From: Thalassovita gelatinovora
Lineage (GTDB): Bacteria; Pseudomonadota; Alphaproteobacteria; Rhodobacterales; Rhodobacteraceae
Assembly: GCF_001458355.1 (NCBI RefSeq)
Contig: NZ_CYSA01000026.1
Coordinates: 310,001 to 374,000, forward strand
DNA: 64,000 nucleotides
Direction of reading: 5' to 3'
Below are positions 1-64,000 of this stretch, piece after piece. The notes under the pieces are model-generated. The model was not told where the DNA came from and made no database searches. It worked only from the letters and a program-made list of their open reading frames with translations. Both the position numbers and the translations under genes were made by a program. Every line of letters starts with the position of its first letter. Position 1 is the first letter of the stretch.

Positions 1-839
1 ACCACCGTCTTGTTGCCGTTCAGGAACACCCGGTGATGGATATGGGCATGGATCGCACGGGCCAGAACTTGGCTTTCCACGTCGCGGCCCAGAGACACGT
101 AATCGGACGGGCTTTGGGCATGGGTGACCCGCGCGGTATCCTGTTCGATGATCGGTCCCTCATCCAGATCCGCAGTCACGTAATGTGACGTCGCCCCGAT
201 CAGCTTCACCCCGCGTTCGAACGCCTGTTTATAGGGGTTTGCCCCCTTGAAGGACGGTAGGAACGAATGGTGGATATTGATGATCCGGCCCGACATTTTC
301 TTGCACATCTGATCCGACAGAACCTGCATATAGCGCGCCAGCACGATCAGTTCTGCACCGCTGTCTTCGACAATCGCCATCTGCTGCGCTTCGGCCTGCG
401 CCTTGTTTTCCTTGGTCACCTTGATGCAATGGAACGGAATGTCATGGTTCACCACCACTTTCTGATACTCCATGTGATTGGAAATCACCGCCACGATGTC
501 GATCGGCAGCGCTCCGATGCGCCAGCGATACAGCAGATCGTTCAGACAATGCCCGAACCGCGACACCATGATGACCACCTTCATCTTGTGGCTTTCGTCA
601 TGAAAGGCGTATTGCATCTCCAATGTGGTCGCGACATCGGCAAAGGCGTCTTCCAATTCGGGCAACAATTTACCCTGTTCGCTGCGAAAACTGACCCGCA
701 TGAAAAAATTCCCAGTCTCGGAATCATCGAATTGCGAACTGTCGGTCATGTTGCAACCGTTGTCGGACAGGAAATTGGCAATCGCGGCGACGATGCCGCG
801 GGTGGATTTGCATTTCACGGTCAGGGCGAAAGTGGTCAT
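1..839 (-). CDS. purU: Formyltetrahydrofolate deformylase (partial, C-terminus beyond left edge)
   Basis: Hydrolyses 10-formyltetrahydrofolate to formate and tetrahydrofolate in the cytoplasm, balancing the one-carbon pool and feeding formate to purine synthesis. Reading leftward from the ATG at 839 there are 279 codons without a stop. The protein opens MTTFALTVKCKSTRGIV, an ACT domain of about 80 residues, followed by a formyltransferase fold with the blocks NIHHSFLPSFKGANPY and GATSHYVT..DEGPIIEQD, which carry the catalytic Asn/His/Asp region of the family. The usual length is near 290 residues, so only the extreme C-terminus is missing. It is transcribed alone within the window, away from dadA across a 510-base spacer. 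Confidence 0.95.
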   Translation of the reverse strand, partial: MTTFALTVKCKSTRGIVAAIANFLSDNGCNMTDSSQFDDSETGNFFMRVSFRSEQGKLLPELEDAFADVATTLEMQYAFHDESHKMKVVIMVSRFGHCLNDLLYRWRIGALPIDIVAVISNHMEYQKVVVNHDIPFHCIKVTKENKAQAEAQQMAIVEDSGAELIVLARYMQVLSDQMCKKMSGRIINIHHSFLPSFKGANPYKQAFERGVKLIGATSHYVTADLDEGPIIEQDTARVTHAQSPSDYVSLGRDVESQVLARAIHAHIHHRVFLNGNKTV

Positions 840-950
840 TGGCGTCCTATCAGGTTCCGGCGCTGGGGCCGCTGTTTGGGGTCAACCTTCGTGGTAAAAG
901 GCACGGTCTGGCGCGGCAATCGCAGAAATGACCTTGTTCAGGCTGAAATG

Positions 951-971
951 CCGTTATTGCCCGAATAACGG
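951..971. other. Perfect 8-bp hairpin / palindrome in purU upstream region
   Basis: CCGTTATT and AATAACGG flank a 5-base loop. It lies about 110 bases upstream of the purU start. No T-run follows on either strand, so it is not a classical terminator. It could be an operator or an untranslated-leader hairpin. Confidence 0.4.
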
Positions 972-1144
972 GGTTCTGGACTTTCCGATCGGATACATCC
1001 GGCATTTTAAGGGGAATTTCCGTCACAAACGCGGCTTGCTCGGCAGGTGGCGGTCCCAAATCAGGGAACCGCTTGGATTTCACCGCAAAATCAGACTGAA
1101 AAGCAGTGGATGACGCGTATGACACCGGGGCGGTTTCCCGACGA

Positions 1145-1183
1145 CCGGTCCCCCGCTAAGGAGAGATCAAGAAGCGAGACCGG
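1145..1183. other. Interrupted stem-loop with Shine-Dalgarno-like loop
   Basis: CCGGTC (1145-1150) pairs with GACCGG (1178-1183) and CGCT (1154-1157) with AGCG (1173-1176). The 15-base loop contains AAGGAGAG. It lies some 170 bases upstream of the dadA-like start. It may be a leader structure or small RNA; the sequence alone does not decide. Confidence 0.35.
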
Positions 1184-1350
1184 CCGCAAGTCCCAGAACC
1201 GTCCGGGGTCACACGCGTAACATCCGTTGCTGCAGGTGAATTTTTGCAAATCACGTGCCAACCCCAAGCCACGGTGCGGGAATAATTTTCCACCATTTCG
1301 CAGCGGCGCTTTCCCGATTACTGTCGGCCCGGAATCGGAAAGGCTTTGAA

Positions 1351-2604
1351 ATGGCGCAACACTCCAAACGGGTGATCATTGTCGGGGCGGGCATCATCGG
1401 TGTCGCCGCGGCGGTCTGGCTGCAACGTGAAGGCCATCAGGTCGTGCTGGTCGATCGCGCCGGCCCGGCCGAAGGCGCTTCTTTCGGCAATGGCGGCGTG
1501 TTGGCCTCTTGTGCCATTGTCCCCGTCACCACGCCGGGCCTGTGGACAGAAGCACCGGGCATGGTGCTGAACCCGCAAAGCCCGCTGTTCCTGCGTTGGT
1601 CCTACCTGCCGCGAATGATGCCTTGGCTGCTGCGCTATCTTGGCCATGCCACCGATCGCGGCGTGCAACGCACCGCCAAGGCGCTGTATCCGATCATCGG
1701 TGACAGCCTGTCCGATCATCAAACCCTTGCCGCCGGGACCGGGGCGGAAAAATGGATCATCGGGTCGGATTATGTCTATCTCTACCCGTCCCGGCGCGCG
1801 TATCTGGCCGATCACTATGGCTGGAAAATCAAGCGCCAATTCGGGTTCGACCCGGTGGAATACGAAGGCGAAGCGCTGCGCGCCTATGATCCGTCTTTCG
1901 GGCAGGGCATCGGGTTCGGCGCGGCGCTGCCGGGGCATGGCCGGATCACCGATCCGGGCCAATATGTCAAAGACCTTGCCGCCCATGTGGTCGCACAGGG
2001 CGGGGAATTGCGCCGCGCCGATGTGTCCGGCCTGATCCGCGACGGCGACCGGGTGACCGGGGTGCAAACCGATGCCGGACCGCTGCACGGTGATGCGGTG
2101 CTGATCGCCACCGGTGCGTGGTCGGGGCCATTGGCGCGCGAACTGGGGCTGAATATACCGCTGGAAACCGAACGCGGCTATCATATTGAACTTTGGAACC
2201 CCTCGATCATGCCGAAAGCGCCGGTAATGATGACTTCGGGGTCTTTCGTGATCACCCCGATGGAAGGCCGGTTGCGGCTGGCTGGCATCGTGGAATTCGG
2301 CGGGTTGCAGGCGGGACCGTCGCGGGCCCCGTTCAATCTGTTGAGAAAACATCTGAAAACGGCGATGCCCGACCTGCGCTGGGACCAAGCCACCGAATGG
2401 ATGGGCCACCGTCCGACGCTGACAGATTCAGTGCCGGTGATCGGCGCGGTGCCGGGCTGGTCCGGTGCCTATCTGGGCTTTGGCCATCATCATGTCGGGC
2501 TGACCGGCGGGGCGAAGACCGGGCAATTGCTGGCGCAGATGATCACCGGAAAACACCCCAATATCGATATGGCCCCTTATGATCCGGGCCGGTTTGCGGG
2601 CTGA
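1351..2604 (+). CDS. D-amino-acid dehydrogenase-like FAD oxidoreductase
   Basis: A DadA-type (DAO superfamily, COG0665) flavoprotein of 417 residues that probably oxidises a D-amino acid or related secondary amine at the inner membrane face and passes electrons to the quinone pool. The N-terminus carries the FAD-binding Rossmann motif [13 protein letters not shown] about 10 residues in, followed by an acidic strand end (VLVDR) and the substrate-domain block [12 protein letters not shown] typical of DadA. The C-terminus has [19 protein letters not shown], the usual closing FAD contact. I chose the ATG at 1351 because GGAAAGG precedes it; an in-frame GTG at 1255 would add an unrelated tail. The 3' end overlaps the convergent truA by 28 bases. 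The exact substrate is not determined. Confidence 0.82.
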
Positions 2605-3371
2605 TCCGCGAACGGGTCGTCCGGATAACCGACCCCGGCCAGATACAGCCCCTGCGGCGGACAGACCGGCCCGCAGGCGGCGCGGGTGCGCGCCGCCAAG
2701 GCGTCGCGCACATCCTCGGGGGTCCAGGACCCGGTGCCGACCCGTTCCAGCGTGCCGACAAAACTACGCACCTGATTGTGCAGGAAGGACCGGGCGCGCA
2801 GGAAAAACCGCAATTCGGGGCCGGACCAGCCTTCGACTTCGGTGATGCTCAACTCGTCCAGCGTTTTGACCGGGCTTGCAGCCTGACAGATGGTGGACCG
2901 GAACGTGGTGAAATCATGCTTGCCGATCAGGTATTGCGCTGCCTGCCGCATCGGTTCGGGGTCTAACTGCTGCGGCACCTGCCAGACCAGCCCGGCATCA
3001 TGGGTGGCCGGGGCCCGCCGCATCAGCAACCGGAACACATAGCGCCGTTCGCGCGCCGAAAACCGTGCATGCCAATCGTCCCCGACCCGCGCCGCGGCCC
3101 GGATCGCCACCGGCTGCGGTTTGAGATGGTAATTCAGCGCCTGCGACAGCCGGAACGGGTCCCAATCCTTTTCCAGATCGCAATGCGCCACTTGCGCAAT
3201 CGCATGCACCCCGGCATCGGTCCGTCCGGCCGCTGCGATATTGTGCGGCCCCGGTTCCAGCCGCGCCAGCGCGGCCTCGATCGCGCCTTGAACCGAAGGC
3301 TGATCGGTTTGGCGCTGCCAGCCGACGAAAGGGGCACCGTGATATTCGATATGAAGGGCAAATCTGGGCAT
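2577..3371 (-). CDS. truA: tRNA pseudouridine(38-40) synthase
   Basis: Converts uridines 38-40 of the tRNA anticodon stem-loop to pseudouridine. The 264-residue product has family-standard length, begins [21 protein letters not shown] and carries the catalytic block [14 protein letters not shown], whose Asp is the nucleophile, plus the C-terminal [19 protein letters not shown] region. The start at 3371 is the only one giving the conserved N-terminus; a longer frame running upstream overlaps the real ycjX gene and is spurious. The 3' end overlaps the dadA-like gene by 28 bases, tail to tail. Confidence 0.95.
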
Positions 3372-3420
3372 GGCGCGCCCATAAAGCAAATTTGCGCATT
3401 TGGGAAGCGGCGGGAATTTT

Positions 3421-3443
3421 CGAGTATTTTTGCCAAGAAGAAA
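3421..3443 (+). repeat. Copy of a dispersed intergenic motif TATTTTTG-NNN-AGAAGAA
   Basis: Reads GAGTATTTTTGCCAAGAAGAA in the spacer between truA and ycjX. A second copy with the same spacing follows a hairpin at about 6409-6430. Here no strong hairpin precedes it. Confidence 0.45.
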
Positions 3444-3497
3444 CACAAGTGGTTTTACCCGGCCCGGCCTGTGCTTATGTTGGGCACGAGGCGCGAC

Positions 3498-4928
3498 ATG
3501 AAAGGCGGACCCTTGGTCATCAGCACATTGGCAGACGGTCTGACCCGGCAGATCGAGGCGGTCAGCGACACCCTGTCTGAAACCCTGTTCGAACCGGTGA
3601 TCCGGCTCGGCGTGACCGGCTTGGCGCGGTCGGGCAAGACGGTGTTCATCACGTCGCTGATTGCCAACCTGATGGATCGCGGCCGGATGCCGCAACTGGT
3701 CGCCGCCGCCGATGGCCGGATCGAAGCGGCCTTTTTGCAGCCGCAGCCCGACGACACCGTGCCCCGGTTCGAATTTGAAACCCATCTGGCGGCGCTGACC
3801 GGGCCGGACCCGCATTGGCCCGAAAGTACCCGCACGATTTCCGAATTGCGGTTGTCGCTGCGGGTGCGGCCCAAGGGGTTGCTGTCGGGATTGCAGGGGC
3901 CGCGCACGGTGCATCTCGATATCGTTGATTATCCCGGCGAATGGCTGCTTGATCTTGGGCTGCTGGACAAAAGTTACGCGGAGTGGTCCGACAGCATGCT
4001 GGCGCGGATCGCCGGGCGCGCTTCGGCGCAGGACTATCTTGGCGCGCTGGGCGGGGTCGATGGCGCCGCCAGCCATGACGAGGGCCAAGCACAGCGCTTG
4101 GCCCAAAGCTATACCGACTATCTGCAAAAGGCCCGGATCGAAGGCTTTTCCGACTGCACCCCGGGGCGGTTCCTGTTGCCCGGCGATCTGGCCGGGTCGC
4201 CGGTTTTGACCTTTGCACCGCTGCCGGCGCTGGCAGCGGCACCGCGCGGATCGCTATACCGCGAAATGCAGCGCCGGTTCGACGCCTATAAATCGCAGGT
4301 GGTCAAACCGTTCTTTCGGGATCATTTCGCCCGGATCGACCGTCAGGTGGTTCTGGTCGATGCGTTGGGCGCGATCCATTCCGGCCCCCGCGCGGTCGAG
4401 GATTTGCGCCTTGCCATGGCCGACATCCTGTCGGCGTTCCGGCCCGGACGGACGGCGTTTCTGGCCCGGCTGCTGGGGGCCAAGCGGGTGGAAAAGATCC
4501 TGTTTGCCGCCACCAAATCCGACCATCTGCATCATTCGCAACATGCCCGCCTGACCGCGATCATGGACGCGCTGCTGCGCGATGCGCGCACACGTGCCGA
4601 TTTCGCCGGGGCGGATACCCAGGCCTTGGCGCTGGCATCGCTGCGCGCCACTACCGAAGACACCCTGACCCATGACGGCCGTCAGATCGATTGCGTGCGC
4701 GGCCGGTTGCTCGATACCGGCAAACGCGCCGCGTTTTATCCCGGCGATCTGCCGACGGACCCGGCGCAATTGCTGTCGCCTGCGCGCAAAGGCGCGGCAA
4801 GCTGGCTTGAAGCCGATTACGAGGTGATGAATTTCGCCCCTGCCGCATTGATCCTGAAACCGGGCGAAGGCCCGCCGCATATCCGGCTTGACCGGGCGGC
4901 GCAGTTCCTGATCGGGGACCGGTTATGA
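3498..4928 (+). CDS. ycjX: YcjX-like GTP-binding protein (DUF463)
   Basis: Predicted P-loop NTPase of the YcjX family, a stress-associated protein of incompletely known role that usually travels with YcjF. The 476-residue product has a Walker A motif GLARSGKT at residues 41-48 and a switch-like [10 protein letters not shown] further on. The sequence stays alignable to the family through the C-terminal [11 protein letters not shown] region. I chose the ATG at 3498, preceded by a GAGG, because longer in-frame starts lie inside truA on the other strand. The last four bases (ATGA) overlap the start of the next gene, so translation is probably coupled to a GNAT protein and YcjF in one operon. Confidence 0.9.
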
Positions 4929-5374
4929 CCGTGGCGCTGCGCGCTGCCGGGCCGCTGGATGCAGGGCAGGTAGGGGCGATCCTGCACCGGGTCAACAGCC
5001 TCACCGATTGGCTGCCCGATCTGTATTCGGGGGCCGAAACCATCGGGTATTGCGGCACGATGATCGACCGCGGCTGGGTCACGGTGGCCGAACGCGCCGG
5101 GCGCGTCATCGGCTTTCTGGCCCGTGACGGGGCGGAGATCTGCGCGCTTTACCTGCATCCCGATCACAGCGGGCAAGGCATCGGCAAGATGCTGCTGGAC
5201 CGGGCCAAGAGCCAAAGCGACCGGCTGTGGCTTTGGGTGTTTCAGGCCAATACCGGCGCCCGGCGATTTTATGCCCGTGAAGGTTTCGTTGAAACCGACC
5301 GCAGCGATGGTGCGCGCAACGATGAAACCCTGCCCGATCTGCAAATGACCTGGCGCAAGGAGACCGCGCAATGA
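4925..5374 (+). CDS. GNAT family N-acetyltransferase
   Basis: A 149-residue acetyl-CoA-dependent N-acetyltransferase of unknown substrate. The acetyl-CoA binding motif A appears as CALYLHPDHSGQGIGKMLL (Q/R-x-x-G-x-G/A form), followed by motif B features NTGARRFYAREGFVE. It is sandwiched between ycjX and ycjF with 4-base overlaps on both sides, so it is the middle gene of a three-gene operon. The context suggests a role linked to the YcjX/YcjF module, but this is inference. Confidence 0.85.
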   Translation: MTVALRAAGPLDAGQVGAILHRVNSLTDWLPDLYSGAETIGYCGTMIDRGWVTVAERAGRVIGFLARDGAEICALYLHPDHSGQGIGKMLLDRAKSQSDRLWLWVFQANTGARRFYAREGFVETDRSDGARNDETLPDLQMTWRKETAQ

Positions 5375-6357
5375 CCAAGGGACCAATCCTGATCGATCTG
5401 GAACATGCCCCCGACGCGCCGGGGCCTGACACCGCCCCGCCGGTGACCGACGCGGGCCTGCCGCAAACGGCGGCGATGCAATCGGCAATCGCGGTGGCGG
5501 GGCGGCGGCCGTCCCGGCTGGGCCGCTGGATCTGGGGGCTGGCATTGGCGTTCATCGGCGCTGTGGTGTCGGTGGCGGCGTGGGATTTCGTGACCGGGCT
5601 GGTCGCGCGGTCGCCGCTGCTGGGCATGGCGGTGGCGATTTTGGGGATTGCGCTGCTGTTGGCGGTTGGAATCGCGGTGATCCGTGAATTGGCGGCGTTT
5701 TCGCGGCTGTCACGGATCGACGGGCTGCACAAGCGCGCCAGCGAGGCGCTGGCAGAAGAGGATCTGGCCAAGGCGCGGCAGGTCAGCGACGGTGTGTTGC
5801 GGCTGTATCGGGATCGTCCCGAACTGGGCTGGGCGCGCGACCGGTTCGCCCAGCGGCAGGGGGAACAATTCGACGCCTCGGCGCTGCTGGACCTGACCGA
5901 AGCGGAAGTGCTGGCACCGCTGGACAAGGCCGCGCAGGCCGAGGTGCAGGCGGCGGCGCGGCAGGTGGCGACGGTGACCGCACTGGTGCCGCTGGCCCTG
6001 GCCGATGTGGCGGCGGCGCTGACCTCTAATCTGCGAATGATCCGCCGGGTGGCCGAAATCTATGGCGGCCGGTCGGGCACTTTGGGCAGTTGGCGGCTGA
6101 TGCGGGCGGTGATGGCGCATCTGGTGGCCACCGGCGCGGTGGCGATGGGCGACGACATGCTGGGATCGCTGGCCGGGGGCGGGATATTGTCGAAACTGTC
6201 GCGCCGGTTCGGCGAAGGCGTGGTCAACGGCGCGCTGACCGCCCGGGTTGGGGTCGCCGCGATGGAAGTGTGCCGACCGTTGCCGTTTTCACGGCAGAAA
6301 CGGCCCAGCGTGTCAGCGATCGTGTCGGGGGCTTTGTCGGGGTTGTTTGCCAAATAG
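5371..6357 (+). CDS. ycjF: YcjF-like membrane protein (TIGR01620 / DUF697)
   Basis: A 328-residue inner-membrane protein of the YcjF family that normally sits beside YcjX. Two adjacent hydrophobic segments appear at about residues 50-70 and 80-105 (LGRWIWGLALAFIGAVVSVA, then LLGMAVAILGIALLLAVG). A helical, charged cytoplasmic region follows, then the DUF697 part with LMRAVMAHLVATGAVAMGDD and a glycine-rich GSLAGGGILSKLSRRFGEGV. It starts by ATGA overlap with the GNAT gene. A hairpin pair follows the stop immediately and probably ends the operon. Function is inferred only from family and context. Confidence 0.88.
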   Translation: MTKGPILIDLEHAPDAPGPDTAPPVTDAGLPQTAAMQSAIAVAGRRPSRLGRWIWGLALAFIGAVVSVAAWDFVTGLVARSPLLGMAVAILGIALLLAVGIAVIRELAAFSRLSRIDGLHKRASEALAEEDLAKARQVSDGVLRLYRDRPELGWARDRFAQRQGEQFDASALLDLTEAEVLAPLDKAAQAEVQAAARQVATVTALVPLALADVAAALTSNLRMIRRVAEIYGGRSGTLGSWRLMRAVMAHLVATGAVAMGDDMLGSLAGGGILSKLSRRFGEGVVNGALTARVGVAAMEVCRPLPFSRQKRPSVSAIVSGALSGLFAK

Positions 6358-6430
6358 GGGGCGCTGCCCCCATCGTTGAAAATCTTCTATTTTCAACGAT
6401 TCCCCCGGGATATTTTTGAACAGAAGAAGC
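6357..6430 (+). terminator. Double hairpin plus dispersed motif after ycjF
   Basis: GGGGGC/GCCCCC (6357-6371) is followed by a perfect 12-bp stem ATCGTTGAAAAT/ATTTTCAACGAT with a 5-base loop (6372-6400). Then comes TCCCCCGGGATATTTTTG, ending in AGAAGAA. The T-run makes it a plausible rho-independent end for the ycjX operon. The distal TATTTTTG-NNN-AGAAGAA part recurs at 3421-3443. Confidence 0.6.
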
Positions 6431-6450
6431 GGTCTTGCGGCGTTAAGCAC

Positions 6451-6463
6451 GGGGGGGGGGGGG
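6451..6463. repeat. Homopolymer run of 13 G
   Basis: Thirteen consecutive G on the + strand, in the spacer downstream of both ycjF and the truncated haemoglobin gene. It may be a slippage-prone tract or an assembly weak point. It does not lie in a coding frame or an evident promoter. Confidence 0.7.
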
Positions 6464-6483
6464 CAGCCGCGGTTCGGGCGGGG

Positions 6484-6891
6484 TTAGCGCAGGATCGGCA
6501 CCCCGCCGGGGCCTTGCATCTTTTCCACCACGGCGGCGCGCAGGCTGCGCCCGATCTTGTGGGCCATTGCCGACCAGGACGCGGCCTGATCTGGGCGCAG
6601 TTCGGTCCGCAGGGTCAGGTCGAACAGGGCCAGCCAGATTTCGAACATGCCGGGGCGGACATTGCCCGCGTCGCGGTGAACCTGCACCGGATTGCCGTCA
6701 TAGCCGCGTTCATGCAGGATGGCATTGGCCCAGAACCGCACGATTTTATCCTCATGGTCGGGCCAGTCGGTCACATGGGCGGCAAAGACCGGGCCCAGAC
6801 CGGGATGCTGGCGCACCAGCGCGTAGAAGCTTGTCACCACCCGTTCGATGTCATCGCGGGTTACGTCAAAACGCGGGGGAAGGGCTGTCAT
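6484..6891 (-). CDS. Group III truncated haemoglobin
   Basis: A 135-residue single-domain globin of truncated group III (trHbP) that binds haem and probably oxygen, NO or peroxide in the cytoplasm. Features are the N-terminal FDVTRDDIERVVTSFYALVRQHPGLGPVFAAHV block, the W-D/H-E pattern TDWPDHEDKIVRFW, and the proximal-His region NPVQVHRD. I chose the ATG at 6891 (MTALPPRF) rather than an upstream in-frame ATG because it gives the family length. It stands alone, divergent from ileS across about 260 bases. Its physiological ligand cannot be read from sequence. Confidence 0.88.
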   Translation of the reverse strand: MTALPPRFDVTRDDIERVVTSFYALVRQHPGLGPVFAAHVTDWPDHEDKIVRFWANAILHERGYDGNPVQVHRDAGNVRPGMFEIWLALFDLTLRTELRPDQAASWSAMAHKIGRSLRAAVVEKMQGPGGVPILR

Positions 6892-7149
6892 CGTCAATAC
6901 TCCTGACTTCGGGCCGAGTTTAGCGCGAAGCTGCGGGGCTGCGAAAGGGGCCAAAGCGCCGCGTTTGCCGCCACTGGACGCTGCCCGCGCAGCGGCCTAT
7001 AAAGCCGGTCATGAGGCAGAATATGGCCATTATCATTCGAATTATTTGCCCGGCGCTCTGATCTGAGACGAGCCGCCGGGACAAGGCGTATGGCATCCCG
7101 CGCCGCCCCTGAACCCTGACAGACGACTATATCCTGAAGGACGCCCGCA

Positions 7150-10071
7150 ATGTGCGCCGATACCCCCGAGACCCTCGATTACAAATCCACCCTGAACCTG
7201 CCGCAGACCGATTTTCCGATGCGCGCGGGCCTGCCCAAGCGCGAACCCGGCTGGCTTGACCGCTGGGCGGAAATGGGCATCTATGACCGCCTGCGCGACA
7301 AGGCCAAGGATGGCAGCCGCCAGCCCTTCACCCTGCATGACGGCCCGCCCTATGCCAACGGTCACCTGCATATCGGTCACGCGCTGAACAAGACCATCAA
7401 GGACATGATCGTGCGCAGCCATCAGATGATGGGCTTTGATGCGCGTTACGTGCCGGGCTGGGATTGTCACGGGTTGCCGATCGAATGGAAGATCGAAGAA
7501 CAGTACCGCGCCAAGGGCAAGGACAAGGATGCCGTTGACGTGGTGGAATTCCGCCGCGAATGCCGCGCCTTTGCCGCCGAATGGGTCGATATCCAGCGCG
7601 ATGAATTCAAGCGTCTGGGCATCACCGGGAACTGGGCCGATCCCTATCTGACGATGGATTACCACGCCGAAGCGGTGATCGCCGAAGAATTCATGAAATT
7701 CCTGATGAACGGCACGCTTTATCAAGGCTCGAAACCGGTGATGTGGTCGCCGGTGGAAAAAACCGCGCTGGCCGAGGCCGAAATCGAATATCACGATCAC
7801 AAGAGCCACACGATCTGGGTGCCTTTCGCCGCACAGAACGGCACCGGCGATCTGGAAGGTGTCAAGGCGGTGATCTGGACGACGACCCCTTGGACGATCC
7901 CGTCCAACAAGGCCGTCGCCTATAACCCGAAAATCGCTTACGGGCTTTATGAAATCACCGGCACGCCGGACGAATGCTGGTGCAAAGTGGGCGACAAATA
8001 CCTGTTGGCCGATGCTTTGGCCGAAGACGTGCTGGTCAAGGCGCGGCTTGAGGACGGCATGTGGAAACGCCTGCGCGATGTTGCGCCCGAGGAACTGGAC
8101 ACGCTGACCCTGTCGCATCCTTTTGCCGGGATCGACGGTGCGAACGGGTTTTGGGATTACGACGTGCCGATGATCGATGGCGATCACGTCACCGACGATG
8201 CCGGTACCGGTTTCGTGCATACCGCGCCCAGCCACGGCGCCGACGACTATGAATGTTTCGTCAAGCGGGGCTGGCTGGACCGGATGACCCACAATGTCGG
8301 TGAAGAAAGCGAATTCCTGCCGCATGTGCCGTTCTTTGCCGGGCTCAAGGTGTTCAACCACAAGGGCAAGGAAGACAAGGCCAACGCTGCCGTGATCGAC
8401 AAGCTGGTCGAAGCGGGCGGGTTGATCGCGCGGGGCCGCGTCACCCACAGCTATCCGCATAGCTGGCGGTCCAAGGCCCCGATCGTGTTCCGCAACACGC
8501 CGCAATGGTTCGCCGCCATCGACCGCAAGATCGACGACGGTCAGGGCAGCTATGGCGATACCATCCGGGAACGGGCGCTGACCTCGATTGATCAACTGGT
8601 GAAATTCACCCCGCAGACCGGGCGCAACCGGTTGTATTCGATGATCGAATCCCGCCCCGACTGGGTACTGAGCCGGCAACGCGCCTGGGGTGTGCCGCTG
8701 ACCTGCTTTACCAAGAAGGGCGTGCTGCCGACCGATCCCGATTTCCTGCTGCGAAATGACGCCGTGAATACCCGCATTTCCGAAGCCTTCGAAGCCGATG
8801 GCGCCGATGTCTGGTATGGTGACGGCGCCAAGGATCGTTTCCTTGGCGGCATCGTCGATCCGGACGCCTATGATCAGGTATTTGACGTGCTCGACGTGTG
8901 GTTCGATTCCGGCTCGACCCATGCCTTCGTGTTGCGCGACCGTCCCGATGGCACCGCCGACGGCATCGCCGATGTTTATATGGAAGGCACCGATCAACAT
9001 CGCGGCTGGTTCCATTCTTCCCTGTTACAGGCTTGTGGCACCAAGGGCCGTGCGCCTTACCGCAACGTGGTGACACATGGGTTCACGCTGGACGAGAAGG
9101 GCAATAAAATGTCCAAATCGCTGGGCAATACCATCGTGCCGGAAAAGGTCGTGCAGCAATACGGTGCCGATATCTTGCGGCTTTGGGTGGCCCAGACCGA
9201 TTACACCGCCGATCAGCGGATCGGCCCGGAAATCCTCAAGGGCGTAGCGGACAGCTATCGCCGGTTGCGCAACACGCTGCGCTTCATGCTGGGGGCGCTG
9301 AATGAATTTTCTGACGCCGACCGGGTCGATCCCGCCGACATGCCGGAACTGGAACAATGGGTGCTGCACCGCTTGGCGGAACTCGATCACAAGGTGCGCA
9401 ACGGCTATCAATCCTATGATTTCCAAGGCGTGTTTTCGGCCGTGTTCAACTTTGCCACGGTGGACCTGTCGGCGTTCTATTTCGACATCCGCAAGGACGC
9501 GCTGTATTGCGACGGCGACACGGCCCGACGCCGGGCCGCGCGCAGCGTGCTGGACATCCTGTTCCACCGCCTGACCACCTGGTTGGCCCCGATCCTGGTG
9601 TTCACGATGGAAGAAGTGTGGCTTGAACGCTTCCCCGGCGCGGACAGCTCGATCCATCTGGTCGATATCCCCGAAACCCCGGCCAATTGGCTCAATGAAC
9701 CGTTGGCGGCGAAATGGGCGCAGGTCCGTCAGGCCCGCCGCGTCGTCACCGCCGCGCTGGAATTGCAACGCACCGACAAGGTGATCGGGGCGTCCTTGGA
9801 AGCGGCCCCGGTGGTTCATGTGCGCGACGCCGAAACCTTGGCGGCGCTGAAAACCGTCAGTTTCGACGATATCTGCATCACTTCCGATATCGTGCTGACC
9901 GGCGATCCGGTGCCGTCCGAAGCCTTCCGCTTGCCGGAAATCGAAGGCATTGGTGTGGTGTTCGAAAAAGCCGAGGGTGAAAAGTGTCAAAGGTGCTGGA
10001 AAATCCTGCCCGATGTCGGCACCCACGCCCATCCGGGCACGTGCAAACGCTGCGATGAGGCGCTGAACTGA
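7150..10071 (+). CDS. ileS: Isoleucyl-tRNA synthetase
   Basis: Charges tRNA-Ile with isoleucine and edits misactivated valine. The 973-residue class I synthetase has NGHLHIGHALNK (HIGH signature) near residue 75, a CP1 editing insert with TTTPWTIPSNKA, and KMSKSLGNT. It ends in a C-terminal zinc site CQRCW...CKRCDEALN. The ATG at 7150 follows GAAGGA with good spacing. A strong intrinsic terminator follows immediately, so the gene is probably transcribed alone. I see no T-box leader, as expected for a proteobacterium. Confidence 0.98.
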   Translation: MCADTPETLDYKSTLNLPQTDFPMRAGLPKREPGWLDRWAEMGIYDRLRDKAKDGSRQPFTLHDGPPYANGHLHIGHALNKTIKDMIVRSHQMMGFDARYVPGWDCHGLPIEWKIEEQYRAKGKDKDAVDVVEFRRECRAFAAEWVDIQRDEFKRLGITGNWADPYLTMDYHAEAVIAEEFMKFLMNGTLYQGSKPVMWSPVEKTALAEAEIEYHDHKSHTIWVPFAAQNGTGDLEGVKAVIWTTTPWTIPSNKAVAYNPKIAYGLYEITGTPDECWCKVGDKYLLADALAEDVLVKARLEDGMWKRLRDVAPEELDTLTLSHPFAGIDGANGFWDYDVPMIDGDHVTDDAGTGFVHTAPSHGADDYECFVKRGWLDRMTHNVGEESEFLPHVPFFAGLKVFNHKGKEDKANAAVIDKLVEAGGLIARGRVTHSYPHSWRSKAPIVFRNTPQWFAAIDRKIDDGQGSYGDTIRERALTSIDQLVKFTPQTGRNRLYSMIESRPDWVLSRQRAWGVPLTCFTKKGVLPTDPDFLLRNDAVNTRISEAFEADGADVWYGDGAKDRFLGGIVDPDAYDQVFDVLDVWFDSGSTHAFVLRDRPDGTADGIADVYMEGTDQHRGWFHSSLLQACGTKGRAPYRNVVTHGFTLDEKGNKMSKSLGNTIVPEKVVQQYGADILRLWVAQTDYTADQRIGPEILKGVADSYRRLRNTLRFMLGALNEFSDADRVDPADMPELEQWVLHRLAELDHKVRNGYQSYDFQGVFSAVFNFATVDLSAFYFDIRKDALYCDGDTARRRAARSVLDILFHRLTTWLAPILVFTMEEVWLERFPGADSSIHLVDIPETPANWLNEPLAAKWAQVRQARRVVTAALELQRTDKVIGASLEAAPVVHVRDAETLAALKTVSFDDICITSDIVLTGDPVPSEAFRLPEIEGIGVVFEKAEGEKCQRCWKILPDVGTHAHPGTCKRCDEALN

Positions 10072-10081
10072 ACCACAGAAA

Positions 10082-10113
10082 TGGCCCCAAACCCGGTTTG
10101 GGGCCATTTTTAC
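10082..10113 (+). terminator. Rho-independent terminator of ileS
   Basis: TGGCCCCAAACC and GGTTTGGGGCCA form a long near-perfect stem followed by a five-T run (10108-10112), 11 bases after the ileS stop. Confidence 0.9.
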
Positions 10114-10126
10114 AAGGAATGTCCTA

Positions 10127-10579
10127 ATGTTACGGCTGACTGTTGAAACGCCAACCGGCGCTGTCACCCTGACCGAAGACACTGGTGCCATCACCCGCGC
10201 AGATTGGTGCGGCAGCCATTCCGACCGGTCGCCATTGCTGGATAAGGCGGCGCACCAACTGACCGAATATTTCAACGGCGACCGGACCGCATTCGACCTG
10301 CCATTGCGGGTGGACGGATCGGATTTTCAACGTCGGGTCTGCGCCGCGATCACTGCTATTCCATTCGGAGAAACAAGAACCTACGGCGACTTGGCAAAGA
10401 ATTTGCAAGTCCCGGCACAGGCGGTCGGGCAGGGCTGTGGCGGCAATCCGATCCCGATCCTGATCCCCTGTCACCGGGTGTTGGGCAGCAAGGGATTGGG
10501 CGGGTTTTCCGGTCGTGGCGGGGTGGAAACCAAGGTCTGGTTGCTGAAACACGAAGGCGCTGCAGGGCTGCTGATTTGA
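10127..10579 (+). CDS. ogt: Methylated-DNA-protein-cysteine S-methyltransferase
   Basis: Suicide DNA-repair enzyme that transfers alkyl groups from O6-alkylguanine to its own cysteine. The 150-residue product has the PCHRV active-site motif (IPCHRVLGSKGLGGFSGR) and the helix-turn-helix-like segment RRVCAAITAIPFGETRTYGDLA that flips the damaged base. It lacks an N-terminal Ada activator domain, so it is a constitutive Ogt-type enzyme rather than an Ada regulator. The ATG at 10127 follows AAGGA. It lies next to the DnaA-box-rich spacer. Confidence 0.93.
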   Translation: MLRLTVETPTGAVTLTEDTGAITRADWCGSHSDRSPLLDKAAHQLTEYFNGDRTAFDLPLRVDGSDFQRRVCAAITAIPFGETRTYGDLAKNLQVPAQAVGQGCGGNPIPILIPCHRVLGSKGLGGFSGRGGVETKVWLLKHEGAAGLLI

Positions 10580-10623
10580 CCTGAGACCCGGTAAAACTGG
10601 ACAAATGCGACGGTGATTGAAGT

Positions 10624-10839
10624 CTATCCACAGAAAACACGGGTAAACTTGTCTTGATGCAGCAATTTGTGGATAACTTGCCGGGGTTTAGCCACATGTA
10701 TTGCAACATCCGCTGCCCGGTCACGACCCGGTCCCGGTGGAAAGACCGCGCTATGAACCTGTCACATAAGAGTCATATTATTGGATATATCCACATAAAA
10801 TGGGATATAGCTTATCCATTTCGAACATTTTGTGGATAA
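10624..10839. other. Cluster of DnaA-box-like 9-mers in an AT-rich spacer (possible replication-related site)
   Basis: Two exact TTATCCACA boxes lie on the minus strand (10668-10676 and 10831-10839). Near matches are CTATCCACA (10624-10632), TTAGCCACA (10688-10696), ATATCCACA (10787-10795) and TTATCCATT (10812-10820). The stretch 10754-10830 is distinctly AT-rich against high-GC neighbours and could unwind. This density in about 215 bases fits a DnaA-binding locus such as an origin, a titration site or a DnaA-controlled promoter. No dnaA, dnaN or parAB gene lies in the window. Confidence 0.6.
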
Positions 10840-10840
10840 C

Positions 10841-11545
10841 TCAGGCGGCCCGCTTTTCCGGCACGACCTGCTGCACGATCCCGACCAGCAACAGGTAGAC
10901 CGAGGTCGCCACCAACCCCCAATGCGCCCAGCTGTCGGGGTGAAAATCGACCCAGGCGGCCCAACCGGCAAAGAAGGTCCAAGCCAGCGCCACCGGCAGG
11001 GACAGCCCGCGCCACCGTTCAGTCCGCACCGGATGGATGAATTTCAACGGCATGAACATCGCGGCGGCCAACACCGTGACCAGCGTCAGGATGACCCAGA
11101 AATTCGGCGTCAGCGCGAACAGCACGATCACCAGCATGTTCCAGCATCCGGGAAACCCCGAAAAGGAATTGTCCTTGGTCTTCATCCTCGTGTCGGCGAA
11201 ATACATCGCGCTGGCAAAGGTGATGATGATGATCGAAAACCAACCGGTCCAGCCCGGCAACAGCCCGGACTTGAACAGCGCAAAAGCCGGAATGAACACG
11301 TAAGTCAGGTAATCAATGATCAGGTCCAACAGCACGCCGTCGAACTGCGCCGCGTAATGTTTGACGTGATAGCGCCGCGCCAACGGCCCGTCGATCCCAT
11401 CCACGGCAAAGGCCACGACCAGCCACAGAAACATCAGGCTCCACTTTCCGTCCACCGCTGCCAGCATCGCCAGCATGGCAAATACCGCCCCGGTGGCGGT
11501 CAGCAGGTGAACCGATAACGCTTTGAATTCGTTTGTAATAACCAT
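10841..11545 (-). CDS. pcs: Phosphatidylcholine synthase
   Basis: Condenses choline with CDP-diacylglycerol to make phosphatidylcholine in the inner membrane, a route typical of alphaproteobacteria. The 234-residue product has the CDP-alcohol phosphatidyltransferase signature, here DGIDGPLARR followed by FDGVLLDLIIDYLTYVF, and about eight hydrophobic segments. The start at 11545 gives MVITNEFKALSVHLLTATG, matching Pcs length. The stop codon abuts the last DnaA box, so the gene's 3' end faces the box cluster. Confidence 0.93.
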   Translation of the reverse strand: MVITNEFKALSVHLLTATGAVFAMLAMLAAVDGKWSLMFLWLVVAFAVDGIDGPLARRYHVKHYAAQFDGVLLDLIIDYLTYVFIPAFALFKSGLLPGWTGWFSIIIITFASAMYFADTRMKTKDNSFSGFPGCWNMLVIVLFALTPNFWVILTLVTVLAAAMFMPLKFIHPVRTERWRGLSLPVALAWTFFAGWAAWVDFHPDSWAHWGLVATSVYLLLVGIVQQVVPEKRAA

Positions 11546-11566
11546 TCCAGATCCCTGTTGCGCGGC

Positions 11567-12490
11567 TTAGCCTGCTTTCGGATGGGTTCTGTCATATACC
11601 TCCAAGATGCGGGTCAAGTCCACCGCGGTATAGGCTTGGGTGGTCGACAAGGATGCGTGGCCCAGAAGTTCCTGAATCGCCCGCAAATCACCGCCCGCAT
11701 TCAACAGATGGGTGGCGAAACTGTGCCGCATCGCGTGCGGCGTGGCTGTGGCGGGCAGGCCCAGCTGCATTCGCGCCTGTTCCATCCCCTTCTGGATGAT
11801 ACGCGGGCTCAACGCGCCCCCGCGCACGCCGCGAAACAGCGCGGTATCGGGGTCCATCGGGAACGGGCACAACCGGACATAGCGTGCAACCGCCGCCTTT
11901 GCTGCCGGTAAAACCGGCACCATGCGTTCCTTGTTGCCCTTGCCAAGAATGCGCAGGCTATCGGCCAGCGGCACATCGCGCCCGGTCAATCCCAGCGCCT
12001 CGGATATCCGCAATCCGCAGCCATAAAGCAGGGTCACAACCGCCACGTCGCGGGCCGCGACCCAATCTTCGCCCGCCTGCATTTCGACCGTGTCGATCAT
12101 GTCGCGCGCGGCATCCTCGTCCAAGGGGCGGGGCAGTTTTGCGGTGAATTTCGGCATCCGTGTGGACAGAACGGCGGTGGGTTCGAACCCTTCGCGTTCT
12201 GCCAGCCAGCGATAAAAACTCTTTACCGCCGACAGTTTGCGCGCCAGGGACCGCGATCCGACCTTGCCCGACCGGGTAAAAGCCATCCAGGCGCGCATAT
12301 CCGAAACGGTGATCTGCGACAGCGGCGTCAACCCTTGGGTCTGGCCCTTATGTTCAGTCATGAAAGTCAGAAAATCGCCCACATCGCGGGAATAGGCCGC
12401 GATGGTGTGATCCGACGCGTCGTTCAGCGCTTTTTGTCCCTCCAGCCACCGTTGCAGGGCATCCCGCGCCGCCGGAGAGATCAGGCTCAT
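11567..12490 (-). CDS. xerC: Tyrosine recombinase XerC
   Basis: Site-specific recombinase that, with XerD, resolves chromosome dimers at dif near the end of replication. The 307-residue protein has an N-terminal SAM-like core-binding domain (SDHTIAAYSRDVGDFL) and a C-terminal catalytic domain. Catalytic residues visible are Arg in YGCGLRISEALGL, Lys in GKGNKERMVPV, HxxR in PHAMRHSFATHLL, the LLGHASLSTTQAYT block and its nucleophilic Tyr. The start at 12490 overlaps the DUF484 stop by ATGA, so the two are translationally coupled, as in many proteobacteria. Confidence 0.95.
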   Translation of the reverse strand: MSLISPAARDALQRWLEGQKALNDASDHTIAAYSRDVGDFLTFMTEHKGQTQGLTPLSQITVSDMRAWMAFTRSGKVGSRSLARKLSAVKSFYRWLAEREGFEPTAVLSTRMPKFTAKLPRPLDEDAARDMIDTVEMQAGEDWVAARDVAVVTLLYGCGLRISEALGLTGRDVPLADSLRILGKGNKERMVPVLPAAKAAVARYVRLCPFPMDPDTALFRGVRGGALSPRIIQKGMEQARMQLGLPATATPHAMRHSFATHLLNAGGDLRAIQELLGHASLSTTQAYTAVDLTRILEVYDRTHPKAG

Positions 12491-13191
12491 GACAGCCAGC
12501 GGCGCATCGAACGTTCGAACACGGCGGCGAAAAACGCCAACAGGTCGGTGCCCTGTTGCGGGCTGAACTGATGCGGGTCTTCGGCGCCCATCACCAACAT
12601 GCCGGGCAACCGGCCCGCGCCGAAATCCAGTTTCAGGCAGGCTTCGGACCGCATCCAATCGGCCTTGTCGCCATAGATTTCCGGCGCGCCGTCCTGAATC
12701 TGCCGCAAAGTGACCTGACGCAGCGGGATATTGCGGCCTTGGGTCAGGTAATCGGCGATGAAGCCCGGTTCGGCCACCGACAACACATCGCCCAGCCGCT
12801 GCACTGCCGGTTCTTCGTCATTTTGCACCGATTCCAGCACCAGCTTGACGCAATCGACCCGCAGAATATCGGCCACCGGTCCGGCCAGATCGCGCAGGAA
12901 CACTTCGAATTCCATCGGGTCCAGCATGCGCAGAATGGCACGATTGACCTGATTGGTGCCGGCCAGATTTTCATAGGCGGCGGCGATCACGCTGCGATGG
13001 GTGTCTTCCAGCCGGTCCAGCCGGGATTCGAGCCGTTCCATCGCGATACCGCGCAGATCGACGATATTGCCGCCCATCGCCCGTTCATTCGCTGCGATCA
13101 GCGCATGCATAAGGTCTTGATCGTCAAGGATAACATCGGGCTGCGAAATGATCTGTTCGCGCAACTGGTCGTTGATCTTGGGCTTGCTCAT
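12487..13191 (-). CDS. DUF484 family protein
   Basis: A 234-residue cytoplasmic protein of the DUF484 family (GAF-like fold), of unknown biochemical role but widely found just upstream of xerC. Visible family features are the N-terminal LREQIISQPDVILDDQDLMHALI and the mid-region HRSVIAAAYENLAGTNQVNRAIL. I chose the ATG at 13191 (MSKPKIND); an ATG five codons upstream at 13206 is also possible and neither has a clear ribosome site. It overlaps xerC by four bases. Confidence 0.85.
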   Translation of the reverse strand: MSKPKINDQLREQIISQPDVILDDQDLMHALIAANERAMGGNIVDLRGIAMERLESRLDRLEDTHRSVIAAAYENLAGTNQVNRAILRMLDPMEFEVFLRDLAGPVADILRVDCVKLVLESVQNDEEPAVQRLGDVLSVAEPGFIADYLTQGRNIPLRQVTLRQIQDGAPEIYGDKADWMRSEACLKLDFGAGRLPGMLVMGAEDPHQFSPQQGTDLLAFFAAVFERSMRRWLS

Positions 13192-13407
13192 CGGTCCATC
13201 ATTCATCTTTTGCCTAACCGTAACAGATGGTTCGCGGGATTTCTTCATGTTTTTCACTGAAAAACTCAAAAATTGGCCCCGATTGCCTGCCCTTTCCCAA
13301 ACGCTTTGTGGAAAACTTTGCGAAACGACACGAAACCAATGTGTTACTTTGACAGGTGCCTGTGAATAACGCCGTGCGGGTTTCTGCCGGTCACAACCGC
13401 CAGCCAT

Positions 13408-13433
13408 AAAAAAGGCGCGCCAACCGGCGCGCC
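13408..13433 (-). terminator. Rho-independent terminator of fsa
   Basis: GGCGCGCC-AACC-GGCGCGCC forms an 8-bp GC stem. On the minus strand it is followed by six T (A-run 13408-13413 on the + strand), 25 bases beyond the fsa stop. Confidence 0.9.
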
Positions 13434-13457
13434 CGTGTCTTCGCGATCCGGGACGGT

Positions 13458-14111
13458 TTACAGGATCTTGATACCGGCCGCGTCGATATCGGCCAGGAAG
13501 GTCGCCAATCCCTTGTCGGTCAGCGGGTGGTTGACCAGCGATTTGATCACCGCGGGCGGTGCGGTCATCACGTCGGCCCCGATCCGGGCACAATCGAGCA
13601 CATGGTTCACCGACCGGATCGACGCTGCCAGGATCTGGGTTTCGAACCCGTAATTGTCGTAAACCGTGCGGATATCTTCGATCAGCTCCATCCCGTCCAG
13701 CCCGATATCGTCGATCCGGCCGATGAAGGGGCTGATGAAGGTTGCGCCCGCCTTGGCCGCCAACAGCGCCTGATTGGCGCTGAAACACAGCGTCACGTTG
13801 ACCATGTGGCCGTCATCGCTCAGCACCTTGCAGGCTTTCAACCCGTCCCAGGTCAGCGGCACCTTGACGGCGATGTTTTCGGCGATCCCGGCCAGCTTGC
13901 GGCCTTCGCTGATCATCGTGTCGGCATCGGTTGCGGTCACTTCGGCGGACACCGGACCATCGACCAGATCGCAGATCTGCTTGGTCACGTCTAATATGTC
14001 GCGGCCGGACTTCTTGATCAGCGACGGGTTGGTGGTCACACCATCGACCATGCCCAACTCGTGCAGCTCGGCGATGGCATCGAATTCGGCAGTATCTACA
14101 AAGAATTTCAT
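13458..14111 (-). CDS. fsa: Fructose-6-phosphate aldolase / small transaldolase
   Basis: Class I aldolase of the small transaldolase (TalC/FSA) family, 217 residues, acting in pentose-phosphate sugar interconversion. The N-terminus [13 protein letters not shown], the [11 protein letters not shown] block and the Schiff-base lysine in [16 protein letters not shown] are plain, and the C-terminal [15 protein letters not shown] matches the family. Sequence alone does not decide between true transaldolase and FSA activity. It is divergent from priA across about 80 bases and ends at a strong terminator. Confidence 0.92.
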
Positions 14112-14194
14112 CTCGGGGCCTCGAATGGGTTGGACTTTGCTCGGCTTGGCTTTACCCCATAGAGACTATACCCGAAACCCAAAAAAGGCGACCC

Positions 14195-16390
14195 GTGACC
14201 GAGCAGGATTTCTTTGATCAGGGCGATCTAATCGGCGTGCTGACGACCCAGCCGCTGGATCGTGTTCTGGATTACAAAGCGCCCGAAGGCGGCTGCTGGC
14301 GCGGTGCCTTCGTCGAGGTGCCGCTGGGCCCGCGCAAGGTGCTGGGCGTGGTCTGGGGCGCCGGCAAGGGCGATTATGACCGCTCGAAAATCCGCTCGGT
14401 GATCCGGGTGCTGGATGTCGCTCCGATGCGCGAAGAAATGCGCGCCTTCCTGACCCGCGCTGCCGATTATACCCTGACCCCGATGGCCGCGATGCTGCGG
14501 CTGGCCACCCGCGCGCCGGGGCTGGGCGATCCACCTTCGATGCAGAAAATCTACCGTCTCGGCAGTGGCGAACCGGACCGAAAAACCGATGCCCGAACAC
14601 GGGTGGTCGAGGTGCTGCGCGATTATGGCGGGCTGGCCTTCACGTTGAAGGAACTGGCCGAAATGGCCGGGGTTTCGACCAGCGTGGTCAAAGGTTTGGT
14701 CAAACAGGGCGTGGTGTTGGAACAGGACCGGCCACGCGATCTGCCGTTCCCGGTGATGGACCCCGATCATGGCGGCAAGGCGCTGACCGAGGATCAGGCA
14801 AATTCTGCCGCCGCGCTGCGTGCCGCACAGCAAACCGGCCGCTATGGCACCACGCTTTTGCGCGGTGTCACCGGGTCGGGCAAGACCGAAGTCTATCTCG
14901 AAGCGGTGGCCGAATGTCTGCGGCAAGGCCGTCAGGCGCTGGTGCTGCTGCCGGAAATCGCGCTGACGGCGGAATTCCTGACCCGGGTCGAAGCCCGCTT
15001 TGGCACCAAACCGGCAGAATGGCATTCCGGCGTCACCATGACCGAACGCCGAAGAATCTGGAAAATGGTCGGGCAGGGCGGGGTGCAGATGGTGATCGGG
15101 GCGCGGTCTGCGCTGTTCCTGCCGTTTCAAAACCTTGGTCTGATCGTGGTCGATGAAGAACATGACAATTCCTACAAACAGGAAGACGGCGTTTTGTATA
15201 ATGCCCGTGACATGGCGGTTCTGCGCGCCAGCCTGTGCGACGCGCGGGTGATTCTGGCCTCGGCCACGCCAAGCCTTGAAAGCTGGACCAATGCCGAAGC
15301 GGGCAAATATGACAAACTGACCCTGACCAGCCGCTTCGGCGCTTCGGTGATGCCAGACATGAAAGCGATCGACATGCGCGGCGAACAATTGCCGTCCGAT
15401 CGCTGGATTTCGGGCACCCTGCAACGGGCGGTGCAGGCGCGGATCGACAAGGGCGAACAGGCGTTGTTGTTCATCAACCGGCGCGGCTATGCGCCGGTGA
15501 CGATTTGCCGGGCCTGCGGCCATCAGATCGCCTGCGACCATTGCGATGCGCGGATGGTGGAACACCGGTTCCTGAAACGGCTGGTCTGCCATCAATGCGG
15601 CGAAACCAAACCGATGCCGGAAAAATGCCCCCATTGCGACGCCGAAGGCCGTCTGGCCCCGGTCGGACCGGGGGTGGAACGGCTGTCCGAAGAAGCGGTG
15701 AAACTGTTCCCCGATGCAAAGGTCGTCACGCTCAGTTCCGACATGTTCGGCACCGCGCGGGAACTAAAGGCCCAGATCGCCGAAATCGCCGAAGGGGCCG
15801 CCGATATCATCATCGGCACCCAACTGGTCGCCAAGGGGCATAATTTTCCGCTGCTGACGCTGGTCGGGGTGATCGATGCCGACCTTGGCTTGCAAGGCTC
15901 GGACCTGCGCGCCGCCGAACGCACCTTTCAACTGATGCGGCAGGTCGCGGGCCGCGCCGGTCGGGCCGAACGCAAAGGCACCGCTCTGTTGCAGACCTAT
16001 CAACCCGAACACCCGGTGATCCGCGCCATTCTGGCCGGTGACGAAGAAGGGTTCTGGCGCGCCGAAGCCGAAGAACGCCGCCATGCCGGGGTGCCGCCCT
16101 TTGGCCGCATGGCCGGGATCATCCTCAGCTCGCCCGATCCGCAGGCGGTGTTCGACCTTGGCACCGACATGGCCCGGCGCAACGCCCCGTTACGACAGGT
16201 CGGGGCACAGGTTTTCGGCCCGGCCCCGGCCCCGATTGCCCGTATTCGCGGGCGCCACCGGGTGCGGCTGCTGGTCAAGGCCGACAAATCCGCGCCGTTG
16301 CAGGCGGCGCTGTCACGCTGGATCGCGCAGTTCAAACTGCCCAACCAGATGCGCCTGACCGTCGATATCGACCCGCAAAGCTTTTACTGA
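14195..16390 (+). CDS. priA: Primosomal protein N' (replication restart helicase)
   Basis: Superfamily 2 DNA helicase that recognises stalled forks and reloads the replisome. The 731-residue product has Walker A GVTGSGKTEVY, the DEEH box (VVDEEHDNSYKQEDG) and a zinc-binding insert with four CxxC pairs (CRACG, CDHC, CHQCG, CPHC). The helicase core continues through IGTQLVAKGHNFP and QVAGRAGRAERKG. The start is a GTG at 14195 preceded by AAGG. It is divergent from fsa. Confidence 0.97.
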   Translation: MTEQDFFDQGDLIGVLTTQPLDRVLDYKAPEGGCWRGAFVEVPLGPRKVLGVVWGAGKGDYDRSKIRSVIRVLDVAPMREEMRAFLTRAADYTLTPMAAMLRLATRAPGLGDPPSMQKIYRLGSGEPDRKTDARTRVVEVLRDYGGLAFTLKELAEMAGVSTSVVKGLVKQGVVLEQDRPRDLPFPVMDPDHGGKALTEDQANSAAALRAAQQTGRYGTTLLRGVTGSGKTEVYLEAVAECLRQGRQALVLLPEIALTAEFLTRVEARFGTKPAEWHSGVTMTERRRIWKMVGQGGVQMVIGARSALFLPFQNLGLIVVDEEHDNSYKQEDGVLYNARDMAVLRASLCDARVILASATPSLESWTNAEAGKYDKLTLTSRFGASVMPDMKAIDMRGEQLPSDRWISGTLQRAVQARIDKGEQALLFINRRGYAPVTICRACGHQIACDHCDARMVEHRFLKRLVCHQCGETKPMPEKCPHCDAEGRLAPVGPGVERLSEEAVKLFPDAKVVTLSSDMFGTARELKAQIAEIAEGAADIIIGTQLVAKGHNFPLLTLVGVIDADLGLQGSDLRAAERTFQLMRQVAGRAGRAERKGTALLQTYQPEHPVIRAILAGDEEGFWRAEAEERRHAGVPPFGRMAGIILSSPDPQAVFDLGTDMARRNAPLRQVGAQVFGPAPAPIARIRGRHRVRLLVKADKSAPLQAALSRWIAQFKLPNQMRLTVDIDPQSFY

Positions 16391-16432
16391 CCGATTGCCT
16401 CTCGCGCCGCAGATCGCGGCCGAAGTCGCCGC

Positions 16433-17497
16433 TTATCTGGTCGCCGCGCGCAGCGCGGGCTGATTCAGGAAAATATCGGTGGCCATCGCGCCGACCCACA
16501 TGAAGAACAGCGCACACCAAGCGGTGCCGGCAAAGATCGACCCGCCGGTGACACCCGCGCCGATGGCACAGCCACCCGCCAACATGCCGCCAAACCCCAT
16601 CAGCGCCGCGCCGATCATCGCTTGACGCATGGTCGCGGGACCGTCGAAACCCTGTAGCTTGAATTCTTTCATCAGGAACGACGCCAAGAACGATCCGATG
16701 AACACACCCGGCACCAGCCCGACATCAAATTCCAGCACTGCGTCGCGTTCAAGGAAAAACATCAATGTATGCGCCGACGGGCCGGTAAAGGTGGCGCTTT
16801 CGATCTGCACCGGGTCGAACGCGACCTGGCTCAACCCAAAGGTCAGAACCCATCCCAGGGCGACGGAAAACCCGACGCCTGACGCAAAAAACAACCGCGA
16901 AACCCCGATCCGGTTGCGCCGCGACAATTCCAGCGCCAACAGCGCAATCGCAATGCCCAGCACCAGACCGGCCCATTTCGGCAGGCCAAAAACGGCCAGC
17001 AAGTCCATGTTGCGCCCGCCGTCGGTGATCCACAGCGCCGCCAGCTTGTCGCGCCATCCCGACAGGATGCCTTGCAGGCTCATCTGCGCCACCACCGCGA
17101 AAATCAGCCCCGACACCACCGACCGCAGGTTGCCGGTCGCCGCCAGCACCAACAACCGTCCCGAACAGCCCTTGGCCAGAACCATGCCGACGCCAAACAA
17201 CAGCCCGCCAATGATCGCGCCGGACCAACTGCCCGGCACCGCCATCATCCTTGCGTCTTCGGCCCGCATCAGCCCCAAAAGCTGCGCCGCCTGAACCCAG
17301 ACCACGGCGGTGGAAAAGGTCAGCAGCCAAACCGCCACCTTGTCATTCATCTGACCACGGGCAAATTCCACCGTCGCCGCACGCAGACAAAACCGCGATC
17401 GCTGCGCCGCAACCCCGAACACCACACCGGTGGCCAGCCCCATCAAGGCGGCTGTCGGCGCTTCTCCAATCCGTTCAACGATATCGAGCAATTCCAT
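16433..17497 (-). CDS. YeeE/YedE family sulfur-compound transporter
   Basis: A 354-residue inner-membrane protein of the YeeE/YedE family, whose characterised members import thiosulfate. It has repeated hydrophobic helices with the family's conserved cysteines in QRSRFCLRAATVEF, VLAKGCSGRLLVL and MLAGGCAIGAGVTGGS. I chose the ATG at 17497 because AGGGAG sits eight bases upstream; a GTG two codons earlier is too close to it. No rhodanese or TusA-like partner is adjacent, so the substrate (thiosulfate or another sulfur species) is inferred from family only. Confidence 0.87.
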   Translation of the reverse strand: MELLDIVERIGEAPTAALMGLATGVVFGVAAQRSRFCLRAATVEFARGQMNDKVAVWLLTFSTAVVWVQAAQLLGLMRAEDARMMAVPGSWSGAIIGGLLFGVGMVLAKGCSGRLLVLAATGNLRSVVSGLIFAVVAQMSLQGILSGWRDKLAALWITDGGRNMDLLAVFGLPKWAGLVLGIAIALLALELSRRNRIGVSRLFFASGVGFSVALGWVLTFGLSQVAFDPVQIESATFTGPSAHTLMFFLERDAVLEFDVGLVPGVFIGSFLASFLMKEFKLQGFDGPATMRQAMIGAALMGFGGMLAGGCAIGAGVTGGSIFAGTAWCALFFMWVGAMATDIFLNQPALRAATR

Positions 17498-17588
17498 GGC
17501 CACGACTCCCTGTCTCGCGTCGCGGCTATTTCATCACAAACATATTCACTTTTCATTGATTCAGATCAGGCAGGGCAGGGCCCGCCCG

Positions 17589-20105
17589 TCATTCCCGCGC
17601 CCTGAGCGTTTCCACCGGTCGCAGATTCAACGCGTGCCAGGCAAAGCCGATCCCGGCCAGAACCGTCGCCGCCACGCCGCCCAGAACGATCCCCAGCGCC
17701 GAGGGCCAGATCACCTCGAACCCGGTTTCCATCACGAAATGCATTACCGCCCAGCCACCTGAAATCCCCGCGATCAACGCCACCAAGGCCGCCGCCGCCC
17801 CCAGCAGCGCCGATCGCAATGCGAAACTGCGCAGGATCTTCCACCGCGTCGCGCCCAGCGTTTTCAAAACCGCCGCTTCGTAACTGCGCGCCGGGGCACC
17901 CGCCGCCGCCGCCCCGATCAGCACCAGAAACCCGGTCACCAAGGTCGCCGCCGCGCCCCAGGATGTCGCCGCCGCGATCCCGTCCAGCATCGCTGAAACC
18001 CGGTCGATCGCATCGCGCACCCGGATTGCGGTGATATTGGGATAAGCCCCGGTCAGATCGCGCAAAATCGCTGGTTCCGCCGCCTCGTCGGCATAAACGG
18101 TGGCGATGAAACTATGCGGCGCAGCGGCCAACGCGGTTTCGTTCATCGCCAGGATGAACCCCATCCCGGCGGTGGAAAAATCCACTTCGCGGAAACTGGC
18201 AATGGTGCCGGTGATGTCGCGGCCCAGAATATTCAGGGTCATCGCGTCGCCCAAGCGCAGGCCCATTTCCTCGGCCTCGTCGGCGGCGAAACTGATCAGC
18301 GGTGCCCCGCTGTAGTCACGCGGCCACCATTCGCCCGCAGTCAGCTTGGTATTTTCGGGCCGGTCAGCGGCATAGGTGATGCCGCGATCACCGCGCAATA
18401 CCCAATGATCACCGGCCACGTCGCGGGCAGGGCGGTCATTGATCCGGGTAATCACCCCGCGCAGCATCGGCGCATGTTCAACCCGGCTAACGGCCTTGTC
18501 TTGGTCCAACCGGGCCAGAAAACCGTCGATCTGATCTTTCTGAATATCGACAAAGAAAAACGACGGTGCCTTGTCCGGCAGGTCCTGCGCAATCGCGTTG
18601 CGCAGATTGCCATCGATCTGTCCCACCGCTGCCAGCACCGTCAGGCCAAGCCCCAATGACAACACCACCGGGGTGGCTTCGTCCCGCGCGCCACCAATCG
18701 CGGCCAGCGCCCAACGCAGCGCCGCGCGGCCCCGTGCCAGCGGCGCGGAGGCATGGGCCAGCTTGCGGATCGCCCGCGCCGACAGCGCCAGCGCCGCCAG
18801 CGACAGCAAAATCCCCCCCGTGGTCCACAGCGTCAGCCGCCAGGTGCCGGAAAACCCGATTGCTGCCCCGATCAGCATCCCGGTCAGCGCCAGCGTGATC
18901 ACGACATAGCGTATCGGCGGCAACGCCCGCGCCCCGGCCATGGCATCGCGAAACAGCGTCGCGGCCCGCACCTCGCCGGTGCGCGCCAGCGGCCACAGGG
19001 TGAAAATCAGCGCGGTCAGCATGCCATAGATCGCCGCCTCGATCAGTGGCGCGGGATAAACGGTAAATTCTGACGGCACCGGCAATTGCGCCGCCAACAG
19101 CGGCCCGATCACCACAGGCACCCCGGCCCCCAGTAGTAGCCCCAGCGTGATCCCCAGCAGCGAAAGCGCCCCAATTTGCAGGAAATAGATCTGGAATATC
19201 GTGCGCTGATCCGCGCCAAGACTGCGTAAAGTGGCGATCACTTCGGTTTTCCCGGCCAGATAGGCCCGCACCGCCGCCGACACGCCAACCCCGCCCACCG
19301 CCAGCCCGGACAGGCCGACAAGGATCAAGAACGCCCCGATCCGGTCGACAAAGGCCTTGATCCCCGGTGCGCCATTGCGGGCATCGCGCCAGCGCAACCC
19401 GCTGTCTTCAAACGCCTGCATCGCCTGTTGCTTCAACGGGTTCAATTCGGTGCCGGGCGGCAACAGCAGCCGGTATTTGCTGCTATAAAGCGTCCCCGGT
19501 GCCAACAGGCCGGACGCTTCCAGATCGGCGGTTCGCACCATCGTGCGCGGCCCCAACGCGAACCCGTCCGCGGCGCTATCTGGTTCGCGCTCCAACGCGG
19601 CGCTCAACACGAAATCCTGCGTGCCTAACCGGAACCTGTCGCCCACCGCGATTTCCATCTGGGTGATCAACAATGGGTCCATCACCGCGCCGGGCAGACC
19701 GTCCCGCCCCGCCAGCGCCGCGCTCAATTCCATGTCGGGCTGCAACTCGACCGCGCCGACCAGCGGATAAGCGTCATCGACCGATTTCACCTGTGTCAGC
19801 ATCCGGGTGTCGCCGCGCGTGGCCATCGACCGGAAATCGCTGACCTCGGACACCGCAACCGCCCGCGCCGCCATCCAAGCGCGTTCGTCTGCGCTGGCAA
19901 AGCGGTAGGTGAATTCCATTTCGGCATCACCGCCCAGCAAGGCCGCCCCTTCGCGCGACAATCCGGCTTCGATTCCGGCGCGCACGCTGCCCACTGCGGC
20001 AATCGCCGCCACCCCCAGTGTCAGGCAGGCCAGAAAGATGCGAAACCCCTTCAGCCCGCCACGCAATTCACGCCGGGCCAGCCGCGCGGCAATTTTCAAA
20101 CTCAT
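17589..20105 (-). CDS. ABC transporter permease, FtsX-like (YbbP type)
   Basis: An 838-residue MacB/FtsX-superfamily permease similar to YbbP, with ten or so membrane segments in two FtsX repeats. The N-terminal helix RGGLKGFRIFLACLTLGVAAI is followed by a large periplasmic domain, a central membrane block and a C-terminal FtsX domain (ATSWGAAATLVTGFLVLIGA). It starts by ATGA overlap with its ATPase, forming a ybbAP-like pair. Such exporters lie beside TesA-type esterases in many proteobacteria. The substrate is unknown; lipoprotein or lipid handling is the usual suggestion. Confidence 0.88.
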   Translation of the reverse strand: MSLKIAARLARRELRGGLKGFRIFLACLTLGVAAIAAVGSVRAGIEAGLSREGAALLGGDAEMEFTYRFASADERAWMAARAVAVSEVSDFRSMATRGDTRMLTQVKSVDDAYPLVGAVELQPDMELSAALAGRDGLPGAVMDPLLITQMEIAVGDRFRLGTQDFVLSAALEREPDSAADGFALGPRTMVRTADLEASGLLAPGTLYSSKYRLLLPPGTELNPLKQQAMQAFEDSGLRWRDARNGAPGIKAFVDRIGAFLILVGLSGLAVGGVGVSAAVRAYLAGKTEVIATLRSLGADQRTIFQIYFLQIGALSLLGITLGLLLGAGVPVVIGPLLAAQLPVPSEFTVYPAPLIEAAIYGMLTALIFTLWPLARTGEVRAATLFRDAMAGARALPPIRYVVITLALTGMLIGAAIGFSGTWRLTLWTTGGILLSLAALALSARAIRKLAHASAPLARGRAALRWALAAIGGARDEATPVVLSLGLGLTVLAAVGQIDGNLRNAIAQDLPDKAPSFFFVDIQKDQIDGFLARLDQDKAVSRVEHAPMLRGVITRINDRPARDVAGDHWVLRGDRGITYAADRPENTKLTAGEWWPRDYSGAPLISFAADEAEEMGLRLGDAMTLNILGRDITGTIASFREVDFSTAGMGFILAMNETALAAAPHSFIATVYADEAAEPAILRDLTGAYPNITAIRVRDAIDRVSAMLDGIAAATSWGAAATLVTGFLVLIGAAAAGAPARSYEAAVLKTLGATRWKILRSFALRSALLGAAAALVALIAGISGGWAVMHFVMETGFEVIWPSALGIVLGGVAATVLAGIGFAWHALNLRPVETLRARE

Positions 20106-20794
20106 GCCACGGCCTCGGCGCTGGTTTCTTCGATCCGGCCATCGCGCAGATGCACCACCCGGTCGCAGCGGTCGGCCAACTCTGGCGCATGGGTGACCAG
20201 AACCAAGGTTGCGCCATGCCGGTCGCGAAGCCCGAACAGCAGATCGATGATTGCCGCGCCATTGGCACCGTCCAGATTTCCGGTCGGTTCATCGGCCAGC
20301 AAAATCTTCGGGCGTGGGGCGCTGGCCCGCGCCAGCGCCACCCGCTGTTGTTCCCCGCCCGACATTTGCGACGGATAATGATCGCCCCGGTCTTCCAACC
20401 CGACCGCCCGCAATTCTTCGCGGGCGCGATCAAACGCGTCGTCATGCCCGGCCAATTCCAGCGGCGTGGCGACGTTTTCCAGCGCGGTCATGGTCGGGAT
20501 CAGGTGAAAAGACTGGAACACGATGCCCATATTGCCGCGCCGGAACCGGGCCAGCTGATCTTCGTTCATCGTGGTCAGGTCCTGTCCCAGCGCCCGCACA
20601 TGCCCCGAACTGGCCCGTTCCAGCCCGCCCATCAGCATCAACAGCGAAGATTTGCCAGACCCGGACGGTCCCACCAGCCCAAGGCTTTCACCGCTCTGGA
20701 CATCCAGCGAAATGCCGTGAAGTATTTTCACGCGCCCGGCATTGCCATCCAGCGAAAGGGTTGCATCTGTCAGGGAAAGAACGGGATCAGACAT
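20102..20794 (-). CDS. ABC transporter ATP-binding protein (YbbA type)
   Basis: A 230-residue ATPase of the LolD/MacB-type subfamily that powers the adjacent FtsX-like permease. It has Walker A GPSGSGKSS, the Q-loop region GIVFQSFHLIPTMTALENV, signature MSGGEQQRVALARA, Walker B ILLADEPTGNLDG and a switch His in LVLVTHAPELADRC. The ATG at 20794 overlaps the ATG of the divergent tesA-like gene at 20793, so the promoter must lie inside the opposite gene. Confidence 0.94.
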   Translation of the reverse strand: MSDPVLSLTDATLSLDGNAGRVKILHGISLDVQSGESLGLVGPSGSGKSSLLMLMGGLERASSGHVRALGQDLTTMNEDQLARFRRGNMGIVFQSFHLIPTMTALENVATPLELAGHDDAFDRAREELRAVGLEDRGDHYPSQMSGGEQQRVALARASAPRPKILLADEPTGNLDGANGAAIIDLLFGLRDRHGATLVLVTHAPELADRCDRVVHLRDGRIEETSAEAVA

Positions 20795-21473
20795 GCGGTT
20801 TTACCAATTTTTTCAAGCTTTCGTGTCATATGGGGCCTGCGCCCTGCGCGGCAAGGCCCTTGCGGCGGTGATCCTGCTTCTGCCAGCTCCGGTTTTGGCC
20901 GCACCGGTCTCTCTGGTGGCCTTTGGCGACAGCCTGACCCAAGGCTATGGGCTGATCGAACAGGACGGGTTCGTGCCGCAATTGCGCGGCTGGCTGGCCG
21001 ATCATGGCGCCACTGCGCGGGTGATCAATGCCGGCGTGTCGGGCGATACCACGTCGGGCGGGTTGGCAAGGATCGACTGGACGCTGACCGATGATGTGCA
21101 GGGGATGATTCTGGCGCTGGGCGGCAATGACGTGCTGCGCGGCACCGATCCCGGCCTGATCCGCGCCAATATCACCGGCATCTTGCAGGTGGCGCAGGCC
21201 AAAGGCGTCGATGTCCTGTTGGTCGGGATGCAGGCACCGGGCAATTTCGGCCCCGATTACAGCCGCGAATTCAACGCGATCTGGCCCGATCTGGCGGCGG
21301 AATTCGGCGCGATTTATGTTCGCAGCTTTTTCGAAGGTCTGGGCACTGACGACCCGGCGCAACTGCGCGATCTGTTCCAACCCGACGGCATCCATCCAAA
21401 TGCCGACGGCGTGGCGCTGATCGTCCAATCTCTGGGGCCGCATGTGATTGAACTGATCGACCGGGCACAGTAA
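20793..21473 (+). CDS. tesA: GDSL arylesterase / lysophospholipase (TesA-like)
   Basis: SGNH hydrolase cleaving acyl esters or thioesters, probably periplasmic. The 226-residue product starts with a hydrophobic signal (GKALAAVILLLPAPVLA), then block I AFGDSLTQGYG with the catalytic Ser, block III GGNDVLRG and block V DGIHPNADG with the Asp/His. The ATG at 20793 overlaps the divergent ATPase start on the complementary bases CATG. A GTG ten codons in (VSYGACAL) is an alternative that would leave room between the genes. Confidence 0.9.
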   Translation: MRFYQFFQAFVSYGACALRGKALAAVILLLPAPVLAAPVSLVAFGDSLTQGYGLIEQDGFVPQLRGWLADHGATARVINAGVSGDTTSGGLARIDWTLTDDVQGMILALGGNDVLRGTDPGLIRANITGILQVAQAKGVDVLLVGMQAPGNFGPDYSREFNAIWPDLAAEFGAIYVRSFFEGLGTDDPAQLRDLFQPDGIHPNADGVALIVQSLGPHVIELIDRAQ

Positions 21474-21534
21474 CCGGCAGTGATTGTCATCCCTCACCGT
21501 CCGGGCATAGGGTGGCGCCAAAGGGAGGAACACC

Positions 21535-22374
21535 ATGACCGATCGAACCATCGATCCGGGCCGCGATGGCGCCAAGATGAATTTCCGCGACGCGATGTCT
21601 TACGGCGATTACCTGTGCCTCGATGCGCTGCTGGATCAGCAACACCCGCAAAGCGACGCACCGGACGAATTGCTGTTCATCATTCAGCACCAGACCAGCG
21701 AATTGTGGATGAAACTGGCGATCCATGAACTGTCCGGCGCCCGCAACGCGCTGAACGCGGGCGACATGGCCCCGATGTTCAAGATGCTGGCCCGGGTCAG
21801 CCGGATCTTCGAACAGCTCAACAATGCCTGGGACGTGCTGCGCACCATGACGCCCGCCGATTACACCCGCTTTCGCGAAGCGTTGGGGCCGTCTTCGGGG
21901 TTTCAGTCTTATCAATACCGGATGATCGAATACGTGCTGGGCAACCGCAATCCCAACATGCTGAAACCGCATGAACACCGGCCCGAAATTCATCAGATGC
22001 TGTCGGATGAACTGACCCGGCCCAGCTTCTATGACGATGTGATCCGGCATCTGTTCATCACTCTCGACGGGCCGGGTGCGAAAATTCCCGCGCCGCAGCT
22101 CACGACCCCGCATGCCGCAATTCCCGAAGTGCAGGCGAAATGGAAGCTGGTCTATGAAGACGTGCAAACCCATTGGGCCCTTTATGAACTGGCCGAAAAA
22201 CTGGTCGATCTCGAAGACTATTTCCGCCGCTGGCGCTTCAACCATGTCACCACGGTGGAACGCGTGATCGGGTTCAAACGCGGCACCGGCGGCACGTCCG
22301 GGGTCGATTACCTGAAAAAGATGCTCAGCGTCGAACTTTTCCCTGAACTCTGGCAACTGCGAGGAGAACTCTAA
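21535..22374 (+). CDS. kynA: Tryptophan 2,3-dioxygenase
   Basis: Haem enzyme that opens the indole ring of L-tryptophan to N-formylkynurenine, the first step of the kynurenine route. The 279-residue product has [19 protein letters not shown], the substrate-binding [29 protein letters not shown] and the C-terminal [24 protein letters not shown] ribosome site precedes the ATG at 21535. Only two bases separate it from kynU, so they form one operon. The formamidase expected between the two steps is not in the window. Confidence 0.96.
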
Positions 22375-22376
22375 TC

Positions 22377-23570
22377 ATGGCATCGCAACTTCCCCGCAAG
22401 GACCAGTTCGATCTGCCCGAAGGCGTGATCTATCTCGACGGCAATTCACTGGGGCCGCTGCCCAAAGGCGCGGTTGACCGCGCCGCGACGGTACTCCGCG
22501 CCGAATGGGGCCAAGACCTGATCAAGGCATGGAATACCGCCGGTTGGATGGCCCTGCCCAAACAGGTCGGCGACCGCATCGGCGCATTGATCGGCGCACC
22601 CGAAGGATCGGTGGCCACCGGCGACACCTTGTCGATCAAGGTCTATCAGGCGCTGGCGGCGGCGCTGAAAATGCGCCCCGACCGGCGGGTGATCCTGTCG
22701 GATCAGGGCAATTTTCCCACCGATCTCTATATGGCGCAGGGGCTGATCGACACCATCGATAAGGGTTATACGCTTAAAACCCCGGCCCCCGAAGACGTGA
22801 TGGGCGCGATCACCGAAGATGTCGCGGTGGTGATGCTGACGCAGGTCGATTACCGGTCTGGCCGGATGCATGACATGGCAGCGATCACCCGCAAGGCGCA
22901 TGATATGGGCGCGGTGATGATCTGGGATCTGGCCCATTCCGCCGGCGCGGTGCCGGTCGATCTGACCGGGTGCAATGCCGAATTCGCGGTTGGGTGCAGC
23001 TATAAATACCTCAATGGCGGGCCCGGCGCGCCTGCCTTCATCTATGTCCGCCCCGATCTGGCGACCACGGTGCAACCGGCGCTGGCGGGGTGGCTTGGCC
23101 ATGATGCCCCTTTCGCGATGGAACTGTCCTACCGTCCGGCAATGTCGACCGAACGGATGCGCGTCGGCACCCCGCCGATCGTGCAGCTGTCGCTGCTCGA
23201 TCATGCTCTGGACGTCTGGGATGGGGTCGATATGGCCGATCTGCGTGCCGCTTCGATCACATTGTCCGAACGCTTCATTGCCGAAGTCGAAGCCCGTTGC
23301 CCGCAACTGACCCTGGCGTCGCCGCGTGACCCCGCACAGCGCGGTTCACAAGTGTCCTTCGCCTTCGAACATGGCTATGCCGCGATGCAGGCCTGTATCG
23401 ATCACGGCGTGATCGGTGATTTCCGCGCCCCCAATATCATGCGTTTCGGCTTCACCCCGCTCTATCTCGACGAAGCGGATGTGATCGCCGCCGCCAAGGT
23501 GATCGAAACGGTGATCGCGAATGACCTGTGGCGCGATCCGAAATACCAAACCATGTCGAAAGTGACCTGA
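22377..23570 (+). CDS. kynU: Kynureninase
   Basis: PLP enzyme that cleaves L-kynurenine to anthranilate and alanine. The 397-residue product has YLDGNSLGPLPKGA near the N-terminus, the PLP-contact IWDLAHSAGAVPVDL, and the Schiff-base Lys in VGCSYKYLNGGPGAP. GEW-like substrate contacts appear as GWLGHDAPF. It follows kynA directly. With kynA it converts tryptophan to anthranilate, given a formamidase encoded elsewhere. A GC-rich inverted repeat follows the stop. Confidence 0.95.
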   Translation: MASQLPRKDQFDLPEGVIYLDGNSLGPLPKGAVDRAATVLRAEWGQDLIKAWNTAGWMALPKQVGDRIGALIGAPEGSVATGDTLSIKVYQALAAALKMRPDRRVILSDQGNFPTDLYMAQGLIDTIDKGYTLKTPAPEDVMGAITEDVAVVMLTQVDYRSGRMHDMAAITRKAHDMGAVMIWDLAHSAGAVPVDLTGCNAEFAVGCSYKYLNGGPGAPAFIYVRPDLATTVQPALAGWLGHDAPFAMELSYRPAMSTERMRVGTPPIVQLSLLDHALDVWDGVDMADLRAASITLSERFIAEVEARCPQLTLASPRDPAQRGSQVSFAFEHGYAAMQACIDHGVIGDFRAPNIMRFGFTPLYLDEADVIAAAKVIETVIANDLWRDPKYQTMSKVT

Positions 23571-23583
23571 ACGATCCCATCCG

Positions 23584-23613
23584 GGCCGCGCCGCCCTGCC
23601 ACCGGCGCGGCCT
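23584..23613 (+). terminator. Inverted repeat after kynU
   Basis: GGCCGCGCCG and GGCGCGGCC flank a 10-base loop just after the kynU stop. Only two T follow, so it is a weak intrinsic terminator at best. Confidence 0.45.
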
Positions 23614-23628
23614 TCTGGACAAGGGATT

Positions 23629-23697
23629 ATGTCAATCTATTCCGCTTCGACCATGAAACCGGGCGAAACCCATGCAGCCCATCACGAGCCCCATTGA
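23629..23697 (+). CDS. Possible 22-codon leader peptide ahead of lepA
   Basis: An ATG at 23629, preceded by AAGGGA at good spacing, opens 22 codons ending in a His-rich tail (HAAHHEPH), stopping 32 bases before lepA. I recognise no family. It could be a leader peptide or chance; the ribosome site is the only positive sign. Confidence 0.25.
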
Positions 23698-23729
23698 CCA
23701 ATCGTCATTTCCACAGCATATCCCGATCC

Positions 23730-25529
23730 ATGACCGATCTCGCACATATCCGCAATTTCTCCATCGTGGCCCATATCGACCACGGTAAATCCACATTGGC
23801 CGACCGGCTGATTCAGTCCACCAATACGGTGGCTGAACGGGATATGAAGGAACAGTTGCTCGACAGCATGGATATCGAGCGCGAGCGCGGTATCACCATC
23901 AAGGCCAACACGGTGCGCATCGATTACCTGGCACAGGATGGCGAAACCTATGTTCTGAACCTGATCGACACCCCCGGCCATGTCGATTTCGCTTACGAAG
24001 TCTCCCGCTCGATGCGCGCGGTCGAAGGCTCGCTGCTGGTCGTCGACAGCACCCAAGGGGTCGAAGCGCAGACACTGGCCAATGTCTATCAGGCGATCGA
24101 CGCCGATCACGAAATCGTGCCGGTGCTGAACAAGATCGACCTGCCGGCTTCCGATTGCGACCGCGTCGCCGAACAGATCGAGGATGTCATCGGCATTGAT
24201 GCGTCCGATGCGATCCGGGTGTCGGCCAAATCCGGCATCGGCATCGAAGACACGCTCGAAGCGATCGTCAAACGTCTGCCCGCGCCCAAGGGCGACCGTG
24301 ACGCGCCATTGAAGGCGATGCTGGTCGATAGCTGGTATGACGCTTATCTCGGCGTCGTCGTGCTGGTGCGGATCATGGACGGCGTTTTGAAAAAGGGTCA
24401 GCGCATCAAGATGATGCAGACAAACGCCGTTTATCCGGTCGACCGGGTCGGTGTGTTCCGTCCCGCGATGACCGCCATCGACGAACTCGGCCCCGGTGAA
24501 ATCGGTTTCATCACCGCCTCGATCAAGCAGGTGCGCGATACCAAGGTCGGCGATACCATCACCACCGATAAAAAGGGCGTCGAAACCCCGCTGCCGGGCT
24601 TCAAACCCAGTCAGCCGGTGGTGTTCTGCGGCTTGTTCCCGGTCGATTCAGCCGAATTCGAAGACCTGCGCGACGCGATCGAGAAGCTGGCACTGAACGA
24701 CGCGTCCTTCAGCTACGAAATGGAAACCTCCGCCGCGCTCGGCTTCGGGTTCCGCTGTGGTTTCCTCGGGCTGTTGCATCTCGAAGTGATCCGTGACCGG
24801 ATCGAACGCGAATATGACATCGACCTGATCACCACCGCGCCGAGCGTGATTTATCACATTTTCATGCGCGACGGCGAAAAGATCGACCTGCACAACCCCG
24901 CCGACATGCCCGATCCCTCCACCGTTGACCATATCGAGGAACCGCGCATCAAGGCCACCATCATGGTGCCTGACGAATATCTCGGTGACGTGCTGAAACT
25001 CTGCCAAGACCGCCGGGGGATTCAAGAGGACCTGACCTATGCCGGTTCCCGCGCCATGGTGGTCTATGACCTGCCGCTGAACGAGGTGGTGTTCGATTTC
25101 TACGACCGGCTGAAATCGGTGACCAAGGGCTATGCGTCCTTCGATTACCAGATGAAGGGCTACCGCACCGACAACCTGGTCAAGATGCAGGTGTTGGTGA
25201 ATGACGAACCGGTCGACGCCTTGTCGACCATGGTCCACCGCGACCGCGCCGAAACCCGGGGCCGCGCCATGTGCGAAAAGCTCAAGGACCTGATCCCGCG
25301 CCACATGTTCAAGATCCCGATCCAGGCCGCCATCGGCGGCAAGGTGATCGCCCGCGAAACCCTGTCGGCGCTGCGCAAGGACGTGACCGCGAAATGCTAC
25401 GGCGGCGATGCCACGCGGAAGAAGAAGCTTCTGGAAAAGCAGAAGGCGGGCAAGAAGAAGATGCGCCAGTTCGGCAAGGTCGACATCCCGCAGGAAGCGT
25501 TCATTTCGGCGCTGAAGATGGATGATTGA
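23730..25529 (+). CDS. lepA: Elongation factor 4
   Basis: Ribosome-associated translational GTPase (LepA/EF4). The 599-residue length is exactly the family norm. G motifs seen are [10 protein letters not shown] (G1), DTPGHVDF (G3), NKIDLP (G4) and VSAKSG (G5). The LepA-specific C-terminal domain ends near [17 protein letters not shown] chose the ATG at 23730 ([17 protein letters not shown]), since the upstream in-frame start adds a non-conserved tail; neither has a clear ribosome site. A strong terminator follows. Confidence 0.97.
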
Positions 25530-25531
25530 AC

Positions 25532-25564
25532 AAAAGCCCGTCGGATAGCGGGCTTTTCGTTTTT
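25532..25564 (+). terminator. Rho-independent terminator of lepA
   Basis: AAAAGCCCG (25532-25540) pairs with CGGGCTTTT (25549-25557) around an 8-base loop. CGTTTTT follows. Confidence 0.9.
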
Positions 25565-25588
25565 AGGAACGTATCATTGCACACCCTA

Positions 25589-25655
25589 GCCAAATCGAAG
25601 ATTTGGCGAGCGCCCGACCCGACCCATGGGGCGGGCGCTTGGGGGTGGTCCCCCC
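25589..25655. repeat. String of three consecutive hairpins (REP-like)
   Basis: GCCAAATC/GATTTGGC with a GAA loop (25589-25607) is followed by AGCGCCCG/CGGGCGCT (25609-25639) and GGGGG-TGGT-CCCCC (25641-25654). They sit between the lepA terminator and the 3' end of the CZB gene. The layout resembles dispersed intergenic palindromic elements; a genome-wide search would be needed to confirm copies. Confidence 0.5.
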
Positions 25656-25668
25656 TCGCACCAGACTG

Positions 25669-26040
25669 TCACCGATGCAGCGACGTGCGCCAGTGCGTGA
25701 CCGCGCGGGCAAGGCTGTCCGAGCTGGTCTTGTAAACCTGCCCGTCCAGAGCGGCGAGCGCCCCGTCGATCTGACCTGCGGCGATCTGTTCGGCCACGTT
25801 GCCCGCGACACTATGAAATTTGGCGTGCAAGTCCTGAACGGTCTGCGCCTCGGTGGAATTGCGGGTCTCGGCGGGCAGCGCTTGCAGCCATTTGCCGAAC
25901 TTGCAGCAATCGTCGCGCTTGATCATGTCCACCGGCAAATCGGTTTCCTTGGATATCGCGGCTTCCCGCAGACGGATTTTCCATGCGGCATGGCGGCCAA
26001 GCGCATCATTCAATTCCGCGCGCATATCTTGAGTATTCAT
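25669..26040 (-). CDS. Stand-alone CZB (chemoreceptor zinc-binding) domain protein
   Basis: A 123-residue protein consisting only of a CZB domain, a helical zinc-binding module usually appended to chemoreceptors or diguanylate cyclases. Candidate zinc ligands follow the family pattern: His and Trp in GRHAAWKIRLREA, Cys in DDCCKFGKWLQAL, and two His in LHAKFHSVAGNVAEQI. There is no signal or membrane segment and no chemotaxis gene nearby. It could sense zinc or redox state and act on a separate partner, which is inference. Confidence 0.8.
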   Translation of the reverse strand: MNTQDMRAELNDALGRHAAWKIRLREAAISKETDLPVDMIKRDDCCKFGKWLQALPAETRNSTEAQTVQDLHAKFHSVAGNVAEQIAAGQIDGALAALDGQVYKTSSDSLARAVTHWRTSLHR

Positions 26041-26359
26041 ACTGTTAGTGCCCTGTTGAAATTTGAGTACTTGAGGACTTCAAAAAGCCTACGAATGCCC
26101 TAACGTCCCGAAATCATGAGGTTTTAATTTTGCTGAAAAAATAGGCGCCAGCATTCGGAAAATGCTCCGCCATTCGGCGGACTGGGCGGTGAATGAATAA
26201 TATCATCCTGATCCGGCGCGCGCGTTATTCAGAAAAAACTTAGGGTGGGGGCATCGCGCCACGCCCCACAAGCGGATTTCGCGCGGGAAATGGGCGCTTT
26301 CGAATTATCTGCGACCTGCCGCCGGCTTGGGAATGCGACGTTACGGCGTTCGAGTGCCG
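26041..26359. other. Intergenic stretch upstream of the CZB gene, beyond the parE stop
   Basis: About 320 bases between the CZB start and the parE stop, both on the minus strand. It presumably contains the CZB promoter. A small CCGCC-ATTC-GGCGG hairpin lies near 26168-26182. I see no gene or RNA signature. Confidence 0.4.
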
Positions 26360-28318
26360 CTAAACATCCAACTCCTCCACGAACCGCGCATTTTCTTGAA
26401 TATACTGATAGCGCAGCTCGGGCTTTTTCCCCATCAACCGCTCGACCAGGTCGCCGGTTTCGCCCGGTTCATCCTCGTCGATCGTCACCCGGATCAATTT
26501 CCGGCTGCCGGGGTCCATGGTGGTTTCCTTCAGGTCCTTGGCATCCATTTCGCCCAGACCCTTGAAGCGCGACACGTCGATCTTGCCCTTGCCGCCCAGA
26601 CCCTTTTCCAAAATCGCGTCCTTTTCCGCCTCATCGGTGCAATAGACGCGCTTCGCCCCCTGCGTCAGCCGGAACAGCGGCGGGCAGGCCAGGTACAAAT
26701 GCCCGGTATCGATCATCGGCCGCATCTGGGTGAAAAAGAACGTCATCAGCAGCGACGCGATATGCGCCCCGTCGACATCGGCATCGGTCATGATGATGAT
26801 CTTGTCATAGCGCAGGTCATCGACATTGAACCGGCTGCCCAACCCCACCCCCAACGCTTGCGTCAGGTCGCTGATTTCCTGGTTGGTGCCCAATTTCGAA
26901 CTGGCCGCGCCCAGCACGTTCAGGATCTTGCCGCGCAACGGCAGCAGCGCCTGATTTTTCCGGTTCCGCGCCATCTTGGCCGATCCGCCTGCAGAATCGC
27001 CCTCGACGATGAACAATTCGGTGCCTTCGCGGTTGGTGGCCGAACAATCGACCAATTTGCCCGGCAGCCGCAGCCGCTTGGTCGCGGTTTTGCGCTGGGT
27101 TTCCTTTTCCTGCCGCCGGCGCAGCCGTTCCTCGGCCCGCAGCACCAGGAAATCCAAAATCGCCCCGGCCGATTTGGTGTCCGCCGCCAGCCAGTTGTCG
27201 AAATGGTCGCGCACCGAATTTTCCACCAACCGCTGCGCCTCGACCGTGGCCAAACGGTCCTTGGTCTGGCCGACGAATTCCGGTTCGCTGATGAAGCACG
27301 ACACCAGGGCACAGCCGCCGGTGATCAGGTCGTCGCGGGTGATCTGCGCCGCCTTCTTGTTGTTGACCAATTCACCATAGGCCTTGATCCCCTTCAGGAT
27401 CGCAGCCCAGAACCCGGCAACATGGGTGCCGCCTTCGGGGGTGGGCACGGTGTTACAGTAGCTTTGGATGAACCCGTCGCGCGACGGGGTCCAGTTGATC
27501 GCCCATTCGACCTTGCCCGGGGTGTTGAATTTTTCCTTGAAATCCACCGTCCCGGCAAAGGGCTGATCGGCATAGGTGGACGATCCGTTCATCGTCTCTT
27601 TCAGGTAATCGGACAACCCGCCGGGGAAATGGAAGACCGCCTCAAGCGGGGTTTCACCGTCATCAATCGCGGTTTTCCAGCGGATTTCGACGCCCGAAAA
27701 CAGATATGCCTTGGACCGGATCGATTTGAACAACCGCGCCGGTTTGAACCGGTGCTGGCCGAAAATGTCGGCATCGGCATGAAACGTCACCGTGGTGCCG
27801 CGCCGGTTCGGGGCGGCCCCGATCTTTTCCACCGGTCCTTGCGGAATCCCGCGCGAAAACCGCTGCTCATACAGTTCCTTGTTGCGCGCGACCTGCACCA
27901 CCATCAGATCCGACAAGGCATTGACCACCGACGCGCCAACGCCATGCAGGCCCCCGGAGGTCTGATAGGCTTTGCCGCTGAATTTCCCGCCCGCATGCAA
28001 GGTGCATAAAATCACCTCCAGCGCCGATTTGTCGGGGAATTTCGGATGCGGATCGATCGGAATGCCACGGCCATTGTCGCGCACGGTGATCGAATAATCG
28101 GCGTTCAGCTCGACCTCGATCCGGTTGGCAAAGCCCGCCACCGCTTCGTCCATCGAATTGTCCAGAACTTCGGCCACCAGATGGTGCAGCGCCCGTTCAT
28201 CGGTGCCGCCGATATACATGCCGGGGCGTTTGCGCACCGGTTCCAGCCCTTCCAACACCTCGATGGAAGACGCATTGTAATCGTCATTCTGGGATCCGGT
28301 CAGAAGATCATCGGCCAT
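26360..28318 (-). CDS. parE: DNA topoisomerase IV subunit B
   Basis: ATPase subunit of topoisomerase IV, which decatenates daughter chromosomes. The 652-residue product has the GHKL ATPase motifs (LDNSMDEAVAG, VRDNGRGIPID, GGLHGVGASVVNALS) and the TOPRIM motif IVEGDSAGGSAKMAR. It also has the MTDADVDGAHIASLL acidic motif and ends in the GyrB C-terminal fold. MYIGGTDERALHHLVAEV and the short length identify ParE rather than GyrB. I chose the ATG at 28318 (MADDLLTG); an upstream in-frame ATG adds 11 residues. No parC is adjacent. Confidence 0.94.
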   Translation of the reverse strand: MADDLLTGSQNDDYNASSIEVLEGLEPVRKRPGMYIGGTDERALHHLVAEVLDNSMDEAVAGFANRIEVELNADYSITVRDNGRGIPIDPHPKFPDKSALEVILCTLHAGGKFSGKAYQTSGGLHGVGASVVNALSDLMVVQVARNKELYEQRFSRGIPQGPVEKIGAAPNRRGTTVTFHADADIFGQHRFKPARLFKSIRSKAYLFSGVEIRWKTAIDDGETPLEAVFHFPGGLSDYLKETMNGSSTYADQPFAGTVDFKEKFNTPGKVEWAINWTPSRDGFIQSYCNTVPTPEGGTHVAGFWAAILKGIKAYGELVNNKKAAQITRDDLITGGCALVSCFISEPEFVGQTKDRLATVEAQRLVENSVRDHFDNWLAADTKSAGAILDFLVLRAEERLRRRQEKETQRKTATKRLRLPGKLVDCSATNREGTELFIVEGDSAGGSAKMARNRKNQALLPLRGKILNVLGAASSKLGTNQEISDLTQALGVGLGSRFNVDDLRYDKIIIMTDADVDGAHIASLLMTFFFTQMRPMIDTGHLYLACPPLFRLTQGAKRVYCTDEAEKDAILEKGLGGKGKIDVSRFKGLGEMDAKDLKETTMDPGSRKLIRVTIDEDEPGETGDLVERLMGKKPELRYQYIQENARFVEELDV

Positions 28319-28475
28319 GCTGCTGCTCTTTTTTACTTGGTTGGGGGGCATTATGGCAGCAAGGCCGCAAAGGGAAAAGCCGCAAATGCGGGGGCAGGGG
28401 GGCGCGTCCGTGGAAATGACCGGCAGAACTGCGTCTCGGCCTGCCGGGCCGGGCGCTGTGTTTAAGGCGCGGGGC

Positions 28476-31055
28476 TTACCCGTCGACCGTTTCTTGCAAC
28501 AGCACGCTCAACCGCGCCACATCAAGAGGTTTGGCCAACACCGCCGTCGCGCCCGCTTCTTCAAAGCGTTGAATGTCGTCTCCCACCACCGCAGCGGTCA
28601 GCCCGATCATCGGGATATTGATGTTTTCCTCGCGCAGTCGCTGAACCAATTCATCCCCCGGCATTTCGGGCATGAACAGATCGGTGATCAGAACATCGGG
28701 GGGATTTTTCAGAATTATTTCCAGCGCCTCGCGGCCGTTTTCGGCCCATTCAATCTCGCCAAAGACGCGGCTCAGCTGTTTTGACGTCACCTGCGCCACC
28801 AAAGCGTTGTCTTCGGCCAGCACGATGCGCAACTCGCTGAGGTCCTTCATCTCCACCGGGGGCAGCGGAACGTCCGCGATCTGTTCCTTGGCCGAAGCAG
28901 GCACGTCGGGCAGGCAAATCCAATAGCCGGCCCCGCCTTCGGGGGCGGGAAAATAGCGGATACTGCCGCCCAGCAGATCAACGGCCTGCTTGGCGATGAA
29001 CAATCCCAACCCGCTGCCATCGGCCTGGTTGCGGGCATCGGCCGAGCCGCGCTCGAACGGTTGGAACAGTCGGTCGACTTCGGCCAGCGGAATACCGATG
29101 CCGTTATCGGTGACCGACCAGCAGGTGCCTTTCGGCATCAACAACGATCCGTCGTCCTGTGGCCGGTAGGAAATACGGATTTCCGACCCTTGGCTGTGGA
29201 TGATCGCATTGCGCACCAGGTTGCCCAGGATCTGTTTCAACCGGTTGCTGTCGCCCATCATCACGGCTGACGCCCCCGGACCCAGTTTCAGGCTGATACG
29301 GACATCCTGACCCTTGGCCAGCATCTGATAGGTGTTGCGCACCCGTTCGGCGACATCGGCGGGGGTATAGGGCACCATCGCTACCGGTTGATTTTTTTCC
29401 GGGTTCACCGCTTGGCGCATATCGTCCAGAACGCTCAGCAACTGGGTCGAAGCTTCGCGCATCTGCGCCGGCAACTGTGGTGAATTCTGGCCGGTTTCCA
29501 GATCTTCGATCAACATCGACAGGACCGATGCCGGGGTGCGGATTTCATGCGACACGATGGAAAACAGCTGTTTTTGCCGGTCCTGACGCAGCGACAATTC
29601 ATTCAACGCATCGGTCAGCGCCTGTTCTTGCAGGTATTCTTCGGTCACTTCGACCATCAACCCGTAAACCACCTTTTCGCCGCGCGGCGTCGGTTCGGCC
29701 CAAAGATGCAACCGCAACACCCGGGCATCCCCCGAAGACAGGGTTTCGGCCAGCCGCAGCAGCAAGGTGATGCTGGCATGGCTTTCGGATTCGAAGGCAT
29801 GGCGCAGCAGATATTGTTCGTCCGGGCGGAACCGCGATAACAGATCGTCGGTACAGACTTCACCGGGCAACCCGACAAGCTGCTGCCCCGCCGGGTCCAG
29901 CCGCAGCGCCTGGCGCGGCACGTTGAGCGTGAACAGCCCGACACCGGCAAAGCCGCGTACCGTGCTCAGGCGTCGGATGCTGGAAAGATGCTGATCGCGC
30001 TCATAGCGTTCCCGCCCGCGCAGCGCCATGACGAGGACGATCAGAACCAGAACAACAATCGAATAGATGTCCAGCATCCCCGATTCAGAATTCATCGGCG
30101 GCGCGGCGTGCAGGAATTCCCCGGTCATCCCAACATAGAGCGACATGCCCGCGATCACGACGATTGGCGTGACCGCCATTGGCAACGCCAACGTAATCAG
30201 GATCGACATCAACCCGATATCCAACATCGGGAAACCGCCAAACCCATAGCCATGCAGCAGCGCCACCGCCGGATAAGCAAGGAAGGCAGGAACCGCAACG
30301 CGGATTTGCCGCGCCGTCGGAAGCTGCAATGCTGCCATCAGAAAGGCGGCGTCGACAACGCTGCCGCGGATCGTGCGCTCGATGCCGTAGGTGATGAAAT
30401 TATCATTGAACCCCAAGGCGATCGCCTGCACCGGATCAAGCCGCAAAGACATCCAATCCGCGACAAAGACCGCAGGCAGGCAAGCGATCAGGAAAATGCC
30501 GATCAGCGACAAAATCACCGTCATATCTGCCTTGCGGGGCGCAAAGCGGGCAACTGACATGCTGAACAGCCCGCGTGCCAACAACCCGGCCAGCCCCCCG
30601 GCGATCAGGTTCGAACCGAAAAAGAACAGGGTGATATTGGTGGTCACCTCCGGCGCAAAGGCCCATTGCGGCTTGCCGGTAAAGGGAATCATGAACGGCA
30701 GGAAAAACAGGAGGCTGAAAACGACAACCGGTATCCACAGCATCCGCACCGGATAGATCAGCATCCCCACGATAATCGCATGGATCGCCAGATTCGGACT
30801 GAGGTTGATCGCAACTTCGTTCGCGGTGAAGAACGTCGCGCCGTAAGACAACGACGCCACCCAGAATGTCAGGAAAAATGAAAAGATCAGCGTGCTGACA
30901 ACGGGTCGGTTGCGGATGATATCGGAAATGCTCCGAATGCGCGATATTTCGAAATCCCGAAAGACATATCCCTTGTCCTTCGAAACCGTCGAAACGGATT
31001 GCGTGCCGCCCTCGAAAATGAGGTGTTCCAGATTATGCTCGGGTTGCTTTGTCAC
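28476..31055 (-). CDS. Hybrid sensor histidine kinase with receiver domain
   Basis: An 859-residue inner-membrane signalling protein. Eight or more N-terminal helices (about residues 55-320) resemble a MASE1-type sensory module. They are followed by a PAS-like segment, a HisKA domain with the phosphoacceptor His503 in SHEIRTP, and a HATPase domain (NLVRNAIIHSQG, VTDNGIGIP, GSGLGLFIAKQAVD). A C-terminal receiver has Asp792 in ITDLFMPEMPG. The start is a GTG at 31055. No response regulator, HPt protein or other partner is adjacent, so its output and ligand are unknown. It is divergent from a short open fragment at 31063-31197. Confidence 0.9.
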   Translation of the reverse strand: MTKQPEHNLEHLIFEGGTQSVSTVSKDKGYVFRDFEISRIRSISDIIRNRPVVSTLIFSFFLTFWVASLSYGATFFTANEVAINLSPNLAIHAIIVGMLIYPVRMLWIPVVVFSLLFFLPFMIPFTGKPQWAFAPEVTTNITLFFFGSNLIAGGLAGLLARGLFSMSVARFAPRKADMTVILSLIGIFLIACLPAVFVADWMSLRLDPVQAIALGFNDNFITYGIERTIRGSVVDAAFLMAALQLPTARQIRVAVPAFLAYPAVALLHGYGFGGFPMLDIGLMSILITLALPMAVTPIVVIAGMSLYVGMTGEFLHAAPPMNSESGMLDIYSIVVLVLIVLVMALRGRERYERDQHLSSIRRLSTVRGFAGVGLFTLNVPRQALRLDPAGQQLVGLPGEVCTDDLLSRFRPDEQYLLRHAFESESHASITLLLRLAETLSSGDARVLRLHLWAEPTPRGEKVVYGLMVEVTEEYLQEQALTDALNELSLRQDRQKQLFSIVSHEIRTPASVLSMLIEDLETGQNSPQLPAQMREASTQLLSVLDDMRQAVNPEKNQPVAMVPYTPADVAERVRNTYQMLAKGQDVRISLKLGPGASAVMMGDSNRLKQILGNLVRNAIIHSQGSEIRISYRPQDDGSLLMPKGTCWSVTDNGIGIPLAEVDRLFQPFERGSADARNQADGSGLGLFIAKQAVDLLGGSIRYFPAPEGGAGYWICLPDVPASAKEQIADVPLPPVEMKDLSELRIVLAEDNALVAQVTSKQLSRVFGEIEWAENGREALEIILKNPPDVLITDLFMPEMPGDELVQRLREENINIPMIGLTAAVVGDDIQRFEEAGATAVLAKPLDVARLSVLLQETVDG

Positions 31056-31062
31056 ATTCTAA

Positions 31063-31197
31063 CCAAGCTGCGCCAATCCAGCTGCCGCGCGGATGCCCGG
31101 CGGTGCAAATTTCGACGAAACCTATCTCTTGATCCCCAATGATCCCTGTATGACCCATATCCTGACCGAATGGGAAGCCCAAGGAGAGGCCAACTAA
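31063..31197 (+). pseudogene. Possible gene remnant or small ORF, unrecognised
   Basis: An open stretch after a stop at 31060-31062 runs to TAA at 31195-31197. An internal ATG at 31093 would give 34 residues ending in THILTEWEAQGEAN. Its composition looks protein-like, but I recognise no family and there is no clear ribosome site. It may be the tail of a lost gene. Confidence 0.25.
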
Positions 31198-31314
31198 CCT
31201 TAAGTATGTATCCTTTAACCGAAAGAGACGCCTGCAATTTCCCAGAAGAGAAAGTAAGGGGCGCATGTACTACTATACGCTGTGACGGATGACGGCGGGG
31301 CAGGCGGGCCGCAG

Positions 31315-32196
31315 TCAGTCCCGCCGCAGCCAGGACCGGACTTCGGCGGCCACCCGCGTTGGGGCCTGATGCAGGATCCAGTGGTCCGCGCCTTCGATTT
31401 CGACCCGGGTCAGGTCGTCGCAATAGGCGTCCAACCCGGCCGTGGCTTCGGGCAGCAGCGCGCTGTCGTTGCTGCCCCAGAGCAACAGATGCGGCATTCG
31501 GACCCGCAGCGTTTCGACCGGCATCGCCGGCAGGTCGGTGATCACGTCGCCCGGCAGACCCAGCTTCAAGGGCGACGCACGATACCAGTTGACCATGCCG
31601 CGCATCCGGCCGGGCCTTGCCCATTCGGTGACATAGGCGGCGCGGCGCTCCGGGGTCATCCACGTCATGTCCATCCCGGCATTGAACAGGCTCAGCAGTT
31701 TGTTGAAATGATCCTCGGCCAAGTGGGTTTCCGACCCGTCCCGGCGCAGGGTGTGGATATATTGCGATGCCGCCGTCTGCGCCCCGCCCGCCGCCAATGC
31801 GCGCTGAAACGGACCCGGATGCACGCCGTTGGCGATGATCAGACGGCTGACCAGATCGGGCCGGGTGATCGCCAGCGCATAGGCCACCGCAGCGCCCCAG
31901 TCATGGCCGAACACGATCACCGGACGGTCCCCTAGGTATTCGATCAGCGCCACCATGTCGGCCACCAGCTTGCCAGCCTTGTAATCGCTCGCCTCCGCCG
32001 GGGCCCAGCTTTGACCATAGCCGCGCTGATCGGGGGCGACGCAATGATACTCGTCGGCCAATTCCGCCGCGACCTCGGCCCAGGCACCGGAATATTCCGG
32101 GAACCCGTGCAGCATCAGGATCACCGGATCGGCCCGGTTGCCCCAGCCTAGGTAATGAAACGGGTGGTCGTTCAGGTGAATATGATGGCTCAGCAT
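31315..32196 (-). CDS. Alpha/beta hydrolase, epoxide-hydrolase-like
   Basis: A 293-residue soluble hydrolase with an oxyanion motif HGFPEYSGAW and a GHDWGAAVAY nucleophile elbow. The nucleophile is Asp rather than Ser, as in epoxide hydrolases and haloalkane dehalogenases. The catalytic His is in GADHWILHQAP near the C-terminus. WG-rich and Tyr-containing lid segments (VNWYRASPLKL) favour epoxide hydrolase over dehalogenase. I chose the ATG at 32196 (MLSHHIHLND); an upstream in-frame start adds 20 non-conserved residues. It stands alone and is divergent from ppk2. Confidence 0.85.
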   Translation of the reverse strand: MLSHHIHLNDHPFHYLGWGNRADPVILMLHGFPEYSGAWAEVAAELADEYHCVAPDQRGYGQSWAPAEASDYKAGKLVADMVALIEYLGDRPVIVFGHDWGAAVAYALAITRPDLVSRLIIANGVHPGPFQRALAAGGAQTAASQYIHTLRRDGSETHLAEDHFNKLLSLFNAGMDMTWMTPERRAAYVTEWARPGRMRGMVNWYRASPLKLGLPGDVITDLPAMPVETLRVRMPHLLLWGSNDSALLPEATAGLDAYCDDLTRVEIEGADHWILHQAPTRVAAEVRSWLRRD

Positions 32197-32310
32197 GTCG
32201 AAATCTAACCCGTTGGCCGGGCCACAACAAGCCGTGTTGCGCTTGACCCCGATCAAGGCGCGATCCGTGTGTATGCGCTATAATTTAAGAGAATATTTAA
32301 GGAGAAATGA

Positions 32311-33366
32311 ATGACCGTGCCGAAATCCGCCGCGCCGAAAAATTCCGTTAACGATTCCACACCGACCGCTGCCGCCCCGGATGCCGATGCCGTGATCGCG
32401 ACAATCGCGATCCCCGAAGCCCCGACCGCGACAGATGGCAAAGCAGCGGCAGACCCTGCCGCCACGACGCCCCAGACGTCAAGCGGGCATCGCCATGCGC
32501 CAACCCCCGACGAGGTGCGCCGCGCATTTGAGACCGGGGAATATCCCTATAAAACCAAGATGAAGCGGCTGATCTACGAAAGGCAGAAGGCCAAGTTGCA
32601 GGCCGAATTACTGAAAGCGCAGCTTTGGGCGCAGGAAACCGGGCAGAAATTCGTGTTGCTGTTCGAAGGCCGCGATGCGGCGGGCAAGGGCGGCACCATC
32701 AAGCGTTTCAACGAACATCTCAATCCGCGCACCGCGCGGGTGGTGGCGCTGAACAAACCGACCGACGAAGAACGCGGCCAATGGTATTACCAGCGCTATA
32801 TCGAACATCTGCCGACGGCGGGGGAAATGGTGTTTTACGACCGCAGTTGGTACAACCGCGCCGGGGTCGAACGGGTCATGGGGTTCTGTGAACCCAATGA
32901 ATATCTCGAATTCATGCGCCAGACGCCGGAATTCGAACGGATGCTGGTCCGCTCCGGTGTCCGGCTGCACAAATACTGGTTCTCGGTCACCCGCGAAGAA
33001 CAGATCCGCCGCTTCAAATCGCGCGAAACCGATCCGCTGAAACAGTGGAAACTCAGCCCGATCGACAAGGCGTCCTTGGGGAGATGGGATGATTACACCG
33101 AAGCGAAAGAAGCGATGTTCTTCTATACTGACACCGCCGATGCGCCTTGGACCGTTATCAAGTCGGATGACAAGAAACGCGCCCGGCTGAATTGTATGCT
33201 GCATTTCCTGTCGACGCTGGATTACCCCGGCAAGGATCTGCGTGTGGCCCATGCCCCCGACCCGCTGATCGTCGGCGGCGCGGCGCATGTGATCCACAAG
33301 GCCGATCACATCCTTGGGTCGGCGCTGCATCCCGACCTGCGCAAACCGCGCGACGAAGCGGTCTGA
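32311..33366 (+). CDS. ppk2: Polyphosphate kinase 2
   Basis: Transfers phosphate between polyphosphate and nucleotides (PPK2 family). The 351-residue product has Walker A GRDAAGKGG at residues 120-128, the lid-region block KPTDEERGQWYYQRYIEHLP and FYDRSWYNRAGVERVMGF, and the closing IDKASLGRWDDYTEAKEAMF. About 60 residues of Ala/Thr/Pro-rich, low-complexity sequence precede the conserved domain. AAGGAG lies seven bases before the ATG at 32311, so the extension is probably translated. The class (ADP, AMP or GDP preference) cannot be fixed by eye. Confidence 0.93.
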   Translation: MTVPKSAAPKNSVNDSTPTAAAPDADAVIATIAIPEAPTATDGKAAADPAATTPQTSSGHRHAPTPDEVRRAFETGEYPYKTKMKRLIYERQKAKLQAELLKAQLWAQETGQKFVLLFEGRDAAGKGGTIKRFNEHLNPRTARVVALNKPTDEERGQWYYQRYIEHLPTAGEMVFYDRSWYNRAGVERVMGFCEPNEYLEFMRQTPEFERMLVRSGVRLHKYWFSVTREEQIRRFKSRETDPLKQWKLSPIDKASLGRWDDYTEAKEAMFFYTDTADAPWTVIKSDDKKRARLNCMLHFLSTLDYPGKDLRVAHAPDPLIVGGAAHVIHKADHILGSALHPDLRKPRDEAV

Positions 33367-33399
33367 GGCCCTTGGCGCGGCGGCCGTCCGCCCGCCGCG

Positions 33400-34041
33400 C
33401 TAGCGCAGCGCCATCAGCCAATCCTGCGCCGGCTTCACTTCGGCAAAGCCAAGGCGCAGCGCCTTGGCCGGATTACCGCTGTCATCGCTCAGCGCCTTCC
33501 AGAAAGTGAAGGATTTCCGCCGCAGCAGATCACCGCGCGGATGATCGGCCGGGTAGGGCTGCGGCACCCGTTTCAGCTCGGGGTCCGAAAACCGGATGCC
33601 GTGGGCCTGCATTTCGGTCATCAGCCGCATCAGATCGGCCCCTTTCGGCCCTTCGGCGCGTTTGCGGAACGCCGCCAACCGGTCCTTGTCAAATCCCATC
33701 GCGCCGCCGCCCAGTAGCGTCCGGTCGGGTTCGATACCAAAGAAAAATGCGGTCTTGCCCAGCCCGTCACCGACCGTCCACATCATGTGCAGATGGGTCT
33801 TGTAGGGCGTCTTGTCCTTGGAAAACCGGATATCGCGCTGCGGTCGGAACAGCTTGGTTTCCACCGGCTTGCCGGTCTGGCGCTGCAAATCGGCCGCCAC
33901 CACATCCAGAAGCGCCAAAGACGGCGCTTTCAAGTCGCGGTCATAGCGATCCTTGTGGGCGGTAAACCAGTCGCGGCTGTTATTGGCCTTCAGTTCGCCC
34001 AGAAAGGCGCGGGCATCGGAAACGAGGGTCGCAAAGGGCAT
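33400..34041 (-). CDS. DUF2461 (TIGR02453) family protein
   Basis: A 213-residue cytoplasmic protein of the DUF2461 family, conserved in bacteria and fungi without an assigned reaction. Family features are the N-terminal LGELKANNSRDWFTAHKDRY, RPQRDIRFSKDKTPYKTHLH and FFFGIEPDRTLLGGGAMGF. I chose the ATG at 34041; a GTG three codons upstream is possible. It is convergent with ppk2 across 33 bases. No operon partner is visible. Confidence 0.85.
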   Translation of the reverse strand: MPFATLVSDARAFLGELKANNSRDWFTAHKDRYDRDLKAPSLALLDVVAADLQRQTGKPVETKLFRPQRDIRFSKDKTPYKTHLHMMWTVGDGLGKTAFFFGIEPDRTLLGGGAMGFDKDRLAAFRKRAEGPKGADLMRLMTEMQAHGIRFSDPELKRVPQPYPADHPRGDLLRRKSFTFWKALSDDSGNPAKALRLGFAEVKPAQDWLMALR

Positions 34042-34205
34042 CAGTGTCACCGCCGGTCAGGGTTGATGGCCTCAGCTTAAGCTCAACATCCGCGTCTGAG
34101 AACGAAAAAGACCACGGTGCCGGGCGCGAACCCGCGCCCGGTTCTACCACGGGTCGCATATTTTTCTGTCTTGCCGCCCCGGCATTCCAACGCTACGCCT
34201 TCTTG

Positions 34206-35582
34206 ATGACCGCGCCCGTGATCTCTCCCATGACCCATTCCCAGCATGTCAGGAATATCCTGAAACTGGGGCTTCCGTTGATCGGAAGCCACGTGGCGCA
34301 TTTCGCCATCACCCTGACGGATTCGGTGATGCTGGGCTGGTATGATGTCGAAGTCCTGGCCGCTCAGGTGATCGGCGCGACCCTGTTTTTCGTGCTTTTC
34401 ATCATGGGCGAAGGCTTTGCCATGGCCTTGATGCCAATGGTGGCCGAAGCCGAAGAAGCGGGCGATGAAACCCAGGCCCGCCGCCTGACCCGGATGGCGA
34501 TCTGGGCGTCGGTGCTGTTTGGCCTTGCCGTGCTGCCGATCCTGATCTGGTCCGGGCCGGTTCTGCGCGGACTGGGCCAGCAGCCGGGCTTGTCCCAAGG
34601 CGCACAGGACTATCTGCGCATCGCGGGCTGGTCGCTGTTCCCGGCGCTGCTGACGATGGTGCTGCGGTCGTTCCTGTCTGCGCTGGAACGCACCCAGATC
34701 GTGCTGTGGGTGACGCTGGCGGCGGTAGGGCTGAACGTGGTGGTGAATTACGCGCTGATCTTTGGTCATTGGGGAATGCCCGAAATGGGCATTCGCGGCG
34801 CGGCGGTGGCGACGCTGGTGGTGAACATGGCGTCGTTTATCCTGTTGGCGCTCTACGCGGCGATTGCGACCTCCGAACACGAATTGTTCGTCCGGTTCTG
34901 GCGGCCCGACTGGGATGCGTTCGGGCGGCTGTTCCGACTTGGTTGGCCAATCGGGATGGGCATGCTGGCCGAAGTCGGGCTGTTTGCTGCCGCCTCGATG
35001 ATGATGGGCTGGTTGGGCACCAAGGAACTGGCGGCGCATGGCATTGCGTTGCAGATCGCGTCGGTGACCTTCATGGTGCATCTGGGATTAAGCAATGCTG
35101 CCACGGTGCGGGCTGGTCGCGCGATGGGGCGCAGATCGGTGGCCGATCTGCGGCGCGGCGGACAGATCGTGGTGCTGATATCGCTTTGCATTGCCGGGCT
35201 GGCGCTGATTACCTTCCTGACGATCCCCGCCCCCCTGTTGGGCCTGTTCCTGTCGCCCGATGATCCGCAACGCGATGCGGTAATCGCAATCGGTGTCGGG
35301 TTGCTGGCGGCGGCGGGCTTGTTTCAACTGGCCGATGCGGCGCAGGTGATCGTGATCGGGTTGCTGCGCGGGGCGCAGGATACCAAAGTGCCGATGCTGA
35401 TCGCGGCGGTGTCCTATTGGCTGATCGGCATGCCGATTAGTTACAGTCTGGGCTTTGTCGCCGGTTGGGGCGGGGTCGGGATCTGGATCGGTCTGGCGAT
35501 GGGGCTTGCCGTCGCTGCGATCCTGCTGAACCTGCGGTTCTGGGGGCCGGTGCTGCACCGGATCGAGGCAGAATTCGAATAG
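34206..35582 (+). CDS. MATE family multidrug efflux transporter (NorM-like)
   Basis: A 458-residue inner-membrane antiporter with about 12 helices in two homologous halves, exporting cationic compounds with sodium or protons. Visible MATE features are the first helix LKLGLPLIGSHVAHFAITLTDSVMLG, the VGLNVVVNYALIFG helix and the second-half LGLSNAATVRAGRAMGRRS. I chose the ATG at 34206 (MTAPVISP); ATG 34230 is a close alternative. The longer open frame to 34044 lies in the divergent spacer. Drug specificity cannot be read. Confidence 0.9.
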   Translation: MTAPVISPMTHSQHVRNILKLGLPLIGSHVAHFAITLTDSVMLGWYDVEVLAAQVIGATLFFVLFIMGEGFAMALMPMVAEAEEAGDETQARRLTRMAIWASVLFGLAVLPILIWSGPVLRGLGQQPGLSQGAQDYLRIAGWSLFPALLTMVLRSFLSALERTQIVLWVTLAAVGLNVVVNYALIFGHWGMPEMGIRGAAVATLVVNMASFILLALYAAIATSEHELFVRFWRPDWDAFGRLFRLGWPIGMGMLAEVGLFAAASMMMGWLGTKELAAHGIALQIASVTFMVHLGLSNAATVRAGRAMGRRSVADLRRGGQIVVLISLCIAGLALITFLTIPAPLLGLFLSPDDPQRDAVIAIGVGLLAAAGLFQLADAAQVIVIGLLRGAQDTKVPMLIAAVSYWLIGMPISYSLGFVAGWGGVGIWIGLAMGLAVAAILLNLRFWGPVLHRIEAEFE

Positions 35583-35702
35583 GCGGGATTTTCGCGTCGC
35601 TCGGGCAAATGGCCGCGCTGCTGCACAAACCTGCTTCGCCCGACTTGCTATGCTTTTGGGGCATATTTAACCCGAGAAACACACGTATAGGGAAGGTGCA
35701 TC

Positions 35703-36215
35703 GTGCAAAAAATCAACACATCCAATCCGGATTTCGTAATCCAGCATGCCTCTCCGGATGATGCAGAACTTGTCGTTCAATACATGAAAAAACTTGGTGC
35801 CTATCAAAAGATGGCAGACAAGATCACCGCAACAGCGCCGCAAATCAAACGGCTTCTGGATGAAAAACTGGGTGAGGCGCTGTTTGGATACTACAAGGGT
35901 GAGATCGCAGGTTTTGCCTACTTTTGCCAGAAATCGTCTGCATTTACCGGTCGTTCAGGTCTCTACATCGATGGGTTTCTTGTGGATTCTGAAGTGCGTC
36001 ATCAGGGTCTTGGAAAGATCATTATGGGCTATCTGTGCACGCTCGCTTTGGAACGAAACTGCCAGATGATGGAATGGGGTGTTCTGGACTGGAATACACC
36101 CGCAATTGAATTCTACCAGTCCCTTGGGGCCTATAGTATCGACGAGATGACGATTTTCAGATTTACACCGGACGATCTCAAATCAAATTCTGTTTTGTTC
36201 AAGGGCGGTGCATAG
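35703..36215 (+). CDS. GNAT family N-acetyltransferase, low-GC
   Basis: A 170-residue acetyltransferase with motif A at IDGFLVDSEVRHQGLGKII and motif B at WNTPAIEFYQSLGA, resembling diamine/aminoglycoside-type GNATs. The start is GTG at 35703, preceded by GGAAGG. Base use differs from the neighbours: in the 60 bases from 35761 I count 23 G/C, against well over half in flanking genes. This suggests recent acquisition. The substrate is unknown, and it is transcribed alone between a MATE exporter and a hypothetical gene. Confidence 0.85.
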   Translation: MQKINTSNPDFVIQHASPDDAELVVQYMKKLGAYQKMADKITATAPQIKRLLDEKLGEALFGYYKGEIAGFAYFCQKSSAFTGRSGLYIDGFLVDSEVRHQGLGKIIMGYLCTLALERNCQMMEWGVLDWNTPAIEFYQSLGAYSIDEMTIFRFTPDDLKSNSVLFKGGA

Positions 36216-36264
36216 ATCTCTTGATAAACGGATCGCACTTTTAACTGCCGTTTGGGCGCGTCGG

Positions 36265-36684
36265 CTAGTCGTCATCCTTGCGGGCGGCTTTCATCAACCT
36301 GTCGGCCTTCTTGCGCACCAGAACGGTGCGCAGGTCGTGCATCGCCAACAACAACGCGTCGGTGATGCCTTCCAACTGGTCATCGGTGGCGCGGCTGTTG
36401 GCCCAATGGGTGGTCAGGTTCATGTGATCGATGGCGCGGTGGATATCGTCGATATCGCGCTCGGCCAGCAATGCCGTGCGGTCGGCCATCCAGTCGCGGA
36501 TGGCAATCTGGTCTTCATCGCTCAGCTTGCGGTCGCCATGCGGCTTGATTTCGCCGTTCTTGATGTTGACGTTGGCGATCTGTTCCAGCTCGATCCGGCG
36601 CTGGCGGTTTTCGGTATCGACACGAAACACGAACGCACCGTTTTCGCGGACGCGAAAATAATAATCGGGCAAGTCGACCGACAT
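36265..36684 (-). CDS. Conserved hypothetical protein (139 residues)
   Basis: I do not recognise a named family. The protein is soluble and charged, with an N-terminal beta-like segment (YYFRVRENGAFVFRVDTENRQRR) and a helical C-terminal half rich in Asp/Arg and ending in KAARKDDD. It has no signal peptide or cysteine cluster. The start ATG at 36684 follows GAGGGG closely. It lies 17 bases downstream of the aspartate aminotransferase start region's stop side, in the same direction, so co-transcription with that gene is likely. Confidence 0.75.
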   Translation of the reverse strand: MSVDLPDYYFRVRENGAFVFRVDTENRQRRIELEQIANVNIKNGEIKPHGDRKLSDEDQIAIRDWMADRTALLAERDIDDIHRAIDHMNLTTHWANSRATDDQLEGITDALLLAMHDLRTVLVRKKADRLMKAARKDDD

Positions 36685-36700
36685 GCGTTTCCCCTCTTGC

Positions 36701-37948
<1,248 letters not shown>

Positions 37949-37994
37949 TCACCAGCAAGACCGATCAAGCGGGATCGGCGGGGAAAGACATAAG

Positions 37995-38399
37995 ATGCAC
38001 CAAACCGGCACAGAAAGCACAGGCGATTGGTACGGCCCGGAATCGGCCACGTTCGGCGACCGCGTCGCAGCGGCCCGCGAACAGGCGGGCATGGATCAGA
38101 AAAAACTGGCCAAGCGGCTGGGGGTCAAACTGAAGACCTTGCAGGATTGGGAATACGACCTGTCCGAACCGCGCGCCAACAAACTCAGCATGATGGCGGG
38201 GCTGCTCAATGTCTCGATCCCATGGTTGCTGATGGGGCAGGGCGACGGCGTCGAAGATCCCGGCGATCCGGCCACGCTGGCCCCCGATATCGCCGATTTG
38301 CTGACCGAATTGCGCGATCTGAAAGTACAGATTTCGGGTGCCGCCGACCGGCTGGGAAAAATGGAAAAACAACTGCGGCTGAAACTGAAGGGCGACTGA
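37995..38399 (+). CDS. Xre-family helix-turn-helix regulator
   Basis: A 134-residue DNA-binding protein. The Cro/C1-type helix-turn-helix spans about residues 20-75 (FGDRVAAAREQAGMDQKKLA, then GVKLKTLQDWEYDLSEPRANKL). A C-terminal amphipathic helix (DLLTELRDLKVQISGAADRL) is probably for dimerisation. It begins an apparent operon with sdhE, four bases downstream. It contains no peptidase or cupin domain. The target is unknown. Confidence 0.88.
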   Translation: MHQTGTESTGDWYGPESATFGDRVAAAREQAGMDQKKLAKRLGVKLKTLQDWEYDLSEPRANKLSMMAGLLNVSIPWLLMGQGDGVEDPGDPATLAPDIADLLTELRDLKVQISGAADRLGKMEKQLRLKLKGD

Positions 38400-38403
38400 C
38401 ACG

Positions 38404-38667
38404 ATGGGCGAATTGCGTGAACACAGGTTGAAACGGCTCGCCATGCGCTCGATGCGGCGCGGCATCAAGGAAATGGATATCATCCTGACGCGCTATGCCG
38501 ACGCCAGGCTTGACGGCATGACCGATGCCCAGCTCGACGCCTATGACCTGTTACTGGAAGAAAACGATCAGGATCTGTATCAATGGGTTTCGGGCCAAAC
38601 CGCGGCCCCGGCGCATGTATCCGACCTGATCGCCGATATCAGAACGGCAATGGACTCGGTGAATTAG
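38404..38667 (+). CDS. sdhE: Succinate dehydrogenase assembly factor SdhE
   Basis: A small (87-residue) assembly factor of the SdhE/SDHAF2 family that promotes covalent FAD attachment to SdhA. The signature RRGIKEMDIIL contains the conserved RGxxE motif, and the helical bundle continues with LDAYDLLLEENDQDLYQWV. The length is standard. It follows the Xre gene by four bases and so is likely co-transcribed with it. No sdh genes are in the window. Confidence 0.93.
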   Translation: MGELREHRLKRLAMRSMRRGIKEMDIILTRYADARLDGMTDAQLDAYDLLLEENDQDLYQWVSGQTAAPAHVSDLIADIRTAMDSVN

Positions 38668-38759
38668 ATCGCATTTTAGCGATATGCCAATTGGATTTAA
38701 CACATTATTGGGCTTTTCCCCCGAACCTCCTGTCTGAGCAATTTCGGACGGAGATCGGT

Positions 38760-39257
38760 ATGACCATTTACAACGCGATGCAAAACGGTGACCGCACCGG
38801 CTTCATGACCAGCTACCTTGACGCGCTGGCGTTGGTGGAACGGTTGCACCGGCTGTTGCTGGATGTGATCAAGGATGAATTCGAACGCACCGGCGTGTTG
38901 GACATCAACGCGGTGCAGGCGCTTTTGTTGTTCAATATCGGCGATAACGAAGTGACGGCGGGCGAACTGAAATCGCGCGGCTATTACCAAGGCAGCAATG
39001 TCAGCTATAACCTGAAAAAACTGGTCGAAATGGGCTATATGCACCATCAGCGCTGCGAAATCGATCGCCGCTCGGTGCGGGTGCGGCTGACCCCGAAAGG
39101 GCGGCGCATCCGCGATATGGTGGCCGAACTGTTCGCCCGCCATGCCGAAGGCATGCAAGACAAGGGCGTGCTGGGCCCGGACGGTGTCACCGAAATTTCC
39201 AGTTCGCTGCGCCGGGTCGAACGCTACTGGACCGATCAAATCCGCTATATCTACTGA
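38760..39257 (+). CDS. MarR-family winged-helix regulator (LdtR-like)
   Basis: A 165-residue MarR-type regulator. The winged helix spans about residues 45-120 (DINAVQALLLFNIGDNEVTAG, then NVSYNLKKLVEMGYMHHQ, wing DRRSVRVRLTPKGRRI), flanked by dimerisation helices. The N-terminal YNAMQNGDRTGFMTSYLDAL resembles alphaproteobacterial LdtR, which controls an L,D-transpeptidase and osmotic tolerance; that link is family knowledge and not shown here. The ATG at 38760 follows GGACGGAG. The 3' end overlaps the convergent DUF1194 gene by seven bases. Confidence 0.85.
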   Translation: MTIYNAMQNGDRTGFMTSYLDALALVERLHRLLLDVIKDEFERTGVLDINAVQALLLFNIGDNEVTAGELKSRGYYQGSNVSYNLKKLVEMGYMHHQRCEIDRRSVRVRLTPKGRRIRDMVAELFARHAEGMQDKGVLGPDGVTEISSSLRRVERYWTDQIRYIY

Positions 39258-40006
39258 TGCAGCCTCGCCGGGCGCTGCTGCGTCCCGCCCGGCAGATCGG
39301 CACGGGTCAGAACCAGCCCCTGCAATTCGCGGATCAGCTTGCGCGCCATCGCGTCTTCGTAATCGTCGAACCCCGCCGCAGCTTCGGTAAAGGCTCCGGG
39401 GCCACGGATCACGTAAGCTTGAAAATAACCCTCCAGCGCGGCCTGACCGGCCGCGCCGCGCGTCGCTTCTACTGGCCCTTCGGGGGCAATCACCAACCCG
39501 TTCACCGTCACATCCGACAATTCGGCGCTGTCGCGGATCACATGCGGCAATGGCCCGGTATTCGAGGGCCCGTCACCGGACAGGTCCAGCACCTTGCGGG
39601 TGCAATGGCCGCGCGTTTTCAATTCGGCCGCGCCCGCCCGCATCGCCGACCCCAGGGCGGTCGACGGATCGCCGGACCCGCGCAGGGTGGCGCGCAACTG
39701 TCCGGCAATGGCGGCAATCGCCGCCGCGTCCGCCACCGGTTGCCACGGCTGCACCACCCGCTGATCGTTTGGCCCGCTCCATTCGAACACCATCAATTCG
39801 ACCGGGTCGCCGGGCAGCGCCAACAGCGCCGCCTGCACCTCGGGCCGCAACAACGCGGCGGCCAACCCGTCCATCTGCAACCGGTATTCGCTGCCATCGA
39901 CCGATCCCGACACGTCCAGCCCCAACGCCAACGCGACCCGGCACGCCGCCGCCGCCCCCGGCAATCCGCTTAGCGCCAGCATCACAACAGCCATCACCGC
40001 CTTCAT
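39251..40006 (-). CDS. DUF1194 secreted VWA-like protein (copy A)
   Basis: A 251-residue exported protein. A signal peptide (VMAVVMLALSGLPGAAA) is followed by a von Willebrand A-like fold with the metal-site motif DVSGSV, then VLDLSGDGPSNTG and VNGLVIAP. DUF1194 proteins are common in alphaproteobacteria and lack a known function. It overlaps copy B by ATGA and is the last gene of an apparent five-gene run behind a Slam/lipoprotein pair. The intact MIDAS motif suggests metal-dependent protein binding in the periplasm. Confidence 0.85.
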   Translation of the reverse strand: MKAVMAVVMLALSGLPGAAAACRVALALGLDVSGSVDGSEYRLQMDGLAAALLRPEVQAALLALPGDPVELMVFEWSGPNDQRVVQPWQPVADAAAIAAIAGQLRATLRGSGDPSTALGSAMRAGAAELKTRGHCTRKVLDLSGDGPSNTGPLPHVIRDSAELSDVTVNGLVIAPEGPVEATRGAAGQAALEGYFQAYVIRGPGAFTEAAAGFDDYEDAMARKLIRELQGLVLTRADLPGGTQQRPARLHQ

Positions 40007-40710
40007 TGCGCCGGCTCCAGCATCCCGGTTATCATCGGTGCCAATTCCCGTTCCAGCTTGCGCCGCAGCGCGGTTTCGTAATCTTCATACCCGGCGGCAA
40101 TTTGCAAAAACGCCCCCGGCCCGTGCAACACATGATCGCGGAAATAGGGCACAATCGGGGTGTCATGGCTTTCGCCCGGCACCTCGATCACCAGACCATT
40201 CACCACCACCCCGGCAAAGGGAAAGGCACTATAGGCCTGTTGCGGGCCAAAGCCTTCGTTGTTTTCACCGTCGCCGCTGATGTCGAGCGTGCGAAACAGA
40301 CACTCCGGCCCGCGCTGCAACAACGTCGCCCCATATCCCAGCGCATGCCCCAACGCGGTGGGAAAATCCCGCGTGCTGCGGTTCGATCGGCCCAGCCGTT
40401 CAGCGACAGCAAACAGATCGGCAGGGGTCGAAATCAACACCCAGTCCAGCAGCAGTTTCTGATTGCTTCGACCGCTCCATTCATAAACGGCCAGCGCCAC
40501 CGGCGCGGGGGCGGCGAAAAACGCCGTCTCCACCTCGGGCGCCAGCAGCGCTGCAGCCATGCCGCGCCGCTGCAACCCGTCCTCGGCTTTGGACACCGAC
40601 GATGACACATCCAAAGCCAGCACCAGCGCAAGGCGACAGTCCGCAGCGCGGGCTGGCGGCGCGATCATTCCCGCCGTCAGAACCGCCAGAACGACCGCCG
40701 CCCGCCGCAT
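40003..40710 (-). CDS. DUF1194 secreted VWA-like protein (copy B)
   Basis: A 235-residue paralogue of the downstream gene. It has a signal peptide (AVVLAVLTAGMIAPPARAA), the MIDAS-like DVSSSV, LDISGDGENNEG and VNGLVIEVPG. I chose the ATG at 40710, which overlaps the gloA stop as TGATG and gives a clean signal peptide; a start 11 codons upstream lies inside gloA. Both copies keep the DxSxS motif. The tandem copies probably arose by duplication and may form a pair. Confidence 0.85.
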   Translation of the reverse strand: MRRAAVVLAVLTAGMIAPPARAADCRLALVLALDVSSSVSKAEDGLQRRGMAAALLAPEVETAFFAAPAPVALAVYEWSGRSNQKLLLDWVLISTPADLFAVAERLGRSNRSTRDFPTALGHALGYGATLLQRGPECLFRTLDISGDGENNEGFGPQQAYSAFPFAGVVVNGLVIEVPGESHDTPIVPYFRDHVLHGPGAFLQIAAGYEDYETALRRKLERELAPMITGMLEPAQ

Positions 40711-41138
40711 CACCAGTGTCCGGTATTTTCCATACTGGCCCAAGGCTCCGCCGGGGCCAGCGCATCACCGATCTGCAGCAATTCAACCGAAATATTGTCG
40801 GGCGACCGGACAAAGGCCATATTGCCATCACGCGGCGGCCGGTTGATCACCACGCCGTTATCCATCAGGTGCTGGCACATGTCATAGATGTTTTCGACGC
40901 CATAGGCCAAATGTCCGAAATGGCGGCTGTCTGACGGCAATCCGTCATCGCCGTCCCAGTTATAAGTCAGCTCGACCGGGCATTCTTCCTGCCCTTCGGC
41001 GGCCAGGTAAACCAGGCTGAAGCGGCCTGCCTCGCTGTCATAGCGCTTGATTTCCTTCAGCCCCAGCAATTCATAAAAAGCCATGCTTTTTTCCAGGTCC
41101 TTCACCCGGACCATGGTGTGCAGATACTTGATTTTCAT
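40710..41138 (-). CDS. gloA: Lactoylglutathione lyase (glyoxalase I)
   Basis: Isomerises the methylglyoxal-glutathione hemithioacetal to S-lactoylglutathione, detoxifying methylglyoxal. The 142-residue VOC-fold protein starts KYLHTMVRVKDLEKSMAFYE and has VELTYNWDG, HFGHLAYGVENIYDMCQHL and SPDNISVELLQIG. It carries the metal ligands His, Glu, His, Glu in their usual places. It starts 21 bases after the Slam gene stop and overlaps DUF1194 copy B by one base, so it may be co-transcribed with both. Confidence 0.93.
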   Translation of the reverse strand: MKIKYLHTMVRVKDLEKSMAFYELLGLKEIKRYDSEAGRFSLVYLAAEGQEECPVELTYNWDGDDGLPSDSRHFGHLAYGVENIYDMCQHLMDNGVVINRPPRDGNMAFVRSPDNISVELLQIGDALAPAEPWASMENTGHW

Positions 41139-41159
41139 GATTTTCCTTTTCCCGATCCT

Positions 41160-42563
41160 TCAGAAACTGGATTTGATCCCAAAGGAAACCGACATTTCAT
41201 TGGTTTCGAACCGGCTGACATTGCTGCGCGTCTTCCGGGCTTGCACCTTTAAAGTCGGGACAAATCCGGCATAGTCAAGCTTGCGGAAGCTGAAATCGAC
41301 CGCCCCGAACAGCATTTCATCTTCGCGCCCGCCCGGCACCACCAATAACCCCAACGCGTAATCGGGATAGCGCCGCAGGCTGGCACCAAGGCTGGCCGAT
41401 ACCGTCACCGGCCCCAGCGGCTTGGCAAAGCGATACCCGATATATCCGGTCGCCTGCTGTTGCCGCGAATTGCGCGTTGCGCTTTGCGCATCGGACAGGG
41501 TCAGCCCCAGATTGATCCGGTCGCCGCTGACCAGGGTCGTTCCGTATTCCGCCCGTAAATCCACCTCATCGACCGGGCGCAGCGATGCTCGGTCGGGCAG
41601 ACGGCGCAGCAGCCGCGCTGACAATCGCAACCCGCTGCCTTCGGTCAGTTTGAAATCCTTGGCGATCCCGGCCTGCATCACCCACTGATACGGCGCGCCC
41701 CCATACCAGCTACGCCCGACGCCACCATCCAGCGTCACCAACCCTGTGCCTGCCTTGGTGCGATGTTCCAGCCCCAGTTCCAGATGGTCATAGGCATAAT
41801 CGCCGTTTTCTGCCGCCGGGGCCAGGGCCCGCGCGTCTTGCGACAACCGCACCCGCTGGGCGTAATAGCTGGCGATCAACCGTGTTTCGTGGCGTTTCGA
41901 TCCCGACAACCGGCGCGAATAGCGCAGGTAAGCGGTGCAGCGCAGCCCTGACAAGGCCTGCGCATCGTCGCTCAGAACCCCCACGACCGGCAACCCGTCG
42001 ATGAAATTATAGGGGCTATCAGTGCCGTTGTTCAGGTTGTTGCTGGGGGCCAGCGAAAACTGTGCCGAAACCGTCCACGGGGTGATTTGGCGCAGGATCT
42101 TGTAATCCTCGATCACCCGCGGGCGCAGGTCTTCAGCGGGCAGATGCAGCAGCGACCGGCGCAGCCACAGCTGGGCCAACCCGTTCTGTTTGCCGTCCAG
42201 CGACAGCTTCGCCGCCAACTGCGATGCCTGAAACTTTTCCTGCCTTGTGCGCGCATGGCGGTAAGCCAGCGCGGCAGCGCGGCGGCCATCGCGGGGCTGT
42301 TTCAACTGCATCAGCGCGCGGGCGATGATGAAATGGGCCTGTGCGTCATGCGGATCACGCCGCAACAGCCCGCTGGCCAGTTGCAGCGCCAAATTCGGCT
42401 GACCGGATTGCAACGCGCCCAATGCGATATCGCGGGCTTTGGGAATGGACAGCCGGACGGTGTCTTGCGGATCGGCCCATCCCGGCGCCGCAGCCAGCAG
42501 GCTCAGTGCCAGCAAAAAGACCCGGACCCCGGCCTTAAAGATTGTCGCAGACCGGGTCATCAT
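41160..42563 (-). CDS. Slam-type outer-membrane translocator (DUF560, type XI secretion)
   Basis: A 467-residue protein with a signal peptide (VRVFLLALSLLAAAPGWA) and a TPR-like N-terminal domain (residues about 35-165: ALQSGQPNLALQLASGLLRR, AHFIIARALMQLKQPRDG). A C-terminal beta-barrel of about 290 residues ends in the outer-membrane Phe (SFGIKSSF). This is the Slam (surface lipoprotein assembly modulator) architecture, which moves lipoproteins to the cell surface. It overlaps by 29 bases the stop of a TbpB-like lipoprotein, its likely cargo. Slam family assignment is by layout and motif, so a search is needed for the exact subfamily. Confidence 0.85.
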   Translation of the reverse strand: MMTRSATIFKAGVRVFLLALSLLAAAPGWADPQDTVRLSIPKARDIALGALQSGQPNLALQLASGLLRRDPHDAQAHFIIARALMQLKQPRDGRRAAALAYRHARTRQEKFQASQLAAKLSLDGKQNGLAQLWLRRSLLHLPAEDLRPRVIEDYKILRQITPWTVSAQFSLAPSNNLNNGTDSPYNFIDGLPVVGVLSDDAQALSGLRCTAYLRYSRRLSGSKRHETRLIASYYAQRVRLSQDARALAPAAENGDYAYDHLELGLEHRTKAGTGLVTLDGGVGRSWYGGAPYQWVMQAGIAKDFKLTEGSGLRLSARLLRRLPDRASLRPVDEVDLRAEYGTTLVSGDRINLGLTLSDAQSATRNSRQQQATGYIGYRFAKPLGPVTVSASLGASLRRYPDYALGLLVVPGGREDEMLFGAVDFSFRKLDYAGFVPTLKVQARKTRSNVSRFETNEMSVSFGIKSSF

Positions 42564-43455
42564 TGGCCGCGCCGCAGCGGGTCAAGACGAAGACCCCGTA
42601 TTCTTCTTCGCCTTCAAGCGGCCCATCTTCGTCGAATTCGGTCAGATACACAACGCCACCAACCGCCGTGGCCCCGGCACCGCCGAAAATCCCGGCGTAA
42701 TCGCCGATCGTGTTGCCGACATCGCCCTGATATTCCGCCGAACCGGCAAATTCACCATTATCGTCGATCGCGGTCGCCACCAGCATGATATCGGGCAATG
42801 ATCCCAACCCGGGCAGATCGTCGACCAGAACGCGGTTGGAAATCTCCGCATCGACCTGACCATTGGCGAAATCGGCATTCAGCAGGATGATCCCGGTGAT
42901 CCGGTCGGCCTGTCCCGGTGGCGTCAGGTTGGTCGGAATGCCTGAATCGTCCAGCAATTGCGCTCCTGCGCCGTCGACATTGGTCACGGCGGCATAAGTG
43001 CCGAAATATTGCGCTTCGCCCTCGCTGACCGGATGGTCATAGGGCGAATAGATGCCCGCGCCTTGCCGGGCATAGAATCCGCCGCCGAAATAACGGTTGT
43101 TGTTGCCGCCATCGGCCACCACACCGGCGACCACTTCATTGCCGTTGCTTTCCTGAAACAGCGCCGTGTAATGCCGGTCGGCCGGGGTCTGCTGCATCAT
43201 GTAGCCCTGATACCCGGCGGTATCGAGCGCCGGAACCCGCGTATAGGTCGCATTGCGCGTGCCGCCATGGATCGCATTGACCCGCAGGATCAATTCGCCG
43301 CTATCGGCGTCGTAATCCACCGCTTCCAGGCTGCCGGCGACGGCTTCTGCCGCCGGATTGGCGGCCATGCTGACATCGGTATTGACCCCGCCCGGATCGG
43401 CGGTGCAAGCGGCAAGCAGCACCGGGGCTGCCAGTAATTTGGCGAAATGGGTCAT
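42535..43455 (-). CDS. TbpB-like surface lipoprotein, probable Slam cargo
   Basis: A 306-residue lipoprotein. The signal ends in lipobox LAAC with the lipidated Cys at residue 17. The C-terminal half (IGDYAGIFGGAGATAVGGVV, YLTEFDEDGPLEG) has the glycine-rich, GxFxG..A.x.GG eight-strand barrel pattern of TbpB-type Slam substrates. I chose the ATG at 43455 with GAGG upstream; a TTG three codons earlier is unlikely. No TonB-dependent receptor or haem/transferrin gene is adjacent, so the bound ligand is unknown. It precedes and overlaps the Slam gene. Confidence 0.82.
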   Translation of the reverse strand: MTHFAKLLAAPVLLAACTADPGGVNTDVSMAANPAAEAVAGSLEAVDYDADSGELILRVNAIHGGTRNATYTRVPALDTAGYQGYMMQQTPADRHYTALFQESNGNEVVAGVVADGGNNNRYFGGGFYARQGAGIYSPYDHPVSEGEAQYFGTYAAVTNVDGAGAQLLDDSGIPTNLTPPGQADRITGIILLNADFANGQVDAEISNRVLVDDLPGLGSLPDIMLVATAIDDNGEFAGSAEYQGDVGNTIGDYAGIFGGAGATAVGGVVYLTEFDEDGPLEGEEEYGVFVLTRCGAANDDPVCDNL

Positions 43456-43678
43456 TTGCCTCAATCCCTACGATCGACTGCTCTGGGGCAGTTTTTATTA
43501 TCGGCTCGTGCAAACCATCCCTGTGGTGGTGGTAAAAGTCAATGTTTCAAGCCCCGGATGCGGAAAAAACCGCCCCGCTGTTGCATCCGAAAACCTGTGC
43601 TCATATTGTCATTTTCCCGCGACCTATAGCTAGATATAGTGGCGCTACCGCGTGATTCACCGAATAAGGAAGCCCGAC

Positions 43679-44584
43679 ATGCCCGTCACCCCCGAACAGC
43701 AGGCCGAAATCGACGCGTTGCGCGCCAACCCCCGCCCGACCTTGCGGGCGGTGTCCGACGGGATGGAGGCGCATCTTTACACCATCAACCCGGTGCTCGA
43801 TCATGGGTTCGTCCGGGTCATCGATTACATGGGGGACGATGCCGCGATCTGTCAGGCCGCCCGGGTCAGCTATGGCAAGGGCACCAAATCGGTGCAGAAC
43901 GACGAGGGCCTGATCCGCTACCTGATGCGGCACTGGCATTCGACCCCGTTCGAAATGTGCGAATTGAAATTGCACGTCAAATTGCCGGTCTTCGTGGCGC
44001 GGCAATGGATTCGTCACCGCACCGCCAACGTCAACGAATACTCCGCCCGCTATTCGATCCTTGACCGCGAATTCTATATCCCCTCGGCCGATCAGCTGGC
44101 CGCCCAGTCCAGCATCAACAATCAGGGCCGGGGCGAAGCCCTGACCGGGGCCGAGGCCGAAAGGGTGCTCGACATCCTCAAATCCGACGCCGCGCGCTGC
44201 TATGACCATTATCAGGACATGATTTCCGACGACGGTCAGCAGGGTCTGGCCCGCGAACTGGCCCGGATGAACCTGCCCGCCAATATCTATACCCAATGGT
44301 ATTGGAAGGTCGACCTGCACAACCTGCTGCATTTCCTGCGCCTGCGCGCCGACGCCCATGCCCAATACGAAATCCGCGTCTATGCCGACGAGATTTGCAA
44401 ACTGGTCGCCGACTGGGTGCCGTTTGCCTATAAGGCGTTCGAAGATTATCGCATGGGTGGTGAAACGCTTAGCGCTGCCGCCCTTGATTGTGTCCGCCGG
44501 ATGTTGAAAGGTGAGGAGGTCACCCAGGAGACTTCCGGCATGTCCGCGCGGGAGTGGCGGGAGTTGCAAGAGGTTTTGGGGTGA
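43679..44584 (+). CDS. thyX: Flavin-dependent thymidylate synthase
   Basis: Makes dTMP from dUMP with FAD, NADPH and methylene-tetrahydrofolate. The 301-residue product has the ThyX motif [15 protein letters not shown] and the flavin/dUMP contacts [27 protein letters not shown] precedes the ATG at 43679. The stop TGA overlaps the GTG start of the low-GC ATPase gene (GTGA), so the two could be read in one transcript although they differ sharply in base composition. Confidence 0.96.
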
Positions 44585-45846
44585 AGCATTTGAAAAAGGC
44601 CGTAGTACACGCGAAAAATTTTAGAGGCTTTAGTGAGCTTTCAATTGATTTGACAGCTATAAATTTTGTTGTTGGAGATAATAGTTCTGGAAAAACCTCT
44701 ATTCTGCACCTAATCAATGCGGTTCTTACATCCGAGCTGTCGGGTGTCCCGAAATTAGATACCGATCTTTCAGTCGGCCGTTTTGACTATTTTTCGCCAT
44801 ATTTTTCTAATGATGATGTGACACTCGGATTTGAAATTGAAGATGATTCAGGCAAGTATATAAAAATTATTACACTGAGGCAAAAAAGCGTGGGAGAAGT
44901 GCCTCAGGTGGAAAAGTGTACATATGCGACTGAAAAACTGCAGATATCACTGAGAAGATTCGGAAAAAAATTAAAGGCAAAAAAGGTTTACAAAGATAAT
45001 TCTTGTGATTGGGCTGATGTCTGTTCTCTTCATGAATCTACGACGGGATTCAGTTTGCTGAAGGATGAGGAAAATGTACCCCCCCCAAATCATCTTTTTG
45101 CGGTAACTCAAGTTCTTGAAAGAAGAAAGGAAGCTCCCGATGCTGATCTGATTAAGCGTCTCATGTTTGAGGATTTATACGGTGTGAGGCACATCGCGCC
45201 GGTGCGCGGAATGCCGGAAAAGTTTTATAACTTTGATAGAAAATACAACGCAAGTGGTAAGCACTTCGCGACGATGTGGCACGATATTAAAAAGAATTAT
45301 GAAAAAGATCTGAGAAAAATATTTCGAAGCTTTGGCCGCTCTGCTTCATTGTTCGATGATCTGGAAATATCTAGGGTGGCCAAGGGATTGCCAGATTCAC
45401 CTTTGATTGTTCGGGTTAGTAAAAATGGACAGGAGTTTTTTCTGAACCAAGTTGGTGTCGGCGTTTCACAAGTTGTTCCAATCTTGGTGGAAATGGTCTT
45501 CGAAGCACACGAAGAGGATGGTAACTACCTTTTGTTTCAGCAGCCAGAGTTGCATTTGCATCCCGTCGCACAGGCGGCTCTAGGTGATCTGTTTTTTGAA
45601 ATGTCAAGTAAGCTGCGCGGTATGACCATAGAGACGCATAGCAACTTTTTTATTGATAGGTTTAGGCTAGCGATAAGAAATTCGGAAAATGGTGAGGCGC
45701 GAAGGGCTAACATACTTTATTGCTCAAACTCGGAGAGTGGAAATAAATGTGAGGTAATTGAAATAAGTAATGATGGTCGGTTGGTTGATCCACCTTATGA
45801 GTATTTTAAATTCTTTCTGTCGGAGCTGGAGGCTACGACCTTCTGA
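44581..45846 (+). CDS. AAA/ABC-type ATPase (DUF3696-like) of a putative two-gene defence cassette
   Basis: A 421-residue SMC/OLD-type ATPase. Walker A is GDNSSGKTS (residues 32-40) after an N-terminal [11 protein letters not shown]; the signature-like block is [12 protein letters not shown]; the Walker B region is [12 protein letters not shown] (317-328), and the switch is [12 protein letters not shown]. In relatives the Walker B reads EQPE or EEPE; here the first acid is Gln320, with Glu323 retained. The C-terminus ([20 protein letters not shown]) resembles DUF3696. No TOPRIM or nuclease domain is fused. The start is the GTG overlapping the thyX stop; TTG 44590 is an alternative. The gene is AT-rich: 18 G/C in the 60 bases from 44641. 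It overlaps the next gene as TGATG. Acting with it against phage is inference from layout. Confidence 0.82.
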
Positions 45847-46295
45847 TGGCAAGGGTTTTCTTAGATGTAAACTTATTTGGCCAAGAATGGTTCGGGCCAA
45901 TAAAGGTCGAACTTCAAGAATGTAGTAGTGTTCGTTTTTCATATTCTAGAGTTCAAAAATTGCTTGATGAGCATCAGAAAAATGTGAAGGCGAAAACATT
46001 CTATCAAATTATGTCGCAGCTTAACCGTGTTGATGTTGCTGATTCTAATGCTGTCCAAAAAAGAATGGACAAGTTGCAGGAAAACAAAAAATGGAAAAAT
46101 GAAAAGGATTGTGATGATCCTCATATTTTTGCGATTGTTTATGAAATGCCAACGCCATATGTCTTTTCCTCAGATACAGATATGGCAAATTGCCGAAGAT
46201 GTATTCAAAATTCTGTGGATTCTAAATTTTGCCAATTTATCGTTATTGCTAGCGATGCTATTTATAGAAAGCACAGGCAAAAAGTTTTGAAATAG
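45846..46295 (+). CDS. PIN-like putative ribonuclease, partner of the ATPase
   Basis: A 149-residue protein with a PIN-domain-like layout: Asp7 in VFLDVNLF, acids in the middle (Asp41, Glu42), Asp90/Asp91 in CDDPHIFAIVYE, and Asp110/Asp112 in FSSDTDMANC, then a strand FCQFIVIAS. These acids match the metal-binding spacing of PIN nucleases, but overall similarity to a named family is not obvious. It begins by one-base overlap with the ATPase gene (TGATG) and shares its AT-rich composition, so the pair moves and works together. The C-terminus is Lys-rich (KHRQKVLK). Alternatively it is a non-catalytic PIN-fold adaptor. Confidence 0.7.
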   Translation: MARVFLDVNLFGQEWFGPIKVELQECSSVRFSYSRVQKLLDEHQKNVKAKTFYQIMSQLNRVDVADSNAVQKRMDKLQENKKWKNEKDCDDPHIFAIVYEMPTPYVFSSDTDMANCRRCIQNSVDSKFCQFIVIASDAIYRKHRQKVLK

Positions 46296-46457
46296 CAAGC
46301 CGTAGGGTGCGTACTCGCACGCACCATTGATCCCGCCGCCCTACATGTTGTGTGACCTTACACCCCTCCATCCACAGCAAGCCGTAGGGTGCGTGCTCGC
46401 ACGCACCACTCTTCCCGCTGTCCGATCTCCTGCGTGACATCACGCCCTCACCATCCA
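46294..46457. repeat. Two tandem imperfect copies of an 82-base palindromic unit
   Basis: The 33-base core GCAAGCCGTAGGGTGCGT..CTCGCACGCACCA occurs at 46294-46326 and 46376-46408 with one mismatch. The downstream parts (TCCCGC...GTGAC...CCC) also align, giving two units of about 82 bases. Each core folds as GGTGCGTG/CACGCACC. The first unit begins inside the stop codon of the PIN-like gene. It resembles dispersed palindromic elements of alphaproteobacteria. Confidence 0.75.
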
Positions 46458-46935
46458 AACTCCCCCTTTCCGACCAAACGCGAAGGGTAACCCCCGGCCG
46501 CGGGTGGGGGTGAAGTCCCCGCCGTCGTGCTGCAAGCGCGCCTCCGGCGTGACGGGGGCGGTCGGGGGCTGCCCGGCCTTCAGCCGGGCGGGTGCTCTGA
46601 TTTGAGCGTGGCGCTTCTGGCGCCGTTTTGGGATGGCCGTAGGCCGGGCTTCAGCCCGGCAAATCCCCGATCTCCGAAATCCCGCACGGGCTTATGGCCG
46701 CGATTGGCGGGCTGAAGCCCGCCCTACATCGCTGATCCCGGGCGGCCCGCAATGCCGGTCCGATTTCGATCCCGGCGCAAATCCGGCCGCGCCGCGCGGG
46801 TTAACAACCCGTTACCGGCATCTGTAGCGTTTGGCGCTGCAAATTGTACAAATCGCATCAAAAAACATTGCGCCAGATCAATCCGGACCTAGCTGATTAA
46901 GCGTAGCCTGAAGAAAACCAAGAAGGAGGCACCGG
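46458..46935. repeat. Gene-free zone with three CGGGCT-type hairpins
   Basis: No gene is supported here. Palindromes are GCCCGGC-CTTCA-GCCGGGC near 46571-46589, GCCGGGCT-TC-AGCCCGGC near 46643-46660 and GGCGGGCT-GA-AGCCCGCC at 46707-46724. The second lies in a GTAGGCCGGGCTTC context and the third is its inverted form (CCGCCCTAC side). These look like copies of one dispersed hairpin repeat. The last 100 bases are less GC-rich and probably carry the hpf promoter. Confidence 0.6.
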
Positions 46936-47247
46936 ATGCAAATCCAGATCAATACCGACCATAATATTCAGGGCGACGACCGGGTGGCCGAAGTCTGCGA
47001 ACAGATCGTCACCGACGCTTTGGCCCCCATATCTAGCCGTCTGACCCGGGTCGAGGTCCATATCAAGGATATTCGCGGTCCCAAGGGCGGTGAAGATATC
47101 CGCGCCACGGTCGAAGCCCGCCCCGAGGGTCTGCGCCCCTATGCCGCCCATCACGATGCGACCGACATCAAGGTGGCGCTGCGGCAGGCCGCGAAGAAGC
47201 TCAAGCAGCGCCTTGATGCCGAATTCGGCAAGCTGGCAAGTCACTGA
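46936..47247 (+). CDS. hpf: HPF/RaiA family ribosome-associated protein
   Basis: A 103-residue protein of the short hibernation-promoting-factor family, which binds the 30S decoding centre and slows translation. It starts MQIQINTDHNIQGDD and has SRLTRVEVHIKDIRGPKGG, IRATVEARPEG and DIKVALRQAAKKLKQRLD, the beta-alpha-beta layout of the family. It is shorter than long HPF and lacks the dimerising C-terminal domain. AGGAGG lies upstream of the ATG. It is transcribed alone, followed by a hairpin at 47262-47285. Confidence 0.87.
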   Translation: MQIQINTDHNIQGDDRVAEVCEQIVTDALAPISSRLTRVEVHIKDIRGPKGGEDIRATVEARPEGLRPYAAHHDATDIKVALRQAAKKLKQRLDAEFGKLASH

Positions 47248-47261
47248 TTCTAGTTATAAAA

Positions 47262-47285
47262 ATCGGCCCGTTTTCGAGCGGGCCG
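47262..47285 (+). terminator. Likely terminator of hpf
   Basis: CGGCCCG and CGGGCCG flank an 8-base loop 15 bases after the hpf stop. A mixed T-rich stretch (GTATTGTTT) follows. Confidence 0.6.
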
Positions 47286-47405
47286 GTATTGTTTCCATTT
47301 AGGAAACGCTGCATTTCCCAATATTCGCCTTTGACATGTGCAACCGGTCATTTACCCTGTCCGCACTGCTATTTAACGCCTTTCCATTGTTCCGAAGGGG
47401 GTCCC

Positions 47406-47681
47406 ATGACCACATTTCACAAACTTGCCCTGCTCAGCCTCGCCGCGCTCCTGCCCGCCGCCGCGCAGGCCGAACCTAGGATTTATGCTTATGACTCCCC
47501 TGCCAACTACTGCCCGCAGGGATTGCAGCCGATTCAGATCAATGGCGTGATCTGCTGCGGCACCCCGAACCAACCGGTCAGCTATCAATCGATGATGCGG
47601 GAAAATTCAACGCGCAGAAGCACTTATCGCGCATCTCGCGCGATCTGCCCAGAAGGGCAAAAGGGCTGCTACATGCAGTAA
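47406..47681 (+). CDS. Small secreted hypothetical protein with four or five Cys
   Basis: Unrecognised family. The 91-residue product opens with a clear signal peptide (HKLALLSLAALLPAAAQA), giving a mature part of about 70 residues. The cysteines are in NYCPQG, VICCGT, AICPEG and KGCYM, suggesting disulfides or metal binding in the periplasm. I chose the ATG at 47406 with AAGGGGG upstream; a longer in-frame start lacks a signal. It stands alone between hpf and a convergent cspA. Confidence 0.7.
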   Translation: MTTFHKLALLSLAALLPAAAQAEPRIYAYDSPANYCPQGLQPIQINGVICCGTPNQPVSYQSMMRENSTRRSTYRASRAICPEGQKGCYMQ

Positions 47682-47728
47682 GCCCGCTGTATTCGGGTGA
47701 CGGGGGCCGTCACCCGGTCAGTTCTGTC

Positions 47729-47935
47729 TCAAAGCAGTTTGAGGTCGCCTGCCATCTGACGGCCATCTCGGCCATCAGCCAGGTCGTATTCGACCTTCTG
47801 ATCATCGGCCAGCCCGGTCAATCCTGACCGTTCGACTGCCGAGATGTGAACAAATACATCCTTGCCACCGTCATCGGGGGCGATGAAACCATAACCTTTG
47901 GTGGTATTGAACCATTTCACGGTGCCCGTCGGCAT
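47729..47935 (-). CDS. cspA: Cold-shock-like RNA/DNA-binding protein
   Basis: A 68-residue cold-shock domain protein that binds single-stranded RNA and may melt mRNA structure. The RNP1 motif is KGYGFIAPDDG and the RNP2 motif is DVFVHISAV. Length and start (MPTGTVKWFNTTKGYGF) are standard. The ATG at 47935 is supported by an AAGGAGACACGG leader. About 220 bases of leader precede the divergent arsC-like gene. Whether expression is cold-induced is not visible. Confidence 0.93.
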   Translation of the reverse strand: MPTGTVKWFNTTKGYGFIAPDDGGKDVFVHISAVERSGLTGLADDQKVEYDLADGRDGRQMAGDLKLL

Positions 47936-48154
47936 TTCCGTGTCTCCTTCTTGTCGTCTTCCCCCTGTGAATGCGGGGCCCATGTTCCACCGGCCTGACA
48001 ATGCTGTTGAAAATAAAACAACTTAAACGAACCCTGCTTTCGCCAATGTCACGATTCGAGCATTGCAGCGGGAATGTAAAAATCAAGCAAAACAGGGGTG
48101 ATTGCCGCAGATATGCACGCTATTGATGCAAAAACGACGGTTTGAAGGTGAGAT

Positions 48155-48475
48155 ATGAAAATTTACGGGCTGAAAAATTGCGATACCTGCCGCAAGGCGG
48201 CCAAGGCGCTGCCAGCGGCCGAACTGGTCGATATCCGGGCCACGCCATTGGAACCGGCGCTACGCCAAGCGGCCCATGCGCGTTTCGGTGCCGCGCTGCT
48301 GAACACCCGGTCGACCACTTGGCGCGGTCTGGACGACGCGGAACGGTCACGCCCGGCGCTGGATCTTCTGGCCGACCACCCGGCCCTGATGAAACGGCCG
48401 CTGATCGTGGATGATCAGGGCGCGCTGCATCTGGGCTGGGGCAAGGACGTACAGGCGGCATTGCTTGGCAAATAG
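48155..48475 (+). CDS. ArsC/Spx family protein
   Basis: A 106-residue thioredoxin-fold protein of the ArsC/YffB-Spx family. The N-terminal YGLKNCDTCRKAAKAL carries a CxxC motif, with a cis-Pro segment near KRPLIVD. It lacks the full ArsC Arg set, so arsenate reductase activity is not assured; YffB-like proteins are glutathione-dependent or of unknown role. It is followed 45 bases on by a small membrane protein, possibly in one operon. Confidence 0.83.
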   Translation: MKIYGLKNCDTCRKAAKALPAAELVDIRATPLEPALRQAAHARFGAALLNTRSTTWRGLDDAERSRPALDLLADHPALMKRPLIVDDQGALHLGWGKDVQAALLGK

Positions 48476-48520
48476 GCCGAACATGCTTATCTGCCGTAAC
48501 GGACCAATGGAGGGTCGAAA

Positions 48521-48889
48521 ATGCGCAACGCGGCTTTGATGCTGGGGGTGATCGGCGGGATCATCGGGATGATCGTCGGCTTTTTCAGCTTCGGCTATAC
48601 CGAAGTGATCGACCGTTACGGCGAAGTCGAAGGGATGTTCGAACAGGTGTCGAATGTTCAACTGATCCGGGTTTCCAGCTTCGCCGCCCCTTTGCTGGCG
48701 ATTGCTGGCGGCGCGATGGCGCGGGCGCGGGCGTTGTGGGGCGGTGTCCTGATGCTGCTATCGGCGGCGGGGATGATGTATGCCTTTGGCTTCAACGCTT
48801 TCACCATGTTCCCGATCGGCTTTGTCGGGGTTGGTGGTTTGCTGGCTATCGCGGCTGGGAAACCGGATGAACCAAAGCCGCATTTCTAA
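48521..48889 (+). CDS. Small membrane protein, unrecognised
   Basis: A 122-residue integral membrane protein with three or four helices (LMLGVIGGIIGMIVGFFSF, VSSFAAPLLAIAGGAMARA, GVLMLLSAAGMMYAFGF, GFVGVGGLLAIAAG). I do not recognise the family beyond a DUF4064-like layout. Its 3' end overlaps the convergent doxX gene by 44 bases, which could cause transcript interference. It may be co-transcribed with the ArsC-like gene. Confidence 0.65.
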   Translation: MRNAALMLGVIGGIIGMIVGFFSFGYTEVIDRYGEVEGMFEQVSNVQLIRVSSFAAPLLAIAGGAMARARALWGGVLMLLSAAGMMYAFGFNAFTMFPIGFVGVGGLLAIAAGKPDEPKPHF

Positions 48890-49424
48890 GCAATAGCCGG
48901 TCCAGCGACAGCGGTCCGGCCCCCTTCACCACCAGCACCACCAGCGCCAGTATCCAGAAACCACGCTGATCCAGGATCACCCCGTCGGGCATCCGGTCGA
49001 ACCAGGCCCCAAGCGTTTCAATATGCTTGATGCCGCCATGGCCGAACAAATCGGTCAGCGATTGGACCGCGATGAATCCGATCATGCCCAGCGACGCCAG
49101 ACGGGTGAACAGCCCCAAAACGATCAGCACGGGCAGCAGGAATTCGGCCCAGGTTCCGGCCACCACCACCGCCCAATGAAGCAGGCTCAGCTGGCCGCTG
49201 TCATAGCCGACCGCTTCGAAAGCCTTGGGGAAAATCTGCGCATAGGCTCCGGTCGAAGGGCTGAGAAAACCGAATATCCCATCACCCAGCTTGGTCGCCG
49301 CCGAGGCCCAGAAATAGCCCGTCAAAACAGCGGCGAACAGGAACCGCGCCAGCGTAGGCAGGACCCATTCGGCCCGGTTCAACCGACCTGCGAAAGAATG
49401 ATAAATCTGGATCAGGGCGGTCAT
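48846..49424 (-). CDS. DoxX family membrane protein
   Basis: A 192-residue DoxX-type membrane protein with four helices (LPTLARFLFAAVLTGYFWASA, WAVVVAGTWAEFLLPVLIVLG, LASLGMIGFIAVQSLTDLFG, WILALVVLVVKGAG). DoxX proteins often accompany bufferin-type genes and may support quinone-linked or redox functions. It overlaps the preceding gene (bufC) by ATGA, so it is the last member of that operon. Its 3' end overlaps a convergent small membrane gene. Confidence 0.85.
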   Translation of the reverse strand: MTALIQIYHSFAGRLNRAEWVLPTLARFLFAAVLTGYFWASAATKLGDGIFGFLSPSTGAYAQIFPKAFEAVGYDSGQLSLLHWAVVVAGTWAEFLLPVLIVLGLFTRLASLGMIGFIAVQSLTDLFGHGGIKHIETLGAWFDRMPDGVILDQRGFWILALVVLVVKGAGPLSLDRLLLRNAALVHPVSQPR

Positions 49425-50164
49425 GTCGCGTCCTCCACGTCGATATCAGTCAGCGCGGATTGCGCCAAAAGCAGTCCTATCACCTGTCCCAGATCGGCGT
49501 CGGGCGCGCGGGTCATCGCTTCGGCAAGCATCGCTCCAGAAAGCAAAGAAGCGATTAACCTTGCGTCCGCTTGGGTCAGTGGGTGCAATTCGGGATCGTA
49601 ATGCGGCCTTGTGACCAGCACCGGCTGTGCGGTGCCGGGTGGGGCCAGGGCATCTGCGTTCAACGCCTTTTCGCGGATCGACCAGATCGGCCAATCGGAT
49701 CGGATCAAGCGCACCGCAGGCGCAAACATCAACCGGGCACGGTTCAGCGCATCGGGCGCAGTCTCTGCCAATTGCGCCGGGTCAATCGTGGTCACGTCGG
49801 CGGCGTGATAGGATTGCCGCATTGCATATTCCAACCGCGCCACATCGGGTAAATATCCCAATGATTCCAATGATGAAATGGCGGCGATATAATCGGCAAA
49901 GCTGTCCCCGTAGAGCATCATCACCGGCGATTTTGGCGGCTGGGCACGCAGATATCCCTGCGCCACCGTTTCAAAATTACGCGTACCCAACAGCCGGGCG
50001 GTGGCCGGAAATCCGGTTTCCAGCGCCTCTTTCAGCGATACCGCGACATTGTTGCGATAAACGGAAAACCGTTTGCCTGCCGGACGGCCCGCACTGTCGG
50101 TTAACCCGTTTGGAACGGGCTGTGACGGGTCCAGCAGGGCGGTGCGAAATTCTGTCTGGGTCAT
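49421..50164 (-). CDS. MNIO partner protein (DUF2063, BufC-like)
   Basis: A 247-residue protein of the DUF2063 family (PF09836), the usual partner of the MNIO enzyme that helps bind the peptide precursor. Visible features are the N-terminal FRTALLDPSQPVPNGLTD, RFSVYRNNVAVSLKEALETGFPATARLLG, and YGDSFADYIAAIS...LGYLPDVARLEYA. It starts by ATGA overlap with bufB and ends by overlap with doxX. With bufA and bufB it forms a bufferin-type RiPP module. Confidence 0.88.
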   Translation of the reverse strand: MTQTEFRTALLDPSQPVPNGLTDSAGRPAGKRFSVYRNNVAVSLKEALETGFPATARLLGTRNFETVAQGYLRAQPPKSPVMMLYGDSFADYIAAISSLESLGYLPDVARLEYAMRQSYHAADVTTIDPAQLAETAPDALNRARLMFAPAVRLIRSDWPIWSIREKALNADALAPPGTAQPVLVTRPHYDPELHPLTQADARLIASLLSGAMLAEAMTRAPDADLGQVIGLLLAQSALTDIDVEDAT

Positions 50165-51012
50165 GCTGGCACCCGGGTCAGCGCAGCAGCGGCGCGGGAC
50201 GCTTCGGCGGCCAGCGTGGCCCAGTCGGGCACATCGGTGTCCCATTCGATCAGGGTCGGACGCGGCCCGGCGCGGTCCAGCACATGATCCAGCAGGGTCC
50301 AGACCGGATCGGCCACTTCGCGCCCGTGACTGTCGATCAGCAACGGCGCCCCGTGGTCGTCCTGATCCTCGTCATGGCCGCCCAGATGGATTTCCCCAAC
50401 CTGATCAAGCGCGAAAGCATCGACATAAGCGCAGGGATCATAATTCAGGTTTGTGGCCGAAACGAAGATGTTGTTGACGTCCAGCAGCAGCCCGCAATCG
50501 GTCCGTTTCGCCACTTCGGCCAAAAACGCCGGTTCGTCATAGCTCGACGCCGCAAAGGCCAGATAAGAAGACGGGTTTTCCAGCAGCATGCGCCGCCCGA
50601 TCACATCCTGCACTTGGTCGATATGGTCGCAGACACGCTGCAACGTCGTCTGCGTATAGGGCAGCGGCAACAGATCGTTCAGAAACGCGCTGTCATGGGT
50701 CGACCAGGCCAGATGTTCGGAAAAACTGGCCGGATTCAGCCAGTCGCACAGATGCTTCAACCGGGTCAGATGGTCGGTGTCCAGCGCCGTTTCGCCGCCG
50801 ATTGACAATCCGACACCATGCACCGAAATCGGGAAACGGTCGGCCAGATGACGCAACTGCGCAATCGGGCGACCACCGTCGCCCATGTAATTTTCGGCGT
50901 GGATTTCCAACCAACTGACCGATCCCGGATCGGTGAGAATATCGCTATAGTGCTGTGGCTTGTATCCGACGCCCGGCGCGGCGGGCAGGGTTGTTTTGGC
51001 ATGGTCGAACAT
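50161..51012 (-). CDS. MNIO family peptide-modifying oxidase (DUF692, BufB-like)
   Basis: A 283-residue multinuclear non-haem iron oxidase (TIM-barrel, DUF692). Family members oxidise cysteine side chains in peptide precursors to oxazolone/thiooxazole-type groups. Likely metal ligands appear in SWLEIHAENY, VHGVGLSIGG, LLLENPSSYLAF-like region MLLENPSSY, LLLDVNNIFVSATN, VGEIHLGGHDED and TLIEWDTDVP. I chose the ATG at 51012 (MFDHAKTTLPAAPGVGYK). It sits downstream of bufA past a terminator-like hairpin and overlaps bufC. Confidence 0.9.
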   Translation of the reverse strand: MFDHAKTTLPAAPGVGYKPQHYSDILTDPGSVSWLEIHAENYMGDGGRPIAQLRHLADRFPISVHGVGLSIGGETALDTDHLTRLKHLCDWLNPASFSEHLAWSTHDSAFLNDLLPLPYTQTTLQRVCDHIDQVQDVIGRRMLLENPSSYLAFAASSYDEPAFLAEVAKRTDCGLLLDVNNIFVSATNLNYDPCAYVDAFALDQVGEIHLGGHDEDQDDHGAPLLIDSHGREVADPVWTLLDHVLDRAGPRPTLIEWDTDVPDWATLAAEASRAAAALTRVPA

Positions 51013-51040
51013 GGTGGCCGATCCTCCCGGTATTGCAAAA

Positions 51041-51063
51041 GGGGCGGGGATCATCCCCGCCCC
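51041..51063 (-). terminator. Attenuator-like hairpin between bufA and bufB
   Basis: GGGGCGGGG-ATCAT-CCCCGCCCC is a perfect 9-bp GC stem. Read on the minus strand it is followed by TTTT (A-run 51037-51040). It lies between the bufA stop and the bufB start in the same operon, so it should lower enzyme expression relative to precursor. Confidence 0.75.
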
Positions 51064-51071
51064 AAATGGTC

Positions 51072-51383
51072 TTAGCCGTCCATCGGCAGGTCACGGTCCA
51101 GCGCTTCCAGCGAACCGTGACGCATGCCGCCATCGGCCATGGCGGGCAGTTCGATATCCATGCAGGTGCCAGCATCGACCAGAGACCAGGCATTGCCTTG
51201 ATAATCGACCTTCGAGGTGCCGGCACAGGTGGTTCCGGGGCCGGCGGCGCAATCATTTTGCCCTGCCATCGACACACCAAAGCATTTTTCCTTGGCACCT
51301 TCGGCAGAGGCGGTAGTGGTATGGGCGGACAGTGCGGCAGCGACGGCACCTACAACGGCGAGGGTTTTTATGGTGTTGGACAT
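51072..51383 (-). CDS. Bufferin-type RiPP precursor (DUF2282, BufA1-like)
   Basis: A 103-residue exported peptide precursor. A signal segment ([21 protein letters not shown]) is followed by a core with four cysteines, Cys34 in KEKCFGV, Cys45 in GQNDCAAG, Cys53 in [17 protein letters not shown] and Cys74 in GTCMD. This matches the DUF2282 (bufferin) pattern. Characterised bufferins are modified by an MNIO enzyme and chelate copper. A 29-residue tail ([20 protein letters not shown] onward) is longer than the minimal core. It is the first gene of bufA-bufB-bufC-doxX. Copper binding here is inference. Confidence 0.87.
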
Positions 51384-51410
51384 TTCTCTTCCCTTTCGGT
51401 TTTAATTCAG

Positions 51411-51476
51411 ATCGCTTCGAAGCGATGACTAAAAGGTAGGGAATAGAAGGTGTCACAGGCCACTCACGTGCCTGTG
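51411..51476. promoter_or_regulatory. Inverted repeats in the bufA upstream region
   Basis: A perfect 16-base palindrome ATCGCTTCGAAGCGAT (51411-51426) lies about 27 bases before the bufA start. A second inverted repeat, CACAGGC-N9-GCCTGTG (51454-51476), lies further upstream. Either could be a repressor or sigma-linked operator, or an mRNA hairpin. No regulator gene is adjacent. Confidence 0.45.
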
Positions 51477-51531
51477 TATCACGCGCGCGTGTCACGGCGT
51501 GATTGGCAGATACCCAATTGGGGCGATTTAA

Positions 51532-51578
51532 CCCAAAAATATTACGGCCCGCGGCGGGATTTCCGTCGCGGGCCGTGA
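51532..51578 (-). terminator. Rho-independent terminator of thrS
   Basis: ACGGCCCGCG (51544-51553) pairs with CGCGGGCCGT (51567-51576). Read on the minus strand, AATATTTTTGGG follows. It lies 18 bases beyond the thrS stop. Confidence 0.85.
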
Positions 51579-51594
51579 ATTATTTTCGATTTTG

Positions 51595-53541
51595 TTACAG
51601 AAGATCGGGCGGCGTCGCTTCGATCTTCAAGGAACTCACGATCTCGTCCAGCGATGTAACAGAGGTTTGCTTTTCGCCCAGACGGCGCACTGACACGGTG
51701 CCTTCTTCGACTTCCTTCAGGCCGCAGGCCAAGATGACCGGCACCTTGCCCAAGCTGTGTTCGCGGACCTTGTAGTTGATCTTTTCGTTGCGCAAATCGG
51801 CTTCAGCGCGGATACCTTCGGCTTGCAGGGCGGCCACGACTTCGCGGCAATACGCGTCGGCATCCGACACGATCGAAGCGACCACCACCTGACGCGGCGC
51901 AAGCCAGAACGGCAATTTGCCAGCATGTTCTTCGATCAGGATACCAATGAAGCGCTCGAAACTGCCCAGCGTCGCACGGTGCAGCATCACCGGACGGTGT
52001 TTTTCCCCGTCCGACCCGATGTAATTGGCATCCAACCGTTCCGGCAGCACGAAATCCACCTGCAAGGTGCCGCATTGCCAATCACGACCGATCGCGTCGG
52101 TCAGCACGAATTCAAGCTTGGGACCGTAAAACGCGCCTTCGCCGGGGTTCAATTCGATATCGTTGGTCACTTTGCGGGTGGCAGACAACAGCGCCTGTTC
52201 GGCGCGATCCCAAACCGCATCGGACCCGGCCCGCGTGTCGGGGCGGTCGGAAAACTTGATCTTGTAGCTGGGAAATCCAAGATCGCTGTAAATCTCGCTC
52301 AGAAAGCCGATGAATTTTTCGGTCTCTGCCGCGATCTGGCCTTCTTCGCAGAAAATATGCGCATCGTCCTGAGTGAACCCGCGCACCCGCATGATGCCAT
52401 GCAATGCGCCCGATGGTTCATAGCGGTTGCACGACCCGAATTCGGCCATCCGCAGCGGCAGATCGCGGTAGGATTTCAAACCCTGATTGAAGATCTGCAC
52501 GTGACACGGGCAGTTCATCGGCTTCAGCGCGTTGATCGCCTTTTCGCGGGCATGTTCTTCGTCCACTTCGACGATGAACATGTTTTCCTGGTATTTTTCC
52601 CAATGGCCGCTGGCTTCCCACAGTTTGCGGTCGACCACCTGCGGCGTGTTGACCTCGACATAGCCGCCCTTTTGCTGCTGGCGGCGCATGTAATCTTGCA
52701 ACGTGGTATAGATGAGCCATCCGTTCGGGTGCCAGAAGATCTGACCGGGGGCTTCTTCCTGCATGTGGAACAGGTTCATTTCGCGGCCCAGCTTGCGGTG
52801 GTCGCGCTTGGCGGCTTCCTCCAGCATGGTCATATGCGCTTTCAGCGCCTTGCGGTCCTTGAAAGCAACGCCGTAAATCCGCTGCAGCATCGGCCGGGTA
52901 TTGTCGCCCAGCCAATAGGCCCCGGCCACATGGGTCAGCTTGAACCCATCGGCAGGCAATTGCCCGGTGCTTTGCAAATGCGGGCCGCGGCACAGGTCCA
53001 TCCATTCGCCATGCCAATACATCCGCAGGTCTTCACCTTCAGGAATGCGGTCGATCAGTTCGATCTTATAAGGTTCGTGGCTGCCGCGATAATGCTCAAT
53101 CGCGCGGGCCCGGTCCCAGACTTCAGTCTTCACGTCGTCGCGGGCGTTGATAATGTCTTTCATCCGCGCTTCGATCCGGCCCAGATCTTCGGGGGTAAAC
53201 GGTTCTTCGCGGTCGAAATCGTAAAACCAGCCGTAATCGCGGACCGGGCCGATGGTGACTTTGACATCGGGCCAGATATCCTGCACCGCGCGGGCCATGA
53301 CGTGGGCCAGATCGTGCCGGATCAGTTCCAGCGCCGGGGCATCATCCTGCATCGTGTTGATTGCAATGCTGGCGTCTTCTTTGATCGGCCATTGCAAATC
53401 CCAATGCTGCCCGTTCACGGACGCGCTGATCGCTTTTTTCGACAGGGATTTGGAAATGTCGGCAGCGATTTCGGCGGCGGTGATCCCGGCCTCGAATTTG
53501 CGTGCATTGCCATCGGGGAAAGTAAGAGTGACTTCAGCCAT
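51595..53541 (-). CDS. thrS: Threonyl-tRNA synthetase
   Basis: Charges tRNA-Thr and edits seryl-tRNA. The 648-residue class II synthetase has an N-terminal TGS domain ([15 protein letters not shown]) and an editing domain with [15 protein letters not shown] (HxxxH-like His) and [10 protein letters not shown]. The catalytic core carries the zinc Cys/His in [24 protein letters not shown] and motif 2 [26 protein letters not shown]. The C-terminal anticodon-binding domain ends [16 protein letters not shown] lies upstream of the ATG. It ends at a strong terminator. Confidence 0.98.
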
Positions 53542-53686
53542 TGCTTGGCCTCCTCGTCAGTTTGGCGCCCACGGAACGCCCGGTTGCGGGTATGTATGTT
53601 CGCGCCCTTATTGCTTGGACGGCACCGGCAAGTCAAGCAAGCCAGAAGATCACCGCCGAATGGATGGAATGCGTTGCGCGAAGGAC

Positions 53687-54274
53687 TCAGCGATCGGGCG
53701 CGATCACCGTCAGTTCCGCCAGCCGTTTCATCTGTGCGATATAAGCCTCTTGCGACCAGCCGCAGCCCAGCCGCAACTGTTCCCAGTTGCGCACCGACAG
53801 CAGGGTCCAGATCAGGTCAGAGGCGGTTTTGCGGTCCAGACCCGGTGCCAGCAACCCGTCGGCTTCGATCCTGTCGACCGCTGCTTCGCAGCCTTCGCGC
53901 ACCGCGTGCATCCGGTCGGCCCAGGCATTGCGCGCTTCTTCGTCGCTGTCCTGCATTGCCATCAGCGCCCGTGCCACACCGTGAATTTCGGGGATGTAAT
54001 TGCCCCAGACTTCAACGAACAAGGACAGCTTTTCCCGGCCAGACCTCGCCGCGCGGTTGGCGGTCAGCCGTTCATCGACGTGCTTGACTTCATCCAGATA
54101 CCGGGTGGTGGCAATCAGCAGCTCCGCCCTTGACGGGAAATGCAGATACAGCGCCTGACGGCTGATCCCGGCCTGTTTGGCGATGTCGGACATCCGAACG
54201 GTGCCGTCGGTTTCAAGAAGATGCCAGGCGGCAGTCAGGATGCGGGTGCGGGTTTGTGTATTTTTTCTTGACAT
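53687..54274 (-). CDS. TetR/AcrR family repressor
   Basis: A 195-residue regulator with an N-terminal helix-turn-helix (residues about 10-55: RTRILTAAWHLLETDGTVRM, IAKQAGISRQALYLHFPSRA) and a ligand-binding C-terminal domain. It is divergent from an NAD(P)-binding oxidoreductase gene. Its start codon lies inside one of two similar 15-base palindromes in the shared spacer, which suggests autoregulation and control of the divergent gene. The ligand is unknown. Confidence 0.9.
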   Translation of the reverse strand: MSRKNTQTRTRILTAAWHLLETDGTVRMSDIAKQAGISRQALYLHFPSRAELLIATTRYLDEVKHVDERLTANRAARSGREKLSLFVEVWGNYIPEIHGVARALMAMQDSDEEARNAWADRMHAVREGCEAAVDRIEADGLLAPGLDRKTASDLIWTLLSVRNWEQLRLGCGWSQEAYIAQMKRLAELTVIAPDR

Positions 54275-54324
54275 GGTGTCAACTAAACTCTACCTGGCGC
54301 AAAGTCAACTTGACACGGCGTCAA
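54268..54324. promoter_or_regulatory. Two TetR-type palindromic operators
   Basis: TTGACATGGTGTCAA (54268-54282) covers the repressor start codon. TTGACACGGCGTCAA (54310-54324) lies before the divergent oxidoreductase gene. Arms TTGAC/GTCAA are identical and the centres are 42 bases apart, about four helical turns. An overlapping GTCAA-C-TTGAC lies at 54304-54314. Confidence 0.8.
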
Positions 54325-54360
54325 GTTTTTCGTTTTCAAACCACCCGAAAGGAAAGACAG

Positions 54361-54990
54361 ATGAAAGTGATTATCTTCGGGGCGACCGGCACCGTCGGAC
54401 GCTTGGCGGTCAAACAGATGCTGGCGGACGGGCACGAGGTAACGGCCTTCGCCCGCTGGCCGGAAAAAATGGGCATCCGGGCGGATGCACTGACGTTGCG
54501 GGCGGGCGACGCGCTGGACCCACCGGCGGTGTCGAAGGCGGTTCAGGGCCATGATGCGGTGGTGGTGACGCTGGGGGCTGGGACGTCGCGCAAAAGCGTG
54601 ATCCGATCGCGCGGCACGATGAACGTGATCCATGCCATGCATGAACACGGGGTGCGGCGTCTGATCTGTCAATCGACACTGGGGGCACATGAAAGCTGGG
54701 GCAATCTGAATTTCTTCTGGAAACGGATCATGTTCGGAATGCTGTTAAAACCGGTTTTTCAGGATCACGAATTGCAAGAAACGCTTGTGCGGGCCAGCGG
54801 GCTGGACTGGACCATCGTGCGCCCCAGCGCCTTTATCGATGGTCCGGCTTCGGGCGTTTTCAAAGAAGGTTTCCCACCGACCGAGCGGCGTCTGTCGCTG
54901 AAAATTTCACGCAAGGAGGTCGCGGCATTCCTCAGCCGCCAACTGTCCGACAGGCAGTACTGCCAGCGGGCAGTCGGCATTTCGACCTGA
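54361..54990 (+). CDS. NAD(P)-binding oxidoreductase (NmrA/BVR-B-like atypical SDR)
   Basis: A 209-residue Rossmann protein of the atypical short-chain dehydrogenase group. The nucleotide-binding motif is VIIFGATGTVGRLAVKQML (GxxGxxG), then DAVVVTLGAG and WTIVRPSAFIDGP. The active Tyr-Lys pair of classical SDRs is not apparent, as in NmrA-like sensors or biliverdin-reductase-B-like enzymes. The gene follows a TetR operator and an AAGGAAAG site. Substrate unknown. Confidence 0.85.
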   Translation: MKVIIFGATGTVGRLAVKQMLADGHEVTAFARWPEKMGIRADALTLRAGDALDPPAVSKAVQGHDAVVVTLGAGTSRKSVIRSRGTMNVIHAMHEHGVRRLICQSTLGAHESWGNLNFFWKRIMFGMLLKPVFQDHELQETLVRASGLDWTIVRPSAFIDGPASGVFKEGFPPTERRLSLKISRKEVAAFLSRQLSDRQYCQRAVGIST

Positions 54991-55055
54991 ATAGAGTCAC
55001 GGGCAGGCGCAACACCTGCCCGTGACCGTGAAACCTGTCCGGGGTGTTTGGCAGT

Positions 55056-55937
55056 TCAGGCGGCGCTGTAGCTTTGCACCGGGCTATGGGCGAAATCCCA
55101 ATACAGCGCCCGCGCCCGCAGCGATATCGGACCGATGCCCAATTCACGTTCGTCCAGCCGCGATACCGGCATCACCTTGGCGATATTGCCGGTGGCGAAA
55201 ATTTCGTCGGCGGCGCGGAAATCTTCGACCGTCAGCGCGGTTTCGATCACCTCGATCCCGTCTTCGCGCAACAACCCGATTACCCGCTGGCGGGTCAGAC
55301 CGTTCAGGAAACAACCGGTCGGGGCAGGGGTGAACACAACCCCATCGCGGACCAGAAACACGTTGGTCGATGCGGTTTCGGCCACATTGCCGTCGATATC
55401 CAGCGACAGCGCGTTGGAAAACCCGTGCTGGCGGGCATAGACCATGATGCGGCCGTTATTTGCATACAGCGATCCCGCCTTGGCTTCTGTCAGTGCCATG
55501 TCCTGCCGCGGACGGCGATAGGGCGCGACGGTCAACGAAAAACCTTCGATGGAAGGCATCGCCATTTCCTCGATGCAGATCGCAAAGGCGGTACTGTCGG
55601 GGTCAAGTTCGATCAGGCCGGGGCCACTATCGCGCGACCACATCATCGGTCGGATATAAAGTTCCGACCCCTTGGGGAATTTCTTGACCCTTTCGCGGAC
55701 CAGCGCGGCGATTTCTTCACCGCTGATGGTGGGGATCATGCCAAGTGCCTGCGCCGATCGGAGCAGCCGGGCGCAATGCAAATCGAGATCGGGCATCACG
55801 CCTTCGAAACTGCGCGCCCCGTCGAAAACCTGACTTCCGAGCCAGGCAACGTGATCGGCGGCCCCGATTATCGGCGTGTTGCCGTCCTGCCATTTGCCTT
55901 CAAACCAGGTTGTGATCTTACCCTTGCCAATCGCCAT
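55056..55937 (-). CDS. ilvE: Branched-chain amino acid aminotransferase (class IV)
   Basis: A 293-residue fold-type IV PLP aminotransferase, probably branched-chain. It has WLGSQVFDGARSFEG near the N-terminus, LYIRPMMW, the Schiff-base Lys in EAKAGSLYANNGRIM, and SLDIDGNVAETASTNVFLV. I chose the ATG at 55937 with GGGAGGACC upstream; an in-frame start 17 codons earlier is unlikely. It is divergent from an Lrp-family gene, a common control layout. A second class IV role (D-amino acid or aminodeoxychorismate lyase) is less likely. Confidence 0.88.
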   Translation of the reverse strand: MAIGKGKITTWFEGKWQDGNTPIIGAADHVAWLGSQVFDGARSFEGVMPDLDLHCARLLRSAQALGMIPTISGEEIAALVRERVKKFPKGSELYIRPMMWSRDSGPGLIELDPDSTAFAICIEEMAMPSIEGFSLTVAPYRRPRQDMALTEAKAGSLYANNGRIMVYARQHGFSNALSLDIDGNVAETASTNVFLVRDGVVFTPAPTGCFLNGLTRQRVIGLLREDGIEVIETALTVEDFRAADEIFATGNIAKVMPVSRLDERELGIGPISLRARALYWDFAHSPVQSYSAA

Positions 55938-56094
55938 GTGGTCCTCCCGTCGATGCTGTGGTGGGTTTGTTCCTGAAATAAGTTTCATAGAAATGCGGGA
56001 AAATTTGCTGTGTTACTGGCAAGTTTATGCTCTTTTATCAAAATGAAATTTTGCCTATCTTTGATATATCGAATGAAAGTTTTGTGGTGATGTG

Positions 56095-56553
56095 ATGGCC
56101 CTGTCCGATTCCGATCTGCGTATTTTGCGCGAACTGGCCCGCGACGGGCGTCAGACCAATGCAGAACTTGCCGACAAGGTGGGGCTGTCGGCCAGCCAGT
56201 GCTGGCAGCGACTGCGGCGGCTGGAAAATTCCGGTGTGATCAAGGGGTATGGTGCCCGCATCGATCACGATGCCCTTGGCGTGCCCGAAACGGTGCTGTT
56301 GGAATTGGCGATGGAACGCAATGAGGGGATCGAAGTTGAAGCGGTCTGTGAAACGCTGGCGCGGTTGCCCGAAGTGTTGGAAGTGCGGATGACCACCGGC
56401 GATTTCGACATCTTCGCCAAGCTCGCGGTCAGCGGCACCCGCGGTTATGAACGGTTCCTGCGCGAACGGCTCTACAAAATCAAAGGTATCCGTCAGTCCC
56501 GGTCCAGCTTTTCTCTGCGCTGCTACAAGGATGAAATATCGGTGGTACCATGA
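56095..56553 (+). CDS. Lrp/AsnC family regulator
   Basis: A 152-residue feast/famine regulator. The N-terminal helix-turn-helix is at residues 1-50 (SDSDLRILRELARDGRQTNA, VGLSASQCWQRLRRLENSG) and the RAM ligand domain follows (VLEVRMTTGDFDIFAKLAV). It is divergent from ilvE, whose expression it probably controls in response to an amino acid. The start may be the ATG at 56095 or the GTG at 56092. The spacer between the two genes is AT-rich, as Lrp targets often are. Confidence 0.9.
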   Translation: MALSDSDLRILRELARDGRQTNAELADKVGLSASQCWQRLRRLENSGVIKGYGARIDHDALGVPETVLLELAMERNEGIEVEAVCETLARLPEVLEVRMTTGDFDIFAKLAVSGTRGYERFLRERLYKIKGIRQSRSSFSLRCYKDEISVVP

Positions 56554-56724
56554 ACAGATCGCTTTCGGTGGGTGGATCTATGGGAAATTCGCGGTGACGT
56601 CGCCTTAAAGACCGGCCAGGATTTCCTTACCATTCGCTGCCATGCAAACCGCGACGGTCTGCGCGTGGGGGCTTTCCCCTGCGGAGCCATTGCGGCACAG
56701 TCGCGGCAAATCAGGAGGGACCAG

Positions 56725-57480
56725 ATGAGCGACGCAAGCTATATCACCACGGCGCAGGGCCGCCGGATTGCCTATGAAAAAACCGACGGGCAGGGGCCTG
56801 TCGTGATTTTCTGTTCGGGGCTGAAATCCGACATGGAAGGCACCAAGGCGGTGCATCTGGAAGCCTGGGCCAAGGCGCGTGGTCAGGCTTATATCCGCTT
56901 CGATTATTCCGGTCATGGCCACAGTTCAGGCGAATTTGCCGAAGGCTGTATCGGTGACTGGCACGAAGACACCCTCGCGGTGGTCGATCAGTTGACCGAA
57001 GGCCCCATCGTGGTGGTGGGCAGTTCGATGGGCGGCTGGCAGGCGCTGCTGCTGGCCCGCGCGATCCCCGACCGGATCGTCGGTATGGTCACCATCGCCG
57101 CCGCCCCCGATTTCACCGAAGACGGCTATTGGGCCAGTTTCACCGAAGCCCAGAAAGCTGAATTGCAGGCACAGGGCTTTGTCCGAATGCCATCCGATTA
57201 TGACGATGACTACATCATCTCGAAGCGGTTGATCGAAGAAGGCCGCGGTCGCTTGGTGCTGCGCACCCCGTTGCGGATGGATTTCCCGGTGCGGTTCCTG
57301 CAGGGCACCGAAGATACGGCAGTGCCGACCGAAACGGCGGTGCGGTTGCTTGATCATGCCGAGGGCGATGATATTCGCCTGACCCTGGTCAAGGGGGCCG
57401 ATCACAGGTTTTCAGATCCCGATTGCCTGACCTTGATCGAAAAGTCGGTGGAAAAGGTTCTGGCGCGGGCCAAGGCCTGA
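56725..57480 (+). CDS. Alpha/beta hydrolase (ABHD10-like)
   Basis: A 251-residue serine hydrolase. The nucleophile elbow is GSSMGGWQALLLA, the acid is probably in FLQGTEDTAVP and the His is in KGADHRFSDPDC. An early FDYSGHGHSSGEF block matches the family. AGGAGG lies ahead of the ATG at 56725. It starts a run of co-directed genes (VOC protein, second hydrolase, small membrane protein), although gaps of 50 bases suggest separate promoters. Substrate unknown; ABHD10-like enzymes hydrolyse acyl or glucuronide esters. Confidence 0.85.
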   Translation: MSDASYITTAQGRRIAYEKTDGQGPVVIFCSGLKSDMEGTKAVHLEAWAKARGQAYIRFDYSGHGHSSGEFAEGCIGDWHEDTLAVVDQLTEGPIVVVGSSMGGWQALLLARAIPDRIVGMVTIAAAPDFTEDGYWASFTEAQKAELQAQGFVRMPSDYDDDYIISKRLIEEGRGRLVLRTPLRMDFPVRFLQGTEDTAVPTETAVRLLDHAEGDDIRLTLVKGADHRFSDPDCLTLIEKSVEKVLARAKA

Positions 57481-57531
57481 TAAATTTTTGAGTGTGAGCG
57501 TGCATGTTTCAGCCTGAACAGGAGCCCTGCC

Positions 57532-57966
57532 ATGGATCAACGCATTTCTCTGATCACCCTTGCGGTCGAAGACCCGGACCGGTCCGCCTCATTCTACGAT
57601 GCGTTGGGCTGGCACCGGCAGGACACGCCCGAAGGCATCATCGTCTATGATTTGCTGGGGCAATCGCTGGGGCTTTACCCTAAGGCCGATCTGGCACGCG
57701 ATATGGGGCTTGCTCCCGAAGATCTGGGCACCGGAGCGATGACGCTGGCCTGCAACCAGCGCGACAGGGCCGGGGTCGACGCGGTCGTCGCGGCCGCCCG
57801 CGCCGCCGGGGCACGCATCCTCAAAGATCCGCACGAGGTGTTTTGGGGTGGCTATATCGCCTATTTCGCTGACCCCGACGGCCATATCTGGGAAATCGCC
57901 CATAATCCATTTGCGCCATTGCGCGACGATGGCGCATTCCGTTGGCAGGGCTATGACGGGAAGTGA
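57532..57966 (+). CDS. VOC superfamily (glyoxalase/bleomycin-resistance-like) protein
   Basis: A 144-residue vicinal-oxygen-chelate protein with two beta-alpha-beta-beta-beta modules (RISLITLAVEDPDRSASFYDAL and GGYIAYFADPDGHIWEIAHN). The second motif carries the usual metal-binding Glu. AGGAGCC lies before the ATG. No partner fixes a reaction; it could be a lyase, isomerase or binding protein. Confidence 0.85.
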   Translation: MDQRISLITLAVEDPDRSASFYDALGWHRQDTPEGIIVYDLLGQSLGLYPKADLARDMGLAPEDLGTGAMTLACNQRDRAGVDAVVAAARAAGARILKDPHEVFWGGYIAYFADPDGHIWEIAHNPFAPLRDDGAFRWQGYDGK

Positions 57967-58024
57967 TTGACAGACGCGTCTGCGCACCGGATTCTAATCA
58001 AAAGACATGGATCGGAGCAGGCAA

Positions 58025-58738
58025 ATGTCAGAGCCTTTGGTATTCCTTCCCGGGATGATGTGCGATGCGCGGCTTTTCGCGCCACAACTGGCCGAACTCA
58101 GCCGCGAAATGGTGGTTTCCGTGGCCCCGATCACCCAAGGCGAAACGATCGAGGAAATCGCCTCGGGTTTGCTTGATGCCTTGCCAGCGAAATTCGCTTT
58201 GGCTGGGCTGTCCATGGGCGGTATCGTGGCAATGGAAATCCTGCGCCGTGCGCCCGACCGGATCACCCGGATCGCCTTGATGGATACCAATGCACTGGCC
58301 GAAACACCGCAATCGTCGACCGCGTATGAACCGTTCATCACCAAGGCACGGTCGGGACAGTTGCCGCAAGCGCTGCGCGATTTCATGAAACCCGATTTTC
58401 TGGCCGCCGGGCCGGGGCGGATTGCGGTGTTGAACGCGTTTTTCGAAATGGCCGGCGATTTTGGCCCCGATCTGTTCGTGCAGCAAATCCGGGCATTGCA
58501 ACGCCGCCGCGACCAGCAGCCGACCTTGCGCAAATGCAAATGCCCGGCCATGGTTCTGTGCGGCGAAGAAGACGGGCTGACCCCGGTCAAACGGCATCGT
58601 TTCATGGCCGACCTGATCCCATATGCGGAACTGAACATCATCACCGGGGCCGGGCATCTGCCAACCTTGGAACAGCCTCGGGCGGTCACCGCCGCGCTGC
58701 GTGCCTGGATGGCGCAGCCGGTTGTTCTGCGGGCATGA
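58025..58738 (+). CDS. Alpha/beta hydrolase
   Basis: A 237-residue hydrolase with an oxyanion region FLPGMMCDARLFAPQ, a nucleophile elbow AGLSMGGIVAMEILR, an acid site in LCGEEDGLTPV and a His in GAGHLPTLEQP. I chose the ATG at 58025 (MSEPLVF) with GGAGCAGG upstream; an in-frame start six codons earlier is possible. The stop overlaps the next gene's ATG (ATGA), so the two are coupled. Confidence 0.85.
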   Translation: MSEPLVFLPGMMCDARLFAPQLAELSREMVVSVAPITQGETIEEIASGLLDALPAKFALAGLSMGGIVAMEILRRAPDRITRIALMDTNALAETPQSSTAYEPFITKARSGQLPQALRDFMKPDFLAAGPGRIAVLNAFFEMAGDFGPDLFVQQIRALQRRRDQQPTLRKCKCPAMVLCGEEDGLTPVKRHRFMADLIPYAELNIITGAGHLPTLEQPRAVTAALRAWMAQPVVLRA

Positions 58739-58980
58739 GCAGCGACAAATCTCTGAAACTCAAACGCCGTCTGGCGCAGGTGCGAAACTGGACCCGCCGC
58801 CATATCCCGCCGGGGCTGCGGCTGCTGGTCGGGCTGGTGTTGATGGTGGCCGGGGTGTTCGGCTTCCTGCCGGTCATCGGGTTCTGGATGTTTCCGCTTG
58901 GCGTTGCCATCGCGGCAATGGATGTCATGCCGGGCTGGCGGGCCCTGCGCCGTAGGGTGCGAGGAAAGAACAAGAAATGA
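58735..58980 (+). CDS. Small membrane protein, unrecognised
   Basis: An 81-residue protein with a basic N-terminus (KSLKLKRRLAQVRNWTRRHI), two hydrophobic segments (LRLLVGLVLMVAGVFGFLPV, GFWMFPLGVAIAAMDVMPG) and a basic tail (RRRVRGKNKK). I do not recognise the family. It overlaps the hydrolase stop by ATGA and probably shares its transcript. A terminator for the convergent phaZ lies just beyond. Confidence 0.7.
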   Translation: MSSDKSLKLKRRLAQVRNWTRRHIPPGLRLLVGLVLMVAGVFGFLPVIGFWMFPLGVAIAAMDVMPGWRALRRRVRGKNKK

Positions 58981-59008
58981 TCCGGGCGTTGTCCTGCACC
59001 AAGGGCAA

Positions 59009-59042
59009 TAAAAAACGGCGGGAGGGTGGGCCTCCCGCCGTT
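59009..59042 (-). terminator. Rho-independent terminator of phaZ
   Basis: AACGGCGGGAGG (59014-59025) pairs with CCTCCCGCCGTT (59031-59042). Read on the minus strand a T-run follows (AATAAAAAA side 59008-59015 on +). It could also slow transcription from the + strand. Confidence 0.85.
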
Positions 59043-59065
59043 CAATTGCCGACTGACCTATTGGT

Positions 59066-60340
59066 TCAGCGGGCAGCTGCGTTTTTGTTCGCAGGTTTCG
59101 TTTCGGCTGCGCCGCTATTGGCGTCGATGAAATCCAGGACCAAAGGCCGGATATTGTTGCGCCAGCTTTTGCCAGCAAAGATGCCGTAGTGACCCGCGCC
59201 GGGTTCGACATGGCTGGCTTTCTTGGCATCGGGCAGGCCGGTGCACAGGTCCAGCGCAGCAATACACTGGCCGGGGGCGGAGATGTCGTCATTCGCACCT
59301 TCGACCGTCTTCACCGCGACGGTGGTGATCTTGCCGATATCGACATGTTTGCCGTTGATGGTGAATTCGTTCTTGGCGATTTCACCGTTCTTGAAAATCC
59401 GTTCCACCGTCGACAAGTAGAATTCGGCGGTCATGTCCATCACTGCCAAATACTCATCGTAAAACCGGTTATGGGCATCGTGATCGTCGGCTTCACCCTT
59501 CATCGTGCGCTGGATTTGATCGGTAAAGGCCTGACTGTGGCGATCGGAATTCATCGACATGAACGACGCCAGTTGCAACAGGCCGGGATAAACCAGGCGG
59601 CCAACGCCTTTGTGTTTGAAACCGACCCGCTGGATCATCACTTCTTCCAGTTGGCCCATGGTGACGCGATTTCCGAAATCGGTCACATCGGTGGGGGTTG
59701 CGTCGGGGTCGATCGGGCCACCGATCAGGGTCATGGACCGCGGCTGTGCGGCGGGTTCTTCGTTCGCCAGATATGCGGTTGCTGCCAGCGCCAGCGGTGC
59801 GGGTTGGCATACGGCGATCACGTGGGTGTCGGGGCCCATATGTTTCATGAAATCGACCAGATAGAGCGCGTAATCTTCGACGTCGAATTTGCCAGCGGAC
59901 ACCGGAATGTCACGGGCATTATGCCAATCGGTCACGTAAAGTTCGCAATCCGGCAGCAGGCTGACCGCAGTGGAGCGCAGGAGAGTCGCGTAATGACCGG
60001 ACATCGGGGCCACCAGCAGAACCTTGCGCGGCTTCGGGTCTCGACCCAGAACCTTGAAATGCAGCAGGTCGCCGAAATCGCCTTCGACCACCACTTCTTT
60101 TTCGACCAAATGGTCCCGGCCGTCGGCACAGGTGATCGACCGGATGCCCCAGCTTGGTTTCACCACCATGCGCTGGAATGTCCGTTCGGTCACTTCACCC
60201 CAAGCGGCCATCCACTGCAATGCAGGGTTTGGCACCATCGAAAAAACCGGATAAGATGCAAGCGATAGGGCGGAGGCACCCAACCATTGGTTCGTATTAC
60301 GGAATGTTTCCATAAAATCGTACGTCGCCATGTAGCGCAT
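59066..60340 (-). CDS. phaZ: Intracellular polyhydroxyalkanoate depolymerase
   Basis: Degrades stored PHB granules to hydroxybutyrate oligomers. The 424-residue product has the Cys nucleophile in VIAVCQPAPLAL (in place of Ser), as in intracellular PhaZ enzymes, plus VLLVAPMSGHYATLLR and the C-terminal GAGHYGIFAGKSW. AAGGAAAC precedes the ATG at 60340. It is divergent from phaC, with a PhaR-type TGC palindrome in the spacer, so synthesis and breakdown may be controlled together. Confidence 0.94.
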   Translation of the reverse strand: MRYMATYDFMETFRNTNQWLGASALSLASYPVFSMVPNPALQWMAAWGEVTERTFQRMVVKPSWGIRSITCADGRDHLVEKEVVVEGDFGDLLHFKVLGRDPKPRKVLLVAPMSGHYATLLRSTAVSLLPDCELYVTDWHNARDIPVSAGKFDVEDYALYLVDFMKHMGPDTHVIAVCQPAPLALAATAYLANEEPAAQPRSMTLIGGPIDPDATPTDVTDFGNRVTMGQLEEVMIQRVGFKHKGVGRLVYPGLLQLASFMSMNSDRHSQAFTDQIQRTMKGEADDHDAHNRFYDEYLAVMDMTAEFYLSTVERIFKNGEIAKNEFTINGKHVDIGKITTVAVKTVEGANDDISAPGQCIAALDLCTGLPDAKKASHVEPGAGHYGIFAGKSWRNNIRPLVLDFIDANSGAAETKPANKNAAAR

Positions 60341-60429
60341 GCGTGTTTCCTTTTTGCTCCGGCGTTATGTCCGGTCAGTGTTGCCGTGAAGTCCCGCAGC
60401 TTTGGCGACAACGAGGTACCGAATACAAA

Positions 60430-60446
60430 TTGCTGCACAGCAGCAA
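60430..60446. promoter_or_regulatory. TGC-rich palindrome in phaZ-phaC spacer (PhaR-type site)
   Basis: TTGCTGCACAGCAGCAA is a perfect palindrome with a 5-base centre, 22 bases upstream of phaC. In Paracoccus and relatives PhaR binds TGC-rich sites of this kind; binding here is inferred from that. Confidence 0.7.
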
Positions 60447-60467
60447 TGATAGGGGGGATTTATTAAT

Positions 60468-62261
60468 ATGACAACTAAAGAGGACGCCGCCGGAGAAAAT
60501 CTGGATAAGCTCAATGCCAATCTAGCAAAGGTCGAAGAGCTTTCTAAGCGCTTTATCAACGCAGTGTCCCAAAGGAACCCGGCAAATCCAACGCTGAACG
60601 CGCCCGATCAGGATGTGTTTTTGAACGCGGCCACGTCCTATTGGACCGAAATGATACAGAACCCAGCCAAGCTATTCGAGAATCAGTTGGAATATTGGGG
60701 CAAGTCCGTCAAACACTATATTGAGGCACAGCAGGCGCTGGCCAAGGGTACCTTGCAAGCCCCGCCGGATGAAACCGGCGACGACCGGCGTTTTTCCAAT
60801 CCCCTGTGGAAAACTCATCCCTATTTCAATTTCGTCAAACAACAATACCTGCGCAACGCCGAAGCGGTGCGCAACGCGGTCAGCGATTTGCCGGATCTCG
60901 ACGAAACTGAACGCAAGCGGCTGAATTATTTCGCCCAGCAGATCACCGACATGATGGCACCGACCAATTTCCTGGGCACCAACCCGGATGCGTTGGAACG
61001 GGCGGTCGAAACCGAAGGTGAAAGCCTGGTGCAAGGGCTGGAAAACTTGGTTGCTGACCTGGAGGCGAACAAAGGCGAAATGCTGGTTCGGCTGGCCGAT
61101 GACACGGCCTTCGAACTGGGGCGTAACATCGCTACCTCACCGGGACAGGTGGTTTTCCGCAACCGGATGATGGAACTGATTCAATACGCCCCGGCCACCG
61201 AAAAGGTTCATGCAACGCCGATCGTGATCTTCCCGCCGTGGATCAACAAATTCTATATCCTTGACCTGAAGGCGCAAAACAGCTTGATCAAATGGATCAC
61301 CGAACAGGGCTATACCTTGTTCGTGGTCAGTTGGGTCAATCCCGATACCAGCTACCGCGATGTCGGGATGGAACACTATATAGAAGAAGGCTTTCTCGAA
61401 GCGATCCGCGTCGCCAAGGAAATTACCGGCGAAAACAAGGTCAACGCGGTTGGCTACTGTATTGCCGGCACCACCTTGCATATGGTGCTATCGCTGCTGA
61501 AGAAGCGTGGTGATAAATCGATCAAGTCTGCCACCTTCTTCACCGCGTTGGCCGATTTCAGCGATCAGGGCGAATTTACCCCCTTCCTGCAAGATGATTT
61601 CATCGATGGAATCGAGGTTGAAGTGGAACGCCAGGGCATTCTGCGCGGTTTCATCATGGGGCGAACGATGAGTTTCCTGCGCTCCAACGATCTGATCTAC
61701 AGCCCGGCGATCCGCAGTTACATGCTGGGCGAAGCGCCACCCGCCTTCGACCTGCTGTATTGGAATGGCGATGCGTCCAACCTGCCGGGCAAGATGGCCG
61801 TGCAATATCTGCGTGGATTGTGCCAACGTAATGAATTCGTCACCGACGGGTTCGCCGCCTTGGGGGAAACGCTGCATGTGCGCGATGTTGACGTGCCGAT
61901 CATGTCGATCACCTGTCAGAACGACCATATTGCGCGCTGGAAAGATTGTTATCGCGGATTTCAGCAGACCGGCTCGAAGCACCGGACTTTCATTGTTTCG
62001 GAATCGGGCCATGTCGCGGGGATCGTGAATCCGCCGTCAAAGAACAAATACGGCCATTACACCAATGAAGACCTCAGTCTGGATGCCGAAGGCTGGATGG
62101 CCGGGGCCACCCGGCATGACGGTAGCTGGTGGCCGCGCTGGGAAACTTGGCTAAGCAAGCGGTCGGGCAAGATGGTGCCTGCGCGGGAACCGGGTGATTC
62201 GGCTTATCCGTCGCTTGCCCCGGCCCCGGGAACCTATGTTGCCGTTAAGGCAAGTCACTGA
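60468..62261 (+). CDS. phaC: Class I poly(R)-hydroxyalkanoate synthase
   Basis: Polymerises hydroxyacyl-CoA into PHA granules. The 597-residue class I synthase has the lipase-like box with nucleophile Cys331 in GYCIAGTT, catalytic Asp486 in ITCQNDHIARW and His515 in SESGHVAGI. Length and the PHA_synth N-terminal region (WTEMIQNPAKLFENQLEYW) fit class I (single subunit, no phaE). The start at 60468 follows GGGG and a TGC palindrome. It is followed by phaP and phaR in the same direction. Confidence 0.96.
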   Translation: MTTKEDAAGENLDKLNANLAKVEELSKRFINAVSQRNPANPTLNAPDQDVFLNAATSYWTEMIQNPAKLFENQLEYWGKSVKHYIEAQQALAKGTLQAPPDETGDDRRFSNPLWKTHPYFNFVKQQYLRNAEAVRNAVSDLPDLDETERKRLNYFAQQITDMMAPTNFLGTNPDALERAVETEGESLVQGLENLVADLEANKGEMLVRLADDTAFELGRNIATSPGQVVFRNRMMELIQYAPATEKVHATPIVIFPPWINKFYILDLKAQNSLIKWITEQGYTLFVVSWVNPDTSYRDVGMEHYIEEGFLEAIRVAKEITGENKVNAVGYCIAGTTLHMVLSLLKKRGDKSIKSATFFTALADFSDQGEFTPFLQDDFIDGIEVEVERQGILRGFIMGRTMSFLRSNDLIYSPAIRSYMLGEAPPAFDLLYWNGDASNLPGKMAVQYLRGLCQRNEFVTDGFAALGETLHVRDVDVPIMSITCQNDHIARWKDCYRGFQQTGSKHRTFIVSESGHVAGIVNPPSKNKYGHYTNEDLSLDAEGWMAGATRHDGSWWPRWETWLSKRSGKMVPAREPGDSAYPSLAPAPGTYVAVKASH

Positions 62262-62287
62262 AATTTCAGTACAACCTAAAATTCTTT

Positions 62288-62325
62288 CTGCAGTGCAGCA
62301 AATCACTTGATTTTCTGCACTGCAG
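62288..62325. promoter_or_regulatory. Paired TGC-rich PhaR-type sites upstream of phaP
   Basis: CTGCAGTGCAG (62288-62298) and its inverted copy CTGCACTGCAG (62315-62325) lie in the phaC-phaP spacer. They are centred 27 bases apart. They resemble the PhaR operator upstream of phaP in relatives. Confidence 0.75.
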
Positions 62326-62393
62326 CATGCATATTGTTTGCAGATGCAGAAACGCCGGGGTGGGCCCGGATGCACAAAAAGGAATTTAGACCA

Positions 62394-62837
62394 ATGGCAA
62401 ATGCACAAGATTTCACCGCCGTCATGAAAGACATGATGGGCGCATTCCCCGTCGACACCAAATCGGTTGAAGACGCTTTTAAAACCCAAGCGGCGCTGAA
62501 CGAAAAGCTGAGCACTGCTGCTCTGTCGGCTGCTGAAAAATCGTCGGAACTGTCTGGCAAATGGGCCAAAGACACCCTGGCCAAACTGGGCGATTTCACC
62601 AAGGTCAAAGAAGAACCTGCCGATTACGCCAAAGCGCTGAGCGATTTCGCTTCTGCCTCGGCCGAAACCGCTGCCGAAAATATGGCCGCCTTCGCCGAGA
62701 TCGCCAAAAAGCTGCAAACCGAAACCGTTGAACTGCTGATGGCGGCTGGCAAAGACATGACCGAAGAAGCATCTTCGGCTGTTCAGAAAGCTGCCAAAGA
62801 CGCCACCACTGCCGCCAAGAAAGCTGCAGCGAAGTAA
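62394..62837 (+). CDS. phaP: Phasin (PHA granule-associated protein)
   Basis: A 147-residue amphipathic protein that coats PHA granules. It is highly helical and Ala/Lys/Glu-rich with long heptad-like stretches (AALSAAEKSSELSGKWAKDT, FASASAETAAENMAAFAEIA), ending in a lysine/alanine tail (KDATTAAKKAAAK). I chose the ATG at 62394 with AAGGAATT upstream. It has PhaR-type sites before it and a strong terminator after it. Confidence 0.92.
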   Translation: MANAQDFTAVMKDMMGAFPVDTKSVEDAFKTQAALNEKLSTAALSAAEKSSELSGKWAKDTLAKLGDFTKVKEEPADYAKALSDFASASAETAAENMAAFAEIAKKLQTETVELLMAAGKDMTEEASSAVQKAAKDATTAAKKAAAK

Positions 62838-62886
62838 TCGACACGAATTCGCCACATCATCTCCTCCCAATTAGATGTGTAGCGTT

Positions 62887-62922
62887 GGGCGGGCTTGCAA
62901 AAGCCCGCCCTTTCTTTTTTTT
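62887..62922 (+). terminator. Rho-independent terminator of phaP
   Basis: GGGCGGGCTT-GCAA-AAGCCCGCCC is a perfect 10-bp stem, followed by TTTCTTTTTTTT. Confidence 0.95.
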
Positions 62923-62973
62923 CTGCGCTAGCATAAGCTTTTTCGGTAATGCTGCATTTTGGGAGGACCACCC

Positions 62974-63543
62974 GTGGCTGACGACAAAAAACCGTTGTTG
63001 ATAAAGCGTTATGCAAGCCGTCGTTTGTACAACACTGAAACCAGCGACTATGTCACGCTGGAAGATATCGCCGGGTTTATTCGCGATGGCCGCGAGGTTC
63101 AGATTATCGATCTGAAATCGGGTGACGACCTGACCCGACAATATCTGCTGCAGATCATCGCGGAACACGAAAGCCGTGGCGAAAATGTTCTGCCTGTCAA
63201 CGTGCTGTCCGATCTGGTGCGCACCTATACCAATCAAACCGGGTCGATGGTGCCGCAATTCCTGCAAATGTCTTTTGACATGCTGCGCGATGGTCAGTCC
63301 AAGATGGTGGAAAACATGGCCAAGGCCAACCCGATCCCCACCATGCCTGGTTTCGAGGCATTGCAGGCACAGCAAGAAGCCTTCCTCAAGGCAATGACCG
63401 GCGGGCTTGCCGGGGCTTGGACCGGCGCCGAGCGCGGAGACACTAAGGCGCCCGCGGCAGCGACGGAAGAAGACGAAGATCTCGACGTCATCAAGAAGCA
63501 GTTGAGCGAACTGCAGGACAAGCTGACCAAAATGAGCAAGTAA
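62974..63543 (+). CDS. phaR: PHA synthesis repressor
   Basis: DNA- and PHB-binding repressor that senses granules and controls phaP and itself. The 189-residue product has the N-terminal DNA-binding region LLIKRYASRRLYNTETSDYV and the PHB-accumulation domain (VNVLSDLVRTYTNQTGSMVP). An acidic linker (EEDEDLDVIKKQLSELQDKL) closes it. The start is GTG at 62974 with GGGAGGA upstream. TGC motifs lie nearby (TGCTGCA around 62950), consistent with autoregulation. Confidence 0.93.
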   Translation: MADDKKPLLIKRYASRRLYNTETSDYVTLEDIAGFIRDGREVQIIDLKSGDDLTRQYLLQIIAEHESRGENVLPVNVLSDLVRTYTNQTGSMVPQFLQMSFDMLRDGQSKMVENMAKANPIPTMPGFEALQAQQEAFLKAMTGGLAGAWTGAERGDTKAPAAATEEDEDLDVIKKQLSELQDKLTKMSK

Positions 63544-63547
63544 CCCG

Positions 63548-64000
63548 ATGGTGGACAGCCCCGGTCGGATCACGCTTTGGGGCGTCGAAGTGTTCGTTGC
63601 CACGGCGGAAGAAGGCAGCATTTCTGCGGCCGCGCGCCGCTTGGGGGCCAGCGCTTCGGCGGTCAGCCAGCAACTGACCAATCTCGAAGCGGCGATCGGC
63701 GCCACCTTGCTCAATCGCAACACCCGTCCCGTTGCCCTGACCCCGGCGGGTGAAATATTCCGCCGCAGGGCTGGCAACATCCTGAACGAAGCGGCCTTGG
63801 CGCGGGCGGAATTGGCAATGGCCGATATGTCGGCGCTGACCCGGTTCCGGCTTGGCATGATCGAAGATTTCGAAACCGAAATTACACCGCGTCTGCTGAC
63901 CCGGCTGGCCGGGGATATGAAGGGCTGTCAGTTCCTGCTGGAAACCGGGGCCAGCCATTCGCTCTATGATCAGCTTGACGCGCGTGCGCTTGACGTGATT
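63548..64000 (+). CDS. LysR family transcriptional regulator (partial, right edge)
   Basis: The 151 codons present start with an ATG at 63548, four bases after phaR. An N-terminal winged helix-turn-helix is plain (FVATAEEGSISAAARRLGAS, SAVSQQLTNLEAAIGATLLN, RPVALTPAGEIFRRRAGNIL). The ligand-binding domain begins about residue 90 (FRLGMIEDFETEITP) and runs off the window. Close spacing suggests co-transcription with phaR, but its target is unknown. Confidence 0.9.
   Translation, partial: MVDSPGRITLWGVEVFVATAEEGSISAAARRLGASASAVSQQLTNLEAAIGATLLNRNTRPVALTPAGEIFRRRAGNILNEAALARAELAMADMSALTRFRLGMIEDFETEITPRLLTRLAGDMKGCQFLLETGASHSLYDQLDARALDVI

Follow-up and report, generated by a model that had tools for sequence, protein, structure and literature searches.

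We found that an OLD/Rad50-type ABC ATPase gene and a gene for a predicted PIN-domain nuclease form a conserved pair, located here at the 3' end of thyX, and we consider it likely that the pair is a two-gene anti-phage module acting by abortive infection. In the window (the whole 64,000-nucleotide stretch analysed here), the ATPase gene occupies positions 44581..45846 on the forward strand and encodes 421 amino acid residues, with a GTG start and a TGA stop at 45844-45846. The PIN gene (45846..46295, forward strand; protein P0002, 149 residues) begins with ATG at 45846, so that base 45846 is common to both genes, and its stop codon ends at 46295. These two frames and their one-base overlap had been proposed from a sequence-only reading and were confirmed on the sequence, and the ATPase motifs quoted there, IETHSNF among them, were found as written. 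Its counts of 18 and 34 G/C per 60 bases were matched by hand count. The GC of the whole genes is 0.412 in the ATPase gene and 0.349 in the PIN gene, compared with 0.607 in thyX and 0.603 in the window minus the module. The same reading had fused the ATPase gene to the thyX stop; with the GTG start the two genes do overlap as GTGA (44581-44584), but a second candidate start, TTG, lies at 44590, and the overlap thus depends on the start used.

The gene upstream, thyX (43679..44584, forward strand), is a host gene for flavin-dependent thymidylate synthase, as indicated by the Pfam family Thy1 (2.9e-56) and by relatives. In six same-genus relatives with both sides aligned, the region from thyX to an HPF/RaiA-like gene (46936..47247, forward strand; named by eye), which is the right-hand anchor of the empty site, measures 205-920 bp instead of the 2.28 kb of the window. 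The similarity of these relatives to the window ends at 44574-44586 and resumes at 46868-46908, leaving the segment 44587..46867 without a counterpart. On this comparison, the module is shown to be inserted at the thyX 3' end in this genome as a lineage-specific AT-rich insertion. Downstream of the pair, the repeat search located two tandem copies of a 72-nt repeat on the forward strand (46294..46447), whose palindromic core of 20 nt has no further exact copy in the genome, and an inverted repeat at 46639-46727. A comparable arrangement was observed in two Pseudorhodobacter loci (L061 and L062), in which thyX (79-81% identical) lies directly 5' of an ATPase-PIN pair of their own, with the same GTGA overlap in L062. 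Their ATPases are 38 and 41% identical to that of the window and are sisters in the tree, which did not recover a clade uniting them with the window, although such a clade was not rejected either (AU p 0.37).

The small protein is a PIN domain and a predicted nuclease, probably an RNA-cutting one. Its model, built from a 68-row alignment, has a pLDDT of 92.8 and a pTM of 0.86. Foldseek alone gave no match at E < 0.001 for this model; its best match (E 0.008) was Nmd4, and the first five were Nmd4, Nob1, an untitled archaeal protein and two VapC, followed by mixed entries. VIA-align gave Z scores of 8-9.5, and the named entries at Z of at least 8 are VapC toxins and Nmd4, with 115-132 residues aligned; three untitled archaeal entries in rows 1, 2 and 4 we take to be PIN domains as well, and among the rows of Z < 7 there are Rossmann-like proteins without relation to PIN, for example TrpRS. 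Among 87 homologues, Asp7 is conserved in 86, Glu42 in 85, Asp91 in 87, His93 in 86 and Asp110 in 78, with Glu in eight more at the last position. All four acidic positions hold Asp or Glu in 84 of the 87, the exceptions being L102, L123 and L011. The predicted structure and these acids support the PIN-like character claimed earlier, and the active site itself has been redrawn: of the acids then proposed (Asp7, Asp90/91 and Asp110/112), Asp7, Asp91 and Asp110 are conserved, whereas position 90 is Asp or Asn in most homologues, position 112 is mostly Arg, and Glu42 had been missed. The family libraries (Pfam, PADLOC and others) give P0002 no name, and TIGR00305, a PIN toxin family, matches it at 0.031, which is a lead only. 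Pfam PIN models were above the cut-off in none of the partners scanned, and three partners (L011, L077 and L117), out of eight of this type that were examined, gave sub-threshold matches. PIN domains are usually RNases, and such a partner would by analogy fit the scheme of WonAB, Septu and PARIS.

The ATPase matches the Pfam family AAA_15 (5.9e-23), and its best PADLOC matches are NsnB (6.6e-33), HEC-03B (1e-26), AriA (5.2e-24) and PDC-M55A (1.1e-23). Its model, from a 53-row alignment (pLDDT 86.7, pTM 0.89), is closest to SMC/Rad50 heads, the retron/Septu PtuA and GajA, with Z scores of 17.8-20.4 across the 50 matches listed. The P-loop with Lys38 in Walker A, the Walker B glutamate Glu323 and the H-loop histidine of the ABC/Rad50 head are all in place, and the Walker A, QPE.HLHP and ETHS residues are invariant across the 53-row alignment. 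The C-terminal tail is short, and no TOPRIM domain was matched in the 421 residues by Pfam at E up to 1. The residue following ETHS is Asn in the window, instead of the Asp found in 79 of 80 rows holding [IV]ETHS (the 80 motif-bearing rows of an 87-row file, duplicates included), so the activity of the window ATPase could be altered.

The two genes recur together. We scanned the genome contigs of 84,980 species with an alignment of three ATPases, which matched 519 stretches; 428 of these were relatives, and the analysis covered the best 80 of the 428. A PIN-like gene adjoins the ATPase at 79 of these best 80 genome relatives (of 428), and the partner of the remaining one, L093, is masked by N. 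The pair is also present on five viral contigs (L037, L038, L136, L138 and L140). A PIN-like ORF stands beside the ATPase at all 82 distinct loci readable at this step, 79 genomic and three viral, with L037 and L038 read separately; relative to the ATPase stop, the first start codon of this ORF is found at -52 to +22 bases. A first, strict PIN pattern was passed by 78 of 87 rows. Of the nine rows that failed, six were judged PIN-like by eye or with a looser pattern; the other three are the masked L093 and two rows outside the family, L141 and L142. The last two match the ATPase N-terminus only and were dropped, together with L093 and with L137 and L139, which come from the same contigs as L037 and L038. 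The relatives are the top 80 by similarity, and their detection required a short exact motif, hence the linkage is demonstrated within this ATPase clade only. The sequence-only reading had named as evidence against itself a lack of the PIN-like partner beside most homologues of the ATPase; within this clade the partner is present, whereas more distant members of the ATPase superfamily are paired with different genes.

The pair was found at 86 loci besides the window, among them L009 and L011, which the family search contributed and of which L011 has a cut ATPase. The phylum search yielded L231 as a further pair. In the contig scan, the record titles name Pseudomonadota, Bacteroidota, Spirochaetota, Chloroflexota, Planctomycetota, Acidobacteriota and Nitrospirota, besides others. 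Close to home, the distribution is patchy. By sequence, P0002 was found in one of 295 family genomes, the window's own, and the ATPase in one of two same-genus genomes. The ATPase search of the 295 family genomes gave 29 places in 24 genomes: one is the window, L009 and L011 carry this PIN type, and the others have a different kind of partner, are truncated at a contig end or align with one end of the ATPase only. The PIN profile matched four of 398 phylum genomes, strongly in the window's genome and L231, both with the ATPase; around the weaker matches L233 and L234, no ATPase motif was present in the 1.5-kb flanks. Alignments were needed for these surveys, as single-protein scans for relatives gave no match in genome or viral contigs. 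In addition, tblastn of P0002 gave no match in plasmids or phages, nor did the partner of L077 in plasmids or that of L038 in phages.

The partner type follows the ATPase phylogeny. In a tree of 35 ATPases, the 18 PIN-paired ATPases fall on one side of a 100/100 branch and the six HEC-03-like ones on a 100/99 branch. Four changes, the minimum, suffice to place the five partner types on this tree (shuffled mean 12.3; four rows belong to no group). The partners of L013 and L014 (HEC-03A) and of L018 (NsnC) were labelled by PADLOC, those of L005, L007, L012 and L016 (HEC-03A-like) by alignment, and L033, the phospholipase-D-like and the 'VDS' partners by eye. This agreement marks the module as a distinct lineage and not a copy of HEC-03 or Menshen. 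HEC-03 combines an ATPase from this superfamily with a PIN-like gene downstream that has a VIDTN start, and a distant likeness was observed between the two PIN profiles (hhalign probability 58.6, E 9.6e-5). Nevertheless, we rejected membership in HEC-03 on the partner gene: P0002 has no HEC-03A match at E up to 1, none of the partners of seven relatives (L009, L011, L056, L065, L077, L117 and L131) matches HEC-03A in PADLOC. The ATPases themselves occupy separate branches; the window ATPase does match HEC-03B, though less well than NsnB, and the tree places it outside the HEC-03 branch.

Several observations concern other partner types of related ATPases. An RNA-ligase-family gene follows the HEC-03-like ATPase-PIN pairs on the plasmids L005 (4277-5457) and L007 (4837-6075), which suggests an RNA cut-and-repair module. 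A related ATPase group (L006, L015, L017 and L020) has a partner of about 300-325 residues with an HDRF/HARY motif, phospholipase-D-like by eye; the L006 partner, the sole one of this group scanned, matched nothing in PADLOC and nothing clearly in Pfam. In a further ATPase group (L003 4264-5271 and L010 1989-3080), the partner has 335-363 residues, starts near IIVDSSL/ILVDTAL and has no Pfam or PADLOC match.

No named system fits the pair, in agreement with the earlier reading. P0002 matches no model of PADLOC 2.0.0 at E up to 1, and six of the seven relatives' partners have no PADLOC match, the other having a weak, unrelated one (RTasSLATT, 0.0011). Although NsnB of Menshen (NsnABC) is the best PADLOC match of the window ATPase, Menshen was rejected: P0002 has no NsnC match, and the gene upstream is thyX instead of NsnA, the DUF262 gene that the available text of PMC10952713 includes in that system. 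PARIS, Septu and Gabija/OLD share the ATPase superfamily and the ATPase-plus-nuclease layout, but their nuclease is TOPRIM or HNH and that of the window is PIN. Accordingly, PARIS was rejected for want of an AriB match, Septu for want of a PtuB or HNH match, and the Gabija/OLD nuclease by the missing C-terminal TOPRIM, the protein ending at 421 residues. Unlike in VapBC, a 421-residue ATPase, not a small DNA-binding antitoxin, precedes the PIN gene. A survey published in 2026 (PMC12839542) describes 594 taxa in which OLD-ABC ATPases have HNH, PD-(D/E)XK or PIN nucleases as partners in the surroundings of BREX and related systems, and it adds that such couplings had been noted earlier. These OLD-ABC and PIN pairs comprise the same two kinds of protein as the window pair, a likeness drawn from one sentence of the survey that does not imply identity of family (PMC12839542). 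The pairing as such is therefore already in print in that one survey, as far as its available text goes, and our literature search found no paper naming or testing the pair itself.

The closest experimental model is WonAB, a two-gene operon of the WASA-1 prophage of V. cholerae, in which, as the accessible part of PMC12137116 describes, an OLD-ABC ATPase with a C-terminal extension is paired with a separate nuclease. Both genes are required there, and the toxicity of the nuclease needs ATPase activity; infection is aborted with translation stopped and the DNA intact, and rRNA or tRNA was suggested as the target (same part of PMC12137116). The window pair shares the two-gene layout of an OLD-ABC ATPase and a separate nuclease with this description, but WonB has a PD-(D/E)xK fold and the nuclease of the window is a PIN. 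Septu cuts tRNA-Tyr (PMC13096335), and PARIS cuts tRNA (stated in PMC12839542). We propose that a dimer of the window ATPase would hold the PIN subunit, sense an infection cue and license the PIN protein by ATP turnover. The PIN protein would then cut host RNA (tRNA or rRNA) and stop translation, as was proposed for WonAB and as PARIS and Septu are reported to do with other nucleases. Transcription of the module would probably start with thyX and run on into it. We base the case for defence on the family, the partner, the mobility and the patchiness: a conserved pair, a PIN fold with its site, the ATPase fold, the patchy distribution, the AT-rich insertion, the defence-like cargo that some relatives carry behind thyX (described below), and the WonAB model. 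On these grounds the earlier suggestion of an ATPase-plus-nuclease candidate defence system is supported, and we infer the defence role itself.

Three other explanations were weighed against this one. A toxin-antitoxin or addiction module, with the PIN protein as toxin and the ATPase as its neutraliser and with no phage sensing, would agree with a pair without a recurring third gene, with the short overlap or spacing between the genes and with the resemblance of the PIN model to VapC toxins. We regard it as unlikely, because, in contrast to small DNA-binding antitoxins, the ATPase retains the residues for ATP hydrolysis, and the superfamily to which it belongs is one of immune ATPases; in WonAB, moreover, experiment argued against simple neutralisation, according to the text available of PMC12137116. 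That the pair serves housekeeping or stress RNA processing, such as tRNA or rRNA trimming, and not immunity seems quite improbable given its patchy distribution, its occurrence on viral contigs and its AT-rich insertion, even though HARP RNase P, Nob1 and Nmd4 are also among the proteins that the PIN model resembles. Least probable is a decayed, inactive copy, to which ETHSN in place of ETHSD and promoter-like sites near shuffle level (6 vs 3.9, sd 1.9) might point, but both frames are intact, nothing else is missing from the two active sites, and the viral relatives L037 and L136 have the identical one-base overlap. The terminator scan was likewise near shuffle level.

We surveyed up to 6 kb 3' of thyX at 60 loci, the closest of the 234 of 295 family genomes with thyX and nearly all from different genera; they are 60 of the 64 top thyX places, with G019, G246, G272 and G274 left out. 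A loose rule placed an ORF at the thyX end in 31 of the 60 loci, 10 of which were dropped by eye, so that a cargo ORF sits on the thyX stop in 21 of 60, starting at -3 in eight. The mean GC of the cargo is 0.463 vs 0.634 further on, and the cargo is lower in 20 of the 21. Under a fixed rule, which was set after seeing the loci (an ORF of at least 120 residues, a start at about -30 to +60 and a GC at least 0.08 below the locus), 20 of 58 thyX ends qualify, two loci being too short, vs 0 of 117 control gene ends. The controls are six other conserved genes from the same loci, in genomes picked by thyX similarity and with names given by eye: hpf 0/4, csp 0/20, arsC 0/31, p48521 0/20, doxX 0/21 and duf692 0/21. 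L188 and L226 were accepted by eye but fail the fixed rule, and L177 was dropped by eye yet passes. The cargo mostly differs between genomes, and the 3' end of thyX has the look of a landing site, or hotspot, for cargo.

Ten cargo proteins were compared with Pfam: PIN_12/PIN_8 was matched in L048 (a further thyX locus, outside the 60), AbiJ_NTD4 in L212, DUF4357 in L222 and, below threshold, DUF4407 in L228, and six of the 10 had no match at E up to 0.01. In PADLOC at 1e-5, 31 cargo ORFs, picked by eye from 53 and scanned with no ordinary-gene control, matched PDC-S14 (2), PDC-S57 (2), PDC-S32, PDC-S33, PDC-S34, PDC-S35, a TIR effector and DUF3780 (1 each), counts in which members may coincide; the remaining ORFs of the 31 gave no match at this threshold. 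Some of the cargo may not be defence. A broader reading, which we put at slightly under an even chance, is that the pair is a separate, unnamed immune system across bacterial phyla and viruses and that the thyX 3' end is a dedicated immune-cargo site in the window's family, probably Rhodobacteraceae, where cargo would be read through, often translationally coupled to thyX, without a promoter of its own. The top matches of our literature search on the site made no mention of thyX. The thyX stop in this family is a place to look, which may include unknown defence genes. ATPase-plus-nuclease immune systems are emerging one by one with TOPRIM, HNH or PD-(D/E)xK nucleases, and the clade described here, with PIN at every readable locus from Alphaproteobacteria to Bacteroidota, Chloroflexota and Planctomycetota, offers a defined, testable family for detection tools.

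All-against-all BLAST of 608 flanking ORFs showed no third conserved gene at a fixed position. Among 129 neighbouring genes of the relatives (of the 144 nearest, the longest being left out), 150 PADLOC models match at 1e-10, none in more than three genes, and the 25 models listed include type I RM, PtuA, AbiLi, AriA and NERD+UvrD. These matches, counted as models and not genes and with no control set, neither show nor exclude defence islands, and the Pfam families of the same neighbours are mostly housekeeping among the 25 of 177 listed. Four loci (L056, L060, L063 and L109) have integrase-like genes, recognised by eye, in their vicinity. Elsewhere in the window, on the reverse strand at 39251-40743, two adjoining similar genes encode proteins of about 250 residues that carry an LDVS(G/S)SV motif and are von-Willebrand-like by eye.
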